Positions 1 through 64,000 of a stretch of 64,000 nucleotides of DNA are shown here, piece by piece. Position 1 is the stretch's first letter. Every line of letters starts with the position of its first letter. This stretch comes from Streptomyces sp. NBC_01264 (lineage in GTDB: Bacteria; Actinomycetota; Actinomycetes; Streptomycetales; Streptomycetaceae), in the NCBI RefSeq assembly GCF_026340675.1, contig NZ_JAPEOX010000001.1, forward strand, positions 1 to 64,000, written 5' to 3'. A program made the position numbers and the translations under genes. The notes beneath the pieces were generated by a model that saw only the letters and a program-made list of their open reading frames with translations, did no database searches and had not been told where the DNA came from.

Positions 1-244
1 ATACGGATTGAACCGGTGCATGCCACGGCACAGTCGATGCTTCATTCTGGACACCAGATACATACGGGGATACGGGCCCTGGCCCAGCGCTGCTGTTCGG
101 CTTCCGCTATTGGCGATCAGCGAATCTGCTCAGCACTCAACAAACCCGCTCAGTCCAACACATGGTTTGCGTAGGTGATGCTGGCACTCGCCGGCACCGC
201 GCGCAACAGGAATCGCCCAGAGGTAAGTTGGGCATCGAATCGGC

Positions 245-1634
245 ATGCTTGCCGTACCCCAGGAGCCTGCCCCGCGGCTAACGGGACCCTTCCGCATCGC
301 GCCCATTGCCAGCGAGACGACCTGGTCACTGCTCTGCCGGATTGCCACCCTCTACGGCCAGGAGCCCGGCTTCATGCTGGGGCACTGGCGGTGGAAGAAC
401 CACCAGCCCCGGCGGCGCGCTGCGCGCAGACGCAGAAGTTCTGCTCAGTCCAGCAGGCCGGACCGTGCTGGCTGGACTGTGCGGAGTCTCCGAGGAGACG
501 CTCAGGCGCGCGCTGCCGTCCTGGGGAAACGAAGAGGACGATCTCTCCGGCCAGGACTCCGCAGGTGCCCCGCTGGCCCTCTGGCGCGTTGGCGGCGCCG
601 TCGTACGTCCAGTGGCATTCGGCTGCCAACTGTGCGCGGCGCGGCGTACCGGACTGGCCGTGCAGGTGGTCCGTTATGCCGAGCGGTGGGAGCGGGTGTG
701 CGGGCGGCATGGACGGTGGCTGCTGGACGCGGACGCCGACCAGCCCCTGGAGAACCTCGATCTGCGTGGCAGTCCGGAGGTCGTCGCGGCGCAGCAACGC
801 TGGGGTGTGATGGAGCGTCGTGCTCGGCGGGTGGGGGTGGAGCCGGCCGAGGTGTTCGTTCTCGCGCGGGCGGTGGTGTGCCGGTGGTGGGAGCAGTCTC
901 TTCACTGGGAGCAGGAAGAGATTTGGCCCCGACGTCTGCAGCAGGTCGTCGGCGGCAGGGTGAGCGGTGACATCGCCCGGTGGCGTGCCGTCGGCCGGGA
1001 CGCGGTGCTCTTTCCCGAGGTGGTCGCCGTGGCCGGTGCGCTGCTGGATCCGGCCATCGAAGAGCTGGTGTGGGCCGACAGCGGTTGGGAGCGTCCGCGG
1101 CCCCTGCCCGGGGACGGCGAGTTCGGCCGCCGTCTGGGAGAACTGGTGGGACGGCCCTGGCTCGGGCCACTGATCGCGACGGACGGTGGGCCTCTGGTCT
1201 CGTGGCAGGCCGCCAATATTCGTAGGCGACGGCATACGGCAGCGGTTGATCCCTACGACGCCGGTCCGTGGAAGGTCAGGGCCGATCAACAGCCACCCAC
1301 CTTGGCTGCCCTGCTCCGTGAGCAGACCCGAGAGAAGGTCGCGGGCGGTTCTGGTACGAACTGGCGCTCCACCGTGCCGCCCGAGCAGCGCATGTTCATC
1401 ACCAACCTCATCGAGGCCGCCCAGGAAGACCTGCTCCAGCTACGCGGCGCGCACCAAGGCCGCACCGCCAACGCCGCCCGCCTACTCCTGCAACGGCTCA
1501 GCCACTCCATCGGCCTCCTCGACCAAGCCCTGCGGGAAACAGCGCTCGCAGCGGTGACCGCGGGCGTTGCACTCCACGACGTCGAGCAATGGGCAGGCCT
1601 CGACACCAACACCACGGACGAGGACGACGAGTAG
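245..1634 (+). pseudogene. TniQ-family protein, frameshifted
   Basis: TniQ proteins choose the target in Tn7/Tn5053-type transposition. The opening residues read from GTG/ATG at 245 (PFRIAPIASETTWSLLCRI) are a typical TniQ N-terminus. The remainder, with the Cys pair FGCQLCAARR and the CGRHGRWLL motif, is in the next frame from about 410 to the stop at 1632-1634. The frame switch falls in the GC-rich run 395-415, so this is a one-base indel or a sequencing error. An ATG at 306 in the second frame would give 442 residues but lacks the family N-terminus. A tnsA-like and a tnsB-like gene follow on the same strand. Family assignment fairly sure; whether the gene is dead is uncertain. Confidence 0.7.
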
Positions 1635-1746
1635 CCCCGGGACCGCGGGGAGACGCAACTGGCACGGCTACCGCATCCCGGCATCCCACACGAGCAGAAC
1701 GCGCAAACCGGGCCAAACTGCAGGTTGGGGTAGTTAACTCAATCCC

Positions 1747-2577
1747 GTGGCAGGGACTGGCAGTGCGCAGCAGAGCGTGTCCCCGGTGTCCGGATTCGAG
1801 GTGGCGTTCGCCGGGTTCGGCGGGCAGGCCGTGGTGCAGCGGTGGGTGGATGCGGCGGTGACCGTCGCGTTCGAGGAACTGGCACCGGTCTCCGCGTTCC
1901 CGGTGGTCCCCGGCAGACGCTGGGGACCGGGGCTGTGGTGGTCGGCGACCACCGGGCGCCATGTCGCCTCCGGCTCGAACGCGATGCGAGCCCAGTTGAT
2001 GGTCCTGGACCGTGACCCGGACGTCGTGGGTCTTGCCGGGCGGCCCGTGCGGCTGCAGTGGCACGACGAACAGGGGCGGCGGCGATCGTGGACTCCGCAG
2101 CTCTTCGCCCGGCGTGCGGACGGCACCGCGCTGCTCGCCGACTGCCCCAGCCACCCTTCGGCGGGAGGAGAACGCGCCCTGGCTGCCGCCCTGATGATGG
2201 AGCGGGCGTGTGAGCAGGTCGGCTGGAGCTACCTGCGCCTGGACCCGCTCGATGAGTTGCTGGCGGCCAATCTGCGGTGGCTCGCCGGCTACCGGCACCC
2301 CCGCAACCAGGTCCGCCCCGCCCTCACCGCCGCCGTCCTGGAAGCCTTCGCCCGCCCGCGGCCGCTGATCGAAGGCGTCGAAGCGATGGGCGATCCCATC
2401 AAAGCCCTCCCCGCCGCCTTCCACGCCCTGTGGCACGGACACCTGCACGTTCCCCTGGACAAGCCGCTGCACGAACGCGTCCTGGTCCAGCCAGGCACTC
2501 TCCCGTCATCCGAAGCCCTTACGGCCGCCGGTCCGCACCGTGAGGCCGGCGGCGGCCGGGTCCGGGAGGTGCCATGA
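1747..2577 (+). CDS. TnsA-like heteromeric transposase endonuclease subunit
   Basis: Protein of 276 residues resembling the actinobacterial TnsA-like family, partner of a TnsB-type transposase in cutting the 5' ends of the element. Visible landmarks are FEVAFAGFGG near the start, the central DPDVVGLAGRPVRLQWHD strand region and the C-terminal LDELLAANLRWLAGYRHPR segment. The canonical PDF...ExK residues of TnsA are not seen: the matching stretch reads WTPQLFARRADG then LLADCPSH. The start is GTG at 1747; GTG at 1780 (SPVSGFEVAF) is an equally good start since neither has a clear Shine-Dalgarno. It overlaps the next gene by ATGA, so the pair is translationally coupled. Confidence 0.72.
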   Translation: MAGTGSAQQSVSPVSGFEVAFAGFGGQAVVQRWVDAAVTVAFEELAPVSAFPVVPGRRWGPGLWWSATTGRHVASGSNAMRAQLMVLDRDPDVVGLAGRPVRLQWHDEQGRRRSWTPQLFARRADGTALLADCPSHPSAGGERALAAALMMERACEQVGWSYLRLDPLDELLAANLRWLAGYRHPRNQVRPALTAAVLEAFARPRPLIEGVEAMGDPIKALPAAFHALWHGHLHVPLDKPLHERVLVQPGTLPSSEALTAAGPHREAGGGRVREVP

Positions 2578-3142
2578 CCACACCGCGCAGCGGACGGCCC
2601 GTCGTAGCGGTCGGCGCGTACATCGACTTCGGCGGTGCGAGGTGGCAGGTCGTGGCGCTGGCCGGACAGTCCGTGCACCTGGCCGGCGACGACGGCAGCA
2701 GTGCCGTGGTACTCGCCGGGCATCTGTTCGCCGACCCTGCCTTCAAGCTGGCCGGCGAGCAGGCCGAGCAGGTTCGGCCAGTGCCGCAGTGGGGGTTGTT
2801 CGAGACCGCCCCCGCCGCGGCGCGGAAGAAGGCGCTGGCCTGGCAGAGGCACGTCCGGGAGGTCGAGTGCGGACGGCCGGGTGGCCAGGACAGCGGGGAG
2901 GTGGTGCGGGCGCAGTACGACCCGGGCCGGTGGACGCTTGCCGAGCGGGAGCAAGCCAAAGCCGCCGAGCTCACCGCGCTGGGGTTCGCCAAGGTGTCAC
3001 GTACGACGGTGCAGCGGATGAGGCTCGCCTACCGCAAGCAAGGTCTGTGGGGGCTGCTCGACCACCGCACCACCCGCGCTCCCGCCCCGGCGGGACGGCA
3101 GGACGAACGGGTGGCGGACGCGGTGAAGGAAGCACTGCGCCG
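2574..3142 (+). pseudogene. TnsB-like (Mu-type) transposase, 5' part only
   Basis: About 190 residues of the N-terminal region of a TnsB/MuA-like DDE transposase: a small beta domain at residues 1-50, then helical DNA-binding segments ending in SRTTVQRMRLAYRKQGLWGL and LDHRTTRAP. The DDE catalytic core is missing because an IS6 element begins at 3143. The frame runs on into the IS, which is not biological. ATGA overlap with the tnsA-like gene. The tnsC/tniB gene expected downstream was not found in the window, so this Tn7-like element is incomplete. Confidence 0.7.
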
Positions 3143-4008
3143 GGTGCTGTCACGTTGTTGGTGGTGTGATCGTTTGATTGCGCGTCAGGCCATGCGGGGG
3201 CCGTCGGCGGCCCGCTGCTCAGGCTGTGGCGGGCATGCCGGTGGTGCCGGTGATCTGGTTCCAGACGGCGAAGCGGATGGTCATCTCGAAGCGGTGGCGT
3301 CTGGCGGTCATGAGGTGGCGGTGGGGGCGGAAGTCGGGTGAGATCCCGGTGAACGCGGAGAGGAAGCGTTGCGCCCCGCCGACGCTGCGGAAGCCCTTCA
3401 TCGCTCGTTCACGCTGACGGGTGGGCTGGTGGGAGTTCTCCGCCCGGTTGTTCAAGCCCTTGTGCGAACGGTGCTCGACCGAGGGCATCACCTCACGGTG
3501 CGCGGCCCCGTAGGAGCGCAGCTTGTCGGTGACGACCACCCGGGGCACCCGCCTGGTCGTGGTCAGGAGCCGGCGGAAGAAACGCCTGGCCGCAGCCTTG
3601 TCACGACGGTTCTGGACCAGGATGTCCAGGACGTTCCCGTTCTGGTCGACGGCCCGCCACAAGTACTTCCACGCCCCGTTGATCTTGATGAAGACCTCGT
3701 CGAGGTTCCACTTGTCGCCGGGCTGCGGGCGGCGCCGGCGCAGAGCGTTGGCGTAGGCCTGACCGAACTTCAGACACCAGCGGCGGACGGTCTCGTAAGA
3801 GACGATCACGCCCCGCTCGAGCATCATCTCCTCCACCTCACGGAAGGAGAGCGGGAAGCGGAAGTACAGCCACACACAGTGCGCGATGATCTCGACCGGG
3901 TACCGGTGGTTCTTGTACGACGGCACCACAGACGACACGAACCCCAGCCCCTCACCAGACGGACAACCCGAAGATCATCTCACCCTGCCCCGACAACGTG
4001 ACAGAGCC
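3143..4008. mobile_element. IS6-family insertion sequence, intact copy 1
   Basis: 866 bp bounded by GGTGCTGTCACGTTGT on the left and GGCTCTGTCACGTTGT (reverse strand) on the right, ends that resemble the GGCnCTGTT ends of IS26/IS6100. It holds one transposase gene. The 8-bp flanks (ctgcgccg and tccccttg) differ, so there is no target duplication, as expected when IS6 elements form cointegrates or adjacent deletions. Nearly identical to the copy at 27026-27891. Confidence 0.88.
3219..3938 (-). CDS. IS6-family transposase
   Basis: 239 residues, the usual IS6 transposase size. It has an N-terminal helix-turn-helix (RYPVEIIAHCVWLYFRFPLS) and a DDE core: Asp in LDEVFIKI, Asp in VVVTDKLRSY and Glu in NNRAENSHQPTRQ. 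GTG start (SSVVPSYKNHRYP). Differs from the 27102-27821 copy at two places: DKWNLDEVF instead of DKWHLDEVF next to the first Asp, and a Ser for a Phe (VSYETV against VFYETV). The His at the first position is present in the other copies, so this copy may be the mutated one; activity is uncertain. Confidence 0.88.
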   Translation of the reverse strand: MSSVVPSYKNHRYPVEIIAHCVWLYFRFPLSFREVEEMMLERGVIVSYETVRRWCLKFGQAYANALRRRRPQPGDKWNLDEVFIKINGAWKYLWRAVDQNGNVLDILVQNRRDKAAARRFFRRLLTTTRRVPRVVVTDKLRSYGAAHREVMPSVEHRSHKGLNNRAENSHQPTRQRERAMKGFRSVGGAQRFLSAFTGISPDFRPHRHLMTARRHRFEMTIRFAVWNQITGTTGMPATA

Positions 4009-4192
4009 TCCCCTTGCCATCGGCCCGCACAGCCAGCCGACGGTCCCACCCTGTACGCTCACTCACCCGAAAGGTGCCTCTACGGGGAGCAGCCATGAAC
4101 GGCATCCTTCCGGGTCTTCGATGTCTCCATCAAACCCGGGGCGGTTCAGACGGTTCGGCTCCGAGCTGAGCCGCGGCCGGTGCACGCAAGAG
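4009..4192. other. unassigned spacer between IS6 and the LAxTG gene terminator
   Basis: No convincing gene. A GGGGAG sequence stands 5 bp before ATG at 4095 on the plus strand, but the frame gives only 24 codons and matches nothing I recognise. It may be the truncated head of a gene lost with the IS6 insertion. Confidence 0.4.
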
Positions 4193-4243
4193 CCCCGCAG
4201 GGCCGCCCCGCCTCCGTTGTGGAGACGGGGCGGCCCTGCGGGG
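4193..4243 (-). terminator. rho-independent-type hairpin after the LAxTG gene
   Basis: Perfect 18-bp inverted repeat, arms 4193-4210 and 4226-4243 (CCCCGCAGGGCCGCCCCG and its complement) with a 15-base loop, 43 bp downstream of the stop codon of the minus-strand surface protein gene. No long U tract, as is common for Streptomyces terminators. Confidence 0.8.
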
Positions 4244-4285
4244 AGGGCCTGAGCCCGGGCCTGTGCGCGTGTGCCGCGCCCCGGC

Positions 4286-7200
4286 TCAGCGGCGACGGCG
4301 GGCCGCGATCAGCAGCGCCGCACCGATCCCGGCCGCACCCAGGGCTCCGCCTCCCCACCACAGGGCGTTGCTGCCCGTGGAGGCCAGAACCTGGTCGACC
4401 AGGGACTGCCCGCCGTCGTCGGCGGGAGGCTGCTGCCCGTCGCCGGGCGGCGGGGTCTGGTCGTCAGGGTTACCCGGGGCGTCAGGGTTACCCGGGGCGT
4501 CAGGGTTACCCGGGGCGTCAGGGTTACCCGGGTCATCCGGCTTGCCCGGGTCATCCGGCTTGCCTGGGTCATCGGGCTTGTCGGCGGTGGCCTTCACCCG
4601 GGTGCTCGCGCAGATGTCCTGGCACTCCTCGGGGTTGGCCGCATCCGAACGGGCCGCCAGCACGTCGAACGGGAACTCCTTGGCCTCCTCCGGAGTGAAG
4701 GAGAGCGTCAGCGACTTCTCCTCCCCCGCCTTCAGGTCTCCGACCTTCCACGTCCCGTAACCCTCACCACCCGGCTCGCCGTTGAAGTTCGCACCACCGT
4801 CGTGAGTGAGGCCGTTCACCGTCGGCAGGCCGACCTCGACGACCGTGTTGCGGGCCGTCGAAGGACCCTCCTTGTTGGCCACCGTAACCTTCACCTTGGC
4901 CTGCTCGCCCACCTTGACGGTGTCCTTGCCGTCCAGCGCCGCGATCGTCACATCGAGACCCGCGACCTGCTGCACGTCAACGCTCTTCTCCACCGAGTCT
5001 CCGACCTTGCTGCCCTTACTCTCGTCCAGCTGCGTCTTCGACTGCTTCACCGTCGCCCGATAGTCCAACTTGTCATGATCCGGGAGCACCGTACCCGTCA
5101 ACTTGAGCACGGCCTGGCCGTTGACCGGCACGTCCGCCGGCTTCCACAGACCGTCCTCGTACGTCCCCCCGTTCTCCCCGGGCGCCGCCTCGGCATCGCC
5201 TGCCCCGGCCGGCACCGGAACCTCGATCTCGAGCCCCCGCGCCTTGGACACACCCGGGTTCGCCGTCTTTACTGTCCACGACACCTTCTGACCCGGCAAT
5301 GGGAGACTGCCCGAGCCCCCGTCCGGGGTCACCGTCAGAAGCGCCGCAGCCCGCTGCACCACCGTCAGCTCGTTCACGGCCATGTGACCCTCGACCGCGT
5401 TCTCGCCATCGCACGTCTTCCGGTACTCACCGCGCGAGTCAGGGATATCGGCCCCTACGACGCACACCCGGTGCACCGTCTTCTCCTCGTCGGCGGGAAC
5501 CTCCCCCTTGACCGTCAGGTCGACGGTCTGGCCCGACTCGATGCCGGGTACGGTCCACACCCCGTCCTTGTACGACGTCCCGTCCGGACCAGCCTGCTCT
5601 TCCACCTTCATCCCCGTGGGCATGGAATGGGCGATCTGCACCGTCGAGGCCTTGGACGGGCCATCGTTCTTCACAGCGATTTTGTACGTTACCTGGTCGC
5701 CCGGCACATACTCCTTCTTCGACGTGTCGCCAGCCGGAGGCACGACCGAGACGCCGACGTCGAGCTTGGCACTCCGCTCGATAGCGACAACCTTTTCGGA
5801 CGTGTTGTCGGCGGGAAAGGTCTCCGTCATACCGTCGTACGAGGACGCATCGATCTTGGCCTCGAGGCGCAACGTGGACTCGTTGGCCGGCACCCTGACG
5901 GGTAGCTTCAGCGTGGCGCTGTCTTGGTTCTTAAGCACGCCCACGGTCCACAGCCCGTCTTTGTAGCCCTCTACATTACCCTCGGCCAATTCGGTGCCAG
6001 AGGGAAGAGGAACGTGCACCTTGACTTCCCGGGAGGTTGCCGGACCCTTATTCTTCGCCTCAACCGTAAGCCACGCCAGATCCCCCGGCTTCAGCGTGGC
6101 GTTCTCCTTGAGGGGCCCATTCGCGTCACTGACATCAGCCCGGACCGCGAGATCAATACTGTTCGTGGAATCTGTCGTATAGGTCCTCTTAGAAGCTTCG
6201 TCCTTGCCGTCAAGAGTTGCCGAGGAGACTGCCGCATGCACCTCCAGCGCACCCGTACCGCTCACCGTTCCAGCAAGGACGATTTCTTTGGATTCCCCGT
6301 TCTTCAGCCCCGGGATCAAGCATTCAAGGTCGTTCCCGACCTTGCTACACCCGTCTGCTGAAAGGTCCTTGATGTTCAGTGGATTCTGAACCTTGAGGAG
6401 CACGTTGCGCGCTTCCGCCGGTCCTCCATTTTTGACTATTACGGCAACATCAGCCTGGTCTCCGAGTCGATACGGATCAGACGCGGGCCTGGTAAATCCA
6501 CCGCCCTCACTGAAGCCAACGTCGGCGTACGCCAGACCGATTCGAGTCCCCGTCAGAGGATGTTCCTCACCATCAAGAACAAGAACCGGTTGGTGCCCAA
6601 AGTCCTTCCCGAGAGTGGTCGCCTTTTGCTTGTCGGTGACCTTGAGCTTGTAGGAGACCCTATAATAATCCCCCTTCTCCAGCTCTCCCCCTCCACTTTC
6701 CGAGGCACCCTTGCCAATCGGGATGGTGAGATTTTGCTGCGCATCGACCTTAGCGCCCGGGGCGGGAATGAGCGTTGGCGGTTTGCCGATCTCCACGCGA
6801 CCAACCTTCGCGCTCTCCGGGTCATATGCGACTCCCGGCGGTAGATGAATCTTGAACGATGCTCCTCGACCAGGCGCTCCGCCTTCATCGATGATGTCGT
6901 AGGTAACTTCTCCGGGATCCACATTCAAGGGTTCAATGACTCCCGGATTTCCGCTGACCACCGGACCGTACTCGATCTTCACATTGTCGATCACGGCGCC
7001 GATTTGCGAACTAAATTTCGCCTGTATTTGTGCCGCTTGCTTTACTTCAACTTCACCACTGATAGTGCGCCATGTCGCGGAGTTCACGTATACCTGTTTA
7101 AGCGGATCCGTGGCAGGGCCTACGTTGTACTTCAGGACGGCGTCTGCACCTGGATTCTGCACCCGGACGTCGAAGCTGAAGCGAATTTTCCCGGCCTCGA

Positions 7201-7519
7201 CACCAAAGTCCTGGTAAATGGTTACATCATCCAGGAGGGCCTCCTGTGTCCCATGAGTTGGCCCGTACTGTCGACCGATGAGCGGCTTCTTGGGGCCTGC
7301 CCGCCAACCAGTTGGGTCCTTACGTTCACCTTGAACCGCGACCCGGGGCTCTTCAAAACTCCCGTTCCGGAAACTGGAGGGCTTATCCGGGAGTGATTGC
7401 ACCCCTTGGCCGCTTTCCGCGCTCGCATACTGGAGCGCCAGCGTGGACATGAGCAGTGAGGCCGTTCCGGCCCCGACCCATGCCATCTTGCGTGAAGCCC
7501 TACGCTTTCTGCTTCCCAT
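4286..7519 (-). CDS. LAxTG-anchored DUF11-type repeat surface protein (paralogue 1)
   Basis: 1,077-residue exported wall protein. The start is ATG at 7519: GGAAGG lies 9 bp upstream and the product opens with a classical signal peptide (basic MGSRKRRASRK, hydrophobic stretch, cleavage after YASA). An in-frame extension back to 7723 lacks such support. After a lectin-like/carbohydrate-binding-type domain (about residues 50-190) come several DUF11/CARDB-type beta-sandwich repeats, recognisable by repeated 'YKDGLWTVG', 'YEDGLWKPADV' and 'TVANKEGPSTAR' segments. A Pro/Asp/Gly-rich spacer follows, then the sorting signal LASTG at about residue 1045, a hydrophobic helix and a RRRR tail. LAxTG is the class E sortase motif of actinobacteria. 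Role probably in the cell surface or adhesion; ligand unknown. No sortase gene is nearby. Confidence 0.88.
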   Translation of the reverse strand: MGSRKRRASRKMAWVGAGTASLLMSTLALQYASAESGQGVQSLPDKPSSFRNGSFEEPRVAVQGERKDPTGWRAGPKKPLIGRQYGPTHGTQEALLDDVTIYQDFGVEAGKIRFSFDVRVQNPGADAVLKYNVGPATDPLKQVYVNSATWRTISGEVEVKQAAQIQAKFSSQIGAVIDNVKIEYGPVVSGNPGVIEPLNVDPGEVTYDIIDEGGAPGRGASFKIHLPPGVAYDPESAKVGRVEIGKPPTLIPAPGAKVDAQQNLTIPIGKGASESGGGELEKGDYYRVSYKLKVTDKQKATTLGKDFGHQPVLVLDGEEHPLTGTRIGLAYADVGFSEGGGFTRPASDPYRLGDQADVAVIVKNGGPAEARNVLLKVQNPLNIKDLSADGCSKVGNDLECLIPGLKNGESKEIVLAGTVSGTGALEVHAAVSSATLDGKDEASKRTYTTDSTNSIDLAVRADVSDANGPLKENATLKPGDLAWLTVEAKNKGPATSREVKVHVPLPSGTELAEGNVEGYKDGLWTVGVLKNQDSATLKLPVRVPANESTLRLEAKIDASSYDGMTETFPADNTSEKVVAIERSAKLDVGVSVVPPAGDTSKKEYVPGDQVTYKIAVKNDGPSKASTVQIAHSMPTGMKVEEQAGPDGTSYKDGVWTVPGIESGQTVDLTVKGEVPADEEKTVHRVCVVGADIPDSRGEYRKTCDGENAVEGHMAVNELTVVQRAAALLTVTPDGGSGSLPLPGQKVSWTVKTANPGVSKARGLEIEVPVPAGAGDAEAAPGENGGTYEDGLWKPADVPVNGQAVLKLTGTVLPDHDKLDYRATVKQSKTQLDESKGSKVGDSVEKSVDVQQVAGLDVTIAALDGKDTVKVGEQAKVKVTVANKEGPSTARNTVVEVGLPTVNGLTHDGGANFNGEPGGEGYGTWKVGDLKAGEEKSLTLSFTPEEAKEFPFDVLAARSDAANPEECQDICASTRVKATADKPDDPGKPDDPGKPDDPGNPDAPGNPDAPGNPDAPGNPDDQTPPPGDGQQPPADDGGQSLVDQVLASTGSNALWWGGGALGAAGIGAALLIAARRRR
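4463..4534 (-). repeat. 18-bp tandem repeat, 4 units, wall-spanning Pro-rich segment
   Basis: Four head-to-tail copies of gtcagggttacccggggc (the last with a small change) inside the surface protein gene. They encode NPDAPG-type units on the minus strand, followed by DPGKPD units. Being 18 bp, gain or loss of units keeps the reading frame. The paralogue at 11842-13272 lacks these units. Confidence 0.9.
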
Positions 7520-7729
7520 GTGCGGGAACCTTCCGTCTGTCGAACCACTGTTGGTGCAATCAGGACATTCTCCGAGGCACGCGCCCTCGGCACACGTACC
7601 GGAAAGGCAGTCGTTCGGGAGAGCCGACAGGCCGCCGGGCGGGCGCGGCCGGAACGGCCGACCGGAGCGGGAAAAGGGGGACGGCAGATCGGCCGGGGCC
7701 GGTCGCCTCCGCTCAGTAGTCACCGCGGT

Positions 7730-8029
7730 GGCGTTGTCACGTTGTCGGTGGTGTGATCGTCTGGGGGCGTGAGGAAGCCGTCGTCGGCTGGTTGTTCAGG
7801 CCGCGGCGGGCATGCCGGCGACGTCGGTGATCTGGTTCCAGATGGTGAAGCGGACGGTCATCTCGAGGCGGTGGCGGCGGGCGGTCATGAGGTGGCGTCC
7901 GGTTCGGAAGTGGGTGAGATCCCGGTGAACGCGGACAGGAACCGCTGCGCTCCGCCGGGGCTGCGGAAGCCTTTCATCGCGCGTTCCCGCTGCCTGGTGG
8001 GCTGGTGCGAGTTCTCCGCCCGGTTGTTC
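7730..8029 (-). pseudogene. IS6-family remnant (transposase 3' end)
   Basis: Starts with the IS6-like end GGCGTTGTCACGTTGTC at 7730. It encodes, on the minus strand, the C-terminal part of the IS6 transposase including NNRAENSHQPTRQRERAMK (the catalytic Glu region). The tail differs from the intact copies by frameshift (GISPTSEPD) and the rest of the element is missing after 8029. Confidence 0.8.
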
Positions 8030-8224
8030 TGTGAGTTGGGGGTGTGGTGGCGGTGGTTGGGTGTCATCGGTGTATGACGGCTATTGCTGCTGGTAGAGCG
8101 TGGTTCCTGGCTGTGTGGTGGCTGTCATGGGGTGACGAAGGTGCTGCCGTTTGCTGCTAGCACGGGGGTGGTCTGGCTGTCACGGGGTTGAAAGTTCCTG
8201 TGTCTGGGGCGGCTGGCATGGGCT

Positions 8225-8602
8225 GTGCTGGCGGGTATGGCTGCTGGGTCGGGACGCGGTGTGCTGGATGGGGATTCGTCGCTTGCTGTGGGGGTGGGTG
8301 CGGGACGTGGTGTGGTGGTTCGGCGTCTGCTCGCGGTGGATGGGTCCGGGGTTGTGTCGCGTCTGCATGTGAGGGTCGCGGCGGAGGTTGCTGGGGTCTC
8401 GGAGCGGACGGTGTGGCGTTGGCTCGCTGAGGGGCGGGAAGGGCGGGTTGAGGCGAGGCCGCGGCGGGACGGGTTCGCGTTGAGTGAGCCGCTGTGGGCG
8501 GTGCTTGCGGAAGAGGGCGGGAACGTCTCCGGTTTGTATCGGCGGATGACGCGGGCGCACGCTGATGGCGGGCTGGAGGAGTGGGGTGTTGGGGGGGCTT
8601 GA
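8225..8602 (+). pseudogene. N-terminal fragment of a helix-turn-helix DDE transposase
   Basis: 125-codon frame whose centre (VSRLHVRVAAEVAGVSERTV, then WRWLAEG) looks like the winged/helix-turn-helix head of Streptomyces Mu-type or integrase-core transposases. It continues with LYRRMTRAHADGG and ends abruptly after the Gly-rich EEWGVGGA. No catalytic core follows. It lies between two IS6 fragments. A weak call, based on the helix-turn-helix pattern and truncation. Confidence 0.45.
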
Positions 8603-8722
8603 CGGAAACCTTAAAATCCCAGGTCAGAGACCTAGCGCAGAAGCGACTGAAAACGCTCCGCTGTTCTTTCTGGAACGCAGGGCACATCGCCGCAGGTCAG
8701 AACCCTGAAGATCTCGAACCGC

Positions 8723-8887
8723 GGCTCTGTCACGTTGTCGGGGCAGGGTGAGATGATCTTCGGGTTGTCCGTCTGGTGAGGGGCTGGGGTTCGTGTCGTC
8801 TGTGGTGCCGTCGTACAAGAACCACCGGTACCCGGTCGAGATCATCGCGCACTGTGTGTGGCTGTACTTCCGCTTCCCGCTCTCGTG
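8723..8887 (+). pseudogene. IS6-family remnant (transposase 5' end)
   Basis: Begins with GGCTCTGTCACGTTGTC at 8723 and encodes the first about 30 residues of the IS6 transposase (SSVVPSYKNHRYPVEII...) from GTG at about 8794. It is cut at 8886 by the left end of an IS3 element. Orientation is opposite to the fragment at 7730-8029, so the two are not halves of one simple insertion. Confidence 0.85.
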
Positions 8888-8927
8888 AGGGGCCCTGCGT
8901 TTTCCGGACAGCTGCTAATTAGTTAAT

Positions 8928-9698
8928 TCAGGCTGCGAGCTGCTGGTTTAGGTACTCGTCGTGGACCTCTCGTGGGGTCCGGTACCCGAGTCCCGAGTGA
9001 CGGCGCTTGGTATTGTAGCGGACCTCTATGTAGCGGGCGATGTCGCGGTAGGCGTGTTCGCGGGTGGGGTATACGGTCCGGTGGACACGTTCATTTTTCA
9101 GGGTCGCGAAGAATGATTCCGCCATGGCATTGTCGTAGCAGATCCCGGTCCGGCCAACGGATTGCCGGATTCTTAGCCCGGTCAGTGTATTGGCGAACTG
9201 GGTCGAGGTGCAGTCGATGACGGTGGCGAGGAATATCCAGCCTTCCCAGGTTGGAATGTATGTGATGTCGCCGACCATTTTGCGGCCGGGTGCGTCGGCG
9301 GTGAAGTCGCGGTTCACGAGGTCAGGGATCGGGCCGGCGGAGCCGTCGTTCTCGGTGAGGCTGTGGCGCCACGGTCGCGGCTGACACGCCTGGAGGTCCA
9401 GTTCCCGCATGAGGTCACGCACGAGCTCGGGTCCACAGCGGACGCCCCACGCGGACAGGTCGGCGTGCACCCGCCGGTAGCCATAGGTGCCGTCAGAATC
9501 CTCGAACGACTTGGTGATCAGCAATTTCAGATCCTCCCGCCGCCGGGCAGTCGCCGAAATCGGCCTGCTCCGCCATTCATAGAAGCCGGAGCGGGATACT
9601 TCCAGCCAGTCGCACATCTTGGCAACCGGCACCGTGTCTTCGGTGTTCGTGGTGAACATTGCGTACTCTGCATCGATGAACTCGAACTTGTCGCTCAC
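8928..9698 (-). pseudogene. IS3 transposase OrfB with internal deletion
   Basis: 256-residue OrfB-like product. The N-terminal HTH_21 region (VSRSGFYEWRSR, YGYRRVHADL) and first Asp (VGDITYIP) are present, and the Glu motif (NAMAESFFATLKNE) too. Between LATVIDCTS and TQFANTLTG, however, about 45 residues are missing, including the HSDRG segment with the second catalytic Asp. The junction is in frame. Without the second Asp the enzyme cannot be active. The frame is continuous with orfA near 9695. Confidence 0.85.
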
Positions 9699-9925
9699 CG
9701 AGGATCCTTGGCGAAGTACGCTGCAATTTTTTCCAGGAAGGCGACTTTCTGTCGCAGCTCGCGCAATTCTCGCTCCTGCTCCCGCAGGCGGGCGCGCTCG
9801 TCGAGCGTTAGTGCCGGCTCCTCGCCAGCATGCTCACGACGGTACGCGTTGACCCAGTTTCCCAGAGTTCCTTCAACGAGTCCGAGTTCCCGGGCGACCT
9901 GGGCGACCGGACGCGACGAACGCTG
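9695..9925 (-). pseudogene. IS3 transposase OrfA, N-terminus lost
   Basis: Encodes the end of an OrfA: SSRPVAQVARELGLVEGTL (helix-turn-helix) followed by the leucine-zipper-like REQEREIRELRQKVAFLEK and the C-terminal YFAKDPR. The first about 20 residues and the element's right end are absent, replaced by surface-protein sequence from about 9925. Confidence 0.75.
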
Positions 9926-10456
9926 GAGAAGGACGCCTCGAAGAAGATCACATTCTCGGGCACTGTGGAGAATATCGGTTCTCTCGAGGCCGTTGGGAAA
10001 GTTTCGTCGAGCGCCTATAACCCGACGGGCAGCGACGGTTCGATCACGTACACGAGCAAGTCCAGCAATGATATAGATCTAGGCGTACACGCCAAGATTC
10101 TTGACGGTGACACCGGAGACCAACTGCCAGAGGGCAGTGTGGTGAAGCCAGGGCAGAAGCTACGGCTCGTCGTCGATGCCAGCAATGCAGGCCCTTCGCC
10201 CACCGGCCGGTTCAAGGTGCATGTCCAGCTTCCCCAGGGCGTTGTGCCGAGCGAGCCCGCGGACGGTTACGACAAGGCGACCGGGGAGTGGAGCATTGGT
10301 CAGATGCAGGCCGGTGGACGGGCGTCTTTGACGTTGCCGGTAACGGTTCCAGCCGACGAAACGCGCCTGACCTTCAAGGCGGATATCGACCCGGATTCGT
10401 ACAGGGACCTGAACGAGATCGACTCGAAGAACAACGTATCGCAGGTATCCGTGGAG
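9926..10456 (+). pseudogene. LAxTG DUF11-type surface protein paralogue 2, middle part
   Basis: In-frame coding sequence from KKITFSGTVENIG to NNVSQVSVE, aligning by eye with the middle of the 4286-7519 protein (ESKEIVLAGTVSGTG to SEKVVAIERS). It has the same DIDLGVHAKI.../SIDLAVRADV repeat, so it is a paralogue. The N-terminal 450 or so residues and signal peptide are gone because an IS3 remnant abuts at about 9925. At 10457 an ISAs1 element interrupts the gene. Dropping the IS and one 9-bp duplication joins GTGGAG to GTGGCG in frame (V-E-V-A-R-K) with the piece at 11842. Confidence 0.85.
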
Positions 10457-11832
10457 CAGGGCGGTTGCAAGTTCCGGGGTCGTGCGAGCCGGTCGGTGTT
10501 GTGGCGGGTTGGGGTGGTTAGAGGAGCAGGCGCGGGCTTCGTGATCATTTGGGTGTCTACGCCCGTTGATCATGAGGTGGCCCGTGCCTGCTGCCATATC
10601 TTCTCCCGTCCCGGCTGTGCTTGTGAGGCTGGGTCCGCTGGACGCTGACCGGGTCGCTGATCTGCGCCCCTACTTCGATGCAGTGCCCGATCCGCGCTCA
10701 CTGCGGGGCCGCTGGTACTCACTGACCGCGGTCCTGCTGGTGTGTGCCTGCGCGGTCGTCTCGGGAGCCAGGAGCATCGACGAGCTCGCCGAGTGGGGCC
10801 AGCGCGCCTCGGACACACTCCTGACAGTGATCGGTATCCGCCGTCACCTGCTCGGATGGCGGCGCGCCCCGTCGCCGGCCACGATCGGTCGCGTGCTGGG
10901 GGCTGTCGACGGCGATGTGCTGGACCGGGCGGTGGGCGCCTACCTGGCCGACCGGCACCGTGCTGCCACCGAGCCCACCCGGACACCACCCTCGGCGTCG
11001 GAGCGGCTGCGTGTGATCGCTGTCGACGGCAAAGCACTCAAGGGATCAGCCCGTCTCACCGCGAAGCGCCGACACCTGCTCTCCGCGGTCACACACGGCA
11101 CCGTCGTCACCATCGCCCAGGTGGAGGTCGGCGCGAAGACGAACGAGACCACACACTTCCAACCGCTTCTGACACCGCTGGACCTGGCCGGCACCGTCGT
11201 CACCTTCGACGCCCTCCACTCGGTCCGAGCGAACATCACCTGGCTGGTCGAGACCAAGAAGGCCCACTACATCGCCGTGATCAAGACCAACCAGCCGACG
11301 GCTCACCGCCAGCTCGCATCCCTGCCGTGGCGGGACATCTCCATCCAGCACACCGCCTCCGCCACCGGGCACGGCAGGCGCGAGTCCCGCTCGGTCAAGA
11401 CCTGCGCCGTCCCCGACCAACTCGGCGGGATCGCTTTTCCCCACGCCCGCCTGGCCATCCGCATCCACCGGCGCCGCAAGCAGACCGGCCAGCGCGAGAC
11501 CCGGGAGAGCGTCTACGCCGTCACCAGCCTCGACGCCCACCAAGCCACCCCAGCCGACCTGGCCGCCGCAATCCGCGGGCACTGGGGCATCGAGAACTCC
11601 TCGCACCACACCAGGGACGTCACTTTCGCCGAGGACGCCTCCACCGTCCACACCCGAACCGCACCCCGCGCGATGGCAACTCTCCGCAACCTCGCCATCG
11701 GCGCCCTGAAAACCCTCGGCGCCGCCAACATCGCCAAGACCACCCGAGCCATCCGCCACGAACCGCAACGAGCACTCGGCATCCTGGGCATCACCCACGA
11801 TCCGGACACCCACGGAACTTGATCAAGCCCTG
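10457..11832 (+). mobile_element. ISAs1-family insertion sequence, complete
   Basis: 1,376 bp. The ends are CAGGGCGGTTGCAAGTTCCG (left) and CAGGGCTTGATCAAGTTCCG (right, reverse strand), flanked by a perfect 9-bp target duplication TCCGTGGAG at 10448-10456 and 11833-11841. One transposase gene. The precise duplication indicates simple, fairly recent transposition into the surface protein gene. Confidence 0.95.
10566..11822 (+). CDS. ISAs1-family transposase
   Basis: 418 residues, usual family length. It has an N-terminal DDE_Tnp_1-associated region (FDAVPDPRSLRGRWYSL). The DDE-type core shows VIAVDGKALKGSA (first Asp), VVTFDALHS (second Asp), the KAHYIAVIKTNQP motif and the C-terminal HWGIENSSHHTRDVTFAED with its Glu. 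The stop codon lies only 10 bp from the IS end. Start chosen at ATG 10566; ATG at 10572 is also possible. The gene looks intact and is probably the active source of the insertion. Partial copies of the same type of end occur at 26090 and 63627. Confidence 0.92.
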   Translation: MIMRWPVPAAISSPVPAVLVRLGPLDADRVADLRPYFDAVPDPRSLRGRWYSLTAVLLVCACAVVSGARSIDELAEWGQRASDTLLTVIGIRRHLLGWRRAPSPATIGRVLGAVDGDVLDRAVGAYLADRHRAATEPTRTPPSASERLRVIAVDGKALKGSARLTAKRRHLLSAVTHGTVVTIAQVEVGAKTNETTHFQPLLTPLDLAGTVVTFDALHSVRANITWLVETKKAHYIAVIKTNQPTAHRQLASLPWRDISIQHTASATGHGRRESRSVKTCAVPDQLGGIAFPHARLAIRIHRRRKQTGQRETRESVYAVTSLDAHQATPADLAAAIRGHWGIENSSHHTRDVTFAEDASTVHTRTAPRAMATLRNLAIGALKTLGAANIAKTTRAIRHEPQRALGILGITHDPDTHGT

Positions 11833-11841
11833 TCCGTGGAG

Positions 11842-13272
11842 GTGGCGCGGAAGGCCGATTTGAAGGTGGCTGTGTCGGCGGCGCCGTCCGCTGGTGGTGC
11901 CTCGGAGGAGTACACGCCGGGTGAGTCGGTCACGTACACGATCGGTGTGAAGAACGACGGGCCCTCCACGGCTCCGGGTGTGAAGGTCGCGCATGTCATG
12001 CCCACGGGCATGAGGGCGGAAGACCCGTCCGGTCCGAACTGGACGTACTACAAGGACGGGGTGTGGACCATCCCGAGCGTCGCGGCCGGTGAGACCGTCG
12101 AGTTGACGGTGAAGGGGATCGTCCCCGCTGATCAGGAGAAGACCGTTCATCGGGTGTGTGTCGTGGGGACCGCGTCTGGTTTCCCCGGTGAGTACAAGCC
12201 CTGTGACGAGAGCAATGACATGGCCGGCCATGTGGCGGTCAGCGAGCTGCATGTGGTGCAGCGTGCTGCCTCGCTGGTGACGGTCGTTCCGGAGGGGGGC
12301 ACGAACGCGCGTCCGCTGCCGGGGCAGAAGGTGTCGTGGACGGTGAAGTCGGCGAATCCTGGTGTATCGCAGGCGAAGGGGCTGGAGATCGAGGTTCCGG
12401 TTCCTGCCGGGGTGACCGGGGCGGAGTCCGTGCTGGAGGGCGGGGGCTCGTACGAGGACGGTCTGTGGAAGCCGGCCGATGTGCCGGTTGGTGGCGCGGC
12501 GGTGTTGAAGCTGACCGGTACGGTGCTGCCTGACCACGACCAGCTGGATTACCGGGCGACGGTGAAGAAGTCGACGACGCCGCTGGACGAGTCCAAGAGC
12601 ATCAAGACGGCCGAGAGCACGGTTGCCGTGCAGCAGGTGGCGGGTCTGGATGTCGCGATCACGCCGGTCGACGGCAAGGACTCGGTCAAGGTGGGTGAAC
12701 AGGCCAGGGTGAAGGTCACGGTCGCCAACAAGGAAGGTCCGTCCACGGCCCGCGGGACCGTGGCCGAGCTGGGCATCCCGCCGGTGGAGGGCCTGACCCA
12801 TGACGGTGGCTCCGACTTCGGCAACGAGGGGACCTGGAAGGTGGGTGATCTGAAGCCAGGCCAGGAGAAGTCGCTGACACTGACCTTCATTCCGAAGGAG
12901 GCGAAGGATTTCACCTTCGACGTGCTGTCGGTCCATTCGGATGCGGCCAACCCGCAGGAATGCCAGGACATCTGCGCCAGCACCCAGGTGAAGGTCACCG
13001 CCGACGCGCCAAATGACAACCCGGACAAGCCCAACGACCCCGACAAGCCGAACAGCCCGGACACGCCTGGCGATCAGACCCCGCCGCCGGGTGACGGCCA
13101 GGAACCGCCCGCCGATGGCGGCGGAAGCAAGGGCGGCGACGACGGCGGGAAATCCCTCGTCGACCAGGTCCTCGCCAGCACTGGTAGCAGCGCCATGTGG
13201 TGGGGCGCCGGCGCCCTGGGCGCGGCCGGGATCGGAGCGGCCCTGCTGATCACAGCCCGCCGCCGCCGCTGA
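11842..13272 (+). pseudogene. LAxTG DUF11-type surface protein paralogue 2, C-terminal part
   Basis: Continues paralogue 2 after the ISAs1 insertion: VARKADLKVAVS, then DUF11-type repeats with 'YYKDGVWTIPS', 'YEDGLWKPADVPVGG' and 'TVANKEGPSTARG', a conserved CQDICASTQVKV Cys pair, and a Pro/Asp-rich spacer. Then comes the sorting signal LASTG, a hydrophobic helix and RRRR at the stop. About 70% identical by eye to the C-terminal half of paralogue 1 but without the 18-bp tandem repeats. This fragment has no signal peptide, so it cannot be exported on its own. Confidence 0.88.
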
Positions 13273-13292
13273 CCCGCGGCAGTACATCGCAT

Positions 13293-13343
13293 GGCCCCGG
13301 AAGGAACCCGCCCGCATATGAAGCGGGTGTCCCTTCCGGGGCC
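13293..13343 (+). terminator. hairpin terminator after LAxTG paralogue 2
   Basis: Inverted repeat GGCCCCGGAAGG (13293-13304) with CCTTCCGGGGCC (13332-13343), and an inner ACCCGC/GCGGGT stem, 21 bp after the stop codon. It mirrors the terminator position of paralogue 1. Confidence 0.8.
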
Positions 13344-13489
13344 GTGTGATGCGGGGCGGGCAGCGGTCCGTTCGACACCCAGATCGAACAGCTCCTCACC
13401 GCTTACAGCCGCGCCGCGGGACGTGACCCCCCGCCTTCCGAGGCAGGCTCGAGACGGTCGCGTCCTCGGAGCGACCCTGTTGCCCATTC

Positions 13490-13692
13490 GGCTATGCGGC
13501 GAGGGTGAGTTCGAGTCGGGCGAGGTGGCTGGTGTGGCGGCGGTCGAGTGGCCTGCCGTTCCACCAGGCGTTCAAGCGGATGAGGTTGAGGGCGACGGCG
13601 CTGTAGACATGTTCGAGGTGGGTCTTGGCCAGGCCGCGATAGCGGGCCCTGCGGCTGTCGGTGACGGCGAGGGCCTGGCGGATGGTGCCCTC
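13490..13692 (-). pseudogene. C-terminal remnant of an IS1182-like transposase
   Basis: Minus-strand frame ends RLNAWWNGRPLDRRHTSHL then ARLELTLAA and stop. It is preceded by RYRGLAKTHLEHVYSAVALN, a pattern I associate with the C-terminus of IS1182-type DDE transposases. Only about 65 codons remain; it is cut at about 13692 by an IS5-type fragment. Confidence 0.5.
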
Positions 13693-14156
13693 TAAAAGGG
13701 GACCTGACAGGTCCGAATCCTGTCGACCGGGGCAAGTTCGGATCGAAGATCCACTTGATCACCGAGCGGACCGGTCTGCCCCTGTCCGTCGGCATCTCGG
13801 GCGCCAACCTGCACGATAGCCAGGCCCTTGAGCCCCTCGTCCGTGGCATACCGCCCATCCGCTCACGCCGCGGACGCCGACGGCGCCGACCCGGCAAGCT
13901 CCACGCGGACAAGGCCTACGACTACGCCCACCTGCGGCGGTGGTGACGTGAACGCGGAATCAGGCACCGCATTGCCCGCCGAGGCGTTGAATCCTCGCAG
14001 CGGCTGGGCCGCCACCGCTGGACCGTCGAACGCACCATGGCCTGGCTCTCCGGCTGCCGCCGCCTACACCGCCGCTACGAACGCAAGGCAGAGCATTTCC
14101 TTGCCTTCGCCAGCATCGCCTGCACTCTCATCTGCTACCGCCGACTCACCAAATGA
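13690..14156 (+). pseudogene. IS5-family transposase, C-terminal remnant
   Basis: Reads VDRGKFGSKIHLITERTGLP, then NLHDSQALEPLVRGIPPI, LHADKAYDYAHLRRW and (in a second frame) RHRWTVERTMAWLSG, ending at the stop near 14156. This is the second half of an IS5-type transposase, with a frameshift at about 13950. No left end is present. The stop is followed at once by the TTA target of the next IS5 element. Confidence 0.7.
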
Positions 14157-14168
14157 GATGACTTCTTA

Positions 14169-15031
14169 GACCGTGTCCTATGTGGTGAGGCGTCGTTGAC
14201 CTCCATATGGGTCGGGGTACTTGGAGTTGGATTGTTCCGGACGGGCTGTGGGAGATCGCGGAGCCGCTGATCCCACCGTCGAAGGTCCGGTCGCAGGGCG
14301 GCGGGACGCAGGGCACCCCTGATGAGACGCTGTTCGCAGCCATCATCTATGTCCTGGTCAGTGGGTGCGCCTGGCGGGCGCTGCCCGTGCTTCGGGATAT
14401 CGAAGTCGACGGCTCACCGCCGGTTCCTGATCTGGTCGAGGGCCGGAGTCTGGGGCCGGCTCCACGAGGAGCTCCTGCACCGCCTGGACGACGCCGGCCT
14501 CCTCGACCTGTCCCGGGCGGTCCTGGACTCCGCCCCCGTCAGGGCCAAAAAGGGGGCGAACTCACAGGTCCGAGTCCCGTGGACCGAGGCAAGCCGGGTT
14601 CCAAGATGCACGTCCTGTCGGACGCGAACGGACTGCCTCTCCTCGTCGGCGTCACCGCGGCCAACACCCACGACAGCCTCGCCCTGAAGCCCATGATCAT
14701 GGGCCACCAAACGAGACACGACCCCCACCGCGGCCGCTACTTCAAGCCTCAGCGCCTTCACGCCGACAAAGCCTACGACGTTCCCCACCTGCGGAAATGG
14801 TTACGCGGCAAACGCATCGGGGTCCGCATCGCACGCAAAGGCGTCGAGTCCTCCGAACGTCTCGGCCGACGAAGGTGGGTGATCGAGCGGACGATGTCCT
14901 GGCTGACCGGGTATCGCCGTCTCAACCACCGCTACGAGCGCCATCCCCGCAACTACCTGGCCTTTCTCGGCCTCGCCGCCGCCCTGTGCTGCTACAAGCG
15001 ACTCGTCCGCCTCACCACATAGGACACGGTC
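14169..15031 (+). mobile_element. IS5-family insertion sequence with TTA target duplication
   Basis: 863 bp with inverted ends GACCGTGTCCTATGTGGTGA and the matching reverse-strand end, flanked by TTA at 14166-14168 and 15032-15034. The right-hand TTA is also the (reverse-strand) stop codon of the Stv-like gene. Confidence 0.92.
14207..15022 (+). pseudogene. IS5-family transposase, two-frame gene with an extra indel
   Basis: The N-terminal part (GLWEIAEPLIPPSKVRSQGG to WRALP) and the C-terminal part (GKPGSKMHVLSDANGLPLLV to the stop) share one frame. The middle (CFGISKSTAHRRFLIWSRAG to DSAPVRAKKG) is in another. The second switch falls on CCAAAAAGGGGGC, a slippery run where IS427-group IS5 elements use a programmed -1 frameshift, so it is probably natural. 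The first switch, near 14387 (CTGCCCGTGC), looks like a 2-bp loss and would break the first reading frame. The element is therefore probably not autonomous, although its ends and duplication are intact. Confidence 0.75.
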
Positions 15032-15515
15032 TTAGAAGCTCTCGGCCGGCACGATGAGCCCGGCATTCCGGATGGCCTTTCTGATCGACTCAAGGTAGCT
15101 AGGGCCCCACTGTCGGTAGATTTCCACGGCACGCGCCCGGCCGGCTTCGCTGAGGCCACTCCAGACCGCCGGGTCGAACGCTCCCTCCAGGCCGACGAGG
15201 ACCTCCTGCTCGGCCCGCAGTCGCGCCTTGAACTCGATGACCCAGGGCCATTCGTCGGTGTCTCCAGCAGCCCTGAGGATCTCCTGGTAGTCCTTCGGCA
15301 TCACCGATTGGAAGTCCTGCAGCAGGGAGAACTCACCCTCGGTCGAGGCGGCCCGCAGATAGCTGCAGTGCACCTGGAACCACACGATCACACCCTCGAA
15401 ACCCAGGTACCTGGACCGCTCAGTCTCATCCATGCGTTCCCATCGGGCGAGCATGGTCGCGTAGTCGGCGTCCAGGAAGGCGCTCGTTTCCCTGGAGAGC
15501 GCCTCGACGACAGGA
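15032..15515 (-). pseudogene. Stv-like adhesin-domain gene, 3' piece (of three)
   Basis: C-terminal 160 codons (VVEALSRETSAFLDADYATM to IRNAGLIVPAESF). No start codon of its own that fits; the reading frame is open up to the IS3 end at 15516. Removing that IS and one GGA duplication joins it in frame (G-T-G-N-P-V-V-E-A) to the piece at 16813-17199. Removing the IS30 and one GAA duplication then joins it to 19757-19788. The rebuilt gene is 300 codons plus stop. Motifs LYLLAHGS, RVLVTYGPPG and IHILACRG suggest the putative adhesin Stv domain; that family call is tentative. The stop TAA coincides with the target of the IS5 at 14169. Confidence 0.7.
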
Positions 15516-15558
15516 TGAGGGGCCTCGCGTTTTTCGGACAGGGATCTGACCGTTCATT

Positions 15559-16482
15559 TCACGCGGCTATTCGCAACCTTGCATACTCGGCGTGGACTTC
15601 CTGCGGAGGCCGGTAACCGACAGCCGAGTGAAGGCGTTTGCGATTGTACCAGAATTCGATGTAGCGAGTGATGTCCTGCCGGGCGGCCTCGAGGGTCAGG
15701 TAAGTCACACGTGAGACACGCTCGTTCTTCAGAGTTCCGAAGAACGATTCGGCCATCGCGTTGTCGAAACAGATCCCGGTGCGCCCAGACGATCTGCGGA
15801 GGCCGAGCCGGTTCAGCGCCTTCCCGAACTCGGCTGACATATAGTTACTTCCGCGATCGGAGTGAAAAATTGCCCCCTTGGTGAGCTTCCTGTTGCGGGC
15901 TGCGTTGCGTATGGCCCGGGATATCAAAGGCGTCTGGTAGTGGTCGTCCATCGCATACCCGATGACTTCCTTCGTGCAGCAGTCGATGACCGTCGCGAGA
16001 TAAAGCCAGCCCTCGCCAGTCGGAATGTAGGTTATGTCTCCGACGAGCTTTTCACCCGGGGTGTCGGCGGTGAAGTTCCGGCCGACGAGGTCGGGCACTG
16101 CGCCCGCCGCAGCCTGGGTCAGGCTGAACCGCTTCGGGCGGGGCTGGCAGGGCATCAGGCCCAGTTCACGCATGAGCTGGCGCACGAGCTCCAGGCCGGC
16201 GGCGTGCCCCCAGCGCGCCAGCTGGGCGCGGATGCGCCGGTATCCGTACGTACTGTCGGACACCTCGAAGGCTTTCTTGACGAGCAGTTTCAATTCCTCG
16301 CGCCGCTGAGCCGTCGCAGAATCAGGACGGCGTCGCCAGTCGTAGTAGCCGGACTTGGACACGTCGAGCCGCTCACACATGAACTCGACAGAAAATACGT
16401 ACTCCGCGGTGTCGAGTCGCATCGTTTCGATGAACTCGTACTTGCGTGCTACCGGGGATCCTTCGCGAAGTACGCCGCGCAT
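15559..16482 (-). CDS. IS3-family transposase OrfB
   Basis: About 290-300 residues: HTH_21 region (VSKSGYYDWRRR, STYGYRRIRAQLARW) and an rve-type DDE core with VGDITYIPT (Asp), IFHSDRGSNYMS (Asp) and NAMAESFFGTLKNE (Glu). All three catalytic residues are present. It is normally made as an OrfAB fusion by -1 frameshifting at the overlap with orfA (16449-16482), so the true N-terminus of free OrfB is uncertain. The gene lies inside the Stv-like gene. Confidence 0.88.
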   Translation of the reverse strand: MRGVLREGSPVARKYEFIETMRLDTAEYVFSVEFMCERLDVSKSGYYDWRRRPDSATAQRREELKLLVKKAFEVSDSTYGYRRIRAQLARWGHAAGLELVRQLMRELGLMPCQPRPKRFSLTQAAAGAVPDLVGRNFTADTPGEKLVGDITYIPTGEGWLYLATVIDCCTKEVIGYAMDDHYQTPLISRAIRNAARNRKLTKGAIFHSDRGSNYMSAEFGKALNRLGLRRSSGRTGICFDNAMAESFFGTLKNERVSRVTYLTLEAARQDITRYIEFWYNRKRLHSAVGYRPPQEVHAEYARLRIAA

Positions 16483-16754
16483 TTTTTCAGGAAGGCGTTC
16501 TCCATCTCGACTTCGCGAATGCGGCGTTCGAGTTCCTTCAACCGGGCGCGTTCACTCACCGTCAGCTCAGCGTCAGCGGCCGGCTCACGCCGTTTCTGGA
16601 ACTTTTTCACCCAGCCCCGGAGTGTCTCCGGGTTCAATTCAAGCTCTCGGGCTGTCTCCGAGACGGTCTTGCTGGAGCGGAGCGCGATCTGGACTGCTTC
16701 CTCGCGGAACTCCGGGGTGTACTTGCTGGGCGGTGCCACTTCGTGCTTCCTCAT
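16449..16754 (-). CDS. IS3-family transposase OrfA
   Basis: 101 residues: helix-turn-helix (SKTVSETARELELNPETLRG, then WVKKF) followed by a leucine-zipper segment (RLKELERRIREVEMENAFLK) and AYFAKDPR at the C-terminus. The start ATG is at 16754, 55 bp inside the right IS end. OrfA binds the IS ends and pairs with OrfB. Confidence 0.88.
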   Translation of the reverse strand: MRKHEVAPPSKYTPEFREEAVQIALRSSKTVSETARELELNPETLRGWVKKFQKRREPAADAELTVSERARLKELERRIREVEMENAFLKKCAAYFAKDPR

Positions 16755-16812
16755 TCCCTTGACAGGACAACCCTATTGGGCCCCTGTCCGAGAACTTCGG
16801 GGCACCTCAGGA

Positions 16813-17199
16813 TTCCCCGTACCCGCGCCGCCCCTGCAGGCCAAGATGTGGATCCTGTCGTAGGCAGCGAAGGCGGGGCCGAGTACGCCTGCACACACGT
16901 GCCCGGCGGCGGTACAAACCTTGGGGCTCTCGCAGAGCCACATGGCACCCGGTACCGTACGCAGTTCGCCGTTGCAGTCACTGAAATGTGCATAGACGGT
17001 GGCCAATTCAAAGTCGGATGCCGGGAAGAGCTGGAAATTCGCGACCGCGCCCCGCGAACGTGCCTGCGCCTCTGGGGCACCCGCCGACCCGGAAGCCACC
17101 AGCTGGAGCTCGGTCGTCGACACACCCTGCCCCGGAGGCCCGTAAGTCACGAGCACCCGCCCCTGGGGAATGGACGCACGCGGGCCAAGGGAGGGCGAA
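16813..17199 (-). pseudogene. Stv-like adhesin-domain gene, middle piece
   Basis: 129 codons (SLGPRASIPQGRVLVTYGPP to FAAYDRIHILACRGGAGTGN). This piece has the two most telling motifs of the rebuilt gene. It is flanked on one side by the IS3 at 15516-16809 (duplication GGA) and on the other by the IS30 starting at 17200 (duplication GAA, 17197-17199). Longer open frames continuing into the IS30 on this strand are fortuitous. Confidence 0.7.
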
Positions 17200-17244
17200 G
17201 GCGGTTTCCATCGGTGGTCGCGACTCCTGAAAGGAGCCGGTCCT

Positions 17245-17778
17245 ATGCAGAGGCATCCGCCGAACCGTTTGCCGCTGTCTGTGCCGAAGAGGTACTTCGA
17301 ACTGCGTAGAGGTGGGCTGAAAGGGGCTGCCGCTGCCCGCCAGGTGGGCGTATCCACCAGCGCTGGCTCGCTGTGGTTCATCAAGGCTGGACGCATGCTC
17401 CTGCCCGATGTGCCCATCGACGACCGCTACCTCACCCAAAACGACCGCATCGCGATCGCAGAAGGACTGCTCGCCGGCCGTACTCCCGGGCAGATCAGCC
17501 AGGAGATCGGCAAGCACCGCTCCACCGTCTACCGGGAGATCTCCCGAGGCCGCGGCCCCGGTGGTGCCTACTCCCCGTGGTGGTCGCACAACCAGGCCAT
17601 CCTGCGCCGACGCCGCCCGAAAGAGGAGAAGTTCCAGACCAGCAACGAACTGCGTGCCTTCGTCAACGACAAGCTGGGGCAGCGCTGGTCACCGCAGCAG
17701 ATCACCCGTCACCTCGCCCGCACCCATCCTGGCCAGACCGACATGAACGCCTGCCCGGAGACCATCTACCGCGCCCTC
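17245..17778 (+). pseudogene. IS30-family transposase, 5' half
   Basis: Starts at ATG 17245, 8 bp after AAAGGAG. N-terminal helix-turn-helix regions: GGLKGAAAARQVGVSTSAGS and AEGLLAGRTPGQISQEIGKH with STVYREISRG. Broken after ETIYRAL by IS3 copy A. Splicing out the IS and one CTC gives ...IYRALYRGLL... in frame with 19105-19728, 385 residues in all. Confidence 0.9.
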
Positions 17779-17847
17779 TGAGGTTCCCCCGGGATGCGGA
17801 GAGTGTTGACATCGGGTCAGATGGGACTCATGAGAGGACCAGTGGCC

Positions 17848-18156
17848 ATGGCTGCACCCCGGAAATACTCGCTCGAGTTGCGTGAGCGTGCGGTACGGAT
17901 GTATCGCACCGCGGAGCCGAAGCCCCAGATCAAGAAGCTGGCTGTCGACTTCGGCGTGCATCCCGAGGCCCTGCGCGGGTGGATCCGCCAGGCGGAGGCG
18001 GATGCCGGCGAACGCGATGACCGGCTCACCACCGACGAACGCGCCGAGCTCGCGGCCCTGCGCAAGGAGAATGTCCAGCTCAAGCGGGCCAACGACGTAC
18101 TGCGGACGGCCTCGGCGTTTTTCGCGGCGCAACTCGACCCGACCCGGCCCAGGTGA
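17848..18156 (+). CDS. IS3-family transposase OrfA (copy A)
   Basis: 102 residues from ATG 17848, preceded by GAGAGGA; upstream in-frame starts at 17794 and 17830 are less likely. Helix-turn-helix IKKLAVDFGVHPEALRGWIR, then a coiled-coil segment ELAALRKENVQLKRANDVLR. Its stop overlaps the OrfB GTG (GTGA), an arrangement allowing coupling or -1 frameshifting to an OrfAB fusion. Confidence 0.9.
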   Translation: MAAPRKYSLELRERAVRMYRTAEPKPQIKKLAVDFGVHPEALRGWIRQAEADAGERDDRLTTDERAELAALRKENVQLKRANDVLRTASAFFAAQLDPTRPR

Positions 18157-19070
18157 CGGCGCTCGTTGACGAGCACCCGTGCCTGGGAGTCGAGTGCGTA
18201 CTTCGGGAACTGCACATCCCCTCCTCCACCTACTACCGCTGGCGCCGTGCAGAGGCCGAGCCGTGCGAGCGAAGGCGCCGTGACGTCGAGCTGACCGAGC
18301 GGATCAAAGAGATCCACGCGGATTCCGGCGGCAACTACGGCTCGCCGCGGGTACACGCCGTCCTCAAGCGTGAGGGTGTCCACGTGGGCCGCAAGCGGGT
18401 CGAGCGCCTGATGCGCGAGGCCGACATCGCGGGGGTCAGCCCACGGCGCAAGGGCTTCACGCGCCGGGACCCGAAGGCCACCCTGGCCCCGGACCTGGTC
18501 AACAGGGACTTCACCGCACCGGCTCCGAACCGGTTGTGGGTCACCGACCTCACCATGATCTCCACCGGTGAGGGGCCTCTGTGGCTCTCGGCGATCCGCG
18601 ACGCCTTCTCCCGCCGGGTGGTCGCCTGGGAGACTTCCGCCCGCGCGGACGCCGACCTGGTGCTGACCACCCTGGAGTACGCCCTCGCGTCCCGCGAGGT
18701 CGAGCCCGGCCAGCTGATTCATCACGCGGACCACGGCTGTCAATACACGTCTATCAAGCTCACAACCCGGCTAATGAGAGCTGGAGTTGAAGCGTCCATG
18801 GGCTCGATCGGCGACTCATACGATAACGCTCTCGCGGAGAACCTCTGGATGCTCATCAAAACCGAGGGCCTCCGTGGCCGGACCTTCACCACCCGGGCTG
18901 AGGCGAACCTCGCGCTCTTCGAGTACATCGATGGCTTCTACAACTCCCGTCGCATCCAGGAACGGCTCGGCTTCCTCAGCCCGATCGAGTACGAAGAGAA
19001 GCACTACGCCAACCAGGCGACGGCCGAACCAGCGAACCTGAACACCCGTCAACCCCTCCTGACCAGCTAA
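18153..19070 (+). CDS. IS3-family transposase OrfB (copy A)
   Basis: 305 residues: HTH_21 (IPSSTYYRWRRAEAEP, NYGSPRVHAVLKREGVHVG) and an rve core with WVTDLTMIS (Asp), IHHADHGCQYTS (Asp) and NALAENLWMLIKTE (Glu), so the catalytic triad is complete. Product identical to those at 21623-22540 and 23808-24725. Confidence 0.92.
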   Translation: MTALVDEHPCLGVECVLRELHIPSSTYYRWRRAEAEPCERRRRDVELTERIKEIHADSGGNYGSPRVHAVLKREGVHVGRKRVERLMREADIAGVSPRRKGFTRRDPKATLAPDLVNRDFTAPAPNRLWVTDLTMISTGEGPLWLSAIRDAFSRRVVAWETSARADADLVLTTLEYALASREVEPGQLIHHADHGCQYTSIKLTTRLMRAGVEASMGSIGDSYDNALAENLWMLIKTEGLRGRTFTTRAEANLALFEYIDGFYNSRRIQERLGFLSPIEYEEKHYANQATAEPANLNTRQPLLTS

Positions 19071-19104
19071 TCAGCAACTCCCGAACAACGGGGGAACCTC
19101 ACTC

Positions 19105-19728
19105 TACCGCGGACTCCTGGACAAGCGCACCGCCCGGCTGAGGACCCGGCGCTCCCGCCGCAAGAAGCAGCGCCGCGGCATACCGTCCAAGAACGCCATC
19201 CCGAACATGCGGCCGGTCCACACCCGCCCCCGCGAGGCAGAGGCCAGACAACGAGCAGGGCACTGGGAGGGCGACCTCATCGTCGGAAAGGCACAGGCCT
19301 CCGCGATCGGCACCCTGGTCGACCGTGCCACCCGCTACGTCCGGCTCATCCACCTGCCCCAAGGCTGGAAAGCTCCGCAGGTCCGCGACGCGCTCGTCGC
19401 CCAGACCGCCGCCTGGCCCGCCTCGCTGCGGCGCACGCTCACCTGGGACCAGGGCCGAGAGCTCTACCACCATGAGGAAATAGAGGACCTCACCGGATTC
19501 CGGATCTACTTCTGCGACCCCCACTCGCCCTGGCAGCGAGGCACCAACGAGAACACAAACGGACTGCTCCGCGAGTACTTCCCGAAAGGCACGAACCTCT
19601 ACCACTACACCGCCCGCGACCTCGCGCAAGTCGAACGTGAGCTCAACGAGCGCCCCCGTCTGGTCCTCGGAGACCGAACACCGGCCGAGGCCATGAGACG
19701 CTGGTCAAGAGAACTCGCCTACTGCTGA
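19105..19728 (+). pseudogene. IS30-family transposase, 3' half with catalytic core
   Basis: 208 codons holding the DDE core: GHWEGDLIVGKAQASAIGTL (first Asp), TWDQGRELYHHEEI (second Asp) and WQRGTNENTNGLLREYFPKG (Glu). Separated from its first half by IS3 copy A. A start at 19207 gives a 173-residue frame but would lack the DNA-binding half. Confidence 0.9.
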
Positions 19729-19756
19729 GTCGCAACGATCAGTGGAAACCGCCGAA

Positions 19757-19788
19757 GAACCATGGGCCAAAAGGTACAGATCGGGCAC
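19757..19788 (-). pseudogene. Stv-like adhesin-domain gene, 5' end piece
   Basis: First 10-11 codons, GTG at 19788 giving PDLYLLAHGS, separated from the rest by IS30. The open frame extends further upstream to 19923, so the real start may be earlier; no strong ribosome-binding site is seen at either. The LAHGS strand-turn is characteristic of the Stv-like fold's beginning. Confidence 0.55.
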
Positions 19789-19975
19789 AGTATCGCTGCT
19801 TTCGCTCAGTAGCGGGGATGCAGAACCGTTTCCCGCGCCGCGCTGGTTGGCGATGCTAGCGGCGGCGTGCCGGGCACCTACTGGCCATACAGCCAACCTT
19901 CCGGGCAGGCCATCCGACACCACACGCCGGTTGAGATGGTGCGTCAGGGCATGCTGGGGCCCGTTCTGGTCCTGT

Positions 19976-20766
19976 GCTCAGGCTGTGGCGGGCAGGCCGG
20001 TGGCGCCGGTGATCTGGTTCCAGATGGTGAAGCGGACCCTCATTTCGAAGCGGTACCGGCCGGCGGCCATGAGGTGGCGGTGGGGCCGGAAGTGGGGTGA
20101 GATCCCGGTGAACGCGGACAGGAAGCGTTGCGCCCCGCCGACGCTGCGGACTCCTTTCATCGCGCGTTCACGCTGCCTCGTCGGCTGGTGCGAGTTCTCC
20201 GCCCGGTTGTTCAACCCCTTGTGGGTGCGGTGCTCCACCGAGGGCATCACCTCCCGGTGCGCAGCCCCGTAAGAGCGGAGCTTGTCCGTGACAACCACCC
20301 TGGGGACCTGCCCGGTGGTGGCGAGGAGCCGGCGGAAGAAACGCCTGGCCGCAGCCTTGTCGCGGCGGTTCTGGACCAGGATGTCGAGGACGTTCCCCGT
20401 CGGCATCGACGGCCCGCCACAGGTACTTCTGGACCCCGCAGATCTTGATGAACACCTCGTCGAGGTGCCACTTGTCGCCGGGCTGCGGGCCTGCGGCGCA
20501 GGGCGTTGGCGTATGTCTGCCCGAACTTCAGACACCACCGCCGGACCGTTTCGCAGGAGACGACGATGTCGCGCTCGAGCATCATCTCCTCCGCCTCACG
20601 CAAGGAGAGCGGGAAACGGAAATACAGCCACACACAGTGCGAAATGATCTCCACCGGGTAGCGGTGGTTCGCGTACGGCGACACCACAGACGACACGGTC
20701 GAGTCCCTCCCCGAACCGGACAACCCGAAGATCATCCCACCCCCACCCGGATAACGTGACAGCGCG
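19976..20766 (-). pseudogene. IS6-family element, decayed copy
   Basis: The right end CGCGCTGTCACGTTATCC (reverse strand, to 20766) is present; the left end is missing, since homology begins near the transposase stop at 19978. The transposase frame (GTG 20696, SSVVSPYANHRYPVEII) shifts at about 20493 (RRRPAARRQV instead of RRRPQPGDKW) and again near 20397, so it is not translatable as one protein. The most divergent of the IS6 copies here. Confidence 0.85.
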
Positions 20767-20878
20767 CCCTGAACCCCACCGGCGCCGGCCGAAAACGCTG
20801 GACCACCGCTGGAAGCGAGCCCTTCAGGCCTTCGACATCGCCTTCAACGCACGCCTCACCAGCAAGCGAATCTGACCT
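20767..20878 (+). pseudogene. tail of an unidentified transposase
   Basis: Reads PTGAGRKRWTT then, after a one-base shift, WKRALQAFDIAFNARLTSKR and a stop. The basic tail looks like a transposase C-terminus that I could not place in a family. It abuts the end of the decayed IS6. Confidence 0.3.
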
Positions 20879-20957
20879 ACAAAGCAACCACGGTTACACC
20901 GTCTACTGGACAGACCCGCCCGCCACTGAACCCCCAACAACACCAAAACCACCGTTA

Positions 20958-21267
20958 ACTTTACGGACCCGGTCGGCGACTCGTACGACAACGCCCTCGC
21001 AGAGAACCTGTGGACCCTCATCAAGAGCGAGGCCATCCGCGGCCGCATCTTCACCACCCGCGCCGACGCCAACCAAGCCCTCTTCGAATACATCGACGGC
21101 TTCTACAACACCACCCGAATCCAAAAGCGCCTCGGCTACCTCAGCCCTATCGAGTACGAGGAGAAGCACCAACCAACCAGGCAGCCACCGAACGAGCGAA
21201 CCTGAACACCCATCAACCCATCACGACCAGCTGATCAGTACCTCCCACTCACCGGGGGAGCCTCAGC
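20958..21267 (+). pseudogene. IS3-family OrfB 3' end with right IS terminus
   Basis: Encodes VGDSYDNALAENLWTLIKSE, TRADANQALFEYIDGFYNT and YLSPIEYEEKH, the C-terminal part of an OrfB related to (about 80% by eye) but distinct from copies A-C. It ends with the terminus CGGGGGAGCCTCA at 21255-21267. The 5' part is lost at 20958. Confidence 0.8.
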
Positions 21268-21270
21268 CTG

Positions 21271-21591
21271 ATCAGCCCACCGGTCGGTGCCCGCGGCCCT
21301 GATGGTCGCCGAGTTCGCCTCGACGGCCCGCTGGACGGTCGAAGCGACCGTGCCGAGCTGGGGCAGGAAGACGCCCATGCCGACGCCGGCCTGCTGGAGC
21401 AGGACGAGCTGGCGGGCCATCTGCGGCCAGTCCTCCCCCTTCATCAGGTCGCCGAGCACCAGGCGTCCAGGACCGGGCGCAGCTGTGCCTCGGCCCAGCC
21501 CGGGGCGAGACCTACGGCGGCACCTGTGCCCGCCGCCGCCCGGGGCATGCTGCCCCGTACCGAAGTGCAGACGGTCACTTCGCGCCGCGGA
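21271..21591 (-). pseudogene. fragment of an unrecognised actinobacterial protein
   Basis: Minus-strand frame WPQMARQLVLLQQAGVGMGV, FLPQLGTVASTVQRAVEANS and ATIRAAGTDRWAD looks genuinely coding (amphipathic helices, good codon bias). It reminds me of helical repeats in large plasmid/ICE proteins of Streptomyces, but I cannot name it. Truncated by the IS3 remnant at 21267 and followed by IS3 copy B (duplication GGA at 21589-21591). Confidence 0.4.
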
Positions 21592-21622
21592 TGAGGTTCC
21601 CCCGTTGTTCGGGAGTTGCTGA

Positions 21623-22540
21623 TTAGCTGGTCAGGAGGGGTTGACGGGTGTTCAGGTTCGCTGGTTCGGCCGTCGCCTGGTTGGCGTAGTGCTTCTCTTC
21701 GTACTCGATCGGGCTGAGGAAGCCGAGCCGTTCCTGGATGCGACGGGAGTTGTAGAAGCCATCGATGTACTCGAAGAGCGCGAGGTTCGCCTCAGCCCGG
21801 GTGGTGAAGGTCCGGCCACGGAGGCCCTCGGTTTTGATGAGCATCCAGAGGTTCTCCGCGAGAGCGTTATCGTATGAGTCGCCGATCGAGCCCATGGACG
21901 CTTCAACTCCAGCTCTCATTAGCCGGGTTGTGAGCTTGATAGACGTGTATTGACAGCCGTGGTCCGCGTGATGAATCAGCTGGCCGGGCTCGACCTCGCG
22001 GGACGCGAGGGCGTACTCCAGGGTGGTCAGCACCAGGTCGGCGTCCGCGCGGGCGGAAGTCTCCCAGGCGACCACCCGGCGGGAGAAGGCGTCGCGGATC
22101 GCCGAGAGCCACAGAGGCCCCTCACCGGTGGAGATCATGGTGAGGTCGGTGACCCACAACCGGTTCGGAGCCGGTGCGGTGAAGTCCCTGTTGACCAGGT
22201 CCGGGGCCAGGGTGGCCTTCGGGTCCCGGCGCGTGAAGCCCTTGCGCCGTGGGCTGACCCCCGCGATGTCGGCCTCGCGCATCAGGCGCTCGACCCGCTT
22301 GCGGCCCACGTGGACACCCTCACGCTTGAGGACGGCGTGTACCCGCGGCGAGCCGTAGTTGCCGCCGGAATCCGCGTGGATCTCTTTGATCCGCTCGGTC
22401 AGCTCGACGTCACGGCGCCTTCGCTCGCACGGCTCGGCCTCTGCACGGCGCCAGCGGTAGTAGGTGGAGGAGGGGATGTGCAGTTCCCGAAGTACGCACT
22501 CGACTCCCAGGCACGGGTGCTCGTCAACGAGCGCCGTCAC
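21623..22540 (-). CDS. IS3-family transposase OrfB (copy B)
   Basis: 305 residues, identical to the copy A product, with Asp-Asp-Glu in WVTDLTMIS, HHADHGCQYTS and NALAENLWMLIK. GTG start overlapping the orfA stop. Confidence 0.92.
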   Translation of the reverse strand: MTALVDEHPCLGVECVLRELHIPSSTYYRWRRAEAEPCERRRRDVELTERIKEIHADSGGNYGSPRVHAVLKREGVHVGRKRVERLMREADIAGVSPRRKGFTRRDPKATLAPDLVNRDFTAPAPNRLWVTDLTMISTGEGPLWLSAIRDAFSRRVVAWETSARADADLVLTTLEYALASREVEPGQLIHHADHGCQYTSIKLTTRLMRAGVEASMGSIGDSYDNALAENLWMLIKTEGLRGRTFTTRAEANLALFEYIDGFYNSRRIQERLGFLSPIEYEEKHYANQATAEPANLNTRQPLLTS

Positions 22541-22845
22541 CTGGGCCGGGTCGGGTCGAGTTGCGCCGCGAAAAACGCCGAGGCCGTCCGCAGTACGTCG
22601 TTGGCCCGCTTGAGCTGGACATTCTCCTTGCGCAGGGCCGCGAGCTCGGCGCGTTCGTCGGTGGTGAGCCGGTCATCGCGTTCGCCGGCATCCGCCTCCG
22701 CCTGGCGGATCCACCCGCGCAGGGCCTCGGGATGCACGCCGAAGTCGACAGCCAGCTTCTTGATCTGGGGCTTCGGCTCCGCGGTGCGATACATCCGTAC
22801 CGCACGCTCACGCAACTCGAGCGAGTATTTCCGGGGTGCAGCCAT
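22537..22845 (-). CDS. IS3-family transposase OrfA (copy B)
   Basis: 102 residues from ATG 22845 with GAGAGGA upstream; identical to the copy A OrfA. Helix-turn-helix plus coiled coil. Confidence 0.9.
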   Translation of the reverse strand: MAAPRKYSLELRERAVRMYRTAEPKPQIKKLAVDFGVHPEALRGWIRQAEADAGERDDRLTTDERAELAALRKENVQLKRANDVLRTASAFFAAQLDPTRPR

Positions 22846-23077
22846 GGCCACTGGTCCTCTCATGAGTCCCATCTGACCCGATGTCAACACTCTCCGCATC
22901 CCGGGGGAACCTCAGGACACCACCCTCACGCACGGGGCTCTGGACGCCAGCCGTCGACGAAACCGGCGGACTGGCCCGAGGCCAGGCCCAGCTCGACGCA
23001 GTATCGGTCGGCCACGCTGCCGACAAGGCGGTTTTGCGGTGGCAGGAGGGAATGAGACACCTTTCGATCAACCATCA

Positions 23078-23097
23078 TCCTGGCATGCCCACGCTAT
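23078..23097. repeat. 20-bp repeat shared with 60793-60812
   Basis: tcctggcatgcccacgctat occurs here, 89 bp before the PI-PLC-like start codon, and again at 60793-60812 next to an IS110-family remnant. The surrounding sequences are otherwise unlike. Could be an insertion-site core or an IS end. Confidence 0.7.
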
Positions 23098-23185
23098 ATC
23101 CAACGCTGGCACTCTGGCCCCAGACGCCCGACACCTGAGACCGCGCCCGAGCAGGACGCCGTCCATGCACCCGGAGGAGTGACCT

Positions 23186-23433
23186 GTGTCCACACTGCTC
23201 AGACACGCCCTGCCCCGGAGAGGAACCGCGTTATCCCGCCTCCTCGTCCTGGTGGCCACGCTAGCCATGGCCTGGATGCCCACAGCCGGACCGGTCCACG
23301 CCAACGGCCGGCCGGCGCCCAGTGAGGTGCGCCTCGACTCATGGATGGCGGATCTGGCTCCGCGGCTCACCGGCACTCCACTCAACCGGATCGCCATTCC
23401 CGGCAGTCACGACGCCGGTTCCTGGAGCATCAC
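23186..23433 (+). pseudogene. secreted PI-PLC-like phosphodiesterase, 5' piece
   Basis: GTG start at 23186 with GGAGGAG 7 bp upstream. Signal peptide (HALPRRGTALSRLLVLVATL, cleavage near VHA). Then the X-domain entry NRIAIPGSHDAGSW with the catalytic-type His. Interrupted after SIT by IS3 copy C. Excising the IS and one CAC gives ...SWSITARSGQC... in frame with 24760-26032 for a 506-residue protein. Confidence 0.88.
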
Positions 23434-23502
23434 TGAGGTTCCCCCGGGATGCGGAGAGTGTTGACATCGGGTCAGATGGGACTCATGAGAGGACCAGTGG
23501 CC

Positions 23503-23811
23503 ATGGCTGCACCCCGGAAATACTCGCTCGAGTTGCGTGAGCGTGCGGTACGGATGTATCGCACCGCGGAGCCGAAGCCCCAGATCAAGAAGCTGGCTGT
23601 CGACTTCGGCGTGCATCCCGAGGCCCTGCGCGGGTGGATCCGCCAGGCGGAGGCGGATGCCGGCGAACGCGATGACCGGCTCACCACCGACGAACGCGCC
23701 GAGCTCGCGGCCCTGCGCAAGGAGAATGTCCAGCTCAAGCGGGCCAACGACGTACTGCGGACGGCCTCGGCGTTTTTCGCGGCGCAACTCGACCCGACCC
23801 GGCCCAGGTGA
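23503..23811 (+). CDS. IS3-family transposase OrfA (copy C)
   Basis: 102 residues from ATG 23503; identical to the OrfA of copies A and B. Confidence 0.9.
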   Translation: MAAPRKYSLELRERAVRMYRTAEPKPQIKKLAVDFGVHPEALRGWIRQAEADAGERDDRLTTDERAELAALRKENVQLKRANDVLRTASAFFAAQLDPTRPR

Positions 23812-24725
23812 CGGCGCTCGTTGACGAGCACCCGTGCCTGGGAGTCGAGTGCGTACTTCGGGAACTGCACATCCCCTCCTCCACCTACTACCGCTGGCGC
23901 CGTGCAGAGGCCGAGCCGTGCGAGCGAAGGCGCCGTGACGTCGAGCTGACCGAGCGGATCAAAGAGATCCACGCGGATTCCGGCGGCAACTACGGCTCGC
24001 CGCGGGTACACGCCGTCCTCAAGCGTGAGGGTGTCCACGTGGGCCGCAAGCGGGTCGAGCGCCTGATGCGCGAGGCCGACATCGCGGGGGTCAGCCCACG
24101 GCGCAAGGGCTTCACGCGCCGGGACCCGAAGGCCACCCTGGCCCCGGACCTGGTCAACAGGGACTTCACCGCACCGGCTCCGAACCGGTTGTGGGTCACC
24201 GACCTCACCATGATCTCCACCGGTGAGGGGCCTCTGTGGCTCTCGGCGATCCGCGACGCCTTCTCCCGCCGGGTGGTCGCCTGGGAGACTTCCGCCCGCG
24301 CGGACGCCGACCTGGTGCTGACCACCCTGGAGTACGCCCTCGCGTCCCGCGAGGTCGAGCCCGGCCAGCTGATTCATCACGCGGACCACGGCTGTCAATA
24401 CACGTCTATCAAGCTCACAACCCGGCTAATGAGAGCTGGAGTTGAAGCGTCCATGGGCTCGATCGGCGACTCATACGATAACGCTCTCGCGGAGAACCTC
24501 TGGATGCTCATCAAAACCGAGGGCCTCCGTGGCCGGACCTTCACCACCCGGGCTGAGGCGAACCTCGCGCTCTTCGAGTACATCGATGGCTTCTACAACT
24601 CCCGTCGCATCCAGGAACGGCTCGGCTTCCTCAGCCCGATCGAGTACGAAGAGAAGCACTACGCCAACCAGGCGACGGCCGAACCAGCGAACCTGAACAC
24701 CCGTCAACCCCTCCTGACCAGCTAA
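23808..24725 (+). CDS. IS3-family transposase OrfB (copy C)
   Basis: 305 residues, identical to copies A and B, complete Asp-Asp-Glu set; GTGA overlap with orfA. Confidence 0.92.
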   Translation: MTALVDEHPCLGVECVLRELHIPSSTYYRWRRAEAEPCERRRRDVELTERIKEIHADSGGNYGSPRVHAVLKREGVHVGRKRVERLMREADIAGVSPRRKGFTRRDPKATLAPDLVNRDFTAPAPNRLWVTDLTMISTGEGPLWLSAIRDAFSRRVVAWETSARADADLVLTTLEYALASREVEPGQLIHHADHGCQYTSIKLTTRLMRAGVEASMGSIGDSYDNALAENLWMLIKTEGLRGRTFTTRAEANLALFEYIDGFYNSRRIQERLGFLSPIEYEEKHYANQATAEPANLNTRQPLLTS

Positions 24726-24759
24726 TCAGCAACTCCCGAACAACGGGGGAACCTCACAC

Positions 24760-26032
24760 CGCACGATCGGGGCAGTGCCGTACCGGCTACATCTACGACC
24801 TGGCCACGAGCTTCCCGCAGTTGGCGGCGAGCGTCGCGAGGACCCAGCGCGTACCGGTTGCCGAGCAGCTCTCAGGCGGATCCCGCTACCTGGACCTTCG
24901 CCTGTGCAAGCAGGATGGCCGATGGTTCACGTACCACGGCTCTCCCTTGGGCACCCCGTTCTTCGAGCCGAATGGTGACGCCGAGCAGATCGCGCGATGG
25001 ATCACCGGGCACCCTTCGGAAGTAGTCATCGTCAGCCTGTCCGTCACCGCTCCCGCCGGGGAACTGTCAGCGGCCACCGCAGACGCGTACGAGCGTCTGG
25101 CCGGCGTCGTCGGTACGGCGAGGCTCGCACCTCAGCCACAGTTCTCCCCTTCATCCACCTACGGCAGCCTCCTGGCCGCGGGCAAGAACGTGATCCTCGT
25201 CGACGGCTCGGGGCTCGCCGGGCGGAACTGGGTCTGGAGTGCTCCGGCCGTCTCGTCCGACCGGGGCAGCTATCCTGCGGACAGCCCGCCGGCCGGCAAC
25301 TACCTCAGGGACTTCGCCAGCCCCAGGGCACTGTTCGACGAGACCATCGCACGCGACCAGGCGGCACTGGCAGCGGACCCCGGAGCCGAAGCGGGGAAGT
25401 TCTTCGTCATGGCCGGGATCATCCAACCGGACACTCTCCTCGGCCTGGCCGGTCTGCAGCAGAGCTTCACGGCGCTCCCCGACTCCATGACCTGCGCGTC
25501 CGGCACATTCTACGACCCCCGCAACGGCGGAGAGTGCTGGTCGTGTCCAGCCGGGTACATACGCAACATCACGCCCGTCACCGAAGGCAACGCGTGCTGG
25601 CTGCCCAGCCGGGCGGTGAGCACCGCCGCGACGTACGTGCGCAACGAGACCTGGGCATGGAACTGTCCCCCGGGGACCTTCTGGGACCCCCGCATGGATT
25701 CCTTTCCCTGGCGCGGGCAGTGCTGGTCCTGCCCTGCTGACTACCTGCGCAACATCACCCCCGTCACCAGCTCCAATGCCTGCTGGCGCATGATTCCGAT
25801 CCGCTACGCGCCAGCGGGCCCCCACGGCCCCTCCGGCATCACCCGCGCGTTCCTGCTGGAGCGCGCCGCCTCGTTCAACGGGCTCCTGTACCAGCGGCTG
25901 ACCGGCCCCTGGAAGGCCCCAGGGCTCAGGCAGCACCTCAACATCGTCGCTGCAGACGACGTTACCGGCGCCCCCGACGGTCTCCGGCCGGGCGACCTGG
26001 CCCGAGCGATCATCGCCTACAACACCCTCTGA
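24760..26032 (+). pseudogene. secreted PI-PLC-like phosphodiesterase, 3' piece
   Basis: Carries most of the PI-PLC X-type TIM barrel: RYLDLRLCKQDGRWFTYHGS (second His and metal-site strand), HPSEVVIVSLS and GKNVILVDGSG. Two Cys-rich modules follow (ASGTFYDPRNGGECWSCPAG/YIRNITPVT and PPGTFWDPRMDSFPWRGQCW/SCPADYLRNITPVT) inserted before the final barrel strands (LRQHLNIVAADDV). Intact relatives act outside the cell on phosphoinositides or glycolipids; the substrate here is unknown. Without its first 83 codons, on the other side of IS3 copy C, it has no signal peptide or first His. A start at 24821 gives a 403-residue frame but not an enzyme. Confidence 0.85.
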
Positions 26033-26042
26033 GCCGCACTCC

Positions 26043-26073
26043 GGAACGGGCAGACCGCCGGCCTGCCCGTTCC
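26043..26073 (+). terminator. hairpin terminator of the PI-PLC-like gene
   Basis: GGAACGGGCAG (26043-26053) and CTGCCCGTTCC (26063-26073) form a perfect 11-bp stem starting 11 bp after the stop codon. Confidence 0.8.
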
Positions 26074-26089
26074 CGGACCACCGGGATGA

Positions 26090-26165
26090 CAGGGCGGCTT
26101 GCAAGTTCCGGGACCGTGGGGTTTGGCCGGGCCGGGGGCGGTGTGAGAGGACGGTTCGTGACTGG
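26090..26165 (+). mobile_element. orphan ISAs1-type left end
   Basis: CAGGGCGGCTTGCAAGTTCC at 26090 matches the left end of the ISAs1 at 10457 with one extra base. The transposase gene does not follow; IS5 sequence begins within about 60 bp. Confidence 0.65.
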
Positions 26166-26219
26166 ATGTCCATTCCGGTTGAGGCTCGGGCAGGGGCTGC
26201 TGGTCTCGGTGCTCGGCGG

Positions 26220-27025
26220 CTACTGCTTCCTGGTGAAACTGCCGGCGTCGACCTCGGTGAGGACACCGAGCTTGACCAGGCGTTTCAGTTTGGCGCGAGT
26301 GCCCTCGATGTTCTTCGGAAGCAGTTCGTGGTCGAGGGCCTGGCAGACGTCGCGGGCTCGGACGGGTCCCGTGGCCTCGTTGAAGACGGCGAGGATGCGG
26401 GGGTAGTCCGGATGCTCGGGCAGCTCGGTCGAGTCGGCTCGGGCGGGGATCCGGTCGGCGAGGGCGGTGATGGTCTTCCGGGTGATCGCGAGGTGTTCGA
26501 GGTGGGTCTCGGCCTCTCGCAGCCGGGCCTGCAGTTCGTTGATCTGGGCGCGGAGGCCGTCGGCCAGGGCCCGGGCGGCGTTCTCCTGGATGCCGAGCGC
26601 ATCGAGCAGGGGCTGGACGTTCACGCGGTCACCGCGTGCGGTTCGCGCCAGGTGGGGGGTGTTCGCGCCGGTGAGACGGCGGGCCATGGTGTGGGTCATG
26701 GCCCAGTAGACGCGGGAGGCGGAGGAGGCGGGGCGGTGTTCGTAGTCGCGGACCAGGCGCCGGTGCAGTATCAGGATTCCGTAGGTCTGCTCGACCCTCC
26801 ACCGCTTCGGCTGCGGGACGAACCCCGTCTCCTGCGGGTTGCGTACGACGATCTCGACGTCGATGTCCAGGCCGGCTCCATGCGCGACGACCTGGTTCTT
26901 GAATCCCTGGTCGACCAGAGCTTTGCGGACGGTGCCGCCGGCGTTCTCGGCGACCCGGTCCAGCAGGGAGATGCCCGCGGCGTTGTCGTGCGCGCTCGCG
27001 GCCAGCACGATGACGGCGATGACCC
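26220..27025 (-). pseudogene. IS5-family transposase C-terminal half fused to accessory coiled-coil/winged-helix ORF
   Basis: The 5' half of the transposase is lost where IS6 begins (27026). The remaining IS5 part covers VLAASAHDNAAGISLLDRVA, KRWRVEQTYGILILHRRLVR and ASSASRVYWAMTHTMARRL. It reads without a stop into a second region of about 130 residues: a coiled coil (LRAQINELQARLREAETHLE) and a winged-helix-like tail (GPVRARDVCQALDHELLPKN, KRLVKLGVLTEVDAGSF). In the IS5 at 55630-56966 the equivalent second region is a separate overlapping gene, so here the two are fused in frame. Confidence 0.75.
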
Positions 27026-27891
27026 GGTGCTGTCACGTTGTTGGTGGTGTGATCGTTTGATTGCGCGTCAGGCCATGCGGGGGCCGTCGGCGGCCCGCTG
27101 CTCAGGCTGTGGCGGGCATGCCGGTGGTGCCGGTGATCTGGTTCCAGACGGCGAAGCGGATGGTCATCTCGAAGCGGTGGCGTCTGGCGGTCATGAGGTG
27201 GCGGTGGGGGCGGAAGTCGGGTGAGATCCCGGTGAACGCGGAGAGGAAGCGTTGCGCCCCGCCGACGCTGCGGAAGCCCTTCATCGCTCGTTCACGCTGA
27301 CGGGTGGGCTGGTGGGAGTTCTCCGCCCGGTTGTTCAAGCCCTTGTGCGAACGGTGCTCGACCGAGGGCATCACCTCACGGTGCGCGGCCCCGTAGGAGC
27401 GCAGCTTGTCGGTGACGACCACCCGGGGCACCCGCCTGGTCGTGGTCAGGAGCCGGCGGAAGAAACGCCTGGCCGCAGCCTTGTCACGACGGTTCTGGAC
27501 CAGGATGTCCAGGACGTTCCCGTTCTGGTCGACGGCCCGCCACAAGTACTTCCACGCCCCGTTGATCTTGATGAAGACCTCGTCGAGGTGCCACTTGTCG
27601 CCGGGCTGCGGGCGGCGCCGGCGCAGAGCGTTGGCGTAGGCCTGACCGAACTTCAGACACCAGCGGCGGACGGTCTCGTAAAAGACGATCACGCCCCGCT
27701 CGAGCATCATCTCCTCCACCTCACGGAAGGAGAGCGGGAAGCGGAAGTACAGCCACACACAGTGCGCGATGATCTCGACCGGGTACCGGTGGTTCTTGTA
27801 CGACGGCACCACAGACGACACGAACCCCAGCCCCTCACCAGACGGACAACCCGAAGATCATCTCACCCTGCCCCGACAACGTGACAGAGCC
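27026..27891. mobile_element. IS6-family insertion sequence, intact copy 2
   Basis: 866 bp with the same ends as 3143-4008 (GGTGCTGTCACGTTGT / GGCTCTGTCACGTTGT). Flanks gatgaccc and agctgcgc do not match, so no target duplication. Its right end abuts a partial IS6 in opposite orientation. Confidence 0.9.
27102..27821 (-). CDS. IS6-family transposase
   Basis: 239 residues with the expected helix-turn-helix, DKWHLDEVFIKI (Asp), VVVTDKLRSY (Asp) and NNRAENSHQPTRQRER (Glu). Differs from the 3219-3938 product only at the W[N/H]L and V[S/F]YET positions. The most likely functional one of the pair, as the conserved His precedes the first Asp. Confidence 0.9.
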   Translation of the reverse strand: MSSVVPSYKNHRYPVEIIAHCVWLYFRFPLSFREVEEMMLERGVIVFYETVRRWCLKFGQAYANALRRRRPQPGDKWHLDEVFIKINGAWKYLWRAVDQNGNVLDILVQNRRDKAAARRFFRRLLTTTRRVPRVVVTDKLRSYGAAHREVMPSVEHRSHKGLNNRAENSHQPTRQRERAMKGFRSVGGAQRFLSAFTGISPDFRPHRHLMTARRHRFEMTIRFAVWNQITGTTGMPATA

Positions 27892-28195
27892 AGCTGCGCT
27901 CCTACGGGGCCGCGCACCGTGAGGTGATGCCCTCGGTCGAGCACCGTTCGCACAAGGGCTTGAACAACCGGGCGGAGAACTCCCACCAGCCCACCCGTCA
28001 GCGTGAACGAGCGATGAAGGGCTTCCGCAGCGTCGGCGGGGCGCAACGCTTCCTCTCCGCGTTCACCGGGATCTCACTCCACTTCCGCCCCCACCGCCAC
28101 CTCATGACCGCCAGACGCCACCGCTTCGAGATGACCATCCGCTTCGCCGTCTGGAACCAGATCACCGGCACCACCGGCATGCCCGCCACAGCCTG
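27892..28195 (+). pseudogene. inverted partial IS6 (transposase 3' part)
   Basis: Plus-strand copy of the transposase C-terminal region from KLRSYGAAHREVMPSVEHRS to GTTGMPATA, head to head with the intact IS6 ending at 27891. Lacks both IS termini. It supplies the artificial 3' end of the 28723 gene on the other strand. Confidence 0.85.
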
Positions 28196-28723
28196 ATACG
28201 AAGTGGCTGACGTCATGCCGACGGCACTGCGGAGCCGTGCCCACAGAGAGATCGGCAAGGTGCCGCTGGGAACTTCGTCAGGTGAGCCGGTCTCGTGTGT
28301 AGCGATCCGCTCTGCTCGGAAATCGTGAGCGTCTCCGCGGAACGTGACGGAGTCCTCCCCGATCCCGACGACGTCCAGAAGGGTGTCTAGGGCCTTGTCT
28401 GCTTGCTCGTGCGGCTGAGTGAGCCAGACATACGAAACGCCCAGCGTATTGCCATCGTGCTTGCTGATCGCGAAGCTGAAACCTTCCAGCCGGAACAGAA
28501 CGACATCGAGCTCGTCCAGCCCGTCCCACGACCGCTCCACGTGCAGACGTAGCCGCTGAGCTATGGGCTGCACCGGCAGCGCCAGCACTCCGATCATCTG
28601 GAACAGCGGAGCGGAGTGCTCCCAGACGCTGTACTGGGAGGCGGGATTCTTCCCGGTGTAGTACGGCGGCTGTGTGGCCGGCTGCCAGTGGGGCTCAGGC
28701 CCTGGGACCTCGATCTCTGTCAC
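27998..28723 (-). CDS. unknown protein, C-terminus replaced by IS6 sequence
   Basis: GTG start at 28723 with AGGAG 7 bp upstream. The first about 175 residues (to LWARLRSAVGMTSATSY, 28197) are native: an acidic globular protein with alternating strands and helices (PLFQMIGVLALPVQPIAQRL, ELDVVLFRLEGFSFAI). I do not recognise the family. From 28196 the frame runs into IS6 DNA read backwards, so the last 66 residues are artefactual. The stop was lost or the gene truncated by the IS6 rearrangement. It stands beside two other small unknown genes. Confidence 0.55.
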   Translation of the reverse strand: MTEIEVPGPEPHWQPATQPPYYTGKNPASQYSVWEHSAPLFQMIGVLALPVQPIAQRLRLHVERSWDGLDELDVVLFRLEGFSFAISKHDGNTLGVSYVWLTQPHEQADKALDTLLDVVGIGEDSVTFRGDAHDFRAERIATHETGSPDEVPSGTLPISLWARLRSAVGMTSATSYQAVAGMPVVPVIWFQTAKRMVISKRWRLAVMRWRWGRKWSEIPVNAERKRCAPPTLRKPFIARSR

Positions 28724-28953
28724 AGCGAGCTCCTCCCCACGGCCTCCAGCGACCTGGTGGTCAACCTACCTCTACCGGCTCGACCGGCATCATGCGGCGT
28801 CGCTCAAAAGGAAGCAGAGTGACCCAAGCCATTGATCATTAGTAGGTTCGTGCCACCGAGGTTTGATGAGCGCGGGGTACTGGTGAGGGGCGGCTCGCGC
28901 CGGAGGAGTGAACCGCCGAAGTGGCTGTCAGTCGCCCCAAGCAGAATGCGGTC

Positions 28954-29328
28954 ATGAGCTACGACTTGGCTGTTTGGGAAGGCGCACGCCCCGCCGACGA
29001 CACGATGGCGACGACAACCTTCGAGGACCTCTACCGGAAACACATGAGGCACATGGGAGGCCAGAAAGCTGCGCCTACCCCCTTGATCAGGCAGTACGTC
29101 GAGGCACTGGTGGCACGCTGGCCCGACCTGAGCCCCGATGACGACGATGAGGACGAGAAAGCCAGCCCTTGGTCCGACGGCCCCTTGGTCAACAATGCCA
29201 GCGGCCCGATGCTCTACTTCGGCATGGTCTTCAGCAAATACAGGGAAGCCGTGCCGTTCGCCACTGACGTTGCGAAATCTCTCGGTCTCACCTGCTTCGA
29301 CCCACAGGATGGGCGCCTCATCGCCTGA
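28954..29328 (+). CDS. small unknown acidic protein (SYDLAVWEG family)
   Basis: 124 residues starting MSYDLAVWEGARPADD, a form I have met in Streptomyces hypothetical proteins. It has a central acidic run (DDDDEDEK) and a compact C-terminus (GPMLYFGMVFSKYREAVPFA). Start ATG 28954 chosen because the conserved-looking part begins there; the frame opens at GTG 28921 (ribosome-binding GGAGGAG 13 bp before). Function unknown; such small acidic proteins often sit in immunity or accessory loci, which is only a guess here. Confidence 0.6.
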   Translation: MSYDLAVWEGARPADDTMATTTFEDLYRKHMRHMGGQKAAPTPLIRQYVEALVARWPDLSPDDDDEDEKASPWSDGPLVNNASGPMLYFGMVFSKYREAVPFATDVAKSLGLTCFDPQDGRLIA

Positions 29329-29331
29329 TCT

Positions 29332-29829
29332 CTAGCGTTCCCAACGGGGCGGCAGCGCCGCTCGATCACGCCAGTAGTCCGCATCACGCGGGTCCGCCAG
29401 CCAGCCAACCAATCGCTCGGCGCCGACTTCGAACGCTTGGCCAATCGAAGTACCCGTGCCGACGGCAAGCTCAATGGCATCGACATCGTGAGTTGCGTGA
29501 TCGGTCTCGCACCAGCAGGCCACGCTCACCGCTGCACTGACCACCAGCCGCCCGTCCTCTGTCCACAACATCTGGAGCAAGAACTCCGGCTGGTCACCCC
29601 CGCCCGAATACGCGACCACATCCACGCCGAAGACAACGGGAGTGCCCGGACTCGCGCCGGGAAAGACCGCATGGGCGAGTGCCCACTCCCACTCGGGCCG
29701 CTCGTCCCATGTACGCGCAGCATCCACCGCTCGGGCGGCCTGCTGCACCGCTTCCAGATCAACAGCGGAAGCCTGCGGGAAGATCGTGGAGAGGGGCACG
29801 TCGTCAATGACACCTCGGCTCATTGTCAT
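29332..29829 (-). CDS. unknown protein, convergent with the SYDLAVWEG gene
   Basis: About 165 residues from ATG 29829 (upstream in-frame starts reach 29907). Sequence alternates helix (LEAVQQAARAVDAARTWDER) and beta strands (TPVVFGVDVVAYSG, PEFLLQMLWTEDGRLVVSAA), with a C-terminal YWRDRAALPPRWER. Family not recognised. Its stop lies 3 bp from that of the gene at 28954-29328, so the two converge without room for a terminator. Confidence 0.6.
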   Translation of the reverse strand: MTMSRGVIDDVPLSTIFPQASAVDLEAVQQAARAVDAARTWDERPEWEWALAHAVFPGASPGTPVVFGVDVVAYSGGGDQPEFLLQMLWTEDGRLVVSAAVSVACWCETDHATHDVDAIELAVGTGTSIGQAFEVGAERLVGWLADPRDADYWRDRAALPPRWER

Positions 29830-29939
29830 AGCCCTGATCATCGCTGCCGAGCTTCCCGAGCGACAGCCGGTCGAGCGCCGTGTGATCCGGCATCCGCCAT
29901 CACTCAAACTTCGATGGCACAGGACATCTGGGCCTGTTC

Positions 29940-30505
29940 ATGGTCTGGTTGAAGTACACGCCGGCGCCCCGGGACGGAGTCGCCGCGGTGGTGCGGACGG
30001 GCCCGGGGGCGGAGCCGGTGCGGTGCGAGCGGCGGATCAACCGGGTGCTCGTCGCGGTGCGGGGGCTGCTGTCGTACGCGGTGTCCTCGGGCGAGGCGCC
30101 GCGCGGGGTGCTGGGGCAGATCTACGAGCTCGCGGACAGCCGGGATCTGCCGGCGGCGGCAACGGGTGAGGACGGGGGCCTGTTCTACCGGCTGCGTGCC
30201 GTGCACCGGCTGAGGGAGCCAGCCGCCGACGTCGACCGTGCAGCCGACACCGAACTCGTGGCGATGTTCACCGTCTGCCGCAGTGCACGGGACCGCTTGG
30301 TCGTTCTGCTGCTCGGACGGGTGGGGCTTCGGCGCGGTCAGGCGGCCGGGCTGCGCCGCAGCGACGTTCATCTGCTGCCGGACTCGTGGGCGCTGAGCTG
30401 CGAGTACCCGGGTGCGCACCTGCACGTTCGGAGGCGGGAGAACTCGAACGGGGCCTGGTCGAAGTCCCGGCATGCGTGGGTGGCGCCGCTGGACTCTCCG
30501 GTGGT
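29940..30505 (+). pseudogene. tyrosine recombinase/integrase, truncated
   Basis: Has the central part of a phage-type tyrosine recombinase: CERRINRVLVAVRGLLSYAV (core-binding helix), then RDRLVVLLLGRVGLRRGQAA/GLRRSDVH with the first catalytic Arg, and RRRENSNGAWSKSRHAWVAP with the Lys hairpin. The HxxR...Y half is gone; from about 30496 the sequence is the end of an ISAs1-type element and the frame closes by chance at 30620. The N-terminus may also be incomplete. Probably the integrase of a lost integrative element. Confidence 0.75.
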
Positions 30506-30630
30506 CAGGCGACGTGAAGGTCACCTTGATCATCGGAGCCTCGTTACGTCCGGGACTGCCACAGCGAAGGTTCGTCACACCCCCGTGACCTGCCGCTTCT
30601 CCCAACGGCCAGGACTATGAATTAGCCCTG
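30496..30630 (+). repeat. 135-bp copy of an ISAs1-type end (direct repeat 1)
   Basis: Matches 33336-33470 with only a few differences (about 97%). It ends with the IS terminus palindrome (...ATGAATTAGCCCTG). Together the two copies bracket the acyltransferase gene and a full IS element. Confidence 0.85.
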
Positions 30631-30715
30631 GCCCGCCACAATGCCCGCCGGACGGCGTCGGCGTCCTGACCGGCGCCGCGCCGTTCCCGGGGGCCGGCCC
30701 CTGGACCCCCGCTCC

Positions 30716-32020
30716 TCAAACGCGGGAGGGGCTGGATTTCGGCGCGCCCATCCGGATCTCCGCTTCGCCCGATGCCGCGCGGGTTAGGCCGTCGGCGTAG
30801 CCGAGCGGTACCGGCGCGCGCGGTTCACGGCGCGGTTCCGCCACGCCAGGGAGGCGGTCGGTTCCGCCGGGGGAACGAATCGGCCGGCGCAACGATGCGG
30901 GCATGTGGTGCATGAGCCAGCGGTTCGCCGGTTCTTCCACAAAGCGATAGAGAACCCAGGAAAGACCAGTCACAACCAAGGCCATCCCCAGGAGGCCGAA
31001 GAGAGCGTCATTATTGTCGGAAAGGCGCCCGTATTCATAAGTGGACCAGCGGATTACGGCGTGATGTATGAGGTAGAAGCAGTAGGACCAAATGCCGAGA
31101 TTCACCAGGACGCGACTCGTCAGCAGTCCACGCTGCCCCTTGATCTCCCTCTGGGTGAAGGCGAGCATGATCAGCGCTGACAGCACGGCAATCGTCGGGC
31201 GCTCCGTGTAACTCAACTGCTGACCCCAGTATGCGGGCAAGCCGGCCTGGAGCTGGAAGTAGGCGTAGGTGTAGGCGCAGAGGCCCAGTACGGGCACGGC
31301 CGGGTGCAGCCGCATTCTCCAGCCGCGCTTCACCGCCAGCGCCAGAGTGATGCCCACCAGGAACTCCGGCAGATGGAAAACCGGAGTCTGGTTCACCCAG
31401 AAAGACCAGGGCGCACGATAGTTGGCGTTGCCCACATGATCAGCAACGATCATGGCAACCAGACCCGCAGCGGTGAGCACCGTGAGGGTGCGGGTGCTCA
31501 CCTTCACGATGCGCCGCGCAACGAAGGGGAAAAGGGCGTAGAAAAGGACCTCGACACTGAGCGTCCAAGTCACGGGGTTGCCGGGCAGTGAGGGCTGGGC
31601 ATGCGGAAGCCACGTTTGTACCAGGAAGAGCGACGCGATGAAGCTGCCCCAGTCGACCCGCACTCCCGCCATTCGATAGAAAACAAAGAAGGCCGGAACG
31701 GCTGCTACGAGCGAGGCCGGCCAGATACGAGCGATCCGACGCCAGTAGAACGCACCTGCCCGTTCCTGTGGCTTGTGCACCCAAGTGAGAAGGAATCCGG
31801 AGAGGACGAAGAAGAACGTGACACCCTGGCCGCCCATTTGGGAATAGGGAAAGATCAGCGGTGCTGTTCCATGACCCGTCTTGTTGCCGATTCCTGTGAA
31901 GTGGTGCATGAAGACGCCGAACGCTGCAAAGAACCTGAGTCCCGTCAGCGAGTCGAGGCGAGAGGGCAGAACCGCTGGATCCGACCTTTTGCGAGCATGG
32001 CTGCGCCTCTTCGTCGGCAT
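30716..32020 (-). CDS. acyltransferase family 3 membrane protein (OafA/YrhL type)
   Basis: 434-residue integral membrane acyltransferase that would transfer acyl groups to a cell-surface or secreted glycan. ATG 32020 has GGGAG 8 bp upstream. Diagnostic features: LDSLTGLRFFAAFGVFMHHF with the essential-type His, GGQGVTFFFVLSGFLLTW, YWRRIARIWPA, and about ten hydrophobic helices, ending in WVLYRFVEEPANRWL. The C-terminal about 50 residues are hydrophilic. A longer open frame continues upstream through the ISAs1 element in a frame that is not its transposase and is spurious. No glycan biosynthesis genes adjoin, so the substrate is unknown. It sits between two copies of an IS end. Confidence 0.88.
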   Translation of the reverse strand: MPTKRRSHARKRSDPAVLPSRLDSLTGLRFFAAFGVFMHHFTGIGNKTGHGTAPLIFPYSQMGGQGVTFFFVLSGFLLTWVHKPQERAGAFYWRRIARIWPASLVAAVPAFFVFYRMAGVRVDWGSFIASLFLVQTWLPHAQPSLPGNPVTWTLSVEVLFYALFPFVARRIVKVSTRTLTVLTAAGLVAMIVADHVGNANYRAPWSFWVNQTPVFHLPEFLVGITLALAVKRGWRMRLHPAVPVLGLCAYTYAYFQLQAGLPAYWGQQLSYTERPTIAVLSALIMLAFTQREIKGQRGLLTSRVLVNLGIWSYCFYLIHHAVIRWSTYEYGRLSDNNDALFGLLGMALVVTGLSWVLYRFVEEPANRWLMHHMPASLRRPIRSPGGTDRLPGVAEPRREPRAPVPLGYADGLTRAASGEAEIRMGAPKSSPSRV

Positions 32021-32163
32021 TTCTCGACTCCCTGGGATTCGATGGATACGCAACCGACCATAGGGAGCGGGGTTGCGCGGTCGTCTCCGCCGACCGGCCC
32101 ATCGGCGGGGGGATGCACACGTCGACTGCTCTGTGGGATCAGGGCTATTCATAGTCGGGTGGA

Positions 32164-33348
32164 TCATGCTGCATCGCAGGTCAGGGGCAGTCCGAGGAGG
32201 TCGAGTGGGCGGGTGAAGGGCTTGTAGGAGACCTCTCGGAGTCCGGCGGCGATGTTGTGGTGGCCGGCGTCCCGGAGGATGTTGATCGCGAAGTTTCGTA
32301 GCGTGGCCATGTTGGCGGGGCCGTGTCCGGTCCGGATCCTGGAGGCGTCCTCCGCGAATGTGGTGTCCCGGACGTGGTGGACGGCCTCGATGCCCCACTG
32401 AGCCCTGGCGATACGGCTGATGAGCTGCGGTGATGCCTCGGACGAGGTCATGTCGGTGATGGCGTGGACGGTCTGTCGGGTGACCTTGCCGGTCTTGAGG
32501 TCTGTGCGGTGCCGCAGGATCTTTGCTGCCTGGACGACGTGGGGCAAGTCCAGGCCGAGGCCGGTAACGGTGAGCGTGCGGACCGAGCGGGTCTCGCGCC
32601 GGCCGTGCCCGGCCTGGCGGTCGTAGCGGCGAGCGGTGACTTCCTTCCACGGCAGAGCTCTGACGGCAGCGTGGAGTTTGGGCTGGTTGCCCTTGACGAC
32701 CATCAGGTAGTGGGCGTTCTTCTCCTCCACCAGCCATTTCGCGTGCTCGCGCTGGGTGTGCAGCGCGTCGGCGGTCACTACTGTGCCGGTCAGGTCGAAC
32801 GGCGCGAGCAGCGCGGTGAAGCCGGTGATCTCGTTCGTCCTGTCCGGCACCCGGAGCTGGCTGACGGTGCGGCCGGCAGCCGTGACCGCGGACAGGAGGT
32901 GCGCGGCCGGGGTGGTGTCGGTGCGCGAGCCGCGGGCACTTTTGCCGTCCACCGCCACCGATTCCGTGCCGGCCAGGCCGTGACCGAGAAGGTCGGCGAG
33001 CCCGCCGGGACACACCTGAACCAACACCCGCCGCACGGTCGAACCCGACGCCGCCCGCCGTAACCCGAGGGGCCCGCGCGCGTGAAACCCCAGGCCGGAA
33101 AGCGTGTCCTGCGGCGCGTGACGGGCCCACTGCCCGATCGCCAGATAGGAACGGGCACCGGCCAGGACCGCGCACGCGGCTGTCAGAAACACCGAGGCCA
33201 GGGTATGACGCCGTCCCCGCCGCTCACGCGGATCGGGCACGACGGCCAGTCGGGCCGCCACCTCGGGAAGCTCACGGTATTCACGCGAGGGCGACTTGAT
33301 CAGACAGACGGTGGCAGACTGGCGACACATCGAGGCTCCGGTGGTCAC
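32164..33348 (-). CDS. ISAs1-family transposase (second type)
   Basis: 394 residues: LAVVPDPRERRGRRHTLASV (associated N-terminal domain), SVAVDGKSARGSR (Asp), VVTADALHTQREHAKW (Asp), HYLMVVKGNQP and WGIEAVHHVRDTTFAEDASR (Glu). Clearly the same family as the 10566-11822 product but a different element. Start ATG 33348; ATG 33330 also possible. The gene appears intact. Its stop is 24 bp from the left IS end. Confidence 0.9.
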   Translation of the reverse strand: MTTGASMCRQSATVCLIKSPSREYRELPEVAARLAVVPDPRERRGRRHTLASVFLTAACAVLAGARSYLAIGQWARHAPQDTLSGLGFHARGPLGLRRAASGSTVRRVLVQVCPGGLADLLGHGLAGTESVAVDGKSARGSRTDTTPAAHLLSAVTAAGRTVSQLRVPDRTNEITGFTALLAPFDLTGTVVTADALHTQREHAKWLVEEKNAHYLMVVKGNQPKLHAAVRALPWKEVTARRYDRQAGHGRRETRSVRTLTVTGLGLDLPHVVQAAKILRHRTDLKTGKVTRQTVHAITDMTSSEASPQLISRIARAQWGIEAVHHVRDTTFAEDASRIRTGHGPANMATLRNFAINILRDAGHHNIAAGLREVSYKPFTRPLDLLGLPLTCDAA

Positions 33349-33470
33349 GCGACGTGAAGGTCACCTTGATCATCGGAGCCTCGTTACGTCCGGGACTGCC
33401 ACAGCGAAGGTTCGTCACACCCCCGTGACCTGCAGCTTCTCCCAACGGCCAGGGCTATGAATTAGCCCTG
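33336..33470 (+). repeat. 135-bp ISAs1-type end (direct repeat 2)
   Basis: The right terminal part of the IS at 32140-33470, repeated at 30496-30630 in the same orientation. Confidence 0.85.
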
Positions 33471-33488
33471 GGGGCGTGTCCCAGGAGG

Positions 33489-33679
33489 CCGCACGGTGGG
33501 CCGCGTGCTTTTTGGCCCGGTGCGCGCCGAAGGCGCAGGGCCAAAAACCCTGCCCCGGAACGGGGCAGGGCGGTCCGCGAAGCGGACTGAATTGCCGGTG
33601 AACGCGCCCGAAGGGCGCCCGGCAATTCACCCGCAGGGCCCGCCAGGGCCCGGAGGGCGGCACGCGGCCCACCGTGTGG
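33489..33679. repeat. nested palindrome cluster with GAA loops
   Basis: An outer 19-bp inverted repeat (33489-33507 with 33661-33679, one mismatch) encloses five stems: TTTTTGGCCC/GGGCCAAAAA (33509-33547) with inner GCGCC-GAA-GGCGC; CCCTGCCCCG-GAA-CGGGGCAGGG (33548-33570); GTCCGC-GAA-GCGGAC (33573-33587); TGAATTGCCGG/CCGGCAATTCA (33588-33629) with inner GCGCCC-GAA-GGGCGC; and GGGCCC twice (33636-33651). No gene fits. Four stems share the 3-base loop GAA (TTC on the other strand), similar in style to Streptomyces telomere hairpins, but its role is unknown. Confidence 0.9.
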
Positions 33680-33820
33680 CAGCCGTGGGCCACGCCCCCA
33701 GAAAAGCCCCGTCCACCGGCCCGCACGCGGTCTTGCAGTCCCTGCTGCGCACCGGTCCGGGACGGCCGGTTTTCGTCTGCATCCGCAGCGGGGGCGCCGC
33801 CGAGACGACCTGCTCCGGCG

Positions 33821-34039
33821 CTATCGCCGCCGCTCGCCGAACGCCCCCCGCGCCAAGAACGAGAAGACGATGGCGGCGCAGGAGACGATGCAGGACAGGA
33901 CTCCCGCCCAGGACAGGAGACTGCCGAGAGCGGGGCCGGACGGGACGAGCCCGGCGAACACCAGCAGACAGACCCCCAAGAGCAAGCCGACCACCGCCGT
34001 AGGCGGGGCGGCCGGGCGGGGCCGTCGCGAGTCGACCAT
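33821..34039 (-). CDS. small two-helix membrane protein
   Basis: 72 residues from ATG 34039: basic N-terminus MVDSRRPRPAAPP, helix AVVGLLLGVCLLVFAGL, loop VPSGPALGS, helix LLSWAGVLSCIVSCAAIVFS, and basic tail ERRR. The hydrophobic periodicity is convincing, but there is no clear ribosome-binding site, and longer frames in this GC-rich region make the call moderate. Function unknown. Confidence 0.45.
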   Translation of the reverse strand: MVDSRRPRPAAPPTAVVGLLLGVCLLVFAGLVPSGPALGSLLSWAGVLSCIVSCAAIVFSFLARGAFGERRR

Positions 34040-34044
34040 CCGGC

Positions 34045-34303
34045 GCAGAGGCGTACGCCAACAACCAAGCGACCCCCGACACGCTGATCGCGGTGTCCGC
34101 CGCCTCCAACCGATCCAAGTCCGACAAGGACCCGGCGGAGTGACTACCGTCGGATGGCTCGTATCACTGCTCGTACGCCGCGAGCTGGGTCGGAACCAAG
34201 CTGCGCTGGGACCTCGCGGCCGACGAGGCTGAGGTCCAGGCGCTCCTCGGACTCGCCGAGGACTGCCCCACCACCACCGTCGTCTACGAGAGCGCCCTGT
34301 AGG
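34045..34303 (+). pseudogene. C-terminal remnant of a secreted HNH (DUF1524-type) endonuclease
   Basis: Reads AEAYANNQATPDTLIAVSAA then SNRSKSDKDPAE, a stop (TGA 34141-34143 where TGG is expected for DPAEW), and continues in the same frame as DGSYHCSYAASWVGTKLRWD to YESAL and TAG. SNRSK and DPAEW are the hallmark end of the HNH/DUF1524 nuclease family. The upstream catalytic His region is missing. Confidence 0.65.
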
Positions 34304-34447
34304 CCGCGGGACGGGACCCGCTTCCCGGACCTGCGTGGCCGACACGTACGGGCGCGCTGTCCTGGGAGGCTGGTTGGTGGAGCTCGTCCGGGTCTTCCTT
34401 CGCACGTCGGTCCGGACGGGCCGCCCCCTTCGCCGGGATCAGCGTGG

Positions 34448-35056
34448 TCAGCGGTAGGGGCTCCAGCGTCCGAGGCGTGCCAGCAGCTTGCGGGCGGCAT
34501 CCTCGTTGAGGCCGAGTTGGGCGGCGGCCTGCTTCGTGTCGAGGTCGTTGGCGGTACCGCGGGCGGCCCAGTAGCCGACCCGCTCCGCTGTGACCTCCAG
34601 CCGGCGGGCTGCACGTACCGCCGCGACCGGGGAGGTCTTGGTCAGCTTGTCGATCTCCTCCTCCAACCGGGCCAGCAGCATGGTGACGGTCTCGGGCAGG
34701 GGGATGGTGGTCGCTTCGACCTGGTCGGTGTGCGCGTACCAGTCCCGGTCGCAGGCATCCGCCTGCTCGTCCCCGGCCTCGGCCAAGTCCTGGTCACCGA
34801 TCGCCTCCCAGTCCAGGCGGTGTTCGGGACCGGCCCAGCCACAGGAACACACCGCGCGCACCGCGGCAGCCCGCGGTACGTGGGGCCAGCGGCCGTCGTA
34901 GACGCTCCACTGGGAGACCGGGTCCCCTCCCCCGCCGGAGCCGCTGTCGAAATACACCGGGGCAGGAACGGTTCCGTCACCCAGGACAGCCTCGACCGCG
35001 CCGGTGTGGGAGGTGCCGAACTCCTCAGTCGTCCACGTCTCGCGCCTACTCACCAC
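34448..35056 (-). CDS. unknown protein with HTH-like C-terminus
   Basis: About 202 residues. GTG at 35056 has GGAGAGG 8 bp upstream; the frame opens at 35092. The middle has a Cys pair and Trp (AVCSCGWAGPEHRLDW) and an acidic helix region. The end TAERVGYWAARGTANDLDTK, AAAQLGLNEDAARKLLARLG looks like a helix-turn-helix. Similar unannotated proteins occur in Streptomyces mobile regions, but I cannot give a function. No operon partner. Confidence 0.6.
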   Translation of the reverse strand: MVSRRETWTTEEFGTSHTGAVEAVLGDGTVPAPVYFDSGSGGGGDPVSQWSVYDGRWPHVPRAAAVRAVCSCGWAGPEHRLDWEAIGDQDLAEAGDEQADACDRDWYAHTDQVEATTIPLPETVTMLLARLEEEIDKLTKTSPVAAVRAARRLEVTAERVGYWAARGTANDLDTKQAAAQLGLNEDAARKLLARLGRWSPYR

Positions 35057-35300
35057 GACCCCGCCCTCTCCCCTGCCCCCGTGTTCAGGCAACCCACGAT
35101 GCGGAGCCGCCTCACCACGACGATGCCGCAGCCAGTCCGCATCGCAGGCGAGTTTTCACGAAGTGGTTACGGGGATCTCAGCGGCGCCTCCGGCTTTCAG
35201 AGGGTGGTACGTGAGCGGATGTTCGTTTCGGTGTCGCCTGATCGTGTGGCTGCAGGAGCTCCTGGCCGGTCGGCGGGTCTGTCCGTGTTGGAGTAGCGGG

Positions 35301-35404
35301 GTGAGCGAACGCAGGTCCTACAAGAGCGACTTGTCCGATGAACGCTGGGCTCTGATCGAGCCGGTAACCACTGGATGGAAGACCAAGCACCCATCCGTCA
35401 GCGG
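35301..35404 (+). pseudogene. IS5-family transposase N-terminal scrap
   Basis: GTG 35301 begins SERRSYKSDLSDERWALIEP, the typical IS5 opening, then VTTGWKTKHPSVSGHQG. It breaks off at about 35404 into an IS3 fragment. Confidence 0.7.
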
Positions 35405-35688
35405 CCATCAGGGCAGAACGGTCGCTTTTTCAAGATCTCGATCGTCTGCTGCTGCTCCCGGTTCTGCCTGCGCAGGCGCTTCAATTCATCGCGTTCGGCA
35501 CTGGTCAGCTCGCCTGGAGCGCCCTCACCACGGTCGGCCTGATCGCGGCGGACCCAGTTGCGCAGACTCTCCGGGCTGACCCCGAGCTCCCGGGCGACCT
35601 CCGTCACCGTCCTGCCCGAAGAACGGACGAGCGCGATCGCGTCCCGCCGGTACTCCGCCGAGTACCGCTTCCTGTACTTACTTCCCAC
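35401..35688 (-). pseudogene. IS3-family OrfA fragment
   Basis: MGSKYRKRYSAEYRRDAIAL, helix-turn-helix TVTEVARELGVSPESLRNWV and coiled coil RLRRQNREQQQTIEILKK. The last residues and all of orfB are missing (joined to the IS5 scrap at 35404). IS 5' leader sequence probably extends to about 35750. Confidence 0.75.
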
Positions 35689-36009
35689 CTGGCACTACTT
35701 CCTCTGGGCTCTCACGTCCCAGTCTCCAGGTGTCCAAGACCAAGGGGAAGCTTCACACCAGTCCGTACGGATGGCCGGCTCGAGCTCGCCCGAGACGTTG
35801 CGGAGCAGCAGCCCGCCGCGCGTGCTCGAGTCCTCCACCGTGACCCTCAGCAGGGTCGCGGGAACCGGGTCGCGGCGGACAGCCGCTGGACGTCCCGGGC
35901 CACGACATCACTCAGCACGAACAGATCGACGGACAGCGCCCGCACGCGCGCTAGCCAGGCGGACTCCTGCCCCACCGGACAGGGGCCGGCTGCCTGCGCC
36001 GCCGCGAGA
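35689..36009. other. stretch without an assignable gene
   Basis: Contains the likely outer end of the IS3 fragment and, on the minus strand, a coding-looking piece (PATLLRVTVEDSSTRGGLLL then RNVSGELEPAIRTDW, about 35750-35865) that I cannot identify. No complete frame with a start. Confidence 0.4.
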
Positions 36010-36099
36010 ACAAGCGACGACATGGTCGGTGCGCACCGCGGACTCGGAGGCCAGCGGATCGGGGTGATACCGAAAGGCCGGCTCTGCCACGGGCAGCAT
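36010..36099 (-). pseudogene. N-terminal fragment resembling CbrC-type protein
   Basis: ATG 36099 opens MLPVAEPAFRYHPDPLASES. FRYHPDP is the usual beginning of CbrC (UPF0167) proteins, but the Cys motif that should follow is degenerate and frames shift afterwards. Low confidence in the family. Confidence 0.35.
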
Positions 36100-36205
36100 T
36101 GTCCCAACCAGAAACGGGCACCGCGAACCCATCCGTTTGCCGCACGCTGCGATGCAGCACCCCCTACACACGAAGATCAGAGGCTAAACGGCAAGCCAGT
36201 AGCCT

Positions 36206-36244
36206 GAAGATCATCCCATCCCGCACCGACAACGTGACGGGGCC
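36206..36244. mobile_element. IS6-family right-end stub
   Basis: gaagatcatcccatcccgca... to GGCCCCGTCACGTTGTC (reverse strand) matches the outermost about 40 bp of the IS6 elements. It ends 2 bp from the stop codon of the ABC permease gene. Confidence 0.75.
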
Positions 36245-36246
36245 TG

Positions 36247-38595
36247 TCAAAGGGTTTCGCTGAGCGAGTCCGCCAGGCGGCGCCGGGCCGTCTGAGTCGC
36301 CGGTACTGCCGCAGCCGCCACCGCGCCCAGCACCGATCCTGCGATCACCGTCAACAGCACCGGCAGCGGAGGCAGTTGGGCAATCCCGGCGCCGATGCCA
36401 CTCGATGCGCCTTGGGTGTCCACCAGCCAGGTGCCGGACAGGACGCCCAGGCCTGTGCCCGCGAGCGCGGCGACGAGCGCGGTCAGGCCCGCGGCCGTCA
36501 CGATCATCGCGCTGATCTGCCGGGGCGTGAGCCCTATCGCCTTCAGAGCGAGCAGGTCGCGCGCCCGGTCGCGTACGCCCGCGCCGATCAAGGTCAACAG
36601 TTCGATCAGTCCGATGAGGGCCAGTACGGCGATCAGAGCCCCGATCACCCCGCGTGCCGGTTCCAGCCGGCCGGCCGGGTTGGGTGTCTCACGGATCTCG
36701 AGGGTTCCGCCGACGGGCGTGGCGAGTGCGCCGCTCACGGCCCGGGGGTCGGCACCGTCGCGCAGTTCCAGGGCGTGGTAGGCGGGACGCAGCTGCGGGT
36801 CACTCTCGCGCAGTGCGTCGAGGGTCGTGGTGATCACCCGACCGCCGGATTCGGGCTCGATGGTGCGGCCGACGAGGTGCAGGATCTGCGGCCGCCCGCC
36901 GACCGTCATCCGTACCCAATCGCCGACCCGTACGCCGAGGAGGTCCAGGAGGCCCTGGCCGGCCACCGCCTCGTCGGGTCCGGCGACCGCGCGCCCTTCC
37001 ACCACCGCGGAGGGGTAGGGCTGCCGGGCCGTGCCGAGTCCACGCAGCGTGATGGTGCCGGTCTGGCCGGGGATGAGCGCCGCCATCTCCGCGCCCGGAT
37101 GGAAGGCCTCGATGTCCGGAACGGCCGCGAGGGCGCTCTCCAGCTCCGGGTCCGACGGACCGGCGGGCTGCTCGGCCCGAACGGTCAGGGCAGTGGCAAG
37201 CCCCATCTGCGCGGGGCGGCTGCGGAACTGGTCCAGGGTCGACCAGGCGACGAGGGCGACCGTGATGAGCATAAGGGGCAGCGCCAGCCGGGCCAGCGGT
37301 ACCAGGGTCCGGCCCCGGCGGGGGAACGCTGCGCGCCATCCGAGGACGAGGGCGGGCGGTACCCCTACGCCGAGTGCCCGTTTCCCGAGCCCGGTCATCG
37401 GCGCGGCGGACGGCAGCGCGGCCCGGGCCACCGGCACCGGGGGCACTCGTCCGGCCCGCCAGGCCAAGAGTCCAGAGGAAGCCGCGATCAGCAGCACCGC
37501 GCCGACGGGGATGCCGATGATCAGGGCGGTGTGGCCGGGCAGGTCCTGCCACACGGCAGCAGCCTCTCCGATCCGCCCGGGTATCCGGGCGCCGAGCAGG
37601 GCGATCGCCGCGGTACCGAGGGCCACCCCGAGGAGCACGAAGGCCAGATGCTGGACCAGGAAGCCGCGCGCGACCTGGCCCGGAGTGAAGCCGATCGCCT
37701 TGAGGACGGCGATGTCCCGGAGCTGGCCGCGGACGCGGGCGCCGATCGCCCCGGAAGCGGCCAGGGCGGCTGCGAGCAGGGCGCCGAGGCCGAATACGGC
37801 AAACATCGCGCCCAGGAGGCGGTCGTCGCCGCCCGCGTCGGCGCGGGCCTGCTGCCACTTGGTGACCTCGGCCACCCGGTCGGCGCCCAGTACGGTGACC
37901 GCGCGCTGGACGATGAAGTCCGTGTCGTCCGGGTCCTCCAGGCGCAACCCCACGCTCTGCCCGGTGTCTCCGCGGGCGATCTCCTCGAGCGTGGCGGGGA
38001 GCACCCAGCCGACGCCCGCGGCGCCGCCCGGCTGGAAGCGGGGTTCGGCGACGTCGGCGGTCCCGCTCACCCGCAGCAGGTGCGCGGTGCCGTCCGGGCC
38101 GGTGACGCGTAGGGTGTCGCCGGGCTCTGCCCAGAGAGCCCGGGCGACCGACGTCTCCAGCACGACGGAGCCGGCGAACTCACCCGAGCCCGTGCCCGGG
38201 GCGGGGCCTTCGTCCGGCGCCTCGAGCCAGCTGCCCGCGCCGACAAGCGGCCGTCCGGTCTGCGGGGGCTCCACCGAGGCCGCGCGGAGCGTCACCTCGG
38301 CGCGCGCGCCGCGGGACTCCACCGTGGTCGCCGCTGTGCGGTAGGGCCCCGACAGTGCCGCGACTCCGTCCACACCGGACAGGGCGTCCGTGTCCGCGCC
38401 GGCGCGGGTGTGCAGCCAAATGTGGGCGCCGTGGGACTGGTTGAAGACCCGCTGCCAGGGGTTCGCGGCGTAGCCGAAGAGCGCGCCGGCCAGCAGGAGC
38501 GAGCCAATGACTCCGGCGCTGGCGAGGACGACGAAGAGGGCTTCGCCGCGGTGTGCACGGAAGTCGGCCTGCGCCCAGCGCAGGGTGGCCCGCAC
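36247..38595 (-). CDS. ABC transporter permease, FtsX/MacB type
   Basis: 782-residue membrane protein working with the ATPase encoded just upstream, in the export or extracellular-signal class of ABC systems (lipoprotein/antimicrobial type), not nutrient import. GTG 38595 lies 2 bp after the ATPase stop. Topology: one helix near residues 20-40, a large extracytoplasmic domain, three helices (GAMFAVFGLGALLAAALAAS, HLAFVLLGVALGTAAIALLG, HTALIIGIPVGAVLLIAASS), then a second such set with FtsX domains (VRGQLRDIAVLKAIGFTPGQ; RDRARDLLALKAIGLTPRQI). Duplicate FtsX halves as in the 8-10 helix family. The C-terminus (RRRLADSLSETL) stops right beside an IS6 stub but looks natural. Confidence 0.9.
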   Translation of the reverse strand: MRATLRWAQADFRAHRGEALFVVLASAGVIGSLLLAGALFGYAANPWQRVFNQSHGAHIWLHTRAGADTDALSGVDGVAALSGPYRTAATTVESRGARAEVTLRAASVEPPQTGRPLVGAGSWLEAPDEGPAPGTGSGEFAGSVVLETSVARALWAEPGDTLRVTGPDGTAHLLRVSGTADVAEPRFQPGGAAGVGWVLPATLEEIARGDTGQSVGLRLEDPDDTDFIVQRAVTVLGADRVAEVTKWQQARADAGGDDRLLGAMFAVFGLGALLAAALAASGAIGARVRGQLRDIAVLKAIGFTPGQVARGFLVQHLAFVLLGVALGTAAIALLGARIPGRIGEAAAVWQDLPGHTALIIGIPVGAVLLIAASSGLLAWRAGRVPPVPVARAALPSAAPMTGLGKRALGVGVPPALVLGWRAAFPRRGRTLVPLARLALPLMLITVALVAWSTLDQFRSRPAQMGLATALTVRAEQPAGPSDPELESALAAVPDIEAFHPGAEMAALIPGQTGTITLRGLGTARQPYPSAVVEGRAVAGPDEAVAGQGLLDLLGVRVGDWVRMTVGGRPQILHLVGRTIEPESGGRVITTTLDALRESDPQLRPAYHALELRDGADPRAVSGALATPVGGTLEIRETPNPAGRLEPARGVIGALIAVLALIGLIELLTLIGAGVRDRARDLLALKAIGLTPRQISAMIVTAAGLTALVAALAGTGLGVLSGTWLVDTQGASSGIGAGIAQLPPLPVLLTVIAGSVLGAVAAAAVPATQTARRRLADSLSETL

Positions 38596-38597
38596 GG

Positions 38598-39386
38598 TCA
38601 CTCCTTCAGTTCGAGTACGCCGGAGACACCGCTGGCCGGGCCGGGACGACCTCCGCCGAGCTGTGCGTCGTCGGCTATCCGGCCGTCGAAAAAGCTGATG
38701 ACGCGGTCGGCGGCGCTGGCCATCCGAGCGTCGTGGGTGACCATCATGATCGTCTGGCCGCGCTGGTGGAACCTGGTGAGCAGCCGCAGCACCTCTCGGG
38801 TGCCCTTGCTGTCGAGGCTGCCGGCCGGCTCGTCGGCGAGCAGCAGCCGGGGGTGGTTGACCAGGGCGCGGGCGAGCGCCACCCGCTGCTGTTCGCCGCC
38901 GGACAGCTCTCCGGGCATGGACTGCTCGCGGCCTTCGAGTCCGAGTTCGGCGAGCAGTTCGGCGCGGGAGTCGCGGGCAGCCTTCGGGGAGACGCCGGCG
39001 AGCAGGGCGGGCAGTTCGACGTTGTCGGCGACGGTGAGGTTGGAGACGAGGTTGAAGAACTGGAAGACGACGCCGATGCTGCGGCGCCGCAGCACGGCCC
39101 AACGGGCCTCGCGGTATGCGTCGACCCGTTCCCCGTCGAGCCAGAGCTTGCCGCCGTCGGGCCGCTGGAGGCCGCCGATCAGGTGCAGCAGCGTGGACTT
39201 CCCGGCTCCGGAGGGTCCGGTGACCGCGACGAACTCGCCGGGCTGGACGGACAGGTCCACGCCGCGGACGGCGGGCACCGGGGCGCCTTCGCCGTGGTGC
39301 GTCTTGGTCAAGCCCTCGGCGCGAACGATGGGAACGGCGGGGCGGACGATGGGCACGGCTGGAGCGGCGGTGGCGTCGTCGCTCAT
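38598..39386 (-). CDS. ABC transporter ATP-binding protein (LolD/MacB type)
   Basis: 262 residues. Walker A GPSGAGKSTL, Q-loop VFQFFNLVSNLTVADNVELP, signature LSGGEQQRVALARAL, Walker B RLLLADEPAGSLD and switch His MMVTHDARMAS are all intact. The N-terminal VPIVRPAVPIVRAEGL is an unusual short repeat. ATG 39386 overlaps the PadR stop (ATGA), and the permease start follows its stop by 2 bp: a three-gene operon padR-ATPase-permease. Confidence 0.94.
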   Translation of the reverse strand: MSDDATAAPAVPIVRPAVPIVRAEGLTKTHHGEGAPVPAVRGVDLSVQPGEFVAVTGPSGAGKSTLLHLIGGLQRPDGGKLWLDGERVDAYREARWAVLRRRSIGVVFQFFNLVSNLTVADNVELPALLAGVSPKAARDSRAELLAELGLEGREQSMPGELSGGEQQRVALARALVNHPRLLLADEPAGSLDSKGTREVLRLLTRFHQRGQTIMMVTHDARMASAADRVISFFDGRIADDAQLGGGRPGPASGVSGVLELKE

Positions 39387-39889
39387 TCCAGCTCCTCCTG
39401 ACAGCGTTCCAGCCAGTCGAGGTCGGCCCGCAGGTGCAGCATGGCGCCCTCGATCAGCAGTTGGGAGATCTTGTTGTCGCGGTCCTCGGCGGCGGCCAGC
39501 TTCGACAGGTCCCGCATGGTGTTGAGATACTGGCGCCGCTGCTTGTTGATCAGGGCGATCGGATCGGCCAGACCCGACTGCGGTGCGAGCGCCAGTTTCA
39601 TGAAGAACTCGTCCCGTACCCGGGGTTCCTCGGCGGTTTCCTCGAACCACGCCAGTACGGCTTCACGCCCGGCGTCCGTCAGCTTGTACGTGCGTTTGTT
39701 GGGTCGGCCGGACTGTTCGACGTCCTCGCCTTCGATCAGGCCGCTCTTCTCGAGTCTGCCGAGGGTGACGTAGATCTGGCCTACGTTCGGCTGAGGGTAC
39801 GCGGCGCCCAGGAGCTTCTCAAGGTCCTGCTTGAGTTCGTAACCATGCGCAGGGCTACGGGTGAGGAGCGTAAGGAGCGCCAGCCGCAC
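39383..39889 (-). CDS. PadR-family transcriptional regulator
   Basis: 168 residues. GTG 39889 follows AAGGAGGGG by 5 bp. N-terminal winged helix: LALLTLLTRSPAHGYELKQD, AAYPQPNVGQIYVTLGRLEK and GRPNKRTYKLTDAGREAV. The C-terminal PadR_C/Vir-type helices (INKQRRQYLNTMRDLSKLAA) give dimerisation. First gene of the exporter operon, so it very likely represses it and responds to the transported compound or stress; the operator should lie in 39890-40056. Confidence 0.92.
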   Translation of the reverse strand: MRLALLTLLTRSPAHGYELKQDLEKLLGAAYPQPNVGQIYVTLGRLEKSGLIEGEDVEQSGRPNKRTYKLTDAGREAVLAWFEETAEEPRVRDEFFMKLALAPQSGLADPIALINKQRRQYLNTMRDLSKLAAAEDRDNKISQLLIEGAMLHLRADLDWLERCQEELE

Positions 39890-40056
39890 TCTCTCCCCCT
39901 CCTTCCCGCTCCGTAGTCAACCGTTCACTGGTGCCAGGCCGGATGTCGCCGACGGCTGTCCTGTCTGCCTGGACGTCTAGTATCGCCCATGCCTAACGGG
40001 TATATATAGGCCACGATGATCGGCAGTGCAGCCGGATCGCGCTCTGGGAGGAATCT
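39890..40056. promoter_or_regulatory. divergent promoter region, PadR operon / sugar-binding gene
   Basis: 167 bp between divergent starts. Contains the AT-rich segment gggtatatataggc (about 40000-40013), out of character with the GC-rich context, and the ribosome-binding site GGGAGG 7 bp before ATG 40057. PadR targets are usually palindromic AT-rich sites, but I could not define one exactly. Confidence 0.45.
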
Positions 40057-41331
40057 ATGCGGTGGATGCGTGCCGCGGGTAGAGCCCTCCTGGTGGTGGC
40101 GGTCGTGCTGGCGGGGTACTCCGGTCTCGGCGTGCGCTCCGACGCGGGCGCCGCCTCCGATGCCCGCGGCCCGCTGACGCTCGTGACGGCGGGCGACCTG
40201 ACCGACTACCTCGGTCCGCTCCTCGACGACTGGAACGAGAGCCGTCCCGACGAGCGTGTGAGTCTCATCGAGCTGCCCGACTCGGCGGACGAGACCAGGG
40301 CCCAGATGATCAGCGAACTGCGATCGGGACGCGACCGGTTCGACGTGCTGAACATCGACGTGGCCTGGACGTCCGAGTTCGCGGCGGCCGGCTGGATCTT
40401 GCCGCTCGAACGGGACCGGTTCCCGCTGGACGCGTTCCTGCGGCCGGTCGTGGACACCGCGACCTTCGACGGACGACTGTACGCGGTCCCCTACGTCACG
40501 AACGCGGGCCTGCTCTACTACCGCAAGGACATCCTGGACCTCGCGGGCGAGCAGCCGCCGCGGACCTGGTCCGAACTGGCCCGCCAGGCACGCACGATCG
40601 CGCCGCGGTACGGGCTGGACGGCTACGCCGGCCAGTTCCTCCCCTACGAGGGGCTCACCGTCAACGTCACCGAGGCCGTGCACTCGGCGGGCGGTTCGGT
40701 CCTGCGTAACGACGGCGCCCGCGTCGCCGTCGACTCCGACGGGGCGCGCGCCGGGCTGCGGTTCCTCGCGGACGGGGTGCGGGAGGGCTGGATCTCCCGC
40801 GAGGCGCTCGGCTACAAGGAGGAGGAGTCGCGCAAGGCGTTCCAGGACGGCCGGTTGCTCTTCCTGCGGAACTGGCCCTACGTGTACGCGGACGCGAGCG
40901 CGGTGGGGTCCAAGGTGGCGGGCCGGTTCGGCGCCGTGTCGCTGCCGGGCGCCGACGGTCCCGGCACCAGCGTGCTGGGCGGCTCCAACCTCGCGGTCAG
41001 CGCTCACACGCGTCATCCCGCGTCGGCGGCCGACCTGATCTCCTACCTCACCAGTGAACGGGTGCAGCGACGGGTCCTCACCGAGGGCTCGCTGCCACCG
41101 GTGCGCGCCGCGCTGTACGAGGATCCCGAGCTGGTGCGTGCCTATCCGTACCTGCCGACCCTGCGCGAGAGCGTGCTGTCGGCGGTGCCGCGCCCCAAGA
41201 GCCCGCGCTACGACCAGGTGAGCCTCGCCGTGCAGGCGGTGGGGCAGGACGTGATGGCCTTGCGCCAAACACCGGACGAGGCGGTAGCGCGGCTGGCGCG
41301 CGAGCTCGGGGCCATTTCCCGCACAGGCTGA
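40057..41331 (+). CDS. extracellular sugar-binding protein (family 1 SBP)
   Basis: 424 residues. Exported by an N-terminal hydrophobic segment (AGRALLVVAVVLAGYSGL) without a clear lipobox Cys, so perhaps secreted or anchored by its signal. Binding-protein features: FDVLNIDVAWTSEFAAAGWI, YAVPYVTNAGLLYYRKDIL, FQDGRLLFLRNWPYVYADAS and GGSNLAVSAHTRHPASAADL, as in trehalose/maltose ThuE/LpqY-type proteins. No permeases are directly attached; it has its own terminator at 41352. It may serve the permeases at 44683-47000 or act as a stand-alone receptor. Confidence 0.85.
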   Translation: MRWMRAAGRALLVVAVVLAGYSGLGVRSDAGAASDARGPLTLVTAGDLTDYLGPLLDDWNESRPDERVSLIELPDSADETRAQMISELRSGRDRFDVLNIDVAWTSEFAAAGWILPLERDRFPLDAFLRPVVDTATFDGRLYAVPYVTNAGLLYYRKDILDLAGEQPPRTWSELARQARTIAPRYGLDGYAGQFLPYEGLTVNVTEAVHSAGGSVLRNDGARVAVDSDGARAGLRFLADGVREGWISREALGYKEEESRKAFQDGRLLFLRNWPYVYADASAVGSKVAGRFGAVSLPGADGPGTSVLGGSNLAVSAHTRHPASAADLISYLTSERVQRRVLTEGSLPPVRAALYEDPELVRAYPYLPTLRESVLSAVPRPKSPRYDQVSLAVQAVGQDVMALRQTPDEAVARLARELGAISRTG

Positions 41332-41351
41332 TCGCACTTCTACACCTCCCC

Positions 41352-41386
41352 GAAGACTCCTACTTACATGTTAAGTAGGAGTCTTC
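41352..41386 (+). terminator. hairpin terminator after the sugar-binding gene
   Basis: Perfect 15-bp stem GAAGACTCCTACTTA / TAAGTAGGAGTCTTC (41352-41366, 41372-41386), loop catgt, followed by tttc. The inner part contains ACTTAACATG on the reverse strand, a sequence that recurs at the promoter of the next operon. Confidence 0.85.
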
Positions 41387-41449
41387 TTTCGTGCACCTGG
41401 TCATTCTGTGGCAAACCACCGCAGCTTTCACCTGCTTCTGGATTCATCA

Positions 41450-41481
41450 TTGACATCTTCCAGTCAGCACTACTTAACATG
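41450..41481 (+). promoter_or_regulatory. promoter and candidate operator of the alpha-glucoside operon
   Basis: -35 TTGACA (41450-41455) and -10 TTAACA (41474-41479) separated by 18 bp. The -10 lies inside ACTTAACATG (41472-41481), continued as the palindromic catgcatgca. The same 10-mer occurs inverted at 41367-41376. A LacI- or GntR-type repressor site is plausible; no regulator gene for the operon is present in the window. Confidence 0.6.
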
Positions 41482-41541
41482 CATGCATAACAGCGCACCT
41501 GATCCAGGGCGCTCTCGCATTCAGAGACAGGTCGACGCGAG

Positions 41542-43245
41542 ATGCTCAGCACCCTTCCGGCCGGTACCGGTCACCCCTCCCACAGCGCCGCCCCTTCCGC
41601 GCCTTGGTGGCGCGACGCGGTGATCTACCAGGTCTACGTCCGCAGCTTCCTCGACAGCACCGGGGACGGCGTCGGCGACCTCGCCGGCGTACGCGCCGGG
41701 CTTCCCTACGTGAGGAAGCTCGGTGTCGACGGCATCTGGCTCAGCCCCTTCTACCCGTCGCCACAGCACGACCACGGCTACGACGTCGCCGACTACTGCG
41801 GCGTCGACCCGGTCTACGGCGACCTCGCCGAGTTCGACCGGCTGGTGTCCGACGCCCACCGGCTCGGGCTCAGGCTGCTGCTCGACATCGTCCCCAACCA
41901 CTGCTCCAGCGAGCACCCATGGTTCCGCGAAGCGCTCGCCGCGGCGCCTGGCAGCGCCGCACGCTCCCGCTTCCACTTCGCTGCGGGCCGCGGCCCCGAG
42001 GGCGAGGAGCCGCCCAACAACTGGCACGCCATGTTCGGCGGCCCAGCCTGGAGCCGGACCACCAGAGCCGACGGCACCCCCGGGGAGTGGTACCTGCACC
42101 TGTTCACACCCGAGCAGCCGGACCTGAACTGGCGCGATCCCGTCGTGGGCGACGACTTCGAGCGCGTGCTCCGCTTCTGGCTGGACCGGGGCGTCGACGG
42201 CTTCCGCATCGACGTCGCCGCCGGGCTCTTCAAGCACCCCGAGCTGCCCGACTCGGACGACCCCGCCGCAGACGAGCGGGCCCGCGACGCCGTCAACCAG
42301 CTGGCCTGGAACCAGCCCGAGGTGCACGGCGTGTGGCGCCGCTGGCGCTCGGTCTGCGAGGAGTACACCGCCCGGGACGGTCACGAGCGGCTGCTCGTCG
42401 GCGAGGTGTCCGTACCCACCGCACGCGAGCACGCCGAGTACGTCCGCCCCGACGAACTGCACCAGGCGTTCTTCTTCGACCTGCTCAGCGCGCCCTGGGA
42501 CGCCGATTCCTTCCGTACGACGATCACCGAGGCGATCCGCGACATCGCGGCCACCGGCTCCACCGTCACCTGGGTCCTCAACAACCACGACCAGGTCCGG
42601 ACGGTCACCCGCTACGCCGGCGAACCCGGGGTCGAGGGCAGCGGACTGGGAGCGGCCCGGGCCCGCGCCGCCGCCCTCCTGATGCTCGCCCTGCCCGGCG
42701 CCGCCTACGTCTACCAGGGCGAGGAACTCGGCCTGCCCGAGGTCCTCGACCTGGCCGACGAGGCCCTCACCGACCCGATCTTCCGCCGTACGGGCAGCCG
42801 CAAGCACGTACGGGACGGCTGCCGCGTACCCATGCCCTGGTCCGGGCACACCTCCCCCTTCGGCTTCAGCCAGCAGACGGCCGGCGTCAAACCGTGGCTT
42901 CCGCAGCCCGAATGGTTCGCCGAGCACGCGACCGACCGCGCCCTGGCCGACACCCGTTCCTTCTGGCACCTCTACCGTGACGGCCTCCAGCTGCGGCGCA
43001 CCCTGCCGCAACTCGGCGACGGCACCCTGCGCTGGCTGGACTCGCCCCCGCAGGTACTGGCCGTCGTCCGCGGTGACGGCCTGATCTGCGCGGTCAACTT
43101 CGGCACGGAGCCCGTGCCCGCGCCGGTCCCCGGTACGCCGCTGCTCGCCAGCGGGCCCTGTCCCGACGGGGTGCTCCCCGCGGCGACAGCGGCCTGGTGG
43201 GCGGGCGAGTACCCGGCTCCCGGCCCGGCGACCCCGCAGCCGTAA
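41542..43245 (+). CDS. GH13 alpha-glucosidase
   Basis: 567-residue cytoplasmic glycoside hydrolase that would split alpha-glucosides (maltose, trehalulose-like sugars) brought in by the adjoining ABC system. GH13 signatures: AVIYQVYVRSFLDSTGDGVG, WLSPFYPSPQHDHGYDVADY, LLLDIVPNHCSSEHPWF, GFRIDVA with nucleophile Asp224, LLVGEVS with acid/base Glu288, and VLNNHDQ with Asp350. No signal peptide. ATG 41542 chosen; it is weakly supported by a purine-rich GACAGG upstream. First gene of the operon with the binding protein and two permeases downstream (100-bp gap). Confidence 0.93.
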   Translation: MLSTLPAGTGHPSHSAAPSAPWWRDAVIYQVYVRSFLDSTGDGVGDLAGVRAGLPYVRKLGVDGIWLSPFYPSPQHDHGYDVADYCGVDPVYGDLAEFDRLVSDAHRLGLRLLLDIVPNHCSSEHPWFREALAAAPGSAARSRFHFAAGRGPEGEEPPNNWHAMFGGPAWSRTTRADGTPGEWYLHLFTPEQPDLNWRDPVVGDDFERVLRFWLDRGVDGFRIDVAAGLFKHPELPDSDDPAADERARDAVNQLAWNQPEVHGVWRRWRSVCEEYTARDGHERLLVGEVSVPTAREHAEYVRPDELHQAFFFDLLSAPWDADSFRTTITEAIRDIAATGSTVTWVLNNHDQVRTVTRYAGEPGVEGSGLGAARARAAALLMLALPGAAYVYQGEELGLPEVLDLADEALTDPIFRRTGSRKHVRDGCRVPMPWSGHTSPFGFSQQTAGVKPWLPQPEWFAEHATDRALADTRSFWHLYRDGLQLRRTLPQLGDGTLRWLDSPPQVLAVVRGDGLICAVNFGTEPVPAPVPGTPLLASGPCPDGVLPAATAAWWAGEYPAPGPATPQP

Positions 43246-43346
43246 CGCCCGCAGCCCTACCCGGCTGCCACACCCCCTCGGCCCTGTCACCCCGCAATCC
43301 CCGTGCAGCCCCTCTCCAGCCCAGGACCTCCCCGAAAGGACCCGTC

Positions 43347-44672
43347 ATGCGACGACCCGGCAAGACGACCCGCCGCAGTGCCGCCACCGCCACCCTCGCC
43401 CTCGCCCTCGGCACCACCGCCTGCGGCGGCGCCACCGGACCCGCGAGCGGCGGTGAGCTCAGCGGCCAGACCGTCACCGTGGCGGGTGTGTGGACCGGCG
43501 CCGAGCAGCAGAGCTTCACGAAGGTCCTCGACGCCTTCACCCAGAAGACCGGTGCCAAGACGGTCTTCGTCCCCTCCGGCGACAACGTCTCCACCTTCGT
43601 CGGAAGCAAGATCGAAGGCGGGGCCGCACCCGACGTGGTGATGGTGCCCCAGGTGGGCGTGCTCCGGCAGTTCGCGAAGAAGGGCTGGCTCCAGCCCCTG
43701 TCCGACCAGACCTCCCAGACGGCCGGATCCACCCTCGCGCCGGTGTGGAAGAACTACGGCACCGTCGACGGCACGTACTACGGCCTCTACTTCAAGGCCG
43801 CCCACAAGTCGACCGTCTGGTACGCGCCGGAGGCCTTCGCCCAGGCCGGCGTCACCGAGCCCAAGAGCTACGGCGACATGCTGAAGGCCGGCCGCACCCT
43901 CGCGGACTCCGGCCGCCCGGCCTTCGCCATAGCAGGCGAGGACGGCTGGACCCTCACCGACTGGTTCGAGAACATCTACCTCTCCCAGGCCGGACCGGAG
44001 AAGTACGACCAGCTCGCCCAGCACCAGCTGAAGTGGACCGACGAGAGCGTGGTGCGGGCCCTGACCACCCTCGGGGAACTGTTCAAGGACAAGCAGCTCG
44101 TCGCGGGCGGCGCCCAGGCGGCGCTGGGCACCGATTTCCCCTCGTCGGTCGCGCAGGTCTTCGGCCCGGAGCCCAAGGCGGGCATGGTCTACGAGGGCGA
44201 CTTCGTCGGCGGTGTCGCCAAGGGGCAGTTCGGCAAGAAGCTCGGGCAGGACGCCAAGTTCTTCCCCTTCCCCTCGGTCGACGGCGGCCGGGCGCCGGTG
44301 GTCAGCGGCGGTGACGCGGCGGTCGTCCTGAAGGACGGCAAGAACGGCAAGGCCAGCATGCAGTTGGTCGAGTTCCTGGCCAGCGCCGAAGCCGCCGAGG
44401 TCTGGGCCGGCGCGGGCGGCTTCCTGTCCCCGAACAACGAGGTCGACTTGGCCTCATACGGCGACGAGACGACGCGCGACACCGCCAACTCGCTGATCTC
44501 GGCGGGCAATTCGATCCGCTTCGACATGTCGGACCAGGCCCCGGCCGCGTTCGGCGGCACCAAGGGCGCCGGTGAGTGGAAGCTCCTCCAGGACTTCCTG
44601 CGCGACCCCTCGGACCCGCAGGGCACCGCCGCCAAGCTCGAGGCCGAGGCCGCCAAGGCCTACGGGAACTGA
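43347..44672 (+). CDS. alpha-glucoside ABC transporter substrate-binding lipoprotein
   Basis: 441 residues. ATG 43347 with AAAGGA 8 bp upstream. Lipoprotein signal ATLALALGTTAC with lipidated Cys26. Family 1 SBP features: AAPDVVMVPQVGVLRQFAKK, YYGLYFKAAHKSTVWYAPEA, GDFVGGVAKGQFGKK and the conserved AFGGTKGAGEWK C-terminal region typical of the AglE type. Anchored outside the membrane, it delivers sugar to the two permeases. Its stop is 10 bp before the next start. Confidence 0.9.
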   Translation: MRRPGKTTRRSAATATLALALGTTACGGATGPASGGELSGQTVTVAGVWTGAEQQSFTKVLDAFTQKTGAKTVFVPSGDNVSTFVGSKIEGGAAPDVVMVPQVGVLRQFAKKGWLQPLSDQTSQTAGSTLAPVWKNYGTVDGTYYGLYFKAAHKSTVWYAPEAFAQAGVTEPKSYGDMLKAGRTLADSGRPAFAIAGEDGWTLTDWFENIYLSQAGPEKYDQLAQHQLKWTDESVVRALTTLGELFKDKQLVAGGAQAALGTDFPSSVAQVFGPEPKAGMVYEGDFVGGVAKGQFGKKLGQDAKFFPFPSVDGGRAPVVSGGDAAVVLKDGKNGKASMQLVEFLASAEAAEVWAGAGGFLSPNNEVDLASYGDETTRDTANSLISAGNSIRFDMSDQAPAAFGGTKGAGEWKLLQDFLRDPSDPQGTAAKLEAEAAKAYGN

Positions 44673-44682
44673 GGCGACCGCC

Positions 44683-46038
44683 ATGGCTGACATCATGACC
44701 AACCGCCCAGCCACCGGTCGCCCCGCGGCCGGCGGTCGGCGCCTGGCGCAGCGCAGGAAGCGCCGCCTCGCGTTCGTCTTCGTCCTGCCGGCCCTGCTGC
44801 TGCTCGGCGCGCTGGTCGTCTACCCCGTCCTCTTCTCCTTCGGCCGCAGCCTCTTCGACGCCGACGGCGACCGGTTCGTCGGAGCCGCCAACTACGCGGC
44901 GATCGTGCAGGACCCGGCCACCCTCAAGGCCATCCGCAACAGCGCGGTCTGGGTCGTCGTCGCCCCCACCCTGCTCACCGGGCTCGGGCTGATGCTCGCT
45001 GTCCTCACCGAGAAGGTGCGCTGGGCGACCGCGTTCAAACTGGTGCTCTTCCTGCCGATGGCCGTGTCGTTCCTCGCCGCGGGCATCATCTTCCGACTCG
45101 CCTACGAACAGGACCCGGACCGGGGAGTCCTCAACGCCGCCGCCGTCGCCGTCCACGACGGCTTCGACGACGACGCCGCCTATCCCACGGCCCGGCCTCG
45201 GGAGGGCCACGGCCTGACGGGCAGGGCGGGCCGCCCCTACAGCACCGAGGCGACCGTACGGCCCGGAGACTCGATCGGCCTCGGGTTCATCGGGGTCGCA
45301 CCCGACGCCATGCCTGCCGGCGCGCAGACCGCCTCCGACCCGGCGGGCACCGCGCCCGGCGCCGACGCGATCGGCGGCGTCGTCTACCTCGACTTCGCCC
45401 CCGGCGGGGCGGGCACGCCGGGCCGGGTCGACCCGGGCGAGAAGGGCTTGCCCGGAATGAAGGTCGAGGCCGTACGGGACGGCCGGGTGGCCGCCGCCAC
45501 CACCACGGCCGAGGACGGCTCCTTCCGTTTCGCAGGACTGGCCGACGGCGACTACATCGTCCGGCTGCCCGCGGCCAACTTCGAAGCCCCGTACCAGGGT
45601 GTGAACTGGCTCGGTCCGGCGCTGGTGACGCCCGCCATCATCGGCGCCTACCTGTGGGTCTGGACCGGCTTCTCGATGGTCTTGATCGGCGCCGGCCTCG
45701 CCGCCATCCCGCGCGACGCACTGGAGGCCGCCCGCATGGACGGCGCCACCGAGTCTCAGATCTTCCGCAAGATCACCGTGCCGCTCCTCGCACCAGTGCT
45801 CACCGTGGTCTTCGTGACCCTCGTGATCAACGTGATGAAGGTCTTCGACCTCGTGTGGATCATCGCGCCCGGGCCGGTCCAGGAAGAGGCGAACGTGCTG
45901 GCAACCCGCATGTGGATGGTCTCCTTCGGCGGCGGCGACGACCAGGGCCTCGGCAGCGCGCTCAGCATGGTGCTCCTGCTCCTCGTCGTCCCGGCGATGG
46001 TCTTCAACGTCCGGCGTTTCCGAAGGAGTGGAGCATGA
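44683..46038 (+). CDS. alpha-glucoside ABC permease with inserted extracytoplasmic beta domain
   Basis: 451 residues from ATG 44683; the family is normally about 300. Helices 1-3 (RLAFVFVLPALLLLGALVVY; AVWVVVAPTLLTGLGLMLAV; LVLFLPMAVSFLAAGIIFRL) come first. An about 160-residue insertion follows (residues 145-305), then the remaining helices with the EAA loop EAARMDGATESQIFRKITVP. The insertion ends in a Cna_B/SdrD_B-like fold (VVYLDFAPGG, KGLPGMKVEAV, TTAEDGSFRFAGLADGDYIV) and, by topology, faces the outside. Everything is in frame with normal codon use, so it is not a sequencing error. Overlaps the next permease by ATGA. Confidence 0.92.
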   Translation: MADIMTNRPATGRPAAGGRRLAQRRKRRLAFVFVLPALLLLGALVVYPVLFSFGRSLFDADGDRFVGAANYAAIVQDPATLKAIRNSAVWVVVAPTLLTGLGLMLAVLTEKVRWATAFKLVLFLPMAVSFLAAGIIFRLAYEQDPDRGVLNAAAVAVHDGFDDDAAYPTARPREGHGLTGRAGRPYSTEATVRPGDSIGLGFIGVAPDAMPAGAQTASDPAGTAPGADAIGGVVYLDFAPGGAGTPGRVDPGEKGLPGMKVEAVRDGRVAAATTTAEDGSFRFAGLADGDYIVRLPAANFEAPYQGVNWLGPALVTPAIIGAYLWVWTGFSMVLIGAGLAAIPRDALEAARMDGATESQIFRKITVPLLAPVLTVVFVTLVINVMKVFDLVWIIAPGPVQEEANVLATRMWMVSFGGGDDQGLGSALSMVLLLLVVPAMVFNVRRFRRSGA

Positions 46039-47000
46039 GCGGCCACAGCACCGTCGAGCGGCATGGCGCGTCCCGGCGGGCGGCGAAGGTCCGGCCCGCC
46101 GCACCGCCCTCTCCCCCGTCTCTCTCCCCTACGTTCCGGTCGTCCACGCCCGGGCGGCGCGGAGGCCGCATCTCGCGCCTCCTGGGCAGCTCCGCCGTCC
46201 AGGGCGTCCTGATCCTGATCGCCCTCGTATGGATCACGCCGCTGGCGGGCCTGCTCCTTTCCTCGATGCGCTCCGAGCAGGACAACGCCACCGACGGATG
46301 GTGGACGGCGCTCACCGACCCCTCTCAGCTGTCCCTGGACAACTACTCCGCCCTGCTGAGGGATTCCGGCATCGGGGCGGCCTTCTGGAACACCGTCCTG
46401 ATCTCCGTGCCGACCACCGTCCTGGTCGTCGTCATCGCGGCACTCGCCGGATACGCCTTCGCATGGCTGGAGTTCCCCGGCCGGGACGGGATCTTCCTGG
46501 TGGTCGTCGGGCTCCTCGTGGTGCCGGTGCAGATCGGGTTGCTGCCCGTGGCGAAACTCTTCGGCGCGGTGGGCCTGTTCGGGACGATCGCGGGCGTCGT
46601 CCTCTTCCACGTCGCCTACGGACTGCCGTTCGCGATCTTCCTCCTGCGCAACTACTTCGCCGCGATACCGCGCGAAATGCTTGAGGCCGCACGGATGGAC
46701 GGCGGCAGCGAGTGGCGGATCTTCTCCCGCCTCGTGCTGCCGCTCGGCCGCCCGGCCATAGCGAGCCTGGCCATCTTCCAGTTCCTCTGGGTCTGGAACG
46801 ACATGCTCGTGGCACTGCTCTTCGCGGACAACGAGTCCCAGCCGCTCACGGTCGCACTGCAGTCCCAGATGCGGCAGTTCGGAAGCAACATCGGCGTCCT
46901 CGCGCCGGGGGCGTTCCTGTCCCTGGTGGTCCCGGTGATCGTCTTCTTCACCTTCCAGCGGCACTTCGTCCAGGGCGTGATGGCGGGCTCGGTGAAATAG
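46035..47000 (+). CDS. alpha-glucoside ABC permease, MalG type
   Basis: 321 residues. ATG 46035 overlaps the previous stop (ATGA) with AAGGAG just upstream. Six helices after a Pro/Ser-rich basic N-terminus (residues 1-50): VLILIALVWITPLAGLLLSS, TVLISVPTTVLVVVIAALAG and so on. The EAA motif is EAARMDGGSEWRIFSRLVLP, and the end PVIVFFTFQRHFVQGVMAGS VK is the hallmark of MalG-type subunits. Last gene of the operon; the cognate ATPase is absent, as is usual in Streptomyces where one shared ATPase (MsiK) serves several sugar importers. Confidence 0.93.
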   Translation: MSGHSTVERHGASRRAAKVRPAAPPSPPSLSPTFRSSTPGRRGGRISRLLGSSAVQGVLILIALVWITPLAGLLLSSMRSEQDNATDGWWTALTDPSQLSLDNYSALLRDSGIGAAFWNTVLISVPTTVLVVVIAALAGYAFAWLEFPGRDGIFLVVVGLLVVPVQIGLLPVAKLFGAVGLFGTIAGVVLFHVAYGLPFAIFLLRNYFAAIPREMLEAARMDGGSEWRIFSRLVLPLGRPAIASLAIFQFLWVWNDMLVALLFADNESQPLTVALQSQMRQFGSNIGVLAPGAFLSLVVPVIVFFTFQRHFVQGVMAGSVK

Positions 47001-47014
47001 CCACCGTAACACGC

Positions 47015-47060
47015 GCCGTACAGGCTTCCGTATGCGCACGCATACGGAAGCCTGTACGGC
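47015..47060 (+). terminator. strong terminator of the alpha-glucoside operon
   Basis: 22-bp perfect inverted repeat (47015-47036 GCCGTACAGGCTTCCGTATG..., 47039-47060) with a 2-base loop, 14 bp after the last stop codon. Confidence 0.88.
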
Positions 47061-47113
47061 CGCCGGTGCGCGGCGTCGGCAAAGCCTCACTCACGGCTGT
47101 AGTACCGGCAGCC

Positions 47114-47976
47114 GGCCTTGTCACGTTGTCGGCTGCATGATCGTTTGATGGTGGATCAGAGTGTGGTGGGGCCGGGGCGGGGCTGTGCTTCAGGCCGTGG
47201 CGGGCATGCCGGCGGCTCCGGTGATGTGGTTCCAGATCGTGAAGCGGATCATCATTTCGAAGCGGTGGCGGCCGGCGGTCATAAGGTGGCGGTGGGGTCT
47301 GAAGTGGGGTGAGATCCCGGTGAACGCGGACAGGAACCGCTGCGCGGATCCTGGGCTGCGGAACCCCTTCATCGCCCGTTCCCGCTGCCTCGTAGGCTGG
47401 TGCGAGTTCTCCGCCCGGTTGTTCAACCCCTTGTGCGCACGGTGCTCGACCGAAGGCATCACCTCCCGGTGCGCAGCCCCGTACGACTTCAGCTTGTCCG
47501 TGACGACCACCCTCGACACTCGCCTGGTCGTGGTGAGGAGCCGGCGGAAGAAACGCCTGGCCGCAGCCTTGTCACGACGGCTCTGCACCAGGATGTCCAG
47601 GACGTTCCCGTCTGCATCGACCGCCCGCCACAGGTACTTCTGCACCCCGCCGACTTTGACGAACACCTCGTCGAGATGCCATTTATCGCCGGGCTGCGGA
47701 CGCCGTCGGCGCAGGGCGTTGGCGTAGGTCTGCCCAAACTTCAGGCACCACCGGCGGATGCTCTCGTGGGACACGACTACGCCGCGCTCGAGCATCATCT
47801 CCTCCACCTCACGGAAGCTGAGCGGGAAGCGGAAGTACAGCCACACACAGTGCGCAATGATCTCCACCGGGTACCGGTGATTCGCGTACGACGGCACCAC
47901 AGACGACACGAGCGAGCCCCTCCGGACACCGACAACCCGAAGATCATCCCAGACGCCCGGACAACGTGACAGTGCC
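47114..47976. mobile_element. IS6-family insertion sequence, intact copy 3 (divergent subtype)
   Basis: 863 bp with ends GGCCTTGTCACGTTGTC (left) and GGCACTGTCACGTTGTC (right, reverse strand). Flanks cggcagcc and gtccaagg differ, so no target duplication. About 88-90% like copies 1 and 2 by eye. Confidence 0.88.
47190..47909 (-). CDS. IS6-family transposase (copy 3)
   Basis: 239 residues from GTG 47909 (SSVVPSYANHRYPVEII). Catalytic residues in DKWHLDEVFVKVGGVQ (Asp), VVVTDKLKSYG (Asp) and NNRAENSHQPTRQ (Glu). Intact. A longer frame back to 48017 crosses the IS end and is not real. Confidence 0.9.
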   Translation of the reverse strand: MSSVVPSYANHRYPVEIIAHCVWLYFRFPLSFREVEEMMLERGVVVSHESIRRWCLKFGQTYANALRRRRPQPGDKWHLDEVFVKVGGVQKYLWRAVDADGNVLDILVQSRRDKAAARRFFRRLLTTTRRVSRVVVTDKLKSYGAAHREVMPSVEHRAHKGLNNRAENSHQPTRQRERAMKGFRSPGSAQRFLSAFTGISPHFRPHRHLMTAGRHRFEMMIRFTIWNHITGAAGMPATA

Positions 47977-48111
47977 GTCCAAGGCCGGAATGCGGTGGGT
48001 GTGATGGGCGTCATCATGGCCGCCGGCCTCGCGGCCGGCTGCCTGTGAGGGACACTGCGCCCGGGGTACTCGGGGTACTCGGGGTACCCCGGGGCAGAGT
48101 GGCGGAGGGTG

Positions 48112-48315
48112 TCAGGCCGGGGTGATGTTCTCGGCCTGGAGGCCCTTTTGCCCCTGGCCGATGTCGAACGTGACGGCCTGGCCTTCCTGGAGCTCGCGGT
48201 AGCCCGAGGAGTTGATCGCGGAGTAGTGGGCGAAGACGTCGGGGCCGCCGCCGTCCTGGGCGATGAAGCCGAAGCCCTTCTCCGCGTTGAACCACTTCAC
48301 AGTTCCCGTAGCCAT
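48112..48315 (-). CDS. cold-shock domain protein (CspA family)
   Basis: 67 residues, [20 protein letters not shown] then [14 protein letters not shown], with both RNA-binding motifs (KGFGFI and VFAHYS). ATG 48315 has GGAAGG 8 bp upstream; ATG 48321 also fits. A single-domain RNA chaperone. It follows the MerR-like gene on the same strand, a pairing common in Streptomyces, with a hairpin and about 200 bp between. Confidence 0.95.
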
Positions 48316-48518
48316 GTCCATGCCTTCCAGTCGACGAAACGCCTCCCGCAGTCTGCGGAGGCGGAGGTGATCGCCCTGGTTCCTGCGGCACAGCACAGCA
48401 AAATGCCCACACCTACGGCGTGGGCAAGGGGGACTTCCGAACCACGACAGCTAACGCAGACGCTACAGGCCACGACTGCCCGTCACCAGGGGAAACGACA
48501 CGTCATCACCGAGGCGGG

Positions 48519-48540
48519 GCCCGCCGGATTCCCGGCGGGC
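48519..48540 (-). terminator. hairpin after the MerR-like gene
   Basis: GCCCGCCGG (48519-48527) and CCGGCGGGC (48532-48540), 8 bp beyond the MerR-like stop codon on the minus strand. Confidence 0.7.
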
Positions 48541-48547
48541 AGGTCCA

Positions 48548-48886
48548 TCAAGCTACGGTGGGGGAACCCGTCGACGTGGCGTTGCGCCGGTACTCGGCGT
48601 TGATGCGCTGGGCCTCTTCGAGCTGGTCTTCGAGGATGACGATGCGGCAAGCCGACTCGATGGGTGTGCCCTGGTCGACGAGCTCGCGGGCGCGGGCGGC
48701 AACACGCAGCTGGTAGCGGGAGTAGCGGCGGTGGCCGCCGGCGGAGCGGAGCGGGGTGATGAGGCGGGCTTCGCCGAGTGCCCAGAGGAACCCCTGGGTG
48801 GTGCCGAGCATGTCGGCGGCCCGGCCCATGGTGTAGGCGGGGTAGTCGTCGTCATCGAGACGCCCGTACGAGTCGTCTGCTGTCAT
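48548..48886 (-). CDS. MerR-like helix-turn-helix regulator
   Basis: 112 residues from ATG 48886 with GAGAGG 5 bp upstream. An acidic start (ADDSYGRLDDDDYPAY) is followed by a MerR winged helix (TMGRAADMLGTTQGFLWALG, GGHRRYSRYQLRVAARAREL) and a short coiled coil (ILEDQLEEAQRINAEYRR). No effector domain, so it acts as a small regulator, perhaps of itself and the neighbouring cold-shock gene. Recognised as a conserved Streptomyces protein type. Confidence 0.9.
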   Translation of the reverse strand: MTADDSYGRLDDDDYPAYTMGRAADMLGTTQGFLWALGEARLITPLRSAGGHRRYSRYQLRVAARARELVDQGTPIESACRIVILEDQLEEAQRINAEYRRNATSTGSPTVA

Positions 48887-49278
48887 TGAACCTCTCTCGT
48901 GGAACGCGTGGAGGGGCCCTGGCGCCATAGGCGCCAGGGCCCCGAAGGAACTGACTACACCATCTGCCGGCCCTGGGACTGCGCCGGCGTTCTGTGTCCG
49001 CGTGTCCGACCGGAATGCTGTCGGGGGTGCGGGGATCGCGGTTGCTTGACCGGAGACCACCTAGTCTCTCGATGTCCTGCGGTACCCGGACTCAACACTC
49101 CGTCCGGGCGATCCTGATGATGCTTCGGTTCCTCCGTTCATCCCTCTGGGATCACTTCACTTGCCAAACCGGTACTGCTCTTACGGCGGTACTGCACCTG
49201 CGGGTACTGCTGGTGATGCGAACTGCTGCGGCCCGTCCCGGCACCGCCCTTCGGCAGCCAGCCCCGTCGCCCGTCCTG
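48887..49278 (-). promoter_or_regulatory. upstream region of the MerR-like gene with three GGTACTGC repeats
   Basis: About 390 bp without a gene. Three direct copies of GGTACTGC start at 49171, 49188 and 49203 (17- and 15-bp spacing), about 290 bp upstream of the MerR-like start. They could be binding sites of that regulator or remnants of a repeat. The region is severed from its former upstream sequence by the IS256 at 49279. Confidence 0.45.
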
Positions 49279-50706
49279 GAGCAATAGTCAAGAGTTGTGG
49301 ATCAGCTGAGGTGGTTCATGCCGCGAGGGTCTCGTCCTGATCGACGAGGTGACCGTTCTCGAAGCGGTTGCCGGCTCGGACGAGGGCGACGAGGTGGGGT
49401 GCGGTGACCGCGCGCCAGCGGGCCTGGGCGGATTCCACGAGCTTGAAGACCATGGCGAGGGCGGCGGTGGGGCTGCCGGCGCCGCGGGTGACCTTGGTCC
49501 GGAGCTTGACTGTGGAGAACGTTGATTCGATGGGGTTCGTGGTCCGCAGGTGGATCCAGTGCTCGGCGGGGAAGTCGTAGAACGCCAGCAGCTCGTCGAC
49601 CTCGCCGGTGATCTTCTTCACCGCCTTCGGCCACTTCGCCCCGTACGTCTTCTCGAACGCGGTGACCGCCTTCTGGGCGTGGGTGCGGTCCTCGGCGTTG
49701 TAGATTTCCTGGAGGGCTTTCCTCGCGCCGGGCTGCGCGGATTTCGGCAGCGCGTTCATGACATTGCGGGTTTTGTGAACCCAGCACCTCTGATGGCGGG
49801 CGGCGGGGAACACCTCCGCCAGGGCCCGCCACAGCCCCATTGCCCCGTCGCCGGTGACCAGGACCGGGTCGCGCATGCCGCGCCGGCGGCAGTCCCGCAG
49901 CAGATCCGCCCAGGACTCGGTGGACTCCCTCAGCCCCTCGGCGATCGCGATCAGCTCCTTGGTGCCGTCGACGCGGACGCCCATCAAGACCAGCAGGCAC
50001 GAATGGGTCTGGGACAGACGGATCTTGGGGTGGATGCCGTCGGCCCACACATAGACGTAATCGGTTTCCGCCAGGTCACGGCGCTGGAAGACGGCATGAT
50101 CTGCTGTCCACTGCTTCGTCAGCCGGGTCACCGTCGCCGGTGACAGGCCGGCCGTGCCGCCGAGGAACTGCTCGAGTGCGGGCACGAAGTCACCCGAGGA
50201 CAGGCCGTGGAGGTAGAGCAGGGGCAGGACCTCGCTGACCTTCGGGGACTTCCGGCACCACGGCGCGAGGATCTTCGAGGAGAACCGTTCCCGCTCGCCG
50301 GTCCCAGCGTCGACTCGTTTGTCGTTCACACGCGGCGCGGCCACCTCGACCGGTCCCGCGGCCGTGGTCACCGACCGGGGCCGGTGACGGCCGTTGCGGA
50401 CCACCAGCCTCCGGCCCCGCTCGTCGTGCTGGCCAGCGAGCTCGGCTATGTACTGCTCGACCTCGGCCTCCAGGGCTGCCGCGAGCATCCGCCGGGCGCC
50501 CTCCCGGACGATCTCGTCGATCAGAGAGATACCAGACTCGGTGGTGCCGTCTTCGTTGACTACGCTGAGCACGGGCGTGCCTTCCCGACCCGCGCTCGAA
50601 CGCGGGCCCATTCGGTGACCATGAGTCGATCACCCGGGAAGGTACGCCCTCCGCATCCCACGAGGCACCCCGCCCCAGGCCGATCCACAGGTTCCGAGCA
50701 TTGCTC
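49279..50706 (-). mobile_element. IS256-family insertion sequence, complete
   Basis: 1,428 bp, ends GAGCAATAGTCAAGAGTTGT (left) and GAGCAATGCTCGGAACCTGT (right, reverse strand), both followed by GGATC. Perfect 9-bp target duplication CCCGTCCTG at 49270-49278 and 50707-50715. Recent, clean insertion. Confidence 0.94.
49316..50572 (-). CDS. IS256-family (mutator type) transposase
   Basis: 418 residues from GTG 50572, GGAAGG 7 bp upstream. Family landmarks: EQYIAELAGQHDERGRRLVV, YLHGLSSGDFVPALEQFLG, YVYVWADGIHPKIR (Asp), PVLVTGDGAMGLWRALAEVF (Asp), RCWVHKTRNVMNALPKSAQP and RTTNPIESTFSTVKLRTKVT (Glu). Full length and undamaged. Confidence 0.95.
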   Translation of the reverse strand: MLSVVNEDGTTESGISLIDEIVREGARRMLAAALEAEVEQYIAELAGQHDERGRRLVVRNGRHRPRSVTTAAGPVEVAAPRVNDKRVDAGTGERERFSSKILAPWCRKSPKVSEVLPLLYLHGLSSGDFVPALEQFLGGTAGLSPATVTRLTKQWTADHAVFQRRDLAETDYVYVWADGIHPKIRLSQTHSCLLVLMGVRVDGTKELIAIAEGLRESTESWADLLRDCRRRGMRDPVLVTGDGAMGLWRALAEVFPAARHQRCWVHKTRNVMNALPKSAQPGARKALQEIYNAEDRTHAQKAVTAFEKTYGAKWPKAVKKITGEVDELLAFYDFPAEHWIHLRTTNPIESTFSTVKLRTKVTRGAGSPTAALAMVFKLVESAQARWRAVTAPHLVALVRAGNRFENGHLVDQDETLAA

Positions 50707-50715
50707 CCCGTCCTG

Positions 50716-51139
50716 CGTCTGCTCTGGCTTAGAACCCCACTGCCGAACCTCCCGGTGCCCGCATCCACACTCGACGCGTTCACCGAGGTACCGCCACCTG
50801 CGTTAACCGCGGTCCTGCTGACGGCGGCCCCTGATGACCGCAGGCCGCCCGGTCCGGCCGTCAGCCCCGTCGCCATCCTGCACAAACCCGGCTTCAAGAC
50901 TCCACGGCCACCCCGCGCTGCTGAACTGCAACTGCGTACTGCTGCCGGGCAGTTCATCTCTGCCCGACCCTTCTGTCTTCCTGGCTACGAGAGAAACCAT
51001 AACCACAGGAGCAACGAATGTCTACTCCAGCCAGCACAGATTTTTATGTACTTTCGGCTGAGGAATCCGGGTTCCTCGTGCGGAGATAATTGAACATGGC
51101 GGGGTTCCCCAGGCACGGCCCAGGGCACATCACGCGGGG
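50716..51139. other. gap without a convincing gene
   Basis: A weak 23-codon frame (ATG 51018, STPASTDFYVLSAEESGFLV) follows ACAGGAG by 8 bp and could be a leader peptide or small protein. Otherwise nothing. Lower GC around 50985-51080 suggests promoter DNA for the downstream ATP-binding gene. Confidence 0.35.
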
Positions 51140-51295
51140 CGGGACACGGCATCGTCAGTCAGCGACCCGGCGGAGCACCTCATAGACACGACGCACCTCG
51201 ACCCGGCGGCCGCACTCTCCACCGACAGCGTCGCCCAGACGCGCGAAGCGACCCGCGACTTCCTTAAGGCGCTGTCGCCGGCCGCGGACACGGAT

Positions 51296-51571
51296 GTGGC
51301 CGACAGCGTGGTCCTAGTCGTCTCCGAACTCGCTGCCAACGCCCTGCGCCACGGCGGCGGCACCTACGCTCTGCGGCTGACCGCGCACCCCACCACCATC
51401 GAAGTCGCCGTCGAAGACCCCAGCTGCCAGCACCCGCACATACGCACCCCCGACCTGCACCACGGCGCCGGCGGATTCGGCTGGCACATGGTCAACGACC
51501 TCGCCCACCACGTAGTCGTCACCCCCACACCCCAAGGCGGCAAGACGTTCCGCGCACTACTCCCCCGATAG
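51296..51571 (+). CDS. HATPase_c ATP-binding protein (RsbW-like), start uncertain
   Basis: Small histidine-kinase-like ATPase/anti-sigma-type regulator: N-box VSELAANALRHGGG, G-box-like GAGGFGWHMVNDLAHHVVVT and KTFRALLP. The family usually has about 140 residues. Matching sequence continues upstream in the same frame (HLDPAAALSTDSVAQTREAT then RDFLKALSPAADT) back to about 51140. No ATG, GTG or TTG occurs in that frame between the stop at 51056 and GTG 51296. The 5' end has therefore either lost its start by an indel or uses an unusual start; the annotated 91-residue form lacks the first helix and strands. Confidence 0.6.
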   Translation: MADSVVLVVSELAANALRHGGGTYALRLTAHPTTIEVAVEDPSCQHPHIRTPDLHHGAGGFGWHMVNDLAHHVVVTPTPQGGKTFRALLPR

Positions 51572-51733
51572 GGCGGGTTGAGGCGGAGCCGGCCGGCCGA
51601 CAGGACGGCCGTGGACTGCGATGCGCCCACCGGCCTCCGTGTAGATGGCGGACGCAGCCACGTCACGTTCCGGAGGGTGTGACCGCACGCTGTCGGGCAC
51701 GAGGTCGCCGAGGTCCAACGAGCAGGGGTCCGG

Positions 51734-51874
51734 TCAGCCGCGGTGGAAAAGGTCGGGATCGCGTGAGCGGTGCCGGCCTGTCGCCGGACCGCCGGATCCT
51801 CCCAGAGCGGGAACCTCCCGGCCCTCCTGGAGCCATTGCCGTTCCACAGCGTCGTAGATCGGCGAATCCGACAC
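51734..51874 (-). CDS. small unknown protein
   Basis: 46 residues from GTG 51874 (SDSPIYDAVERQWLQEGREV, then a basic/acidic tail ending DPDLFHRG). It resembles short Streptomyces proteins with the SPIYD...W...GREVP pattern. No convincing ribosome-binding site. Low to moderate confidence. Confidence 0.4.
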   Translation of the reverse strand: MSDSPIYDAVERQWLQEGREVPALGGSGGPATGRHRSRDPDLFHRG

Positions 51875-52119
51875 CAAGCTGCCACCCAGCCCCAGCCCAG
51901 GCCCCGTGGAACACCTTGGTGCGGGAACGTTTCTCTGGTCCATGACCAGCCCAACGACCCGTACGGGACACCGTGGCGGGCCGTGATCCACCCGTCACCT
52001 CACAGGCGTCGCGCGGGTGACGTGCGCGCAGCACTCCCACGCCGTCGGCGGGCAAGCTCGGCGAGACCGGTCGGCGTGACCGCGCCGGTCACCGAATCGC
52101 GGTTCACCGATCCTGAAGG

Positions 52120-52485
52120 CCGCGGTGAGTTTCTTCGCGGCCGAGCTCGACCGGCCACACACACGCTCGTAGCGTTCATTGCCGAGCACCGGGACCGCTT
52201 CGGCGGAGTCGAGCCGATCTGCAGGATTCTCACTGAGCACGACTGCAGCATCCACCCGTCCACCTACTACGCCCACGTGAAGGGGCAGCCCTCCGCGCGG
52301 GCCGTGCGCAACGCGGAGCTGACTGAGGTCCTCAAGCAGATCCACCGCGAGAACTACGGCGTCTACGGGGTCCGCAAGATGTGGGCCGCCCTCAAGCGGG
52401 CCGGCGACCCTGACGTGGCCCGCTGCACCGTCGAGCGGCTGATGAAGGCCGCTGGCCTGTCCGAGGGCGGTACGCGGCAAGAAGG
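52120..52485 (+). pseudogene. IS3-family remnant (end of OrfA, start of OrfB)
   Basis: Reads FFAAELDRPHTL-like OrfA tail, then OrfB head FIAEHRDRFGGVEPICRILT, IHPSTYYAHVKGQPSARAVR and ENYGVYGVRKMWAALKRAGD to LMKAAGLSEGG. Cut before the catalytic core at about 52485, where another IS3 begins. Confidence 0.75.
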
Positions 52486-52613
52486 TCACCACCACGGTCC
52501 AGGACGCGGACCAGCACGTTCAGCGGGCCCCGGACCGGGGGCCTTGACCCCGGGTTTTGGACACCGGCGAGACTTGGATCTTGATGGTCCAGGAGAACGG
52601 AGTCCCCGTGGGA

Positions 52614-52918
52614 TGAAGCACTATCCCATCGAGTTCAAGGCGGACGCGGTCGCGTTGTACCGCTCGAGGCCGGGAGCGACGATCAAGTCCGTCGCGGCCG
52701 ATCTCGGGGTGAATACCGAGACGTTGCGGAACTGGATCCGGGCCGCTGACGGGCGCCGACCCGGCGCCCACTCCGTGCCGCCGGCCGCCAAGCAGGCCGA
52801 CGGTGATGACGTTCAGGCGGAGCTGGCCGCGGCACGCAAGAGGATCCGCGAGTTGGAGGAGGAACGCGACATCCTCCGCAAGGCGGCCCGGTATTTCGCG
52901 ACGGAGACGCGCTGGTGA
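52614..52918 (+). CDS. IS3-family transposase OrfA
   Basis: 101 residues, ATG 52614: KHYPIEFKADAVALYRSRPG, helix-turn-helix IKSVAADLGVNTETLRNWIR, coiled coil AAARKRIRELEEERDILRKA and RYFATETRW. Its stop TGA is the sequence duplicated by the ISAzo13 insertion. Confidence 0.85.
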
Positions 52919-54693
52919 GGAGCCGTAATTCAACTACTGCCTGAGTTGATGTTGTTGTCGTGGTGTTCGATCACGTGCTTCAGAGCTTCAAGCGTTCGTG
53001 GCGGGTGCGTTCGTGAGGTGAGGGTGGGAGTGAGATCGTTTCCGGCGAAGGCCAGCAGTGGCCTGCTTGTCTTGGCGTGGTAGCTCAAGGTGTTGCGGTC
53101 GTAGCCGAGGATCTTGCCCATCAAGGTCAGGGTCACGGTGTTGCGGCTTCTGAGCAGGGCGACCAGGATGCGGTGGAGGTGGTCGAGGATGCCGAAGCCG
53201 GGATTACGACCTCGCCGATCTCGCCCCTCTCTTTGGCGTTGGGCTTCGGCAAGGACTTGGCGGCACGGTTCGAGCCTGAGGAGGAGCTCGTCAAATTCTT
53301 CGCGTGTCAGGCCAGTCAGAACGGGATGGGCGAGGAGAAAGGTGGCCTCGGCCGGGATCGGCGGTCCCGACTCGTCGTATGGGCCTTCTGAAAGAATCTG
53401 GTCAGGGGCTCGTGGGGCGATGGTGTAGTTCCATTCGCCGTGGAAGTCGTCTCGTCTGACGCGCCGGTCGACGCTCTTGCGTTCGGCCCGGGAGAGGACA
53501 CGGCCGGTGGGGTAAGCGTTCTCGTCGAGTGCAGCCGTGACGGTCAGGCCGGCGCTGGTGCGGGTGCGGGTGGCCGAGATGGTCTCCAGCAGCACTTCGT
53601 AGCTGGTCAGAGGTTGCCCGCGCAGGCTGTGGGTGATCCGGGAGAACAACCGGTGTTCGACTTTGTTCCATTTTGAAGTACCCGGTGGAAAGTGCATTAC
53701 GGTGATGGCCAGGCCGGACTCATCAGCGAGGCCGGCCAGGCCCATCTTGAACAGGCGGGAGTCGGCTGAGTTGGCCCCGCCGGAGTCCGCGGTCACCAGC
53801 AGACGGTCCGCTGCGGGATAGTCCCTGCGCCCCTGGGCCTTCCACCAGCGGCGCAGGGATTCCACCGCGAAGGCAGCGGTGTTCCGGTCGGTTCCCACGT
53901 TCACCCAGCCGCTGTCGCGCCCCAGATCGTAAATGCCGTACGGGATGGCGAGCGGGGTATCGGGTCGGATGAAATCGTGGTCGGGGGCGCTGATCGGCTC
54001 GCCTTTGGGGCGGTAGGTGCGGCCGGGCCGGGCGAAGTCACCAATCGGTTCCTTCTGCTTCGCATCCACGCTCACCACCGGCAGCCCTTCCTCCGGGAAG
54101 CGTTCGGCGGCGGTGTTGATGTGCCGGAACTGCGCGTCCCGGTCGGGCACCTGGCTGCCGGCCCGGGTCTTGGCCATGCCCTGCAGACTGAAGCCCCTTG
54201 CCCGCAGCAGCCCGCCGACCACCGGGGCGCTGACCGGATGTCCCGCATCACCGAGCTCCCGTGACAGATCCCGAAGCGAGGCAGTGGTCCAGCGCAACGG
54301 CGATACCGGATCACCTACCACCCGCGGCTCGATCAGCAACTCGAGAGCCGCCACCAGCCCAGGGTCACGCTCGGCCGCAGACTTCCGTCCGCCGCCGGGT
54401 CGGCGCACCCGTCCCAGCGCCTTCGCTCCACCCGCCAGTTCTTCACGCCCCCGCGCGATGGTCGACTCAGAGACCTCCGCCAGCCTGGCCACGGCCCCGG
54501 TTCCCCCATGGCCCAGCGCCTCGGCCTCGGAAGCCAGATACAGACGGCGCTGCCGCTCATCCAGATGCGGTAACACCGCCGCGAACTTCACATCCAACAT
54601 CACAAGGACTTCATCCGTAATCGCCATACAAGGCAACTATCATACGAAACCAGGTAACTTGCCCAGATCAAGCAATAGTTCCCTTACGGCTCC
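52919..54693 (-). mobile_element. ISAzo13-family insertion sequence
   Basis: 1,775 bp with inverted ends GGAGCCGTAATTCAACTACT and GGAGCCGTAAGGGAACTATT, flanked by TGA at 52916-52918 and 54694-54696. Single long transposase gene. Confidence 0.88.
52930..54627 (-). CDS. ISAzo13-family transposase
   Basis: 565 residues from ATG 54627 (ATG 54636 also possible). Signature segments of this DDE family: PVVSVDAKQKEPIGDF (Asp), RLLVTADSGGANSADSRLFK (Asp) and MHFPPGTSKWNKVEHRLFSR (Glu). The N-terminal helix-turn-helix is TGAVARLAEVSESTIARGRE. The C-terminal about 120 residues, with a second helix-turn-helix-like TLTLMGKILGYDRNTLSYHA, extend past the usual core. Gene intact. Confidence 0.9.
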   Translation of the reverse strand: MAITDEVLVMLDVKFAAVLPHLDERQRRLYLASEAEALGHGGTGAVARLAEVSESTIARGREELAGGAKALGRVRRPGGGRKSAAERDPGLVAALELLIEPRVVGDPVSPLRWTTASLRDLSRELGDAGHPVSAPVVGGLLRARGFSLQGMAKTRAGSQVPDRDAQFRHINTAAERFPEEGLPVVSVDAKQKEPIGDFARPGRTYRPKGEPISAPDHDFIRPDTPLAIPYGIYDLGRDSGWVNVGTDRNTAAFAVESLRRWWKAQGRRDYPAADRLLVTADSGGANSADSRLFKMGLAGLADESGLAITVMHFPPGTSKWNKVEHRLFSRITHSLRGQPLTSYEVLLETISATRTRTSAGLTVTAALDENAYPTGRVLSRAERKSVDRRVRRDDFHGEWNYTIAPRAPDQILSEGPYDESGPPIPAEATFLLAHPVLTGLTREEFDELLLRLEPCRQVLAEAQRQREGRDRRGRNPGFGILDHLHRILVALLRSRNTVTLTLMGKILGYDRNTLSYHAKTSRPLLAFAGNDLTPTLTSRTHPPRTLEALKHVIEHHDNNINSGSS

Positions 54694-55298
54694 TGAACCG
54701 CTGCCAGTTCGTTGAAGATCACCACCGCCGTCACGGCGTGAAGCGGCTCTGCGAAATCCTCGGTCTCTCCCGGTCGAGCTTCTACTACTGGCGCCGCACC
54801 GCGGCCGCGAGAGCGGCCCGGCACGCCGTCGAGGCCGTGCTCGTGGCTCGGATACGCAAGGTCCACCAGGACTCTGACGGCACTTACGGAGCCCCCAGGA
54901 TCACCGCCGAGCTCCGGGACGAGGGCTGCCCGGTGGTCAATCACAAGCGGGTCGCGAGGATCATGCGGACCATCGGGCTCGGGGGAGTCCGCCTGCGCTG
55001 TCGGCACCGCACCACCATTGCGGACCAGGCCGCGTCGAAAGCGCCGGATCTGATCGGCCGTGACTTCACCGCGGCCGCGGTGAACACGAAGTACGTCGGC
55101 GACATCACATATCTGCCGGTCAGCGGCTCGAAGCCGCTCTAACTGGCGACCGTCATCGACCTCGCCTCACGACGGCTGGCCGGGTGGGCGATCGCCGATC
55201 ACATGCGAGCCGAGCTCGTCATCGATGCCCTGGCGGCTGCTGAGCAGACCCGCGGGAGCCTGGCCGGAGCGGTGATGCGCACGGACCACGGATCTCAG
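54694..55298 (+). pseudogene. IS3-family transposase OrfB, nonsense and truncated
   Basis: Begins (with the TGA/GTGA junction) NRCQFVEDHHRRHGVKRLCE, ILGLSRSSFYYWRR, DGTYGAPRITAELRDEGCPV and VGDITYLPVSGSKPL, then TAA at 55139-55141 where a Tyr codon (TAC) is expected. It continues in frame as LATVIDLASRRLAGWAIADH to MRTDHGSQ and is cut at 55298. Two independent lesions. Confidence 0.85.
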
Positions 55299-55629
55299 GG
55301 CGGATTCAACTGGTCGTCGCAACACCTCGTGATCGTGGAGGTGTGGGGTGGTTCGTCGTCAGCAGGCAGCGGACAGGGCGGTGCGTCCGAAGTTGAGGTC
55401 TCCGGGGCATCCGAAGTACCAGCGTCATGTCGAGGCGGCGTTCTGGACGGAGATCGCCAAGGGCCTTCTTGCCGAGGAGGCCGCGGCCGTCGTCGGCGTG
55501 GCGCCGGCGGTCGCGACGCGCTGGTACCGCCAGTGTGGCGGCATGCGACCGTTCGATCCGAAGCCGCCTTCGGGCAGATACCTGTCGTTTCGCGAGCGGG
55601 AAGAAATCGCGCTTCTCAGAGGACGTTAA
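55299..55629 (+). pseudogene. IS30-family left end and transposase N-terminus
   Basis: The IS30-type end GGCGGATTCAACTGGTCGTC at 55299 is followed by GTG/ATG at 55348 and a product YQRHVEAAFWTEIAKGLLAE, EAAAVVGVAPAVATRWYRQC and GRYLSFREREEIALLRG. The catalytic part is absent: the frame ends at TTAA 55626, the target of the next IS5. Confidence 0.8.
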
Positions 55630-56024
55630 GTCCGTTTCTGGTAGCGGCCGCGTTCGGGTTGGGTGGGGAAGCCTTGGCGGGTGAGGCGTCCGAGGCGGCT
55701 GCGGGTGATGTTGACGGACGCCTCGTGGGTGGGCAGGCCGAGGAGTTCGTGCAGCTCACGAGCCCTGAATGCCTGGTCGGGGTGCTGGTTGAAGGCGTTC
55801 ACGATGGTCTGGTAGGCGGTGTTCGTCTCGGTCGGATCGGGCTCGTCTCCGGTCGGCGCGAGTTCCGTGACGACCTTCCGGGTGGTGGTCAGATCCGCAA
55901 GTCGCGCTTCGATCTCGGCCAGGGCGGCGGTGAGGTGCTCGATCTGGCCGCGTAGTTCCCCGACTCGGGCGGTGGCCTCGTCGTGCTGGGTCTGGAGGCC
56001 GGCGAGGAGTTCGGCGACGTTCAC
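55626..56024 (-). CDS. IS5 accessory protein (coiled coil plus winged helix)
   Basis: 132 residues from GTG 56024, overlapping the transposase stop by GTGA. A long coiled coil (LQTQHDEATARVGELRGQIE, LAEIEARLADLTTTRKVV) is followed by a winged-helix-like region (NAFNQHPDQAFRARELHELL, NITRSRLGRLTRQGFPTQPE) and a basic tail GRYQKRT. The stop TAA lies in the target duplication outside the IS. The same module is fused to the transposase in the remnant at 26220-27025. Possibly a DNA-binding partner or regulator of the transposase; not proven. Confidence 0.7.
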   Translation of the reverse strand: MNVAELLAGLQTQHDEATARVGELRGQIEHLTAALAEIEARLADLTTTRKVVTELAPTGDEPDPTETNTAYQTIVNAFNQHPDQAFRARELHELLGLPTHEASVNITRSRLGRLTRQGFPTQPERGRYQKRT

Positions 56025-56966
56025 GCGGCCAGTCCGAGAGTGTCGCGCCAGGCGGGACTCGGTATCGTGAGGCGGCGGGTCATGTTCGCGGTGGAGGCCC
56101 AGTAGACGCGTGAGGCGGAGGTGTCGGGCCGGTGGTCATACTCACGGGTCAGACGCCGGTGCAGCATCAGCGTGCCGTTCGTCTGCTCGACCACCCACCG
56201 CTTGGGCTGCGGGACGAACCCTTTGCCCTGGTCAGCGGGGTTGCGGTGGACGACCTCGACGTCGATGTCCAGCAGGGCGCCGTGGATGATGACCTCGTCC
56301 TTGAAGCCCTGGTCCACCAGGGCTTTCTCCAGGCGCATCCCGCACCGCTCGGCAGCCTGGTCGAGCAGGATGGTGCCGGCGGCGTTGTCGTGGGCGGAGG
56401 CGGCCAGCACGACAACACCGATGACCAGACCCAGGACGTCCACGGCCAGTCCCCGCTTTCGCCCCGACACCTTCTTGTTCGCGTCCAGCCCCGTCGTGGC
56501 CTTCGGCACACCGGCGGCCGCGCGGACGGACTGGGTGTCGATGATCACGAGGGACGGGTCCTCTAACCGGCGGGCCTTCTCACGGACCTGGCAGCGCAGG
56601 AGTTCCTGGATCCGCTGGTCCAGCCCGTCCTCGCGCCACAGGCGGAAGTAGTAGAACACCGCCGACCAGGCCGGTAGATCGTGCGGCAGCAAGCGCCACT
56701 GGCAGCCCGTCCGGTTCTGGTAGAAGATCGCGTTCACGACTTCCCGCAGGTCGCAGGACCCGGGATCTCCGGTCGCCGACCGGGCCACCCGGCCCTGCTT
56801 CCAGGCCGTGACCATCGGCTCGATTAACGCCCACTGCTCGTCCGATAAGTCGCTGAGGTACGGCTCTCTCTTCACGCCCCGCATCTCAACATGGACATGC
56901 CCACGAGGCGGTCCGGACCGCGATCAGTACCACGATCGAGCGATCACGAACCGAGGAAGATCGGAC
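55630..56966 (-). mobile_element. IS5-family insertion sequence with accessory ORF
   Basis: 1,337 bp, ends GTCCGTTTCTGG and GTCCGATCTTCC (reverse strand), flanked by TTAA at 55626-55629 and 56967-56970. Carries a transposase gene and a second overlapping gene. Confidence 0.85.
56021..56884 (-). CDS. IS5-family transposase
   Basis: 287 residues: N-terminal DUF4096-type opening (YLSDLSDEQWALIEPMVTAW), IFYQNRTGCQWRLLPHDLP, LVIIDTQSVRAAAG (Asp), GRKRGLAVDVLGLVIGVVVL, KALVDQGFKDEVI (second Asp region) and RWVVEQTNGTLMLHRRLTRE (Glu). Start ATG 56884. Complete and probably active. Confidence 0.9.
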   Translation of the reverse strand: MRGVKREPYLSDLSDEQWALIEPMVTAWKQGRVARSATGDPGSCDLREVVNAIFYQNRTGCQWRLLPHDLPAWSAVFYYFRLWREDGLDQRIQELLRCQVREKARRLEDPSLVIIDTQSVRAAAGVPKATTGLDANKKVSGRKRGLAVDVLGLVIGVVVLAASAHDNAAGTILLDQAAERCGMRLEKALVDQGFKDEVIIHGALLDIDVEVVHRNPADQGKGFVPQPKRWVVEQTNGTLMLHRRLTREYDHRPDTSASRVYWASTANMTRRLTIPSPAWRDTLGLAA

Positions 56967-56970
56967 TTAA

Positions 56971-57415
56971 CGCCCACTCATAGGTGGCCCGGTGGTCGTC
57001 AACGAACTGGAAGCGGCTGGTCACCAGTTCGTCTCTCCGGCGAAATACTTGGCCGCCTTGCGGAGTATGTCCCGCTCGGTGGCGAGCTTGCGCTCACTGG
57101 CCTCGAGCTCGGCCACCCGGGCCTCCAGCCGCCGGACCCGCTCGTCCGGATCACTGGGCGACACCGCCGCCCCGTGGCCGGCAGCCTGCATCACAGCAGC
57201 GGCGGTGACGCCACGACGTTCGCGGTCCCGCAGCACCCACTCCCGCAGGGTCGCCCGATTGACGCCCAGGTCAGCGGCGATGCCCTTGTACGTCGCACCG
57301 GGCGTGGACTCGTACAGGGCCACAGCATCTGCCTTGAACTCGTCCGAATAGTCCTTCAGCGCGATCGGCGGTCTTCTCGCTTCCTCCGGATCAACCAAGA
57401 TCCAGTATCAGCGTG
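56971..57415 (-). pseudogene. IS3-family remnant: OrfA and first codons of OrfB
   Basis: OrfA 57021-57398 (125 residues: KDYSDEFKADAVALYESTPG, YKGIAADLGVNRATLREWVL, RRLEARVAELEASERKLATE and AAKYFAGETNW) is whole. It is followed by GTG and TSRFQFVDDHRATYEWAL, the OrfB start, ending where IS5 is inserted at TTAA. The rest of OrfB is not on the other side of the IS5, so the element was already truncated. The IS terminus is near 57415. Confidence 0.8.
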
Positions 57416-57417
57416 TC

Positions 57418-57590
57418 CCCCACTCAGGGGGAGGCCCCCTGTGCGGTCTGCGCTGGGAGATCCAGGGTCGGGACGGTGATGAGGATCTGGCCGCCGGGGA
57501 AATAGTCCAGGGCATTTGCTACTGCGGCCGCGATTGTCTTCCCTGACCCGGACTGCCGGCTACGCGCTGCCACGGCGCTCCGTGGACATC
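57418..57590 (-). pseudogene. helicase ATP-binding domain fragment
   Basis: Minus-strand frame RSRQSGSGKTIAAAVANALD then YFPGGQILITVPTLDLPAQT. GSGKT is Walker A and LITVPTLDLPAQT corresponds to motif Ia of DEAD/DEAH helicases. Only about 55 codons survive; it is cut at 57418 by the IS3 terminus. It follows the Lsr2-like gene on the same strand. Confidence 0.55.
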
Positions 57591-57603
57591 CAGACCCTTG
57601 CTG

Positions 57604-58164
57604 TTACTCGGAGGGCTGCGGTCCCCTCCGTTCCACATCGCCTTGGTCAGCTTCATACGCCGTCACCAGCCAGGCGGGAAGTCGACCCCGCTCCCCGACC
57701 CGGTGACCGTTTGCAATGCCCCAGAGCCGGATGCGCGCGGAGCGATTCCGTACCCACGCTGCGGCAGCGTCTTGGGCGTTCAACCGGGCGTAGACTTCGG
57801 CTTGCTTGCGCTCGTGTGACTCCCGAACTACTGCCAGGCGATCTTGCGAGCGGAGCCATCGATCGTACAACCGGTATTCGGCCGCGGTAACCGGCGTTCC
57901 GTCGTTCCTTTCTACCAGGCCCCTCCTTACCGCGTGTCCGCGCACTTCCTCTGCCGTCATCTGGGCGTACGGGAGTCTGTAAACACGGATGACTGGCCAG
58001 CCAGGTCTGACCCTGACCAGATCGCTGAGGAGCACTCCCCTGTTCTCCATGGCCACGAGGTCAAGGCGTTTCAATCCTGTCTCCCGTATGAGCCAGGCAG
58101 CAGGCATTGAAGTACCTTCGTCCTTCAGGGCTTGGTGGACCCTGCTCTCAGTCTCTTTAGTCAT
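57604..58164 (-). CDS. Lsr2-like DNA-binding protein
   Basis: 186 residues, ATG 58164 with GGAGGG upstream. The N-terminal about 90 residues resemble a winged-helix start (MPAAWLIRETGLKRLDLVAM, RVYRLPYAQMTAEEVRGHAV). A basic helix follows (RESHERKQAEVYARLNAQDA). The C-terminal RIRLWGIANGHRVGERGRLP then AWLVTAYEAD matches the pattern of the Lsr2 DNA-binding domain (R.WA..NG..V..RGR.P...V..Y), whose RGR loop enters the AT-rich minor groove. It could act as a local silencer or nucleoid protein of a former mobile element. The family call rests on the C-terminal pattern alone. Confidence 0.6.
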   Translation of the reverse strand: MTKETESRVHQALKDEGTSMPAAWLIRETGLKRLDLVAMENRGVLLSDLVRVRPGWPVIRVYRLPYAQMTAEEVRGHAVRRGLVERNDGTPVTAAEYRLYDRWLRSQDRLAVVRESHERKQAEVYARLNAQDAAAAWVRNRSARIRLWGIANGHRVGERGRLPAWLVTAYEADQGDVERRGPQPSE

Positions 58165-58269
58165 GTCGCCCTCCGTTCGACCTCCCTCAGTGGGCCGTCA
58201 CTACAAGGAGCGTGCCTCCCCTAAGGGGACAGTGCTTCGGCGTAGTTTCGGCGCGCCACATCCGGCGCC

Positions 58270-59740
58270 TACGGTAGATGTCAAGCCAAATGAGATGTTC
58301 GTGTCGCTATGAGGCTTTTTGTTCGGGTTCGCTTCTTTTGGCCGGGTCGTTGATCCAGACCATGCCGGGTATCTCGGGTGGCCGTGGCCGTCGGGCGAAG
58401 CGTTCGGGGTGGCGCTCGAATGGCTCGGCCAAGGTGACGGCCCGCTGGTCACGGACCTCCTCGGCGGTGCCGAAGTGGGCCGAGGCAGGGGTGTGCAGGC
58501 CGCTCCCGGAGTGTCTGTGATCGTGGTTTTAGTACGCGATGAAGGCGTCCATCCACTCCCGTGCGTGCGCCAGGGAGTCGAACCGTTCGGGATAGTCGGC
58601 GGAGTACTTCGTGGTGCGGAACTGGCTCTCGGAGAAGGGGTTGCCATTGCTGACCTTGGGGCGGGAGTGACTCCTGGTGACACCGAGGTCGATCAGCAGC
58701 TGAGAGACCTTCTTGCTGGTCATCGAGGTGCCGCGATCCGCATGCGCGGTCTCGGGGACGATGCCGTTGCGGTCGATGGTCTCGCGGATCAACTCCTCTG
58801 CCCGCTCGGCGGTTTCGGCTACTTCGACGGTGTGGCCAACGATGTAACGGCTGTAGATGTCGATGATCACGTAGGCGTGGTACCAGATCCCCTTCTCCGG
58901 CCCGGGCAGGCGGGTGATGTCCCAGGTGACGACCCTGCGAGGGTCCGGTGGCGAGAAGTTCGGGCACGGTCTTGGCGGGGTGGGTGGCCTGGCGATGACG
59001 CTCTCCGCTCTGACCGGCTGCCTCGAGGATGCGATACATGGTGCGGCTCGAGCAGTGGTAGCGGCCCTCGTCCAGCTCGCGGGCCCAGATCTGCGTGGGC
59101 GGCAGCTCCGCGTAGCGCGGGGAGTCCATCCCCGCGAGGATCGCCTCGCGCTCTGTCCCGCTCTGCGCGCAGACCGGTGCCGGTCGCGCCTCACGCACGG
59201 TGGGCCGCGGGTGGAGACGACGGTGGTGGGTGGCCCGGGACCGGCCGGTCAGCCGGCAGGCCGCCACCGCCCCAACCAGCGGAGTCAACTCCCCCGTGGA
59301 GATGTCGAGATGCTCCTCGACCTCTTCGTTCAGTCCGCGCTCTCGGCAAGCAGTTCCAAGAGCGCGACCCCTTTTCCCATGACCTCCAGGGCGGCGTCCC
59401 TCTTCGCCAGTTCCCTCTCCAGGCGCTCGAGCCGCTTCCGCAGCTTCTCCACCTCGGCCTCGGCCAGGGACTTCTTCGACCGCACCGCGCTGGTCCGCTT
59501 GTCGGTCAGGTTCTCCAGCCCGCCGGCGTCCCTGGCCTGGCGCCACTCGATGACGTGGGAGTGGTACAGGCGCTCACGGCGCAGGATCGCGCCCTTCTCC
59601 CCCGGCCGGGGCCGCGTCGTACTCGGCCACGATCCGCAGCTTGTACTCCGGGGCGAACGAACGACGCCTCGGCTTCGCCGCAGGCTCTATCGCGGGGGAC
59701 TTCTTGCTGGCCATAGGGGGTGATGCTCCTGTCTCGCCCT
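58270..59740 (-). pseudogene. IS3-family element with several inactivating lesions
   Basis: OrfA (about 59341-59714: KSPAIEPAAKPRRRSFAPEY, KLRIVAEYDAAP, later KKSLAEAEVEKLRKRLERLE) has a frameshift near 59600. OrfB (58320-59350) starts NEEVEEHLDISTGELTPLVG and RYAELPPTQIWARELDEGRY, shifts frame near 58945 before VVTWDITRLPGPEKG (Asp) and AHADRGTSMTSKK (Asp), then has TAA at about 58530 instead of Tyr after MDAFIAY, and ends NDPAKRSEPEQKAS. Clearly dead. Exact ends not determined. Confidence 0.75.
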
Positions 59741-59832
59741 ACCAGGCCAACCCGCCAAAACTGGATGTATCATCCAACGGTGACAGGGAGGGCTTCGCTG
59801 CGGATTGCTCTACGAGGCGAGCCCGCTGTCAG

Positions 59833-60058
59833 TCACGCTGCTGAAGCGGCAGTAGAACCCGTCGCGCTACCCTGCCAGCGGACCGCAGAGCGGTGCTTCC
59901 GATACCTGTCAGGATTCTGGACCACACTGTACGACTCGACCACGAAGTCATAGGCGTCCTCAACGGCGTCAGCGGCTTGAAGCCCCTCTGCCCACTGCAC
60001 GGGGAAAACATCGAGGCGGCCTACATTCCGACCCGGGTGACCTTGGTTCGCGTTCACG
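59833..60058 (-). CDS. small unknown protein (74 residues)
   Basis: GTG 60058, NANQGHPGRNVGRLDVFPVQ, WAEGLQAADAVEDAYDFVVE, SYSVVQNPDRYRKHRSAV. A helical, mixed-charge protein with good codon bias and a purine-rich GAAGGGTGG about 9 bp upstream. Family not recognised. Longer open frames reaching 60807 pass through non-coding-looking sequence. Confidence 0.5.
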
Positions 60059-60236
60059 TGTGCGCCACCCTTCGTCGGAGGTTCCTCCTTCTTCCGTTCT
60101 ACGCTCGACCAGTCCCACAATCCCCCCACCAACCGGCGGAGAGACCGGTTGTCACGCCACCACTGGTCGGAGGAAACCAACCGAAAATGGTGGCCGGGGC
60201 CACGGTATTGATGCCACCGGACGTGACTCGGTTTGT

Positions 60237-60563
60237 TCAGGTGGACGCGTCTGCTCCCGTTGCCGGGTGGGCCCAGCGATCGGCGATGCTCAGCGGGCGG
60301 GGTTCTCCGGCCCGAATGGCGTGAATGACCGCGTCGTGCAAAGTGCGGCTCTCTGCCTCCCCGGGGCAGAGGACGGGGCTTCCGGCAAGCTGGAGCCACT
60401 CGGCTCCACCACTGTACTGAACAGTAACGTGTGCCAGACAGTCGTCCTTGGTCCAGGTCGTGTGGACATCCAGCTCGCCGGTAAGAACGGGACCCACTTC
60501 TGCGGTCTTCACACCATCGGGGTGGGCGAAGACCGCGCGGGTCGTCCACGATGCCCAGCTCAT
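60237..60563 (-). CDS. unknown protein (108 residues)
   Basis: ATG 60563 with GGGAGG 5 bp upstream, a strong site. MSWASWTTRAVFAHPDGVKT, GPVLTGELDVHTTWTKDDCL, AHVTVQYSGGAEWLQLAGSP and HDAVIHAIRAGEPRPLSIAD. Beta strands first, then a helix. I cannot assign a family. Lower GC upstream (60600-60800) suggests a promoter. Sits alone between IS debris and an IS110 scrap. Confidence 0.6.
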   Translation of the reverse strand: MSWASWTTRAVFAHPDGVKTAEVGPVLTGELDVHTTWTKDDCLAHVTVQYSGGAEWLQLAGSPVLCPGEAESRTLHDAVIHAIRAGEPRPLSIADRWAHPATGADAST

Positions 60564-60792
60564 TTGACCTCCCTGACCATCTCGTTGTCTCGCCAGTGTG
60601 ACCGCGTCCGCTTTCACTCGCCCGTCCTGGCCACAGAAAGCGTGTCCGCTCGACTTTCACTGCCCTCTGGATGGGCACTGTCACGTTAACGTCGCATGGC
60701 ATGCCTAGGTCAATAGATCTTGCGGCGAGCGACCTAGCTGCACAGCCGGACGGGAAATTCTCCTCGTCGGCAACCTCGAAAACGATCGAATT

Positions 60793-60812
60793 TCCTGGCA
60801 TGCCCACGCTAT
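60793..60812. repeat. 20-bp repeat shared with 23078-23097
   Basis: Second copy of tcctggcatgcccacgctat, 23 bp before the coding remnant of an IS110-type transposase. Immediately followed by caacgtgacagtgcc (60818-60832), identical to the outermost 15 bp of the IS6 at 47114-47976. Confidence 0.7.
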
Positions 60813-60835
60813 TTTCAGCAACGTGACAGTGCCTC

Positions 60836-61039
60836 CAGGCGCGGAAACAAGCAGCTCAAACAGGCTTTCTCCCTCTCCGTGTTCGCCGCCTTGGCCGACC
60901 CGGCCTCCAGGGCCTACCACGACAGGAAGACCAGCCAGGGCAAGCACCACACGCAAGCCCTTCTCTGCATCGCGAGACGACGTGCTCTTCGCGATACTCG
61001 CGACGGCACCTTCTGCGAACCCCAACCCGCCCCATCAGC
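60836..61039 (+). pseudogene. IS110-family transposase C-terminal remnant
   Basis: Encodes NKQLKQAFSLSVFAALADPA, SRAYHDRKTSQGKHHTQALL and CIARRR: the R-AYYDRK-(A/S)-(E/Q)-GK-H-(N/T)-QA pattern of the IS110 transposase_20 domain. After RRR the frame is disturbed (VLFAIL is in another frame). The RuvC-like N-terminal catalytic part is missing. Confidence 0.7.
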
Positions 61040-61100
61040 TTGACCAACCCCATAGGGGACCCCCCCTGCACCACCGCGCGCACCGGCCTTGCCGCACGCG

Positions 61101-62426
61101 TCAGGGCTTGTCCTCTAGCCCGTCGCCGTGCTCGACGAGGCGGCGGCGGAAGGCAACGGTGAGCACCGCCGCCAGTGTCATGAATGCGGCAACCGCCCAC
61201 ATGCCGGCACGGAAGTCGCCGGTGGCGTCCTTGAGCCAGCCGGTGACGAAGGGAGCAGCAAATCCGCTCAGGTTGCCGCAGGAGTTGATGAGGGCGATGC
61301 CGCCTGCTGCACCGACGCCGCCGAGGAAGCCGGCCGGCACCTGCCAGAACACCGGAAGGGCGGCGAGTACCCCGGCGGTGCAGACGGAAAGGGCGATGAC
61401 GGCCAGGTAGGGGGACTGCAAGTACAGCGAGCACGCCACGCCCACCGCACCGATGAATGACGGGGCGGCCAGGTGGAAAACGCGCTCCTCCTTGCGGTCG
61501 GAGTGCCTGGCGTTCCAAAGCATGCCGGCCGCGCCGCAGGCGAACGGGATGGCGGACACAAGGCCGACCTCGACGAGGTCGAGCCGCACGCCGAAGCCGC
61601 TCTCGAATCCGGCGATGACCTGCGGAAGGAAGAAGGTCAGGGCGTAGAGCCCGTACACGACGCCGAAGTAGACGGCGCACAGGACCAGGACGCGCGCATC
61701 TCGCAGGCTGCGGCGCAGCCCCGGGGGGTCGGGAACTCGCACACGGTCTTCTGCCTCGATGGTGTCCGCCAGCGCCTGCCGTTCCTGTGAGGTCAGCCAT
61801 TTCGTCTCCTGCGGCCGGTCCGGCAGGAAGGCCCAGCAGGCGACGGCGAGCAGAATGGAGGGCAGTCCTTCAAGGAAGAACATGGTGCGCCAGCCAGCAT
61901 CGAAGCCGAGGAGCCCTGCCCCGTGTTCCATGATCAGGGTGGAGACCGGGGCGCCGATGACCGAGGCCATGGGCAGCGCGAGAAGCAGCAGAGACATCAT
62001 GTGGGCGCGGTGGCGGCGGGGGAACCAGTACGTCAGATACAGGACCATCCCGGGGAAGAAGCCCGCTTCCGCGACCCCGAGGAGGAACCGCACGATGAAG
62101 AAGGCGGTGGGACTGTCGACAAAGGCCTGAGCGCTGGCTGCGATGCCCCAGGTCAGCGCAATTCGTGCGATCCAGCGCCGGGCACCGACGCGGTGCAGGA
62201 GGAGATTGCTCGGTACCTCGAAGAAGAAGTAACCGAGGAAGAACAGGCCCGCGCCCAGCCCGAACGCCGTTGCGCTCAGTCCGATGTCGGCATTCATCCG
62301 CAGAGCGGCGAAGCCTACGTTGGCGCGGTCGAGGAAGTTCATTGTCGCCAGTGCGCCGAGCAGCGGCAATACGCGGAGCGCCGCTTTGCGAACCGCACCT
62401 GAAACGATCGGATCGGGGGTGGTCAT
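61101..62426 (-). CDS. MFS transporter, anion:cation symporter (phthalate/tartrate permease type)
   Basis: 441 residues, ATG 62426. Twelve predicted helices; family marks are MNFLDRANVGFAALRMNADI (ACS/phthalate permease opening), GLFFLGYFFFEVPSNLLLHR, RFLLGVAEAGFFPGMVLYLT and FFLEGLPSILLAV. Members import organic acids such as tartrate, 4-hydroxyphenylacetate or phthalates with protons. No catabolic genes adjoin, so the substrate is not predicted. A frame up to 62468 exists, but the family begins at 62426. No strong ribosome-binding site. Looks intact. Confidence 0.9.
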   Translation of the reverse strand: MTTPDPIVSGAVRKAALRVLPLLGALATMNFLDRANVGFAALRMNADIGLSATAFGLGAGLFFLGYFFFEVPSNLLLHRVGARRWIARIALTWGIAASAQAFVDSPTAFFIVRFLLGVAEAGFFPGMVLYLTYWFPRRHRAHMMSLLLLALPMASVIGAPVSTLIMEHGAGLLGFDAGWRTMFFLEGLPSILLAVACWAFLPDRPQETKWLTSQERQALADTIEAEDRVRVPDPPGLRRSLRDARVLVLCAVYFGVVYGLYALTFFLPQVIAGFESGFGVRLDLVEVGLVSAIPFACGAAGMLWNARHSDRKEERVFHLAAPSFIGAVGVACSLYLQSPYLAVIALSVCTAGVLAALPVFWQVPAGFLGGVGAAGGIALINSCGNLSGFAAPFVTGWLKDATGDFRAGMWAVAAFMTLAAVLTVAFRRRLVEHGDGLEDKP

Positions 62427-62487
62427 GGAGGAACCGTTCCACCGTGGCGCTGATGGATGCAGGCGCAACGTGAACGGCGCGCGTCTG

Positions 62488-62515
62488 GGTTAAGACGTTA
62501 CGTCGTTTGCTTGCG
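62488..62515 (-). promoter_or_regulatory. candidate operator upstream of the MFS gene
   Basis: ttaagacgttacgtcgtttg about 65 bp upstream of the start contains the near-palindrome GACGTTACGTC. Could bind an IclR/GntR-type regulator; speculative. Confidence 0.3.
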
Positions 62516-62519
62516 GAGT

Positions 62520-62895
62520 CGACGCAACGCGGCCCTTGACCCCGGATTTTGAACACGTCTATGCGGCTCGGGCCAGGGTAGTTGCTGTTGGTTGGAGGTC
62601 GTTCTCGTAGGCGATCGGGGACCGCTGGCCGAGGCGGGAGCGCCGGCGGCGGGCGTTGTATCGGGTCAGACATCCCATGCCGTCGAGCCTGGCCTCGCGG
62701 TCGCTGGACCAGCCTTTGCGGCCTTTGAGTGTCTCCCTCTTGAAGGCGGCGTTGAAGCTTGCCGCTATTGAGACCCGTGGTCCGTGTGCATGATCGCTTC
62801 ATCGAGACTGCCGCGGGTTCGCCCGGCAGGCGCCAGCGCGTCGACGACGAGCTGGGCTCGCATGTGGTCGGCGATCGCCCGGGCGTGCTCGGTCT
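62520..62895 (-). pseudogene. IS3-family OrfB C-terminal remnant with IS end
   Basis: The IS end GGCCCTTGACCCCGGATTTT at 62530 and, on the minus strand, ARAIADHMRAQLVVDALAPA, HTDHGSQ (second Asp motif), then after a gap KRETLKGRKGWSSDREARLD and RRRRSRLGQRSPIAYENDLQ. Related to the IS3 at 52536-55298. Stops and a deletion (catalytic Glu region disrupted) make it inactive. Confidence 0.75.
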
Positions 62896-62898
62896 ACG

Positions 62899-63478
62899 TC
62901 AGCAGCGACGGTGCCGACCAGCTCCAACGGGGGGGGGCAGGGACCGGAACGCGGTGATCTCGTTGCTCTTGGAGTCGACCTGACGCTGGGCGATCACCGT
63001 CTTCTCGCCGTGCAGGACCGCGGCAAGCAGGTGGACGGCGACGGGATCGTGGGTGCGCGAGCCGCGCAGGGACTTGCCGTCCACGGCCAGGGCCCGCAGT
63101 CCGTCGGCGGGCTCCAGCTGGCCGGCGAGCCAGTCGCCGACGGCCCGGTCCAGAGCATCGGCGTCGATGCGGGCCAGCAGCCGCCCCAGCGTGCACGCCC
63201 CCGGGACACTCCTCTCCAGGCCGAGGCGGGTCCGGATTTCGGGCGGGGCACCGGCCGCGAACCGGGCGATGGACACCAGCGCGGCAGCACCGCCAAGGAC
63301 AGCGACGGCACACAGAGCCAACAGCGCGCCGAGGGTACCGACGCCCCTGCAGCCGACGCGGATCGGGAAGGACCTCCAGTACCTCGGCGAGATGGACCAG
63401 GTCCTCCGGCTCTGCGGCCGGCAAGTCCGCTATGCGGGCACGATGGCAGGACAGGACTTCGATCGTGGAAACTGACAT
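62899..63478 (-). pseudogene. ISAs1-type transposase N-terminal remnant
   Basis: VLEVLPDPRRLQGRRYP, then (shifted) MALCAVAVLGGAAALVSIAR, CTLGRLLARIDADALDRAVG, LRALAVDGKSLRGSRTHDPV (first Asp) and VIAQRQVDSKSNEITAFRSL. Frameshifts near 63330 and the loss of the second half make it non-functional. Abuts the IS3 remnant at 62895. Confidence 0.75.
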
Positions 63479-63626
63479 ACGGACGCGACCCCTGAACGAT
63501 CAATGGCTTCAACACCTTGATCATCAGAGGTCGCGTCCTTCGTGCATCCACCGGCCCATCAGGTCGAACACCCACGATCAGGACCAACCAGCCATCTCGA
63601 CAGACGAGAACGCTTCAGCCCTGGGG
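63479..63626. other. unassigned, probable IS5' leader sequence
   Basis: Outside end of the ISAs1-type remnant (ttgatcatcagaggtcgcgtcc) then 80 bp I cannot assign. Confidence 0.3.
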
Positions 63627-63739
63627 CCGACAACATCGCCAAGACCACCCGGGCGATCCGCTACGAACCCCACCGAGCACTCCGCATCCTCGGCATCACC
63701 CACAATCCGAACACCTACGGAACTTGATCAAGCCCTGCC
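63627..63739 (+). mobile_element. orphan ISAs1 right end
   Basis: Closely matches the last about 110 bp of the ISAs1 at 10457-11832 (NIAKTTRAIRYEPHRALRIL then GITHNPN), ending ACGGAACTTGATCAAGCCCTG. No transposase precedes it. Confidence 0.8.
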
Positions 63740-63751
63740 CTGACTCGCCAT

Positions 63752-63785
63752 CAAACGATCATTCTGGCGACGACGTGACAATGCC
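63752..63785. mobile_element. IS6-family end stub
   Basis: Reverse strand reads ggcattgtcacgtcgtcgcc then agaatgatcgtttgatgg, corresponding to the first about 35 bp of the IS6 at 47114 (ggccttgtcacgttgtcggc, atgatcgtttgatgg). Nothing else of the element is present. Confidence 0.65.
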
Positions 63786-64000
63786 CTGCTGAATGAGTAC
63801 ATCAGCATCGCTGAATTCAGCACAAGCCTCAACACGCGGAAAATTCCGCGGATGCGCTCCATCCATTTCCTGGGGCTTCTCACGCCCCAAGTCGACAATC
63901 ATATCCCACGCAAAACCGCCTCGGCTGCCCAGGTTCTAGGGGCGCTTCCCGTTAGCCCAGACATCCGAAAGTCATGCGCATCCGAACCTGAGTGCGTCCG
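63786..64000 (+). other. open frame running off the window end
   Basis: A plus-strand frame (ISIAEFSTSLNTRKIPRMRS, IHFLGLLTPQVDNHIPRK and so on) has no stop to position 64000, with a possible ATG at 63850. GC is lower than elsewhere. I recognise no family and cannot tell whether it is coding. Confidence 0.25.

Follow-up and report, generated by a model that had tools for sequence, protein, structure and literature searches.

A five-hairpin element conserved in Streptomyces mobile DNA and its possible role as a single-stranded DNA signal at plasmid entry

A five-hairpin element and its copies

The window (the whole 64,000-nucleotide stretch that we analysed) comes from the very start (first 64 kb) of a 7.0-Mb contig in the 10.7-Mb genome of Streptomyces sp. 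NBC_01264. It holds a long imperfect stem enclosing five hairpins, with a transposase-like open reading frame (ORF) to one side (Table 1). A first-pass annotation had placed a nested hairpin cluster at 33489..33679; the cluster proved real but these limits too narrow, as the closing stem continues to CTGGGGGCGTG/CACGCCCCCAG and the element spans 33468–33701. All five stems could be read from the sequence where that annotation had put them, four with the GAA loops it had described (33524–33536, 33548–33570, 33573–33587 and 33604–33618) and the fifth (33636–33651) with the loop GCCA. Its 19-bp outer repeat (33489–33507 with 33661–33679) pairs throughout except at one of its 19 positions, which is a G.T on the plus strand. 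ORFs are listed across the element, yet 12 related loci match in the element alone (with a short flank in one), so that, as far as seen, no gene fits the stretch, as had been stated. Folding was far beyond chance both for RNA (33480–33690; minimum free energy −168.4 kcal/mol, z −10.5) and for DNA (33471–33698; −113.7 kcal/mol, z −12.2), with 0 of 200 shuffles as good in either case. The fold is beyond chance in evolution too, since full-length relatives carry compensatory stem changes. The short form of hairpin 2 was seen, among aligned copies, only in the window copy and in its nearest relative, L005.

Table 1 Features of the element and its flanks in the window.
Feature	Position	Strand	Basis
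Whole element, plus-strand fold	33468..33701	+	Sequence, folding, aligned homologs
P1, left arm of the long closing stem	33468..33508	+	Sequence, DNA folding
Hairpin 1, B type, CGGTGCGCG bulge motif, loop GAA	33509..33547	+	Palindrome and loop scoring
Hairpin 2, plain stem, loop GAA closed by G-C	33548..33570	+	Homolog alignment, palindrome and loop scoring
Hairpin 3, loop GAA (in relatives GTCA, CTTG or CTCG)	33573..33587	+	Loop comparison
Hairpin 4, A type, CGGTGAACGCG bulge motif, loop GAA	33588..33629	+	Palindrome and loop scoring
Hairpin 5, loop GCCA (in relatives GCTA or CCCG)	33630..33657	+	Loop comparison
P1, right arm of the closing stem	33658..33701	+	Sequence, DNA folding
Flank common to the window copy and its nearest relative (L086/L005)	33702..33794	+	Match over 33471–33794 at 90%; other relatives end by 33713
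Transposase-like ORF (ISAs1 in the first-pass annotation), on the side where intact copies have the downstream gene	32164..33348	-	ORF list

By sequence comparison, the window cluster is one copy of a 219–245-bp element family conserved in Streptomyces mobile DNA. The 34 copies compared belong to Streptomycetaceae and lie on linear conjugative plasmids, on circular MobF plasmids and in a few prophage-like loci. Searching across genomes returned full-length relatives, including one further copy in the same genome, on a plasmid-like, related (blastn) contig of 35 kb (C10). Strong blastn matches (E ≤ 1e-30, own genome included) were found in 5 of 295 genus genomes and 8 of 394 family genomes, two draws that overlap, and weaker matches were mostly short pieces. 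Four PLSDB plasmids matched the window element, and a divergent copy used as query matched 16 plasmid records, three of them among those four. Further copies were added by a pattern scan of genomes, while a covariance model (R1) found elements in 3 of 150 genomes, all already known from blastn. Three queries gave no match in the INPHARED phages. With the window stretch as query, Rfam returned nothing at E ≤ 1; for 13 related loci it gave eight matches, all below the gathering score, the best being Acido-Lenti-1 in one stretch of L008 (E 0.004; 30.6 bits vs 37). No description of the element was found in the accessible portion of the literature searched, a coverage that mostly excludes subscription journals.

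A dispersed intergenic repeat was rejected as the A-type hairpin pattern occurs just twice in the 10.7-Mb genome, both times within elements. An origin as a MITE was also set aside: relatives have only the element in common, yet mostly in the same placement upstream of a gene.

The tests on 34 elements leave out the partial elements L009, L030, L090, L107, L108/L133, L123/L136 and L134 as well as single-hairpin matches, mostly from Rhodobacterales. The covariation set of 32 elements is without L042 and L047, and a set of 31 is also without L046. Two identical copies in the G484 plasmid, and contigs recurring between genome sets, were counted once. The single hairpin CGGTGCGCGCCGNAGGCGCAGG occurs in Rhodobacterales and relatives (L050–L056, L059, L062, L065, L067, L071, L073–L075, L078, L080 and L082); with whole elements, blastn gives only short matches to the Rhodobacterales single-hairpin loci.

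Strand preference of the fold

Covariation was extensive, with more than one Watson–Crick pair type at 49 pair positions (helix pairs and helix-flanking positions; 32 elements, four clades). In hairpin 4, for example, the gene strand runs through the compensatory series AATTGCCGG/AATCGCCGG/AATCGGCGG/AGTCCCGG, and the partners match. We derived helices with Watson–Crick pairs only, by which both strands are treated nearly equally, and then classed the mismatches. Among 1x1 helix mismatches of the 34 elements, G.T on the plus strand accounted for 46 cells in 21 contexts, A.C for 8 cells in 2 contexts and other mismatches for 82 cells. Against the G.T share of 0.43 expected from composition, this gave p = 1.4e-6 for contexts and 2e-4 for hand-merged positions (15 vs 2), values that ignore the kinship of the copies and are thus optimistic. 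Aligned paired columns gave 14 G.T versus 5 A.C (32 elements), and a hand count gave 11 versus 1 in the hairpins alone; the excess shrank in P1 (about 7 versus 6) and with finer clades in which type I copies (see below) were split further (31 elements; 13 versus 6, p 0.17). No matching mutation bias was found, with A/G 24 and C/T 11 in unpaired columns and C/T 208 and A/G 197 in flanks. As unpaired columns and flanks are thus free of a C/T excess, the asymmetry most likely reflects pairing on the plus strand. Folding energy favours the plus strand in 27 of 34 elements whether computed for DNA, with all seven exceptions in type III, or for RNA.

Apical loops on the plus strand were mostly of the forms c(GNA)g, c(GNNA)g (GCCA, GCTA, GTCA) and g(CNNG)c (CTTG, CTCG, CCCG), and they swap among these classes between relatives. 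Exceptions were cAAAg in L008, gGAAc in L001 and L005, and tGCAg in L005, while no clean short-loop stem was seen for hairpin 2 of L042 or L047, nor for hairpin 1 of L047. Motifs of the c(GNA)g, c(GNNA)g and g(CNNG)c classes are said, in work by Nakano et al. of 2002 (cited in PMC9969394) and Yoshizawa et al. of 1997 (cited and discussed in PMC6479982), to be exceptionally stable in DNA. Automatic scoring of 237 perfect palindromes, a total that includes chance P1-arm palindromes and alternative registers for L042 and L007, placed 164 in the three DNA classes, 2 as GNA with another closing pair and 71 in none. On the minus strand, read as RNA, hairpins 1–4 mostly have UNCG or GNRA loops and hairpin 5 has UGGC, UAGC or CGGG, which to our knowledge are not among the stable RNA loops. 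The G.T mismatches on the plus strand and the DNA-stabilising plus-strand loops together identify the folding strand as the template strand of the downstream gene, which lies on the minus-strand side of the window.

These results bear on the folded RNA that the first-pass annotation had offered as one possibility. Our initial reading was of a cis-regulatory RNA with a ligand- or protein-sensing fold, in which the downstream mRNA begins with the minus-strand copy as its 5′ leader. This would suit the place of the start codon, which follows the end of the element by 24–30 nt in all but two of the 18 type I copies, and the many minus-strand loops that are C(UNCG)G or GNRA, with UUCG/GCAA swaps; however, the wobble mismatches lie on the opposite strand, the hairpin 5 loops do not fit and no Rfam family reached the cut-off. 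We dropped the minus-strand leader on the covariation and the asymmetry of G.T and A.C mismatches, and now regard it as unlikely. What is left of the RNA proposal is a plus-strand non-coding RNA, read divergently from the gene. Both the G.T asymmetry and the RNA folding energy favour that strand, but the loops GCCA, GTCA and GNA fit stability classes of DNA and not of RNA (an assignment made partly from general knowledge), the element is placed ahead of a minus-strand gene, and four scanned loci held no sigma-70-like site on either strand, a weak test confined to this class of site, in which shuffles, too, are expected to give about none. We consider such a transcript quite unlikely.

Gene contexts, orientation and the transferred strand

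Three types of gene context recurred, and those outside them were single cases. Type I copies lie on linear plasmids (two complete, 51 and 60 kb), on contigs of up to 56 kb and, in G054, 2.6 kb from a chromosome end. A co-directional operon pointing towards the replicon end encodes an AAA_10 ATPase with weak TcpF similarity, a CHAP/NlpC-like protein (an assignment below cut-off) and a protein whose annotation reads type IV secretory conjugative transfer; this type IV secretion system (T4SS) operon is followed by the element, a zinc-ribbon-like protein and two further small genes. The linear plasmid NZ_CP109237 (L045, L139) carries the T4SS operon, and its gene table, which is incomplete, lists no relaxase.

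Type II comprises prophage-like loci, with terminase and portal genes in L077 and L099 and the same small genes in L066; the element lies 93–167 bp ahead of a small gene, for which both loci tested, L066 and L099, gave a match to phrog_33636. The type III element stands before genes for a 393-aa protein, an adenylate-kinase-like protein and an HTH protein; this arrangement is found on some linear plasmids and on circular ones, among them pSHJG2, the record of which begins inside the element. PADLOC matched the second and third of these proteins (mad8, E 4e-7; mad1, E 4e-11). The 393-aa protein (L105:11417–12598) had no family match at cut-off, and its predicted model bears at most a weak HIT/GalT-like resemblance, none at E ≤ 0.001; it has at least 78 homologs, other actinobacteria among them. 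For one homolog of this downstream protein, the source gives the name ‘ParA family’. NCBIfam and PADLOC supplied no name for any first-gene product tested.

The element usually precedes a gene. Of the 18 type I copies, 16 have a start codon with a ribosome-site-like motif 24–30 bp past the element, and in one of these (L008) the ORF is out of frame with its family; the two exceptions are L005 and the window copy. In 11 of the 18, and in 13 of the 34 elements overall, the element is preceded at no more than 14 nt by the end of a terminator-like hairpin with a T-rich tail, although a stricter scan found a site in only one of two type I loci. Lying so near, this hairpin leaves little room for an ordinary promoter, and if it does terminate, the promoter of the gene should sit inside the element. 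On the G484 plasmid, the two identical copies stand one ahead of each of two genes.

The window copy is 96% identical to that of L005, with which it also shares a flank (Table 1). No type I gene was found near it, and the second small type I gene had one weak match in the window, far off (58613–58816, E 2e-4). Near-identical sequence flanks the transposase ORF region at 30560–30620 and 33411–33465. The window copy is probably an inactive orphan that has lost its gene, and is best seen as the remnant of a plasmid end in the chromosome arm.

Position relative to replicon ends, which the first-pass annotation had proposed to examine, proved informative. All 17 type I copies that lie near an end of their contig or replicon, 0.6–5.4 kb inside it, have the plus strand pointing inward; this set comprises type I copies within 6 kb of an end, without the window copy, the G054 left arm and L046, and most of its draft-contig ends are not proven telomeres (the G167 copy lies mid-way in a 3.2-kb contig). 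Copies reading outward from the nearest end were those of the linear type III plasmids NZ_CP109402 and NZ_CP099469 and the partial copy of NZ_CP133228. On linear type I plasmids, the folded strand is the one that is 5′-ended at the near terminus.

On circular plasmids, the orientation could be compared with that of the relaxase gene, which typically lies in the lagging region according to the accessible text of PMC11541004. The gene following the element and mobF were on the same strand in all seven circular plasmids with both listed (NZ_CP109180, NZ_CP108570, CP003277, NZ_CP109353, NZ_CP108972, NZ_CP109036 and NZ_CP109138), a count in which the two S. longwoodensis plasmids are near-copies, the mobF of NZ_CP109138 is more distant and CP003722 is left out as a duplicate of CP003277. 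Two circular plasmids with partial elements, NZ_CP109236 and NZ_CP109386, stand outside the seven, with no mobF among the best 60 of 467 matches listed. In each of the five plasmids compared, the gap upstream of mobF contains a conserved inverted-repeat block (L137:31794–32699 and the homologous gaps of L140–L143), a candidate oriT of Streptomyces MobF plasmids. With the nicking geometry of F and R388 used to assign the transferred strand (T-strand), the shared strand of mobF and gene, the oriT-like block and the lagging-region relaxase make the folded strand the predicted T-strand.

The first-pass annotation had also raised an internalised telomere and a transfer or replication origin. The resemblance to Streptomyces telomeres is real: the palindromes are packed, type I copies are subterminal and GAA is, with GGA and GTA, among the commonest streptomycete telomere loops in the part of PMC8743542 that was available. 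The element differs in that it is internal instead of terminal, occurs also on circular plasmids and has one long enclosing stem. Its polarity is opposite too, since telomere hairpins fold in the 3′ overhang (PMC4513846, as far as its text was accessible) and the GNA loops of the element are on the strand 5′-ended at the near terminus. In NZ_CP109237, telomere-like palindromes occupy both ends, those at the left end lying about 2 kb further out than the element. These end palindromes (L045:1–180 and L139:43010–43189) mostly have TTC loops on the 5′ strand. A link to transfer did hold up, given the adjoining T4SS operon, the strand and the orientation, but as a leader element before a gene instead of an oriT, for which the block upstream of mobF is a separate candidate. 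An internalised telomere or an oriT is thus highly improbable.

A double-stranded DNA site is a further alternative, acting by cruciform extrusion or by binding a regulator, partition or replication factor, independently of conjugative entry; a template-strand hairpin might then act as at the promoters of phage N4. That prophage-like loci also carry the element favours a cruciform or a more general single-stranded DNA role. Invariant, repeated CGGTG(AA)CGCG bulges resemble a recognition motif, C-G closed loops with 5′G and 3′A drive extrusion at N4 promoters (PMC4496689, available part), and such a site would be in keeping with the ‘ParA family’ homolog and with a gene of the replication-relaxation family that lies some 3 kb from the NZ_CP099469 copy. 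However, among the genes listed in annotated loci no Rep or partition gene lies directly beside the element, and such a site would explain neither why copies near replicon ends point inward nor why the strand agrees with that of the relaxase. We view this alternative as unlikely.

A possible role at plasmid entry and known systems

We propose that the element is a single-stranded DNA signal, a promoter and/or priming site, that folds on the template strand of the downstream gene at plasmid entry, a function to which we assign about an even chance. A conjugative plasmid would enter the recipient as one strand, or the strand would otherwise be exposed or extruded; the exposed plus strand would fold into the long stem and five very stable hairpins; the folded element would recruit RNA polymerase and/or primase; and the adjacent gene would be expressed, or complementary-strand synthesis would begin, before the DNA is double-stranded. 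We infer here that linear plasmids enter as single strands and that the element acts as promoter or priming site, as well as which kinds of protein take part, and end-first entry of linear type I plasmids as a single strand is our assumption. The proposal draws on the template-strand fold directly before a gene, its duplication before two genes and its resemblance to the Frpo1/Frpo2 design.

Several observations tell against it. L066, L077 and L099 lie in prophage-like DNA, which is expected to enter double-stranded, and the linear type III and partial copies named above face outward. The G.T excess weakens with finer clades and in P1, the DNA energy exceptions gather in type III, and the UNCG and GNRA loops of hairpins 1–4 on the minus strand mean that an RNA is not an absurd idea. 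In addition, the stricter terminator scan was positive in only one of two loci, the type I plasmid viewed whole has no relaxase listed (PLSDB gene tables being incomplete), and the element is without the promoter boxes of Frpo (see below). More tentatively, and with some doubt, the family may be a class of GC-rich single-stranded DNA promoters or primers with five hyperstable DNA hairpins, independent of −10 and −35 boxes, that switches on the entry genes of actinobacterial linear and circular plasmids, the linear ones entering end-first as single strands.

The element bears on how linear Streptomyces plasmids enter a recipient and on which genes come first there, and a conserved, strand-specific element beside a T4SS operon makes both questions testable. 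The entry signal that we propose predicts the strand, which end leads the way in and which genes are made first, and the element directs attention to unnamed gene families as candidates for entry or establishment factors.

Among known systems, single-strand origins of rolling-circle (RCR) plasmids, such as pIJ101 sti, are strand-specific hairpins needed in single-stranded form. The element shares the strand-specific hairpins but differs in its hosts, which are large linear or circular plasmids with T4SS or MobF genes and no RCR Rep noted alongside.

Closer likeness is found in the Frpo/ssi elements of F and ColIb-P9, of which Frpo1 and Frpo2 of F are described as promoters on entering single-stranded DNA in the accessible part of PMC9849209. 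In common are repeated copies on one plasmid and a strand-specific stable fold, which in the element is on what is the template strand by position and the predicted T-strand; Frpo lies directly ahead of entry-region genes, and the element lies upstream of genes in what would be the leading region. Frpo, however, rebuilds canonical −10 and −35 boxes, whereas the element consists of five GNA-type hairpins in a long GC-rich stem; none of the 34 elements has TANNNT or TTGAC on its gene strand. In the early promoters of N4, used by its virion RNA polymerase, C-G closed loops with 5′G and 3′A stabilise a template-strand hairpin, as set out in the portion of PMC4496689 available. The element likewise has c(GNA)g hairpins on the template strand, but N4 promoters are short single hairpins served by a phage polymerase, whereas the element is multi-hairpin, about 230 nt long and mostly on plasmids. 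By analogy, and if our inference is right, the element would work like the Frpo and N4 hairpins.
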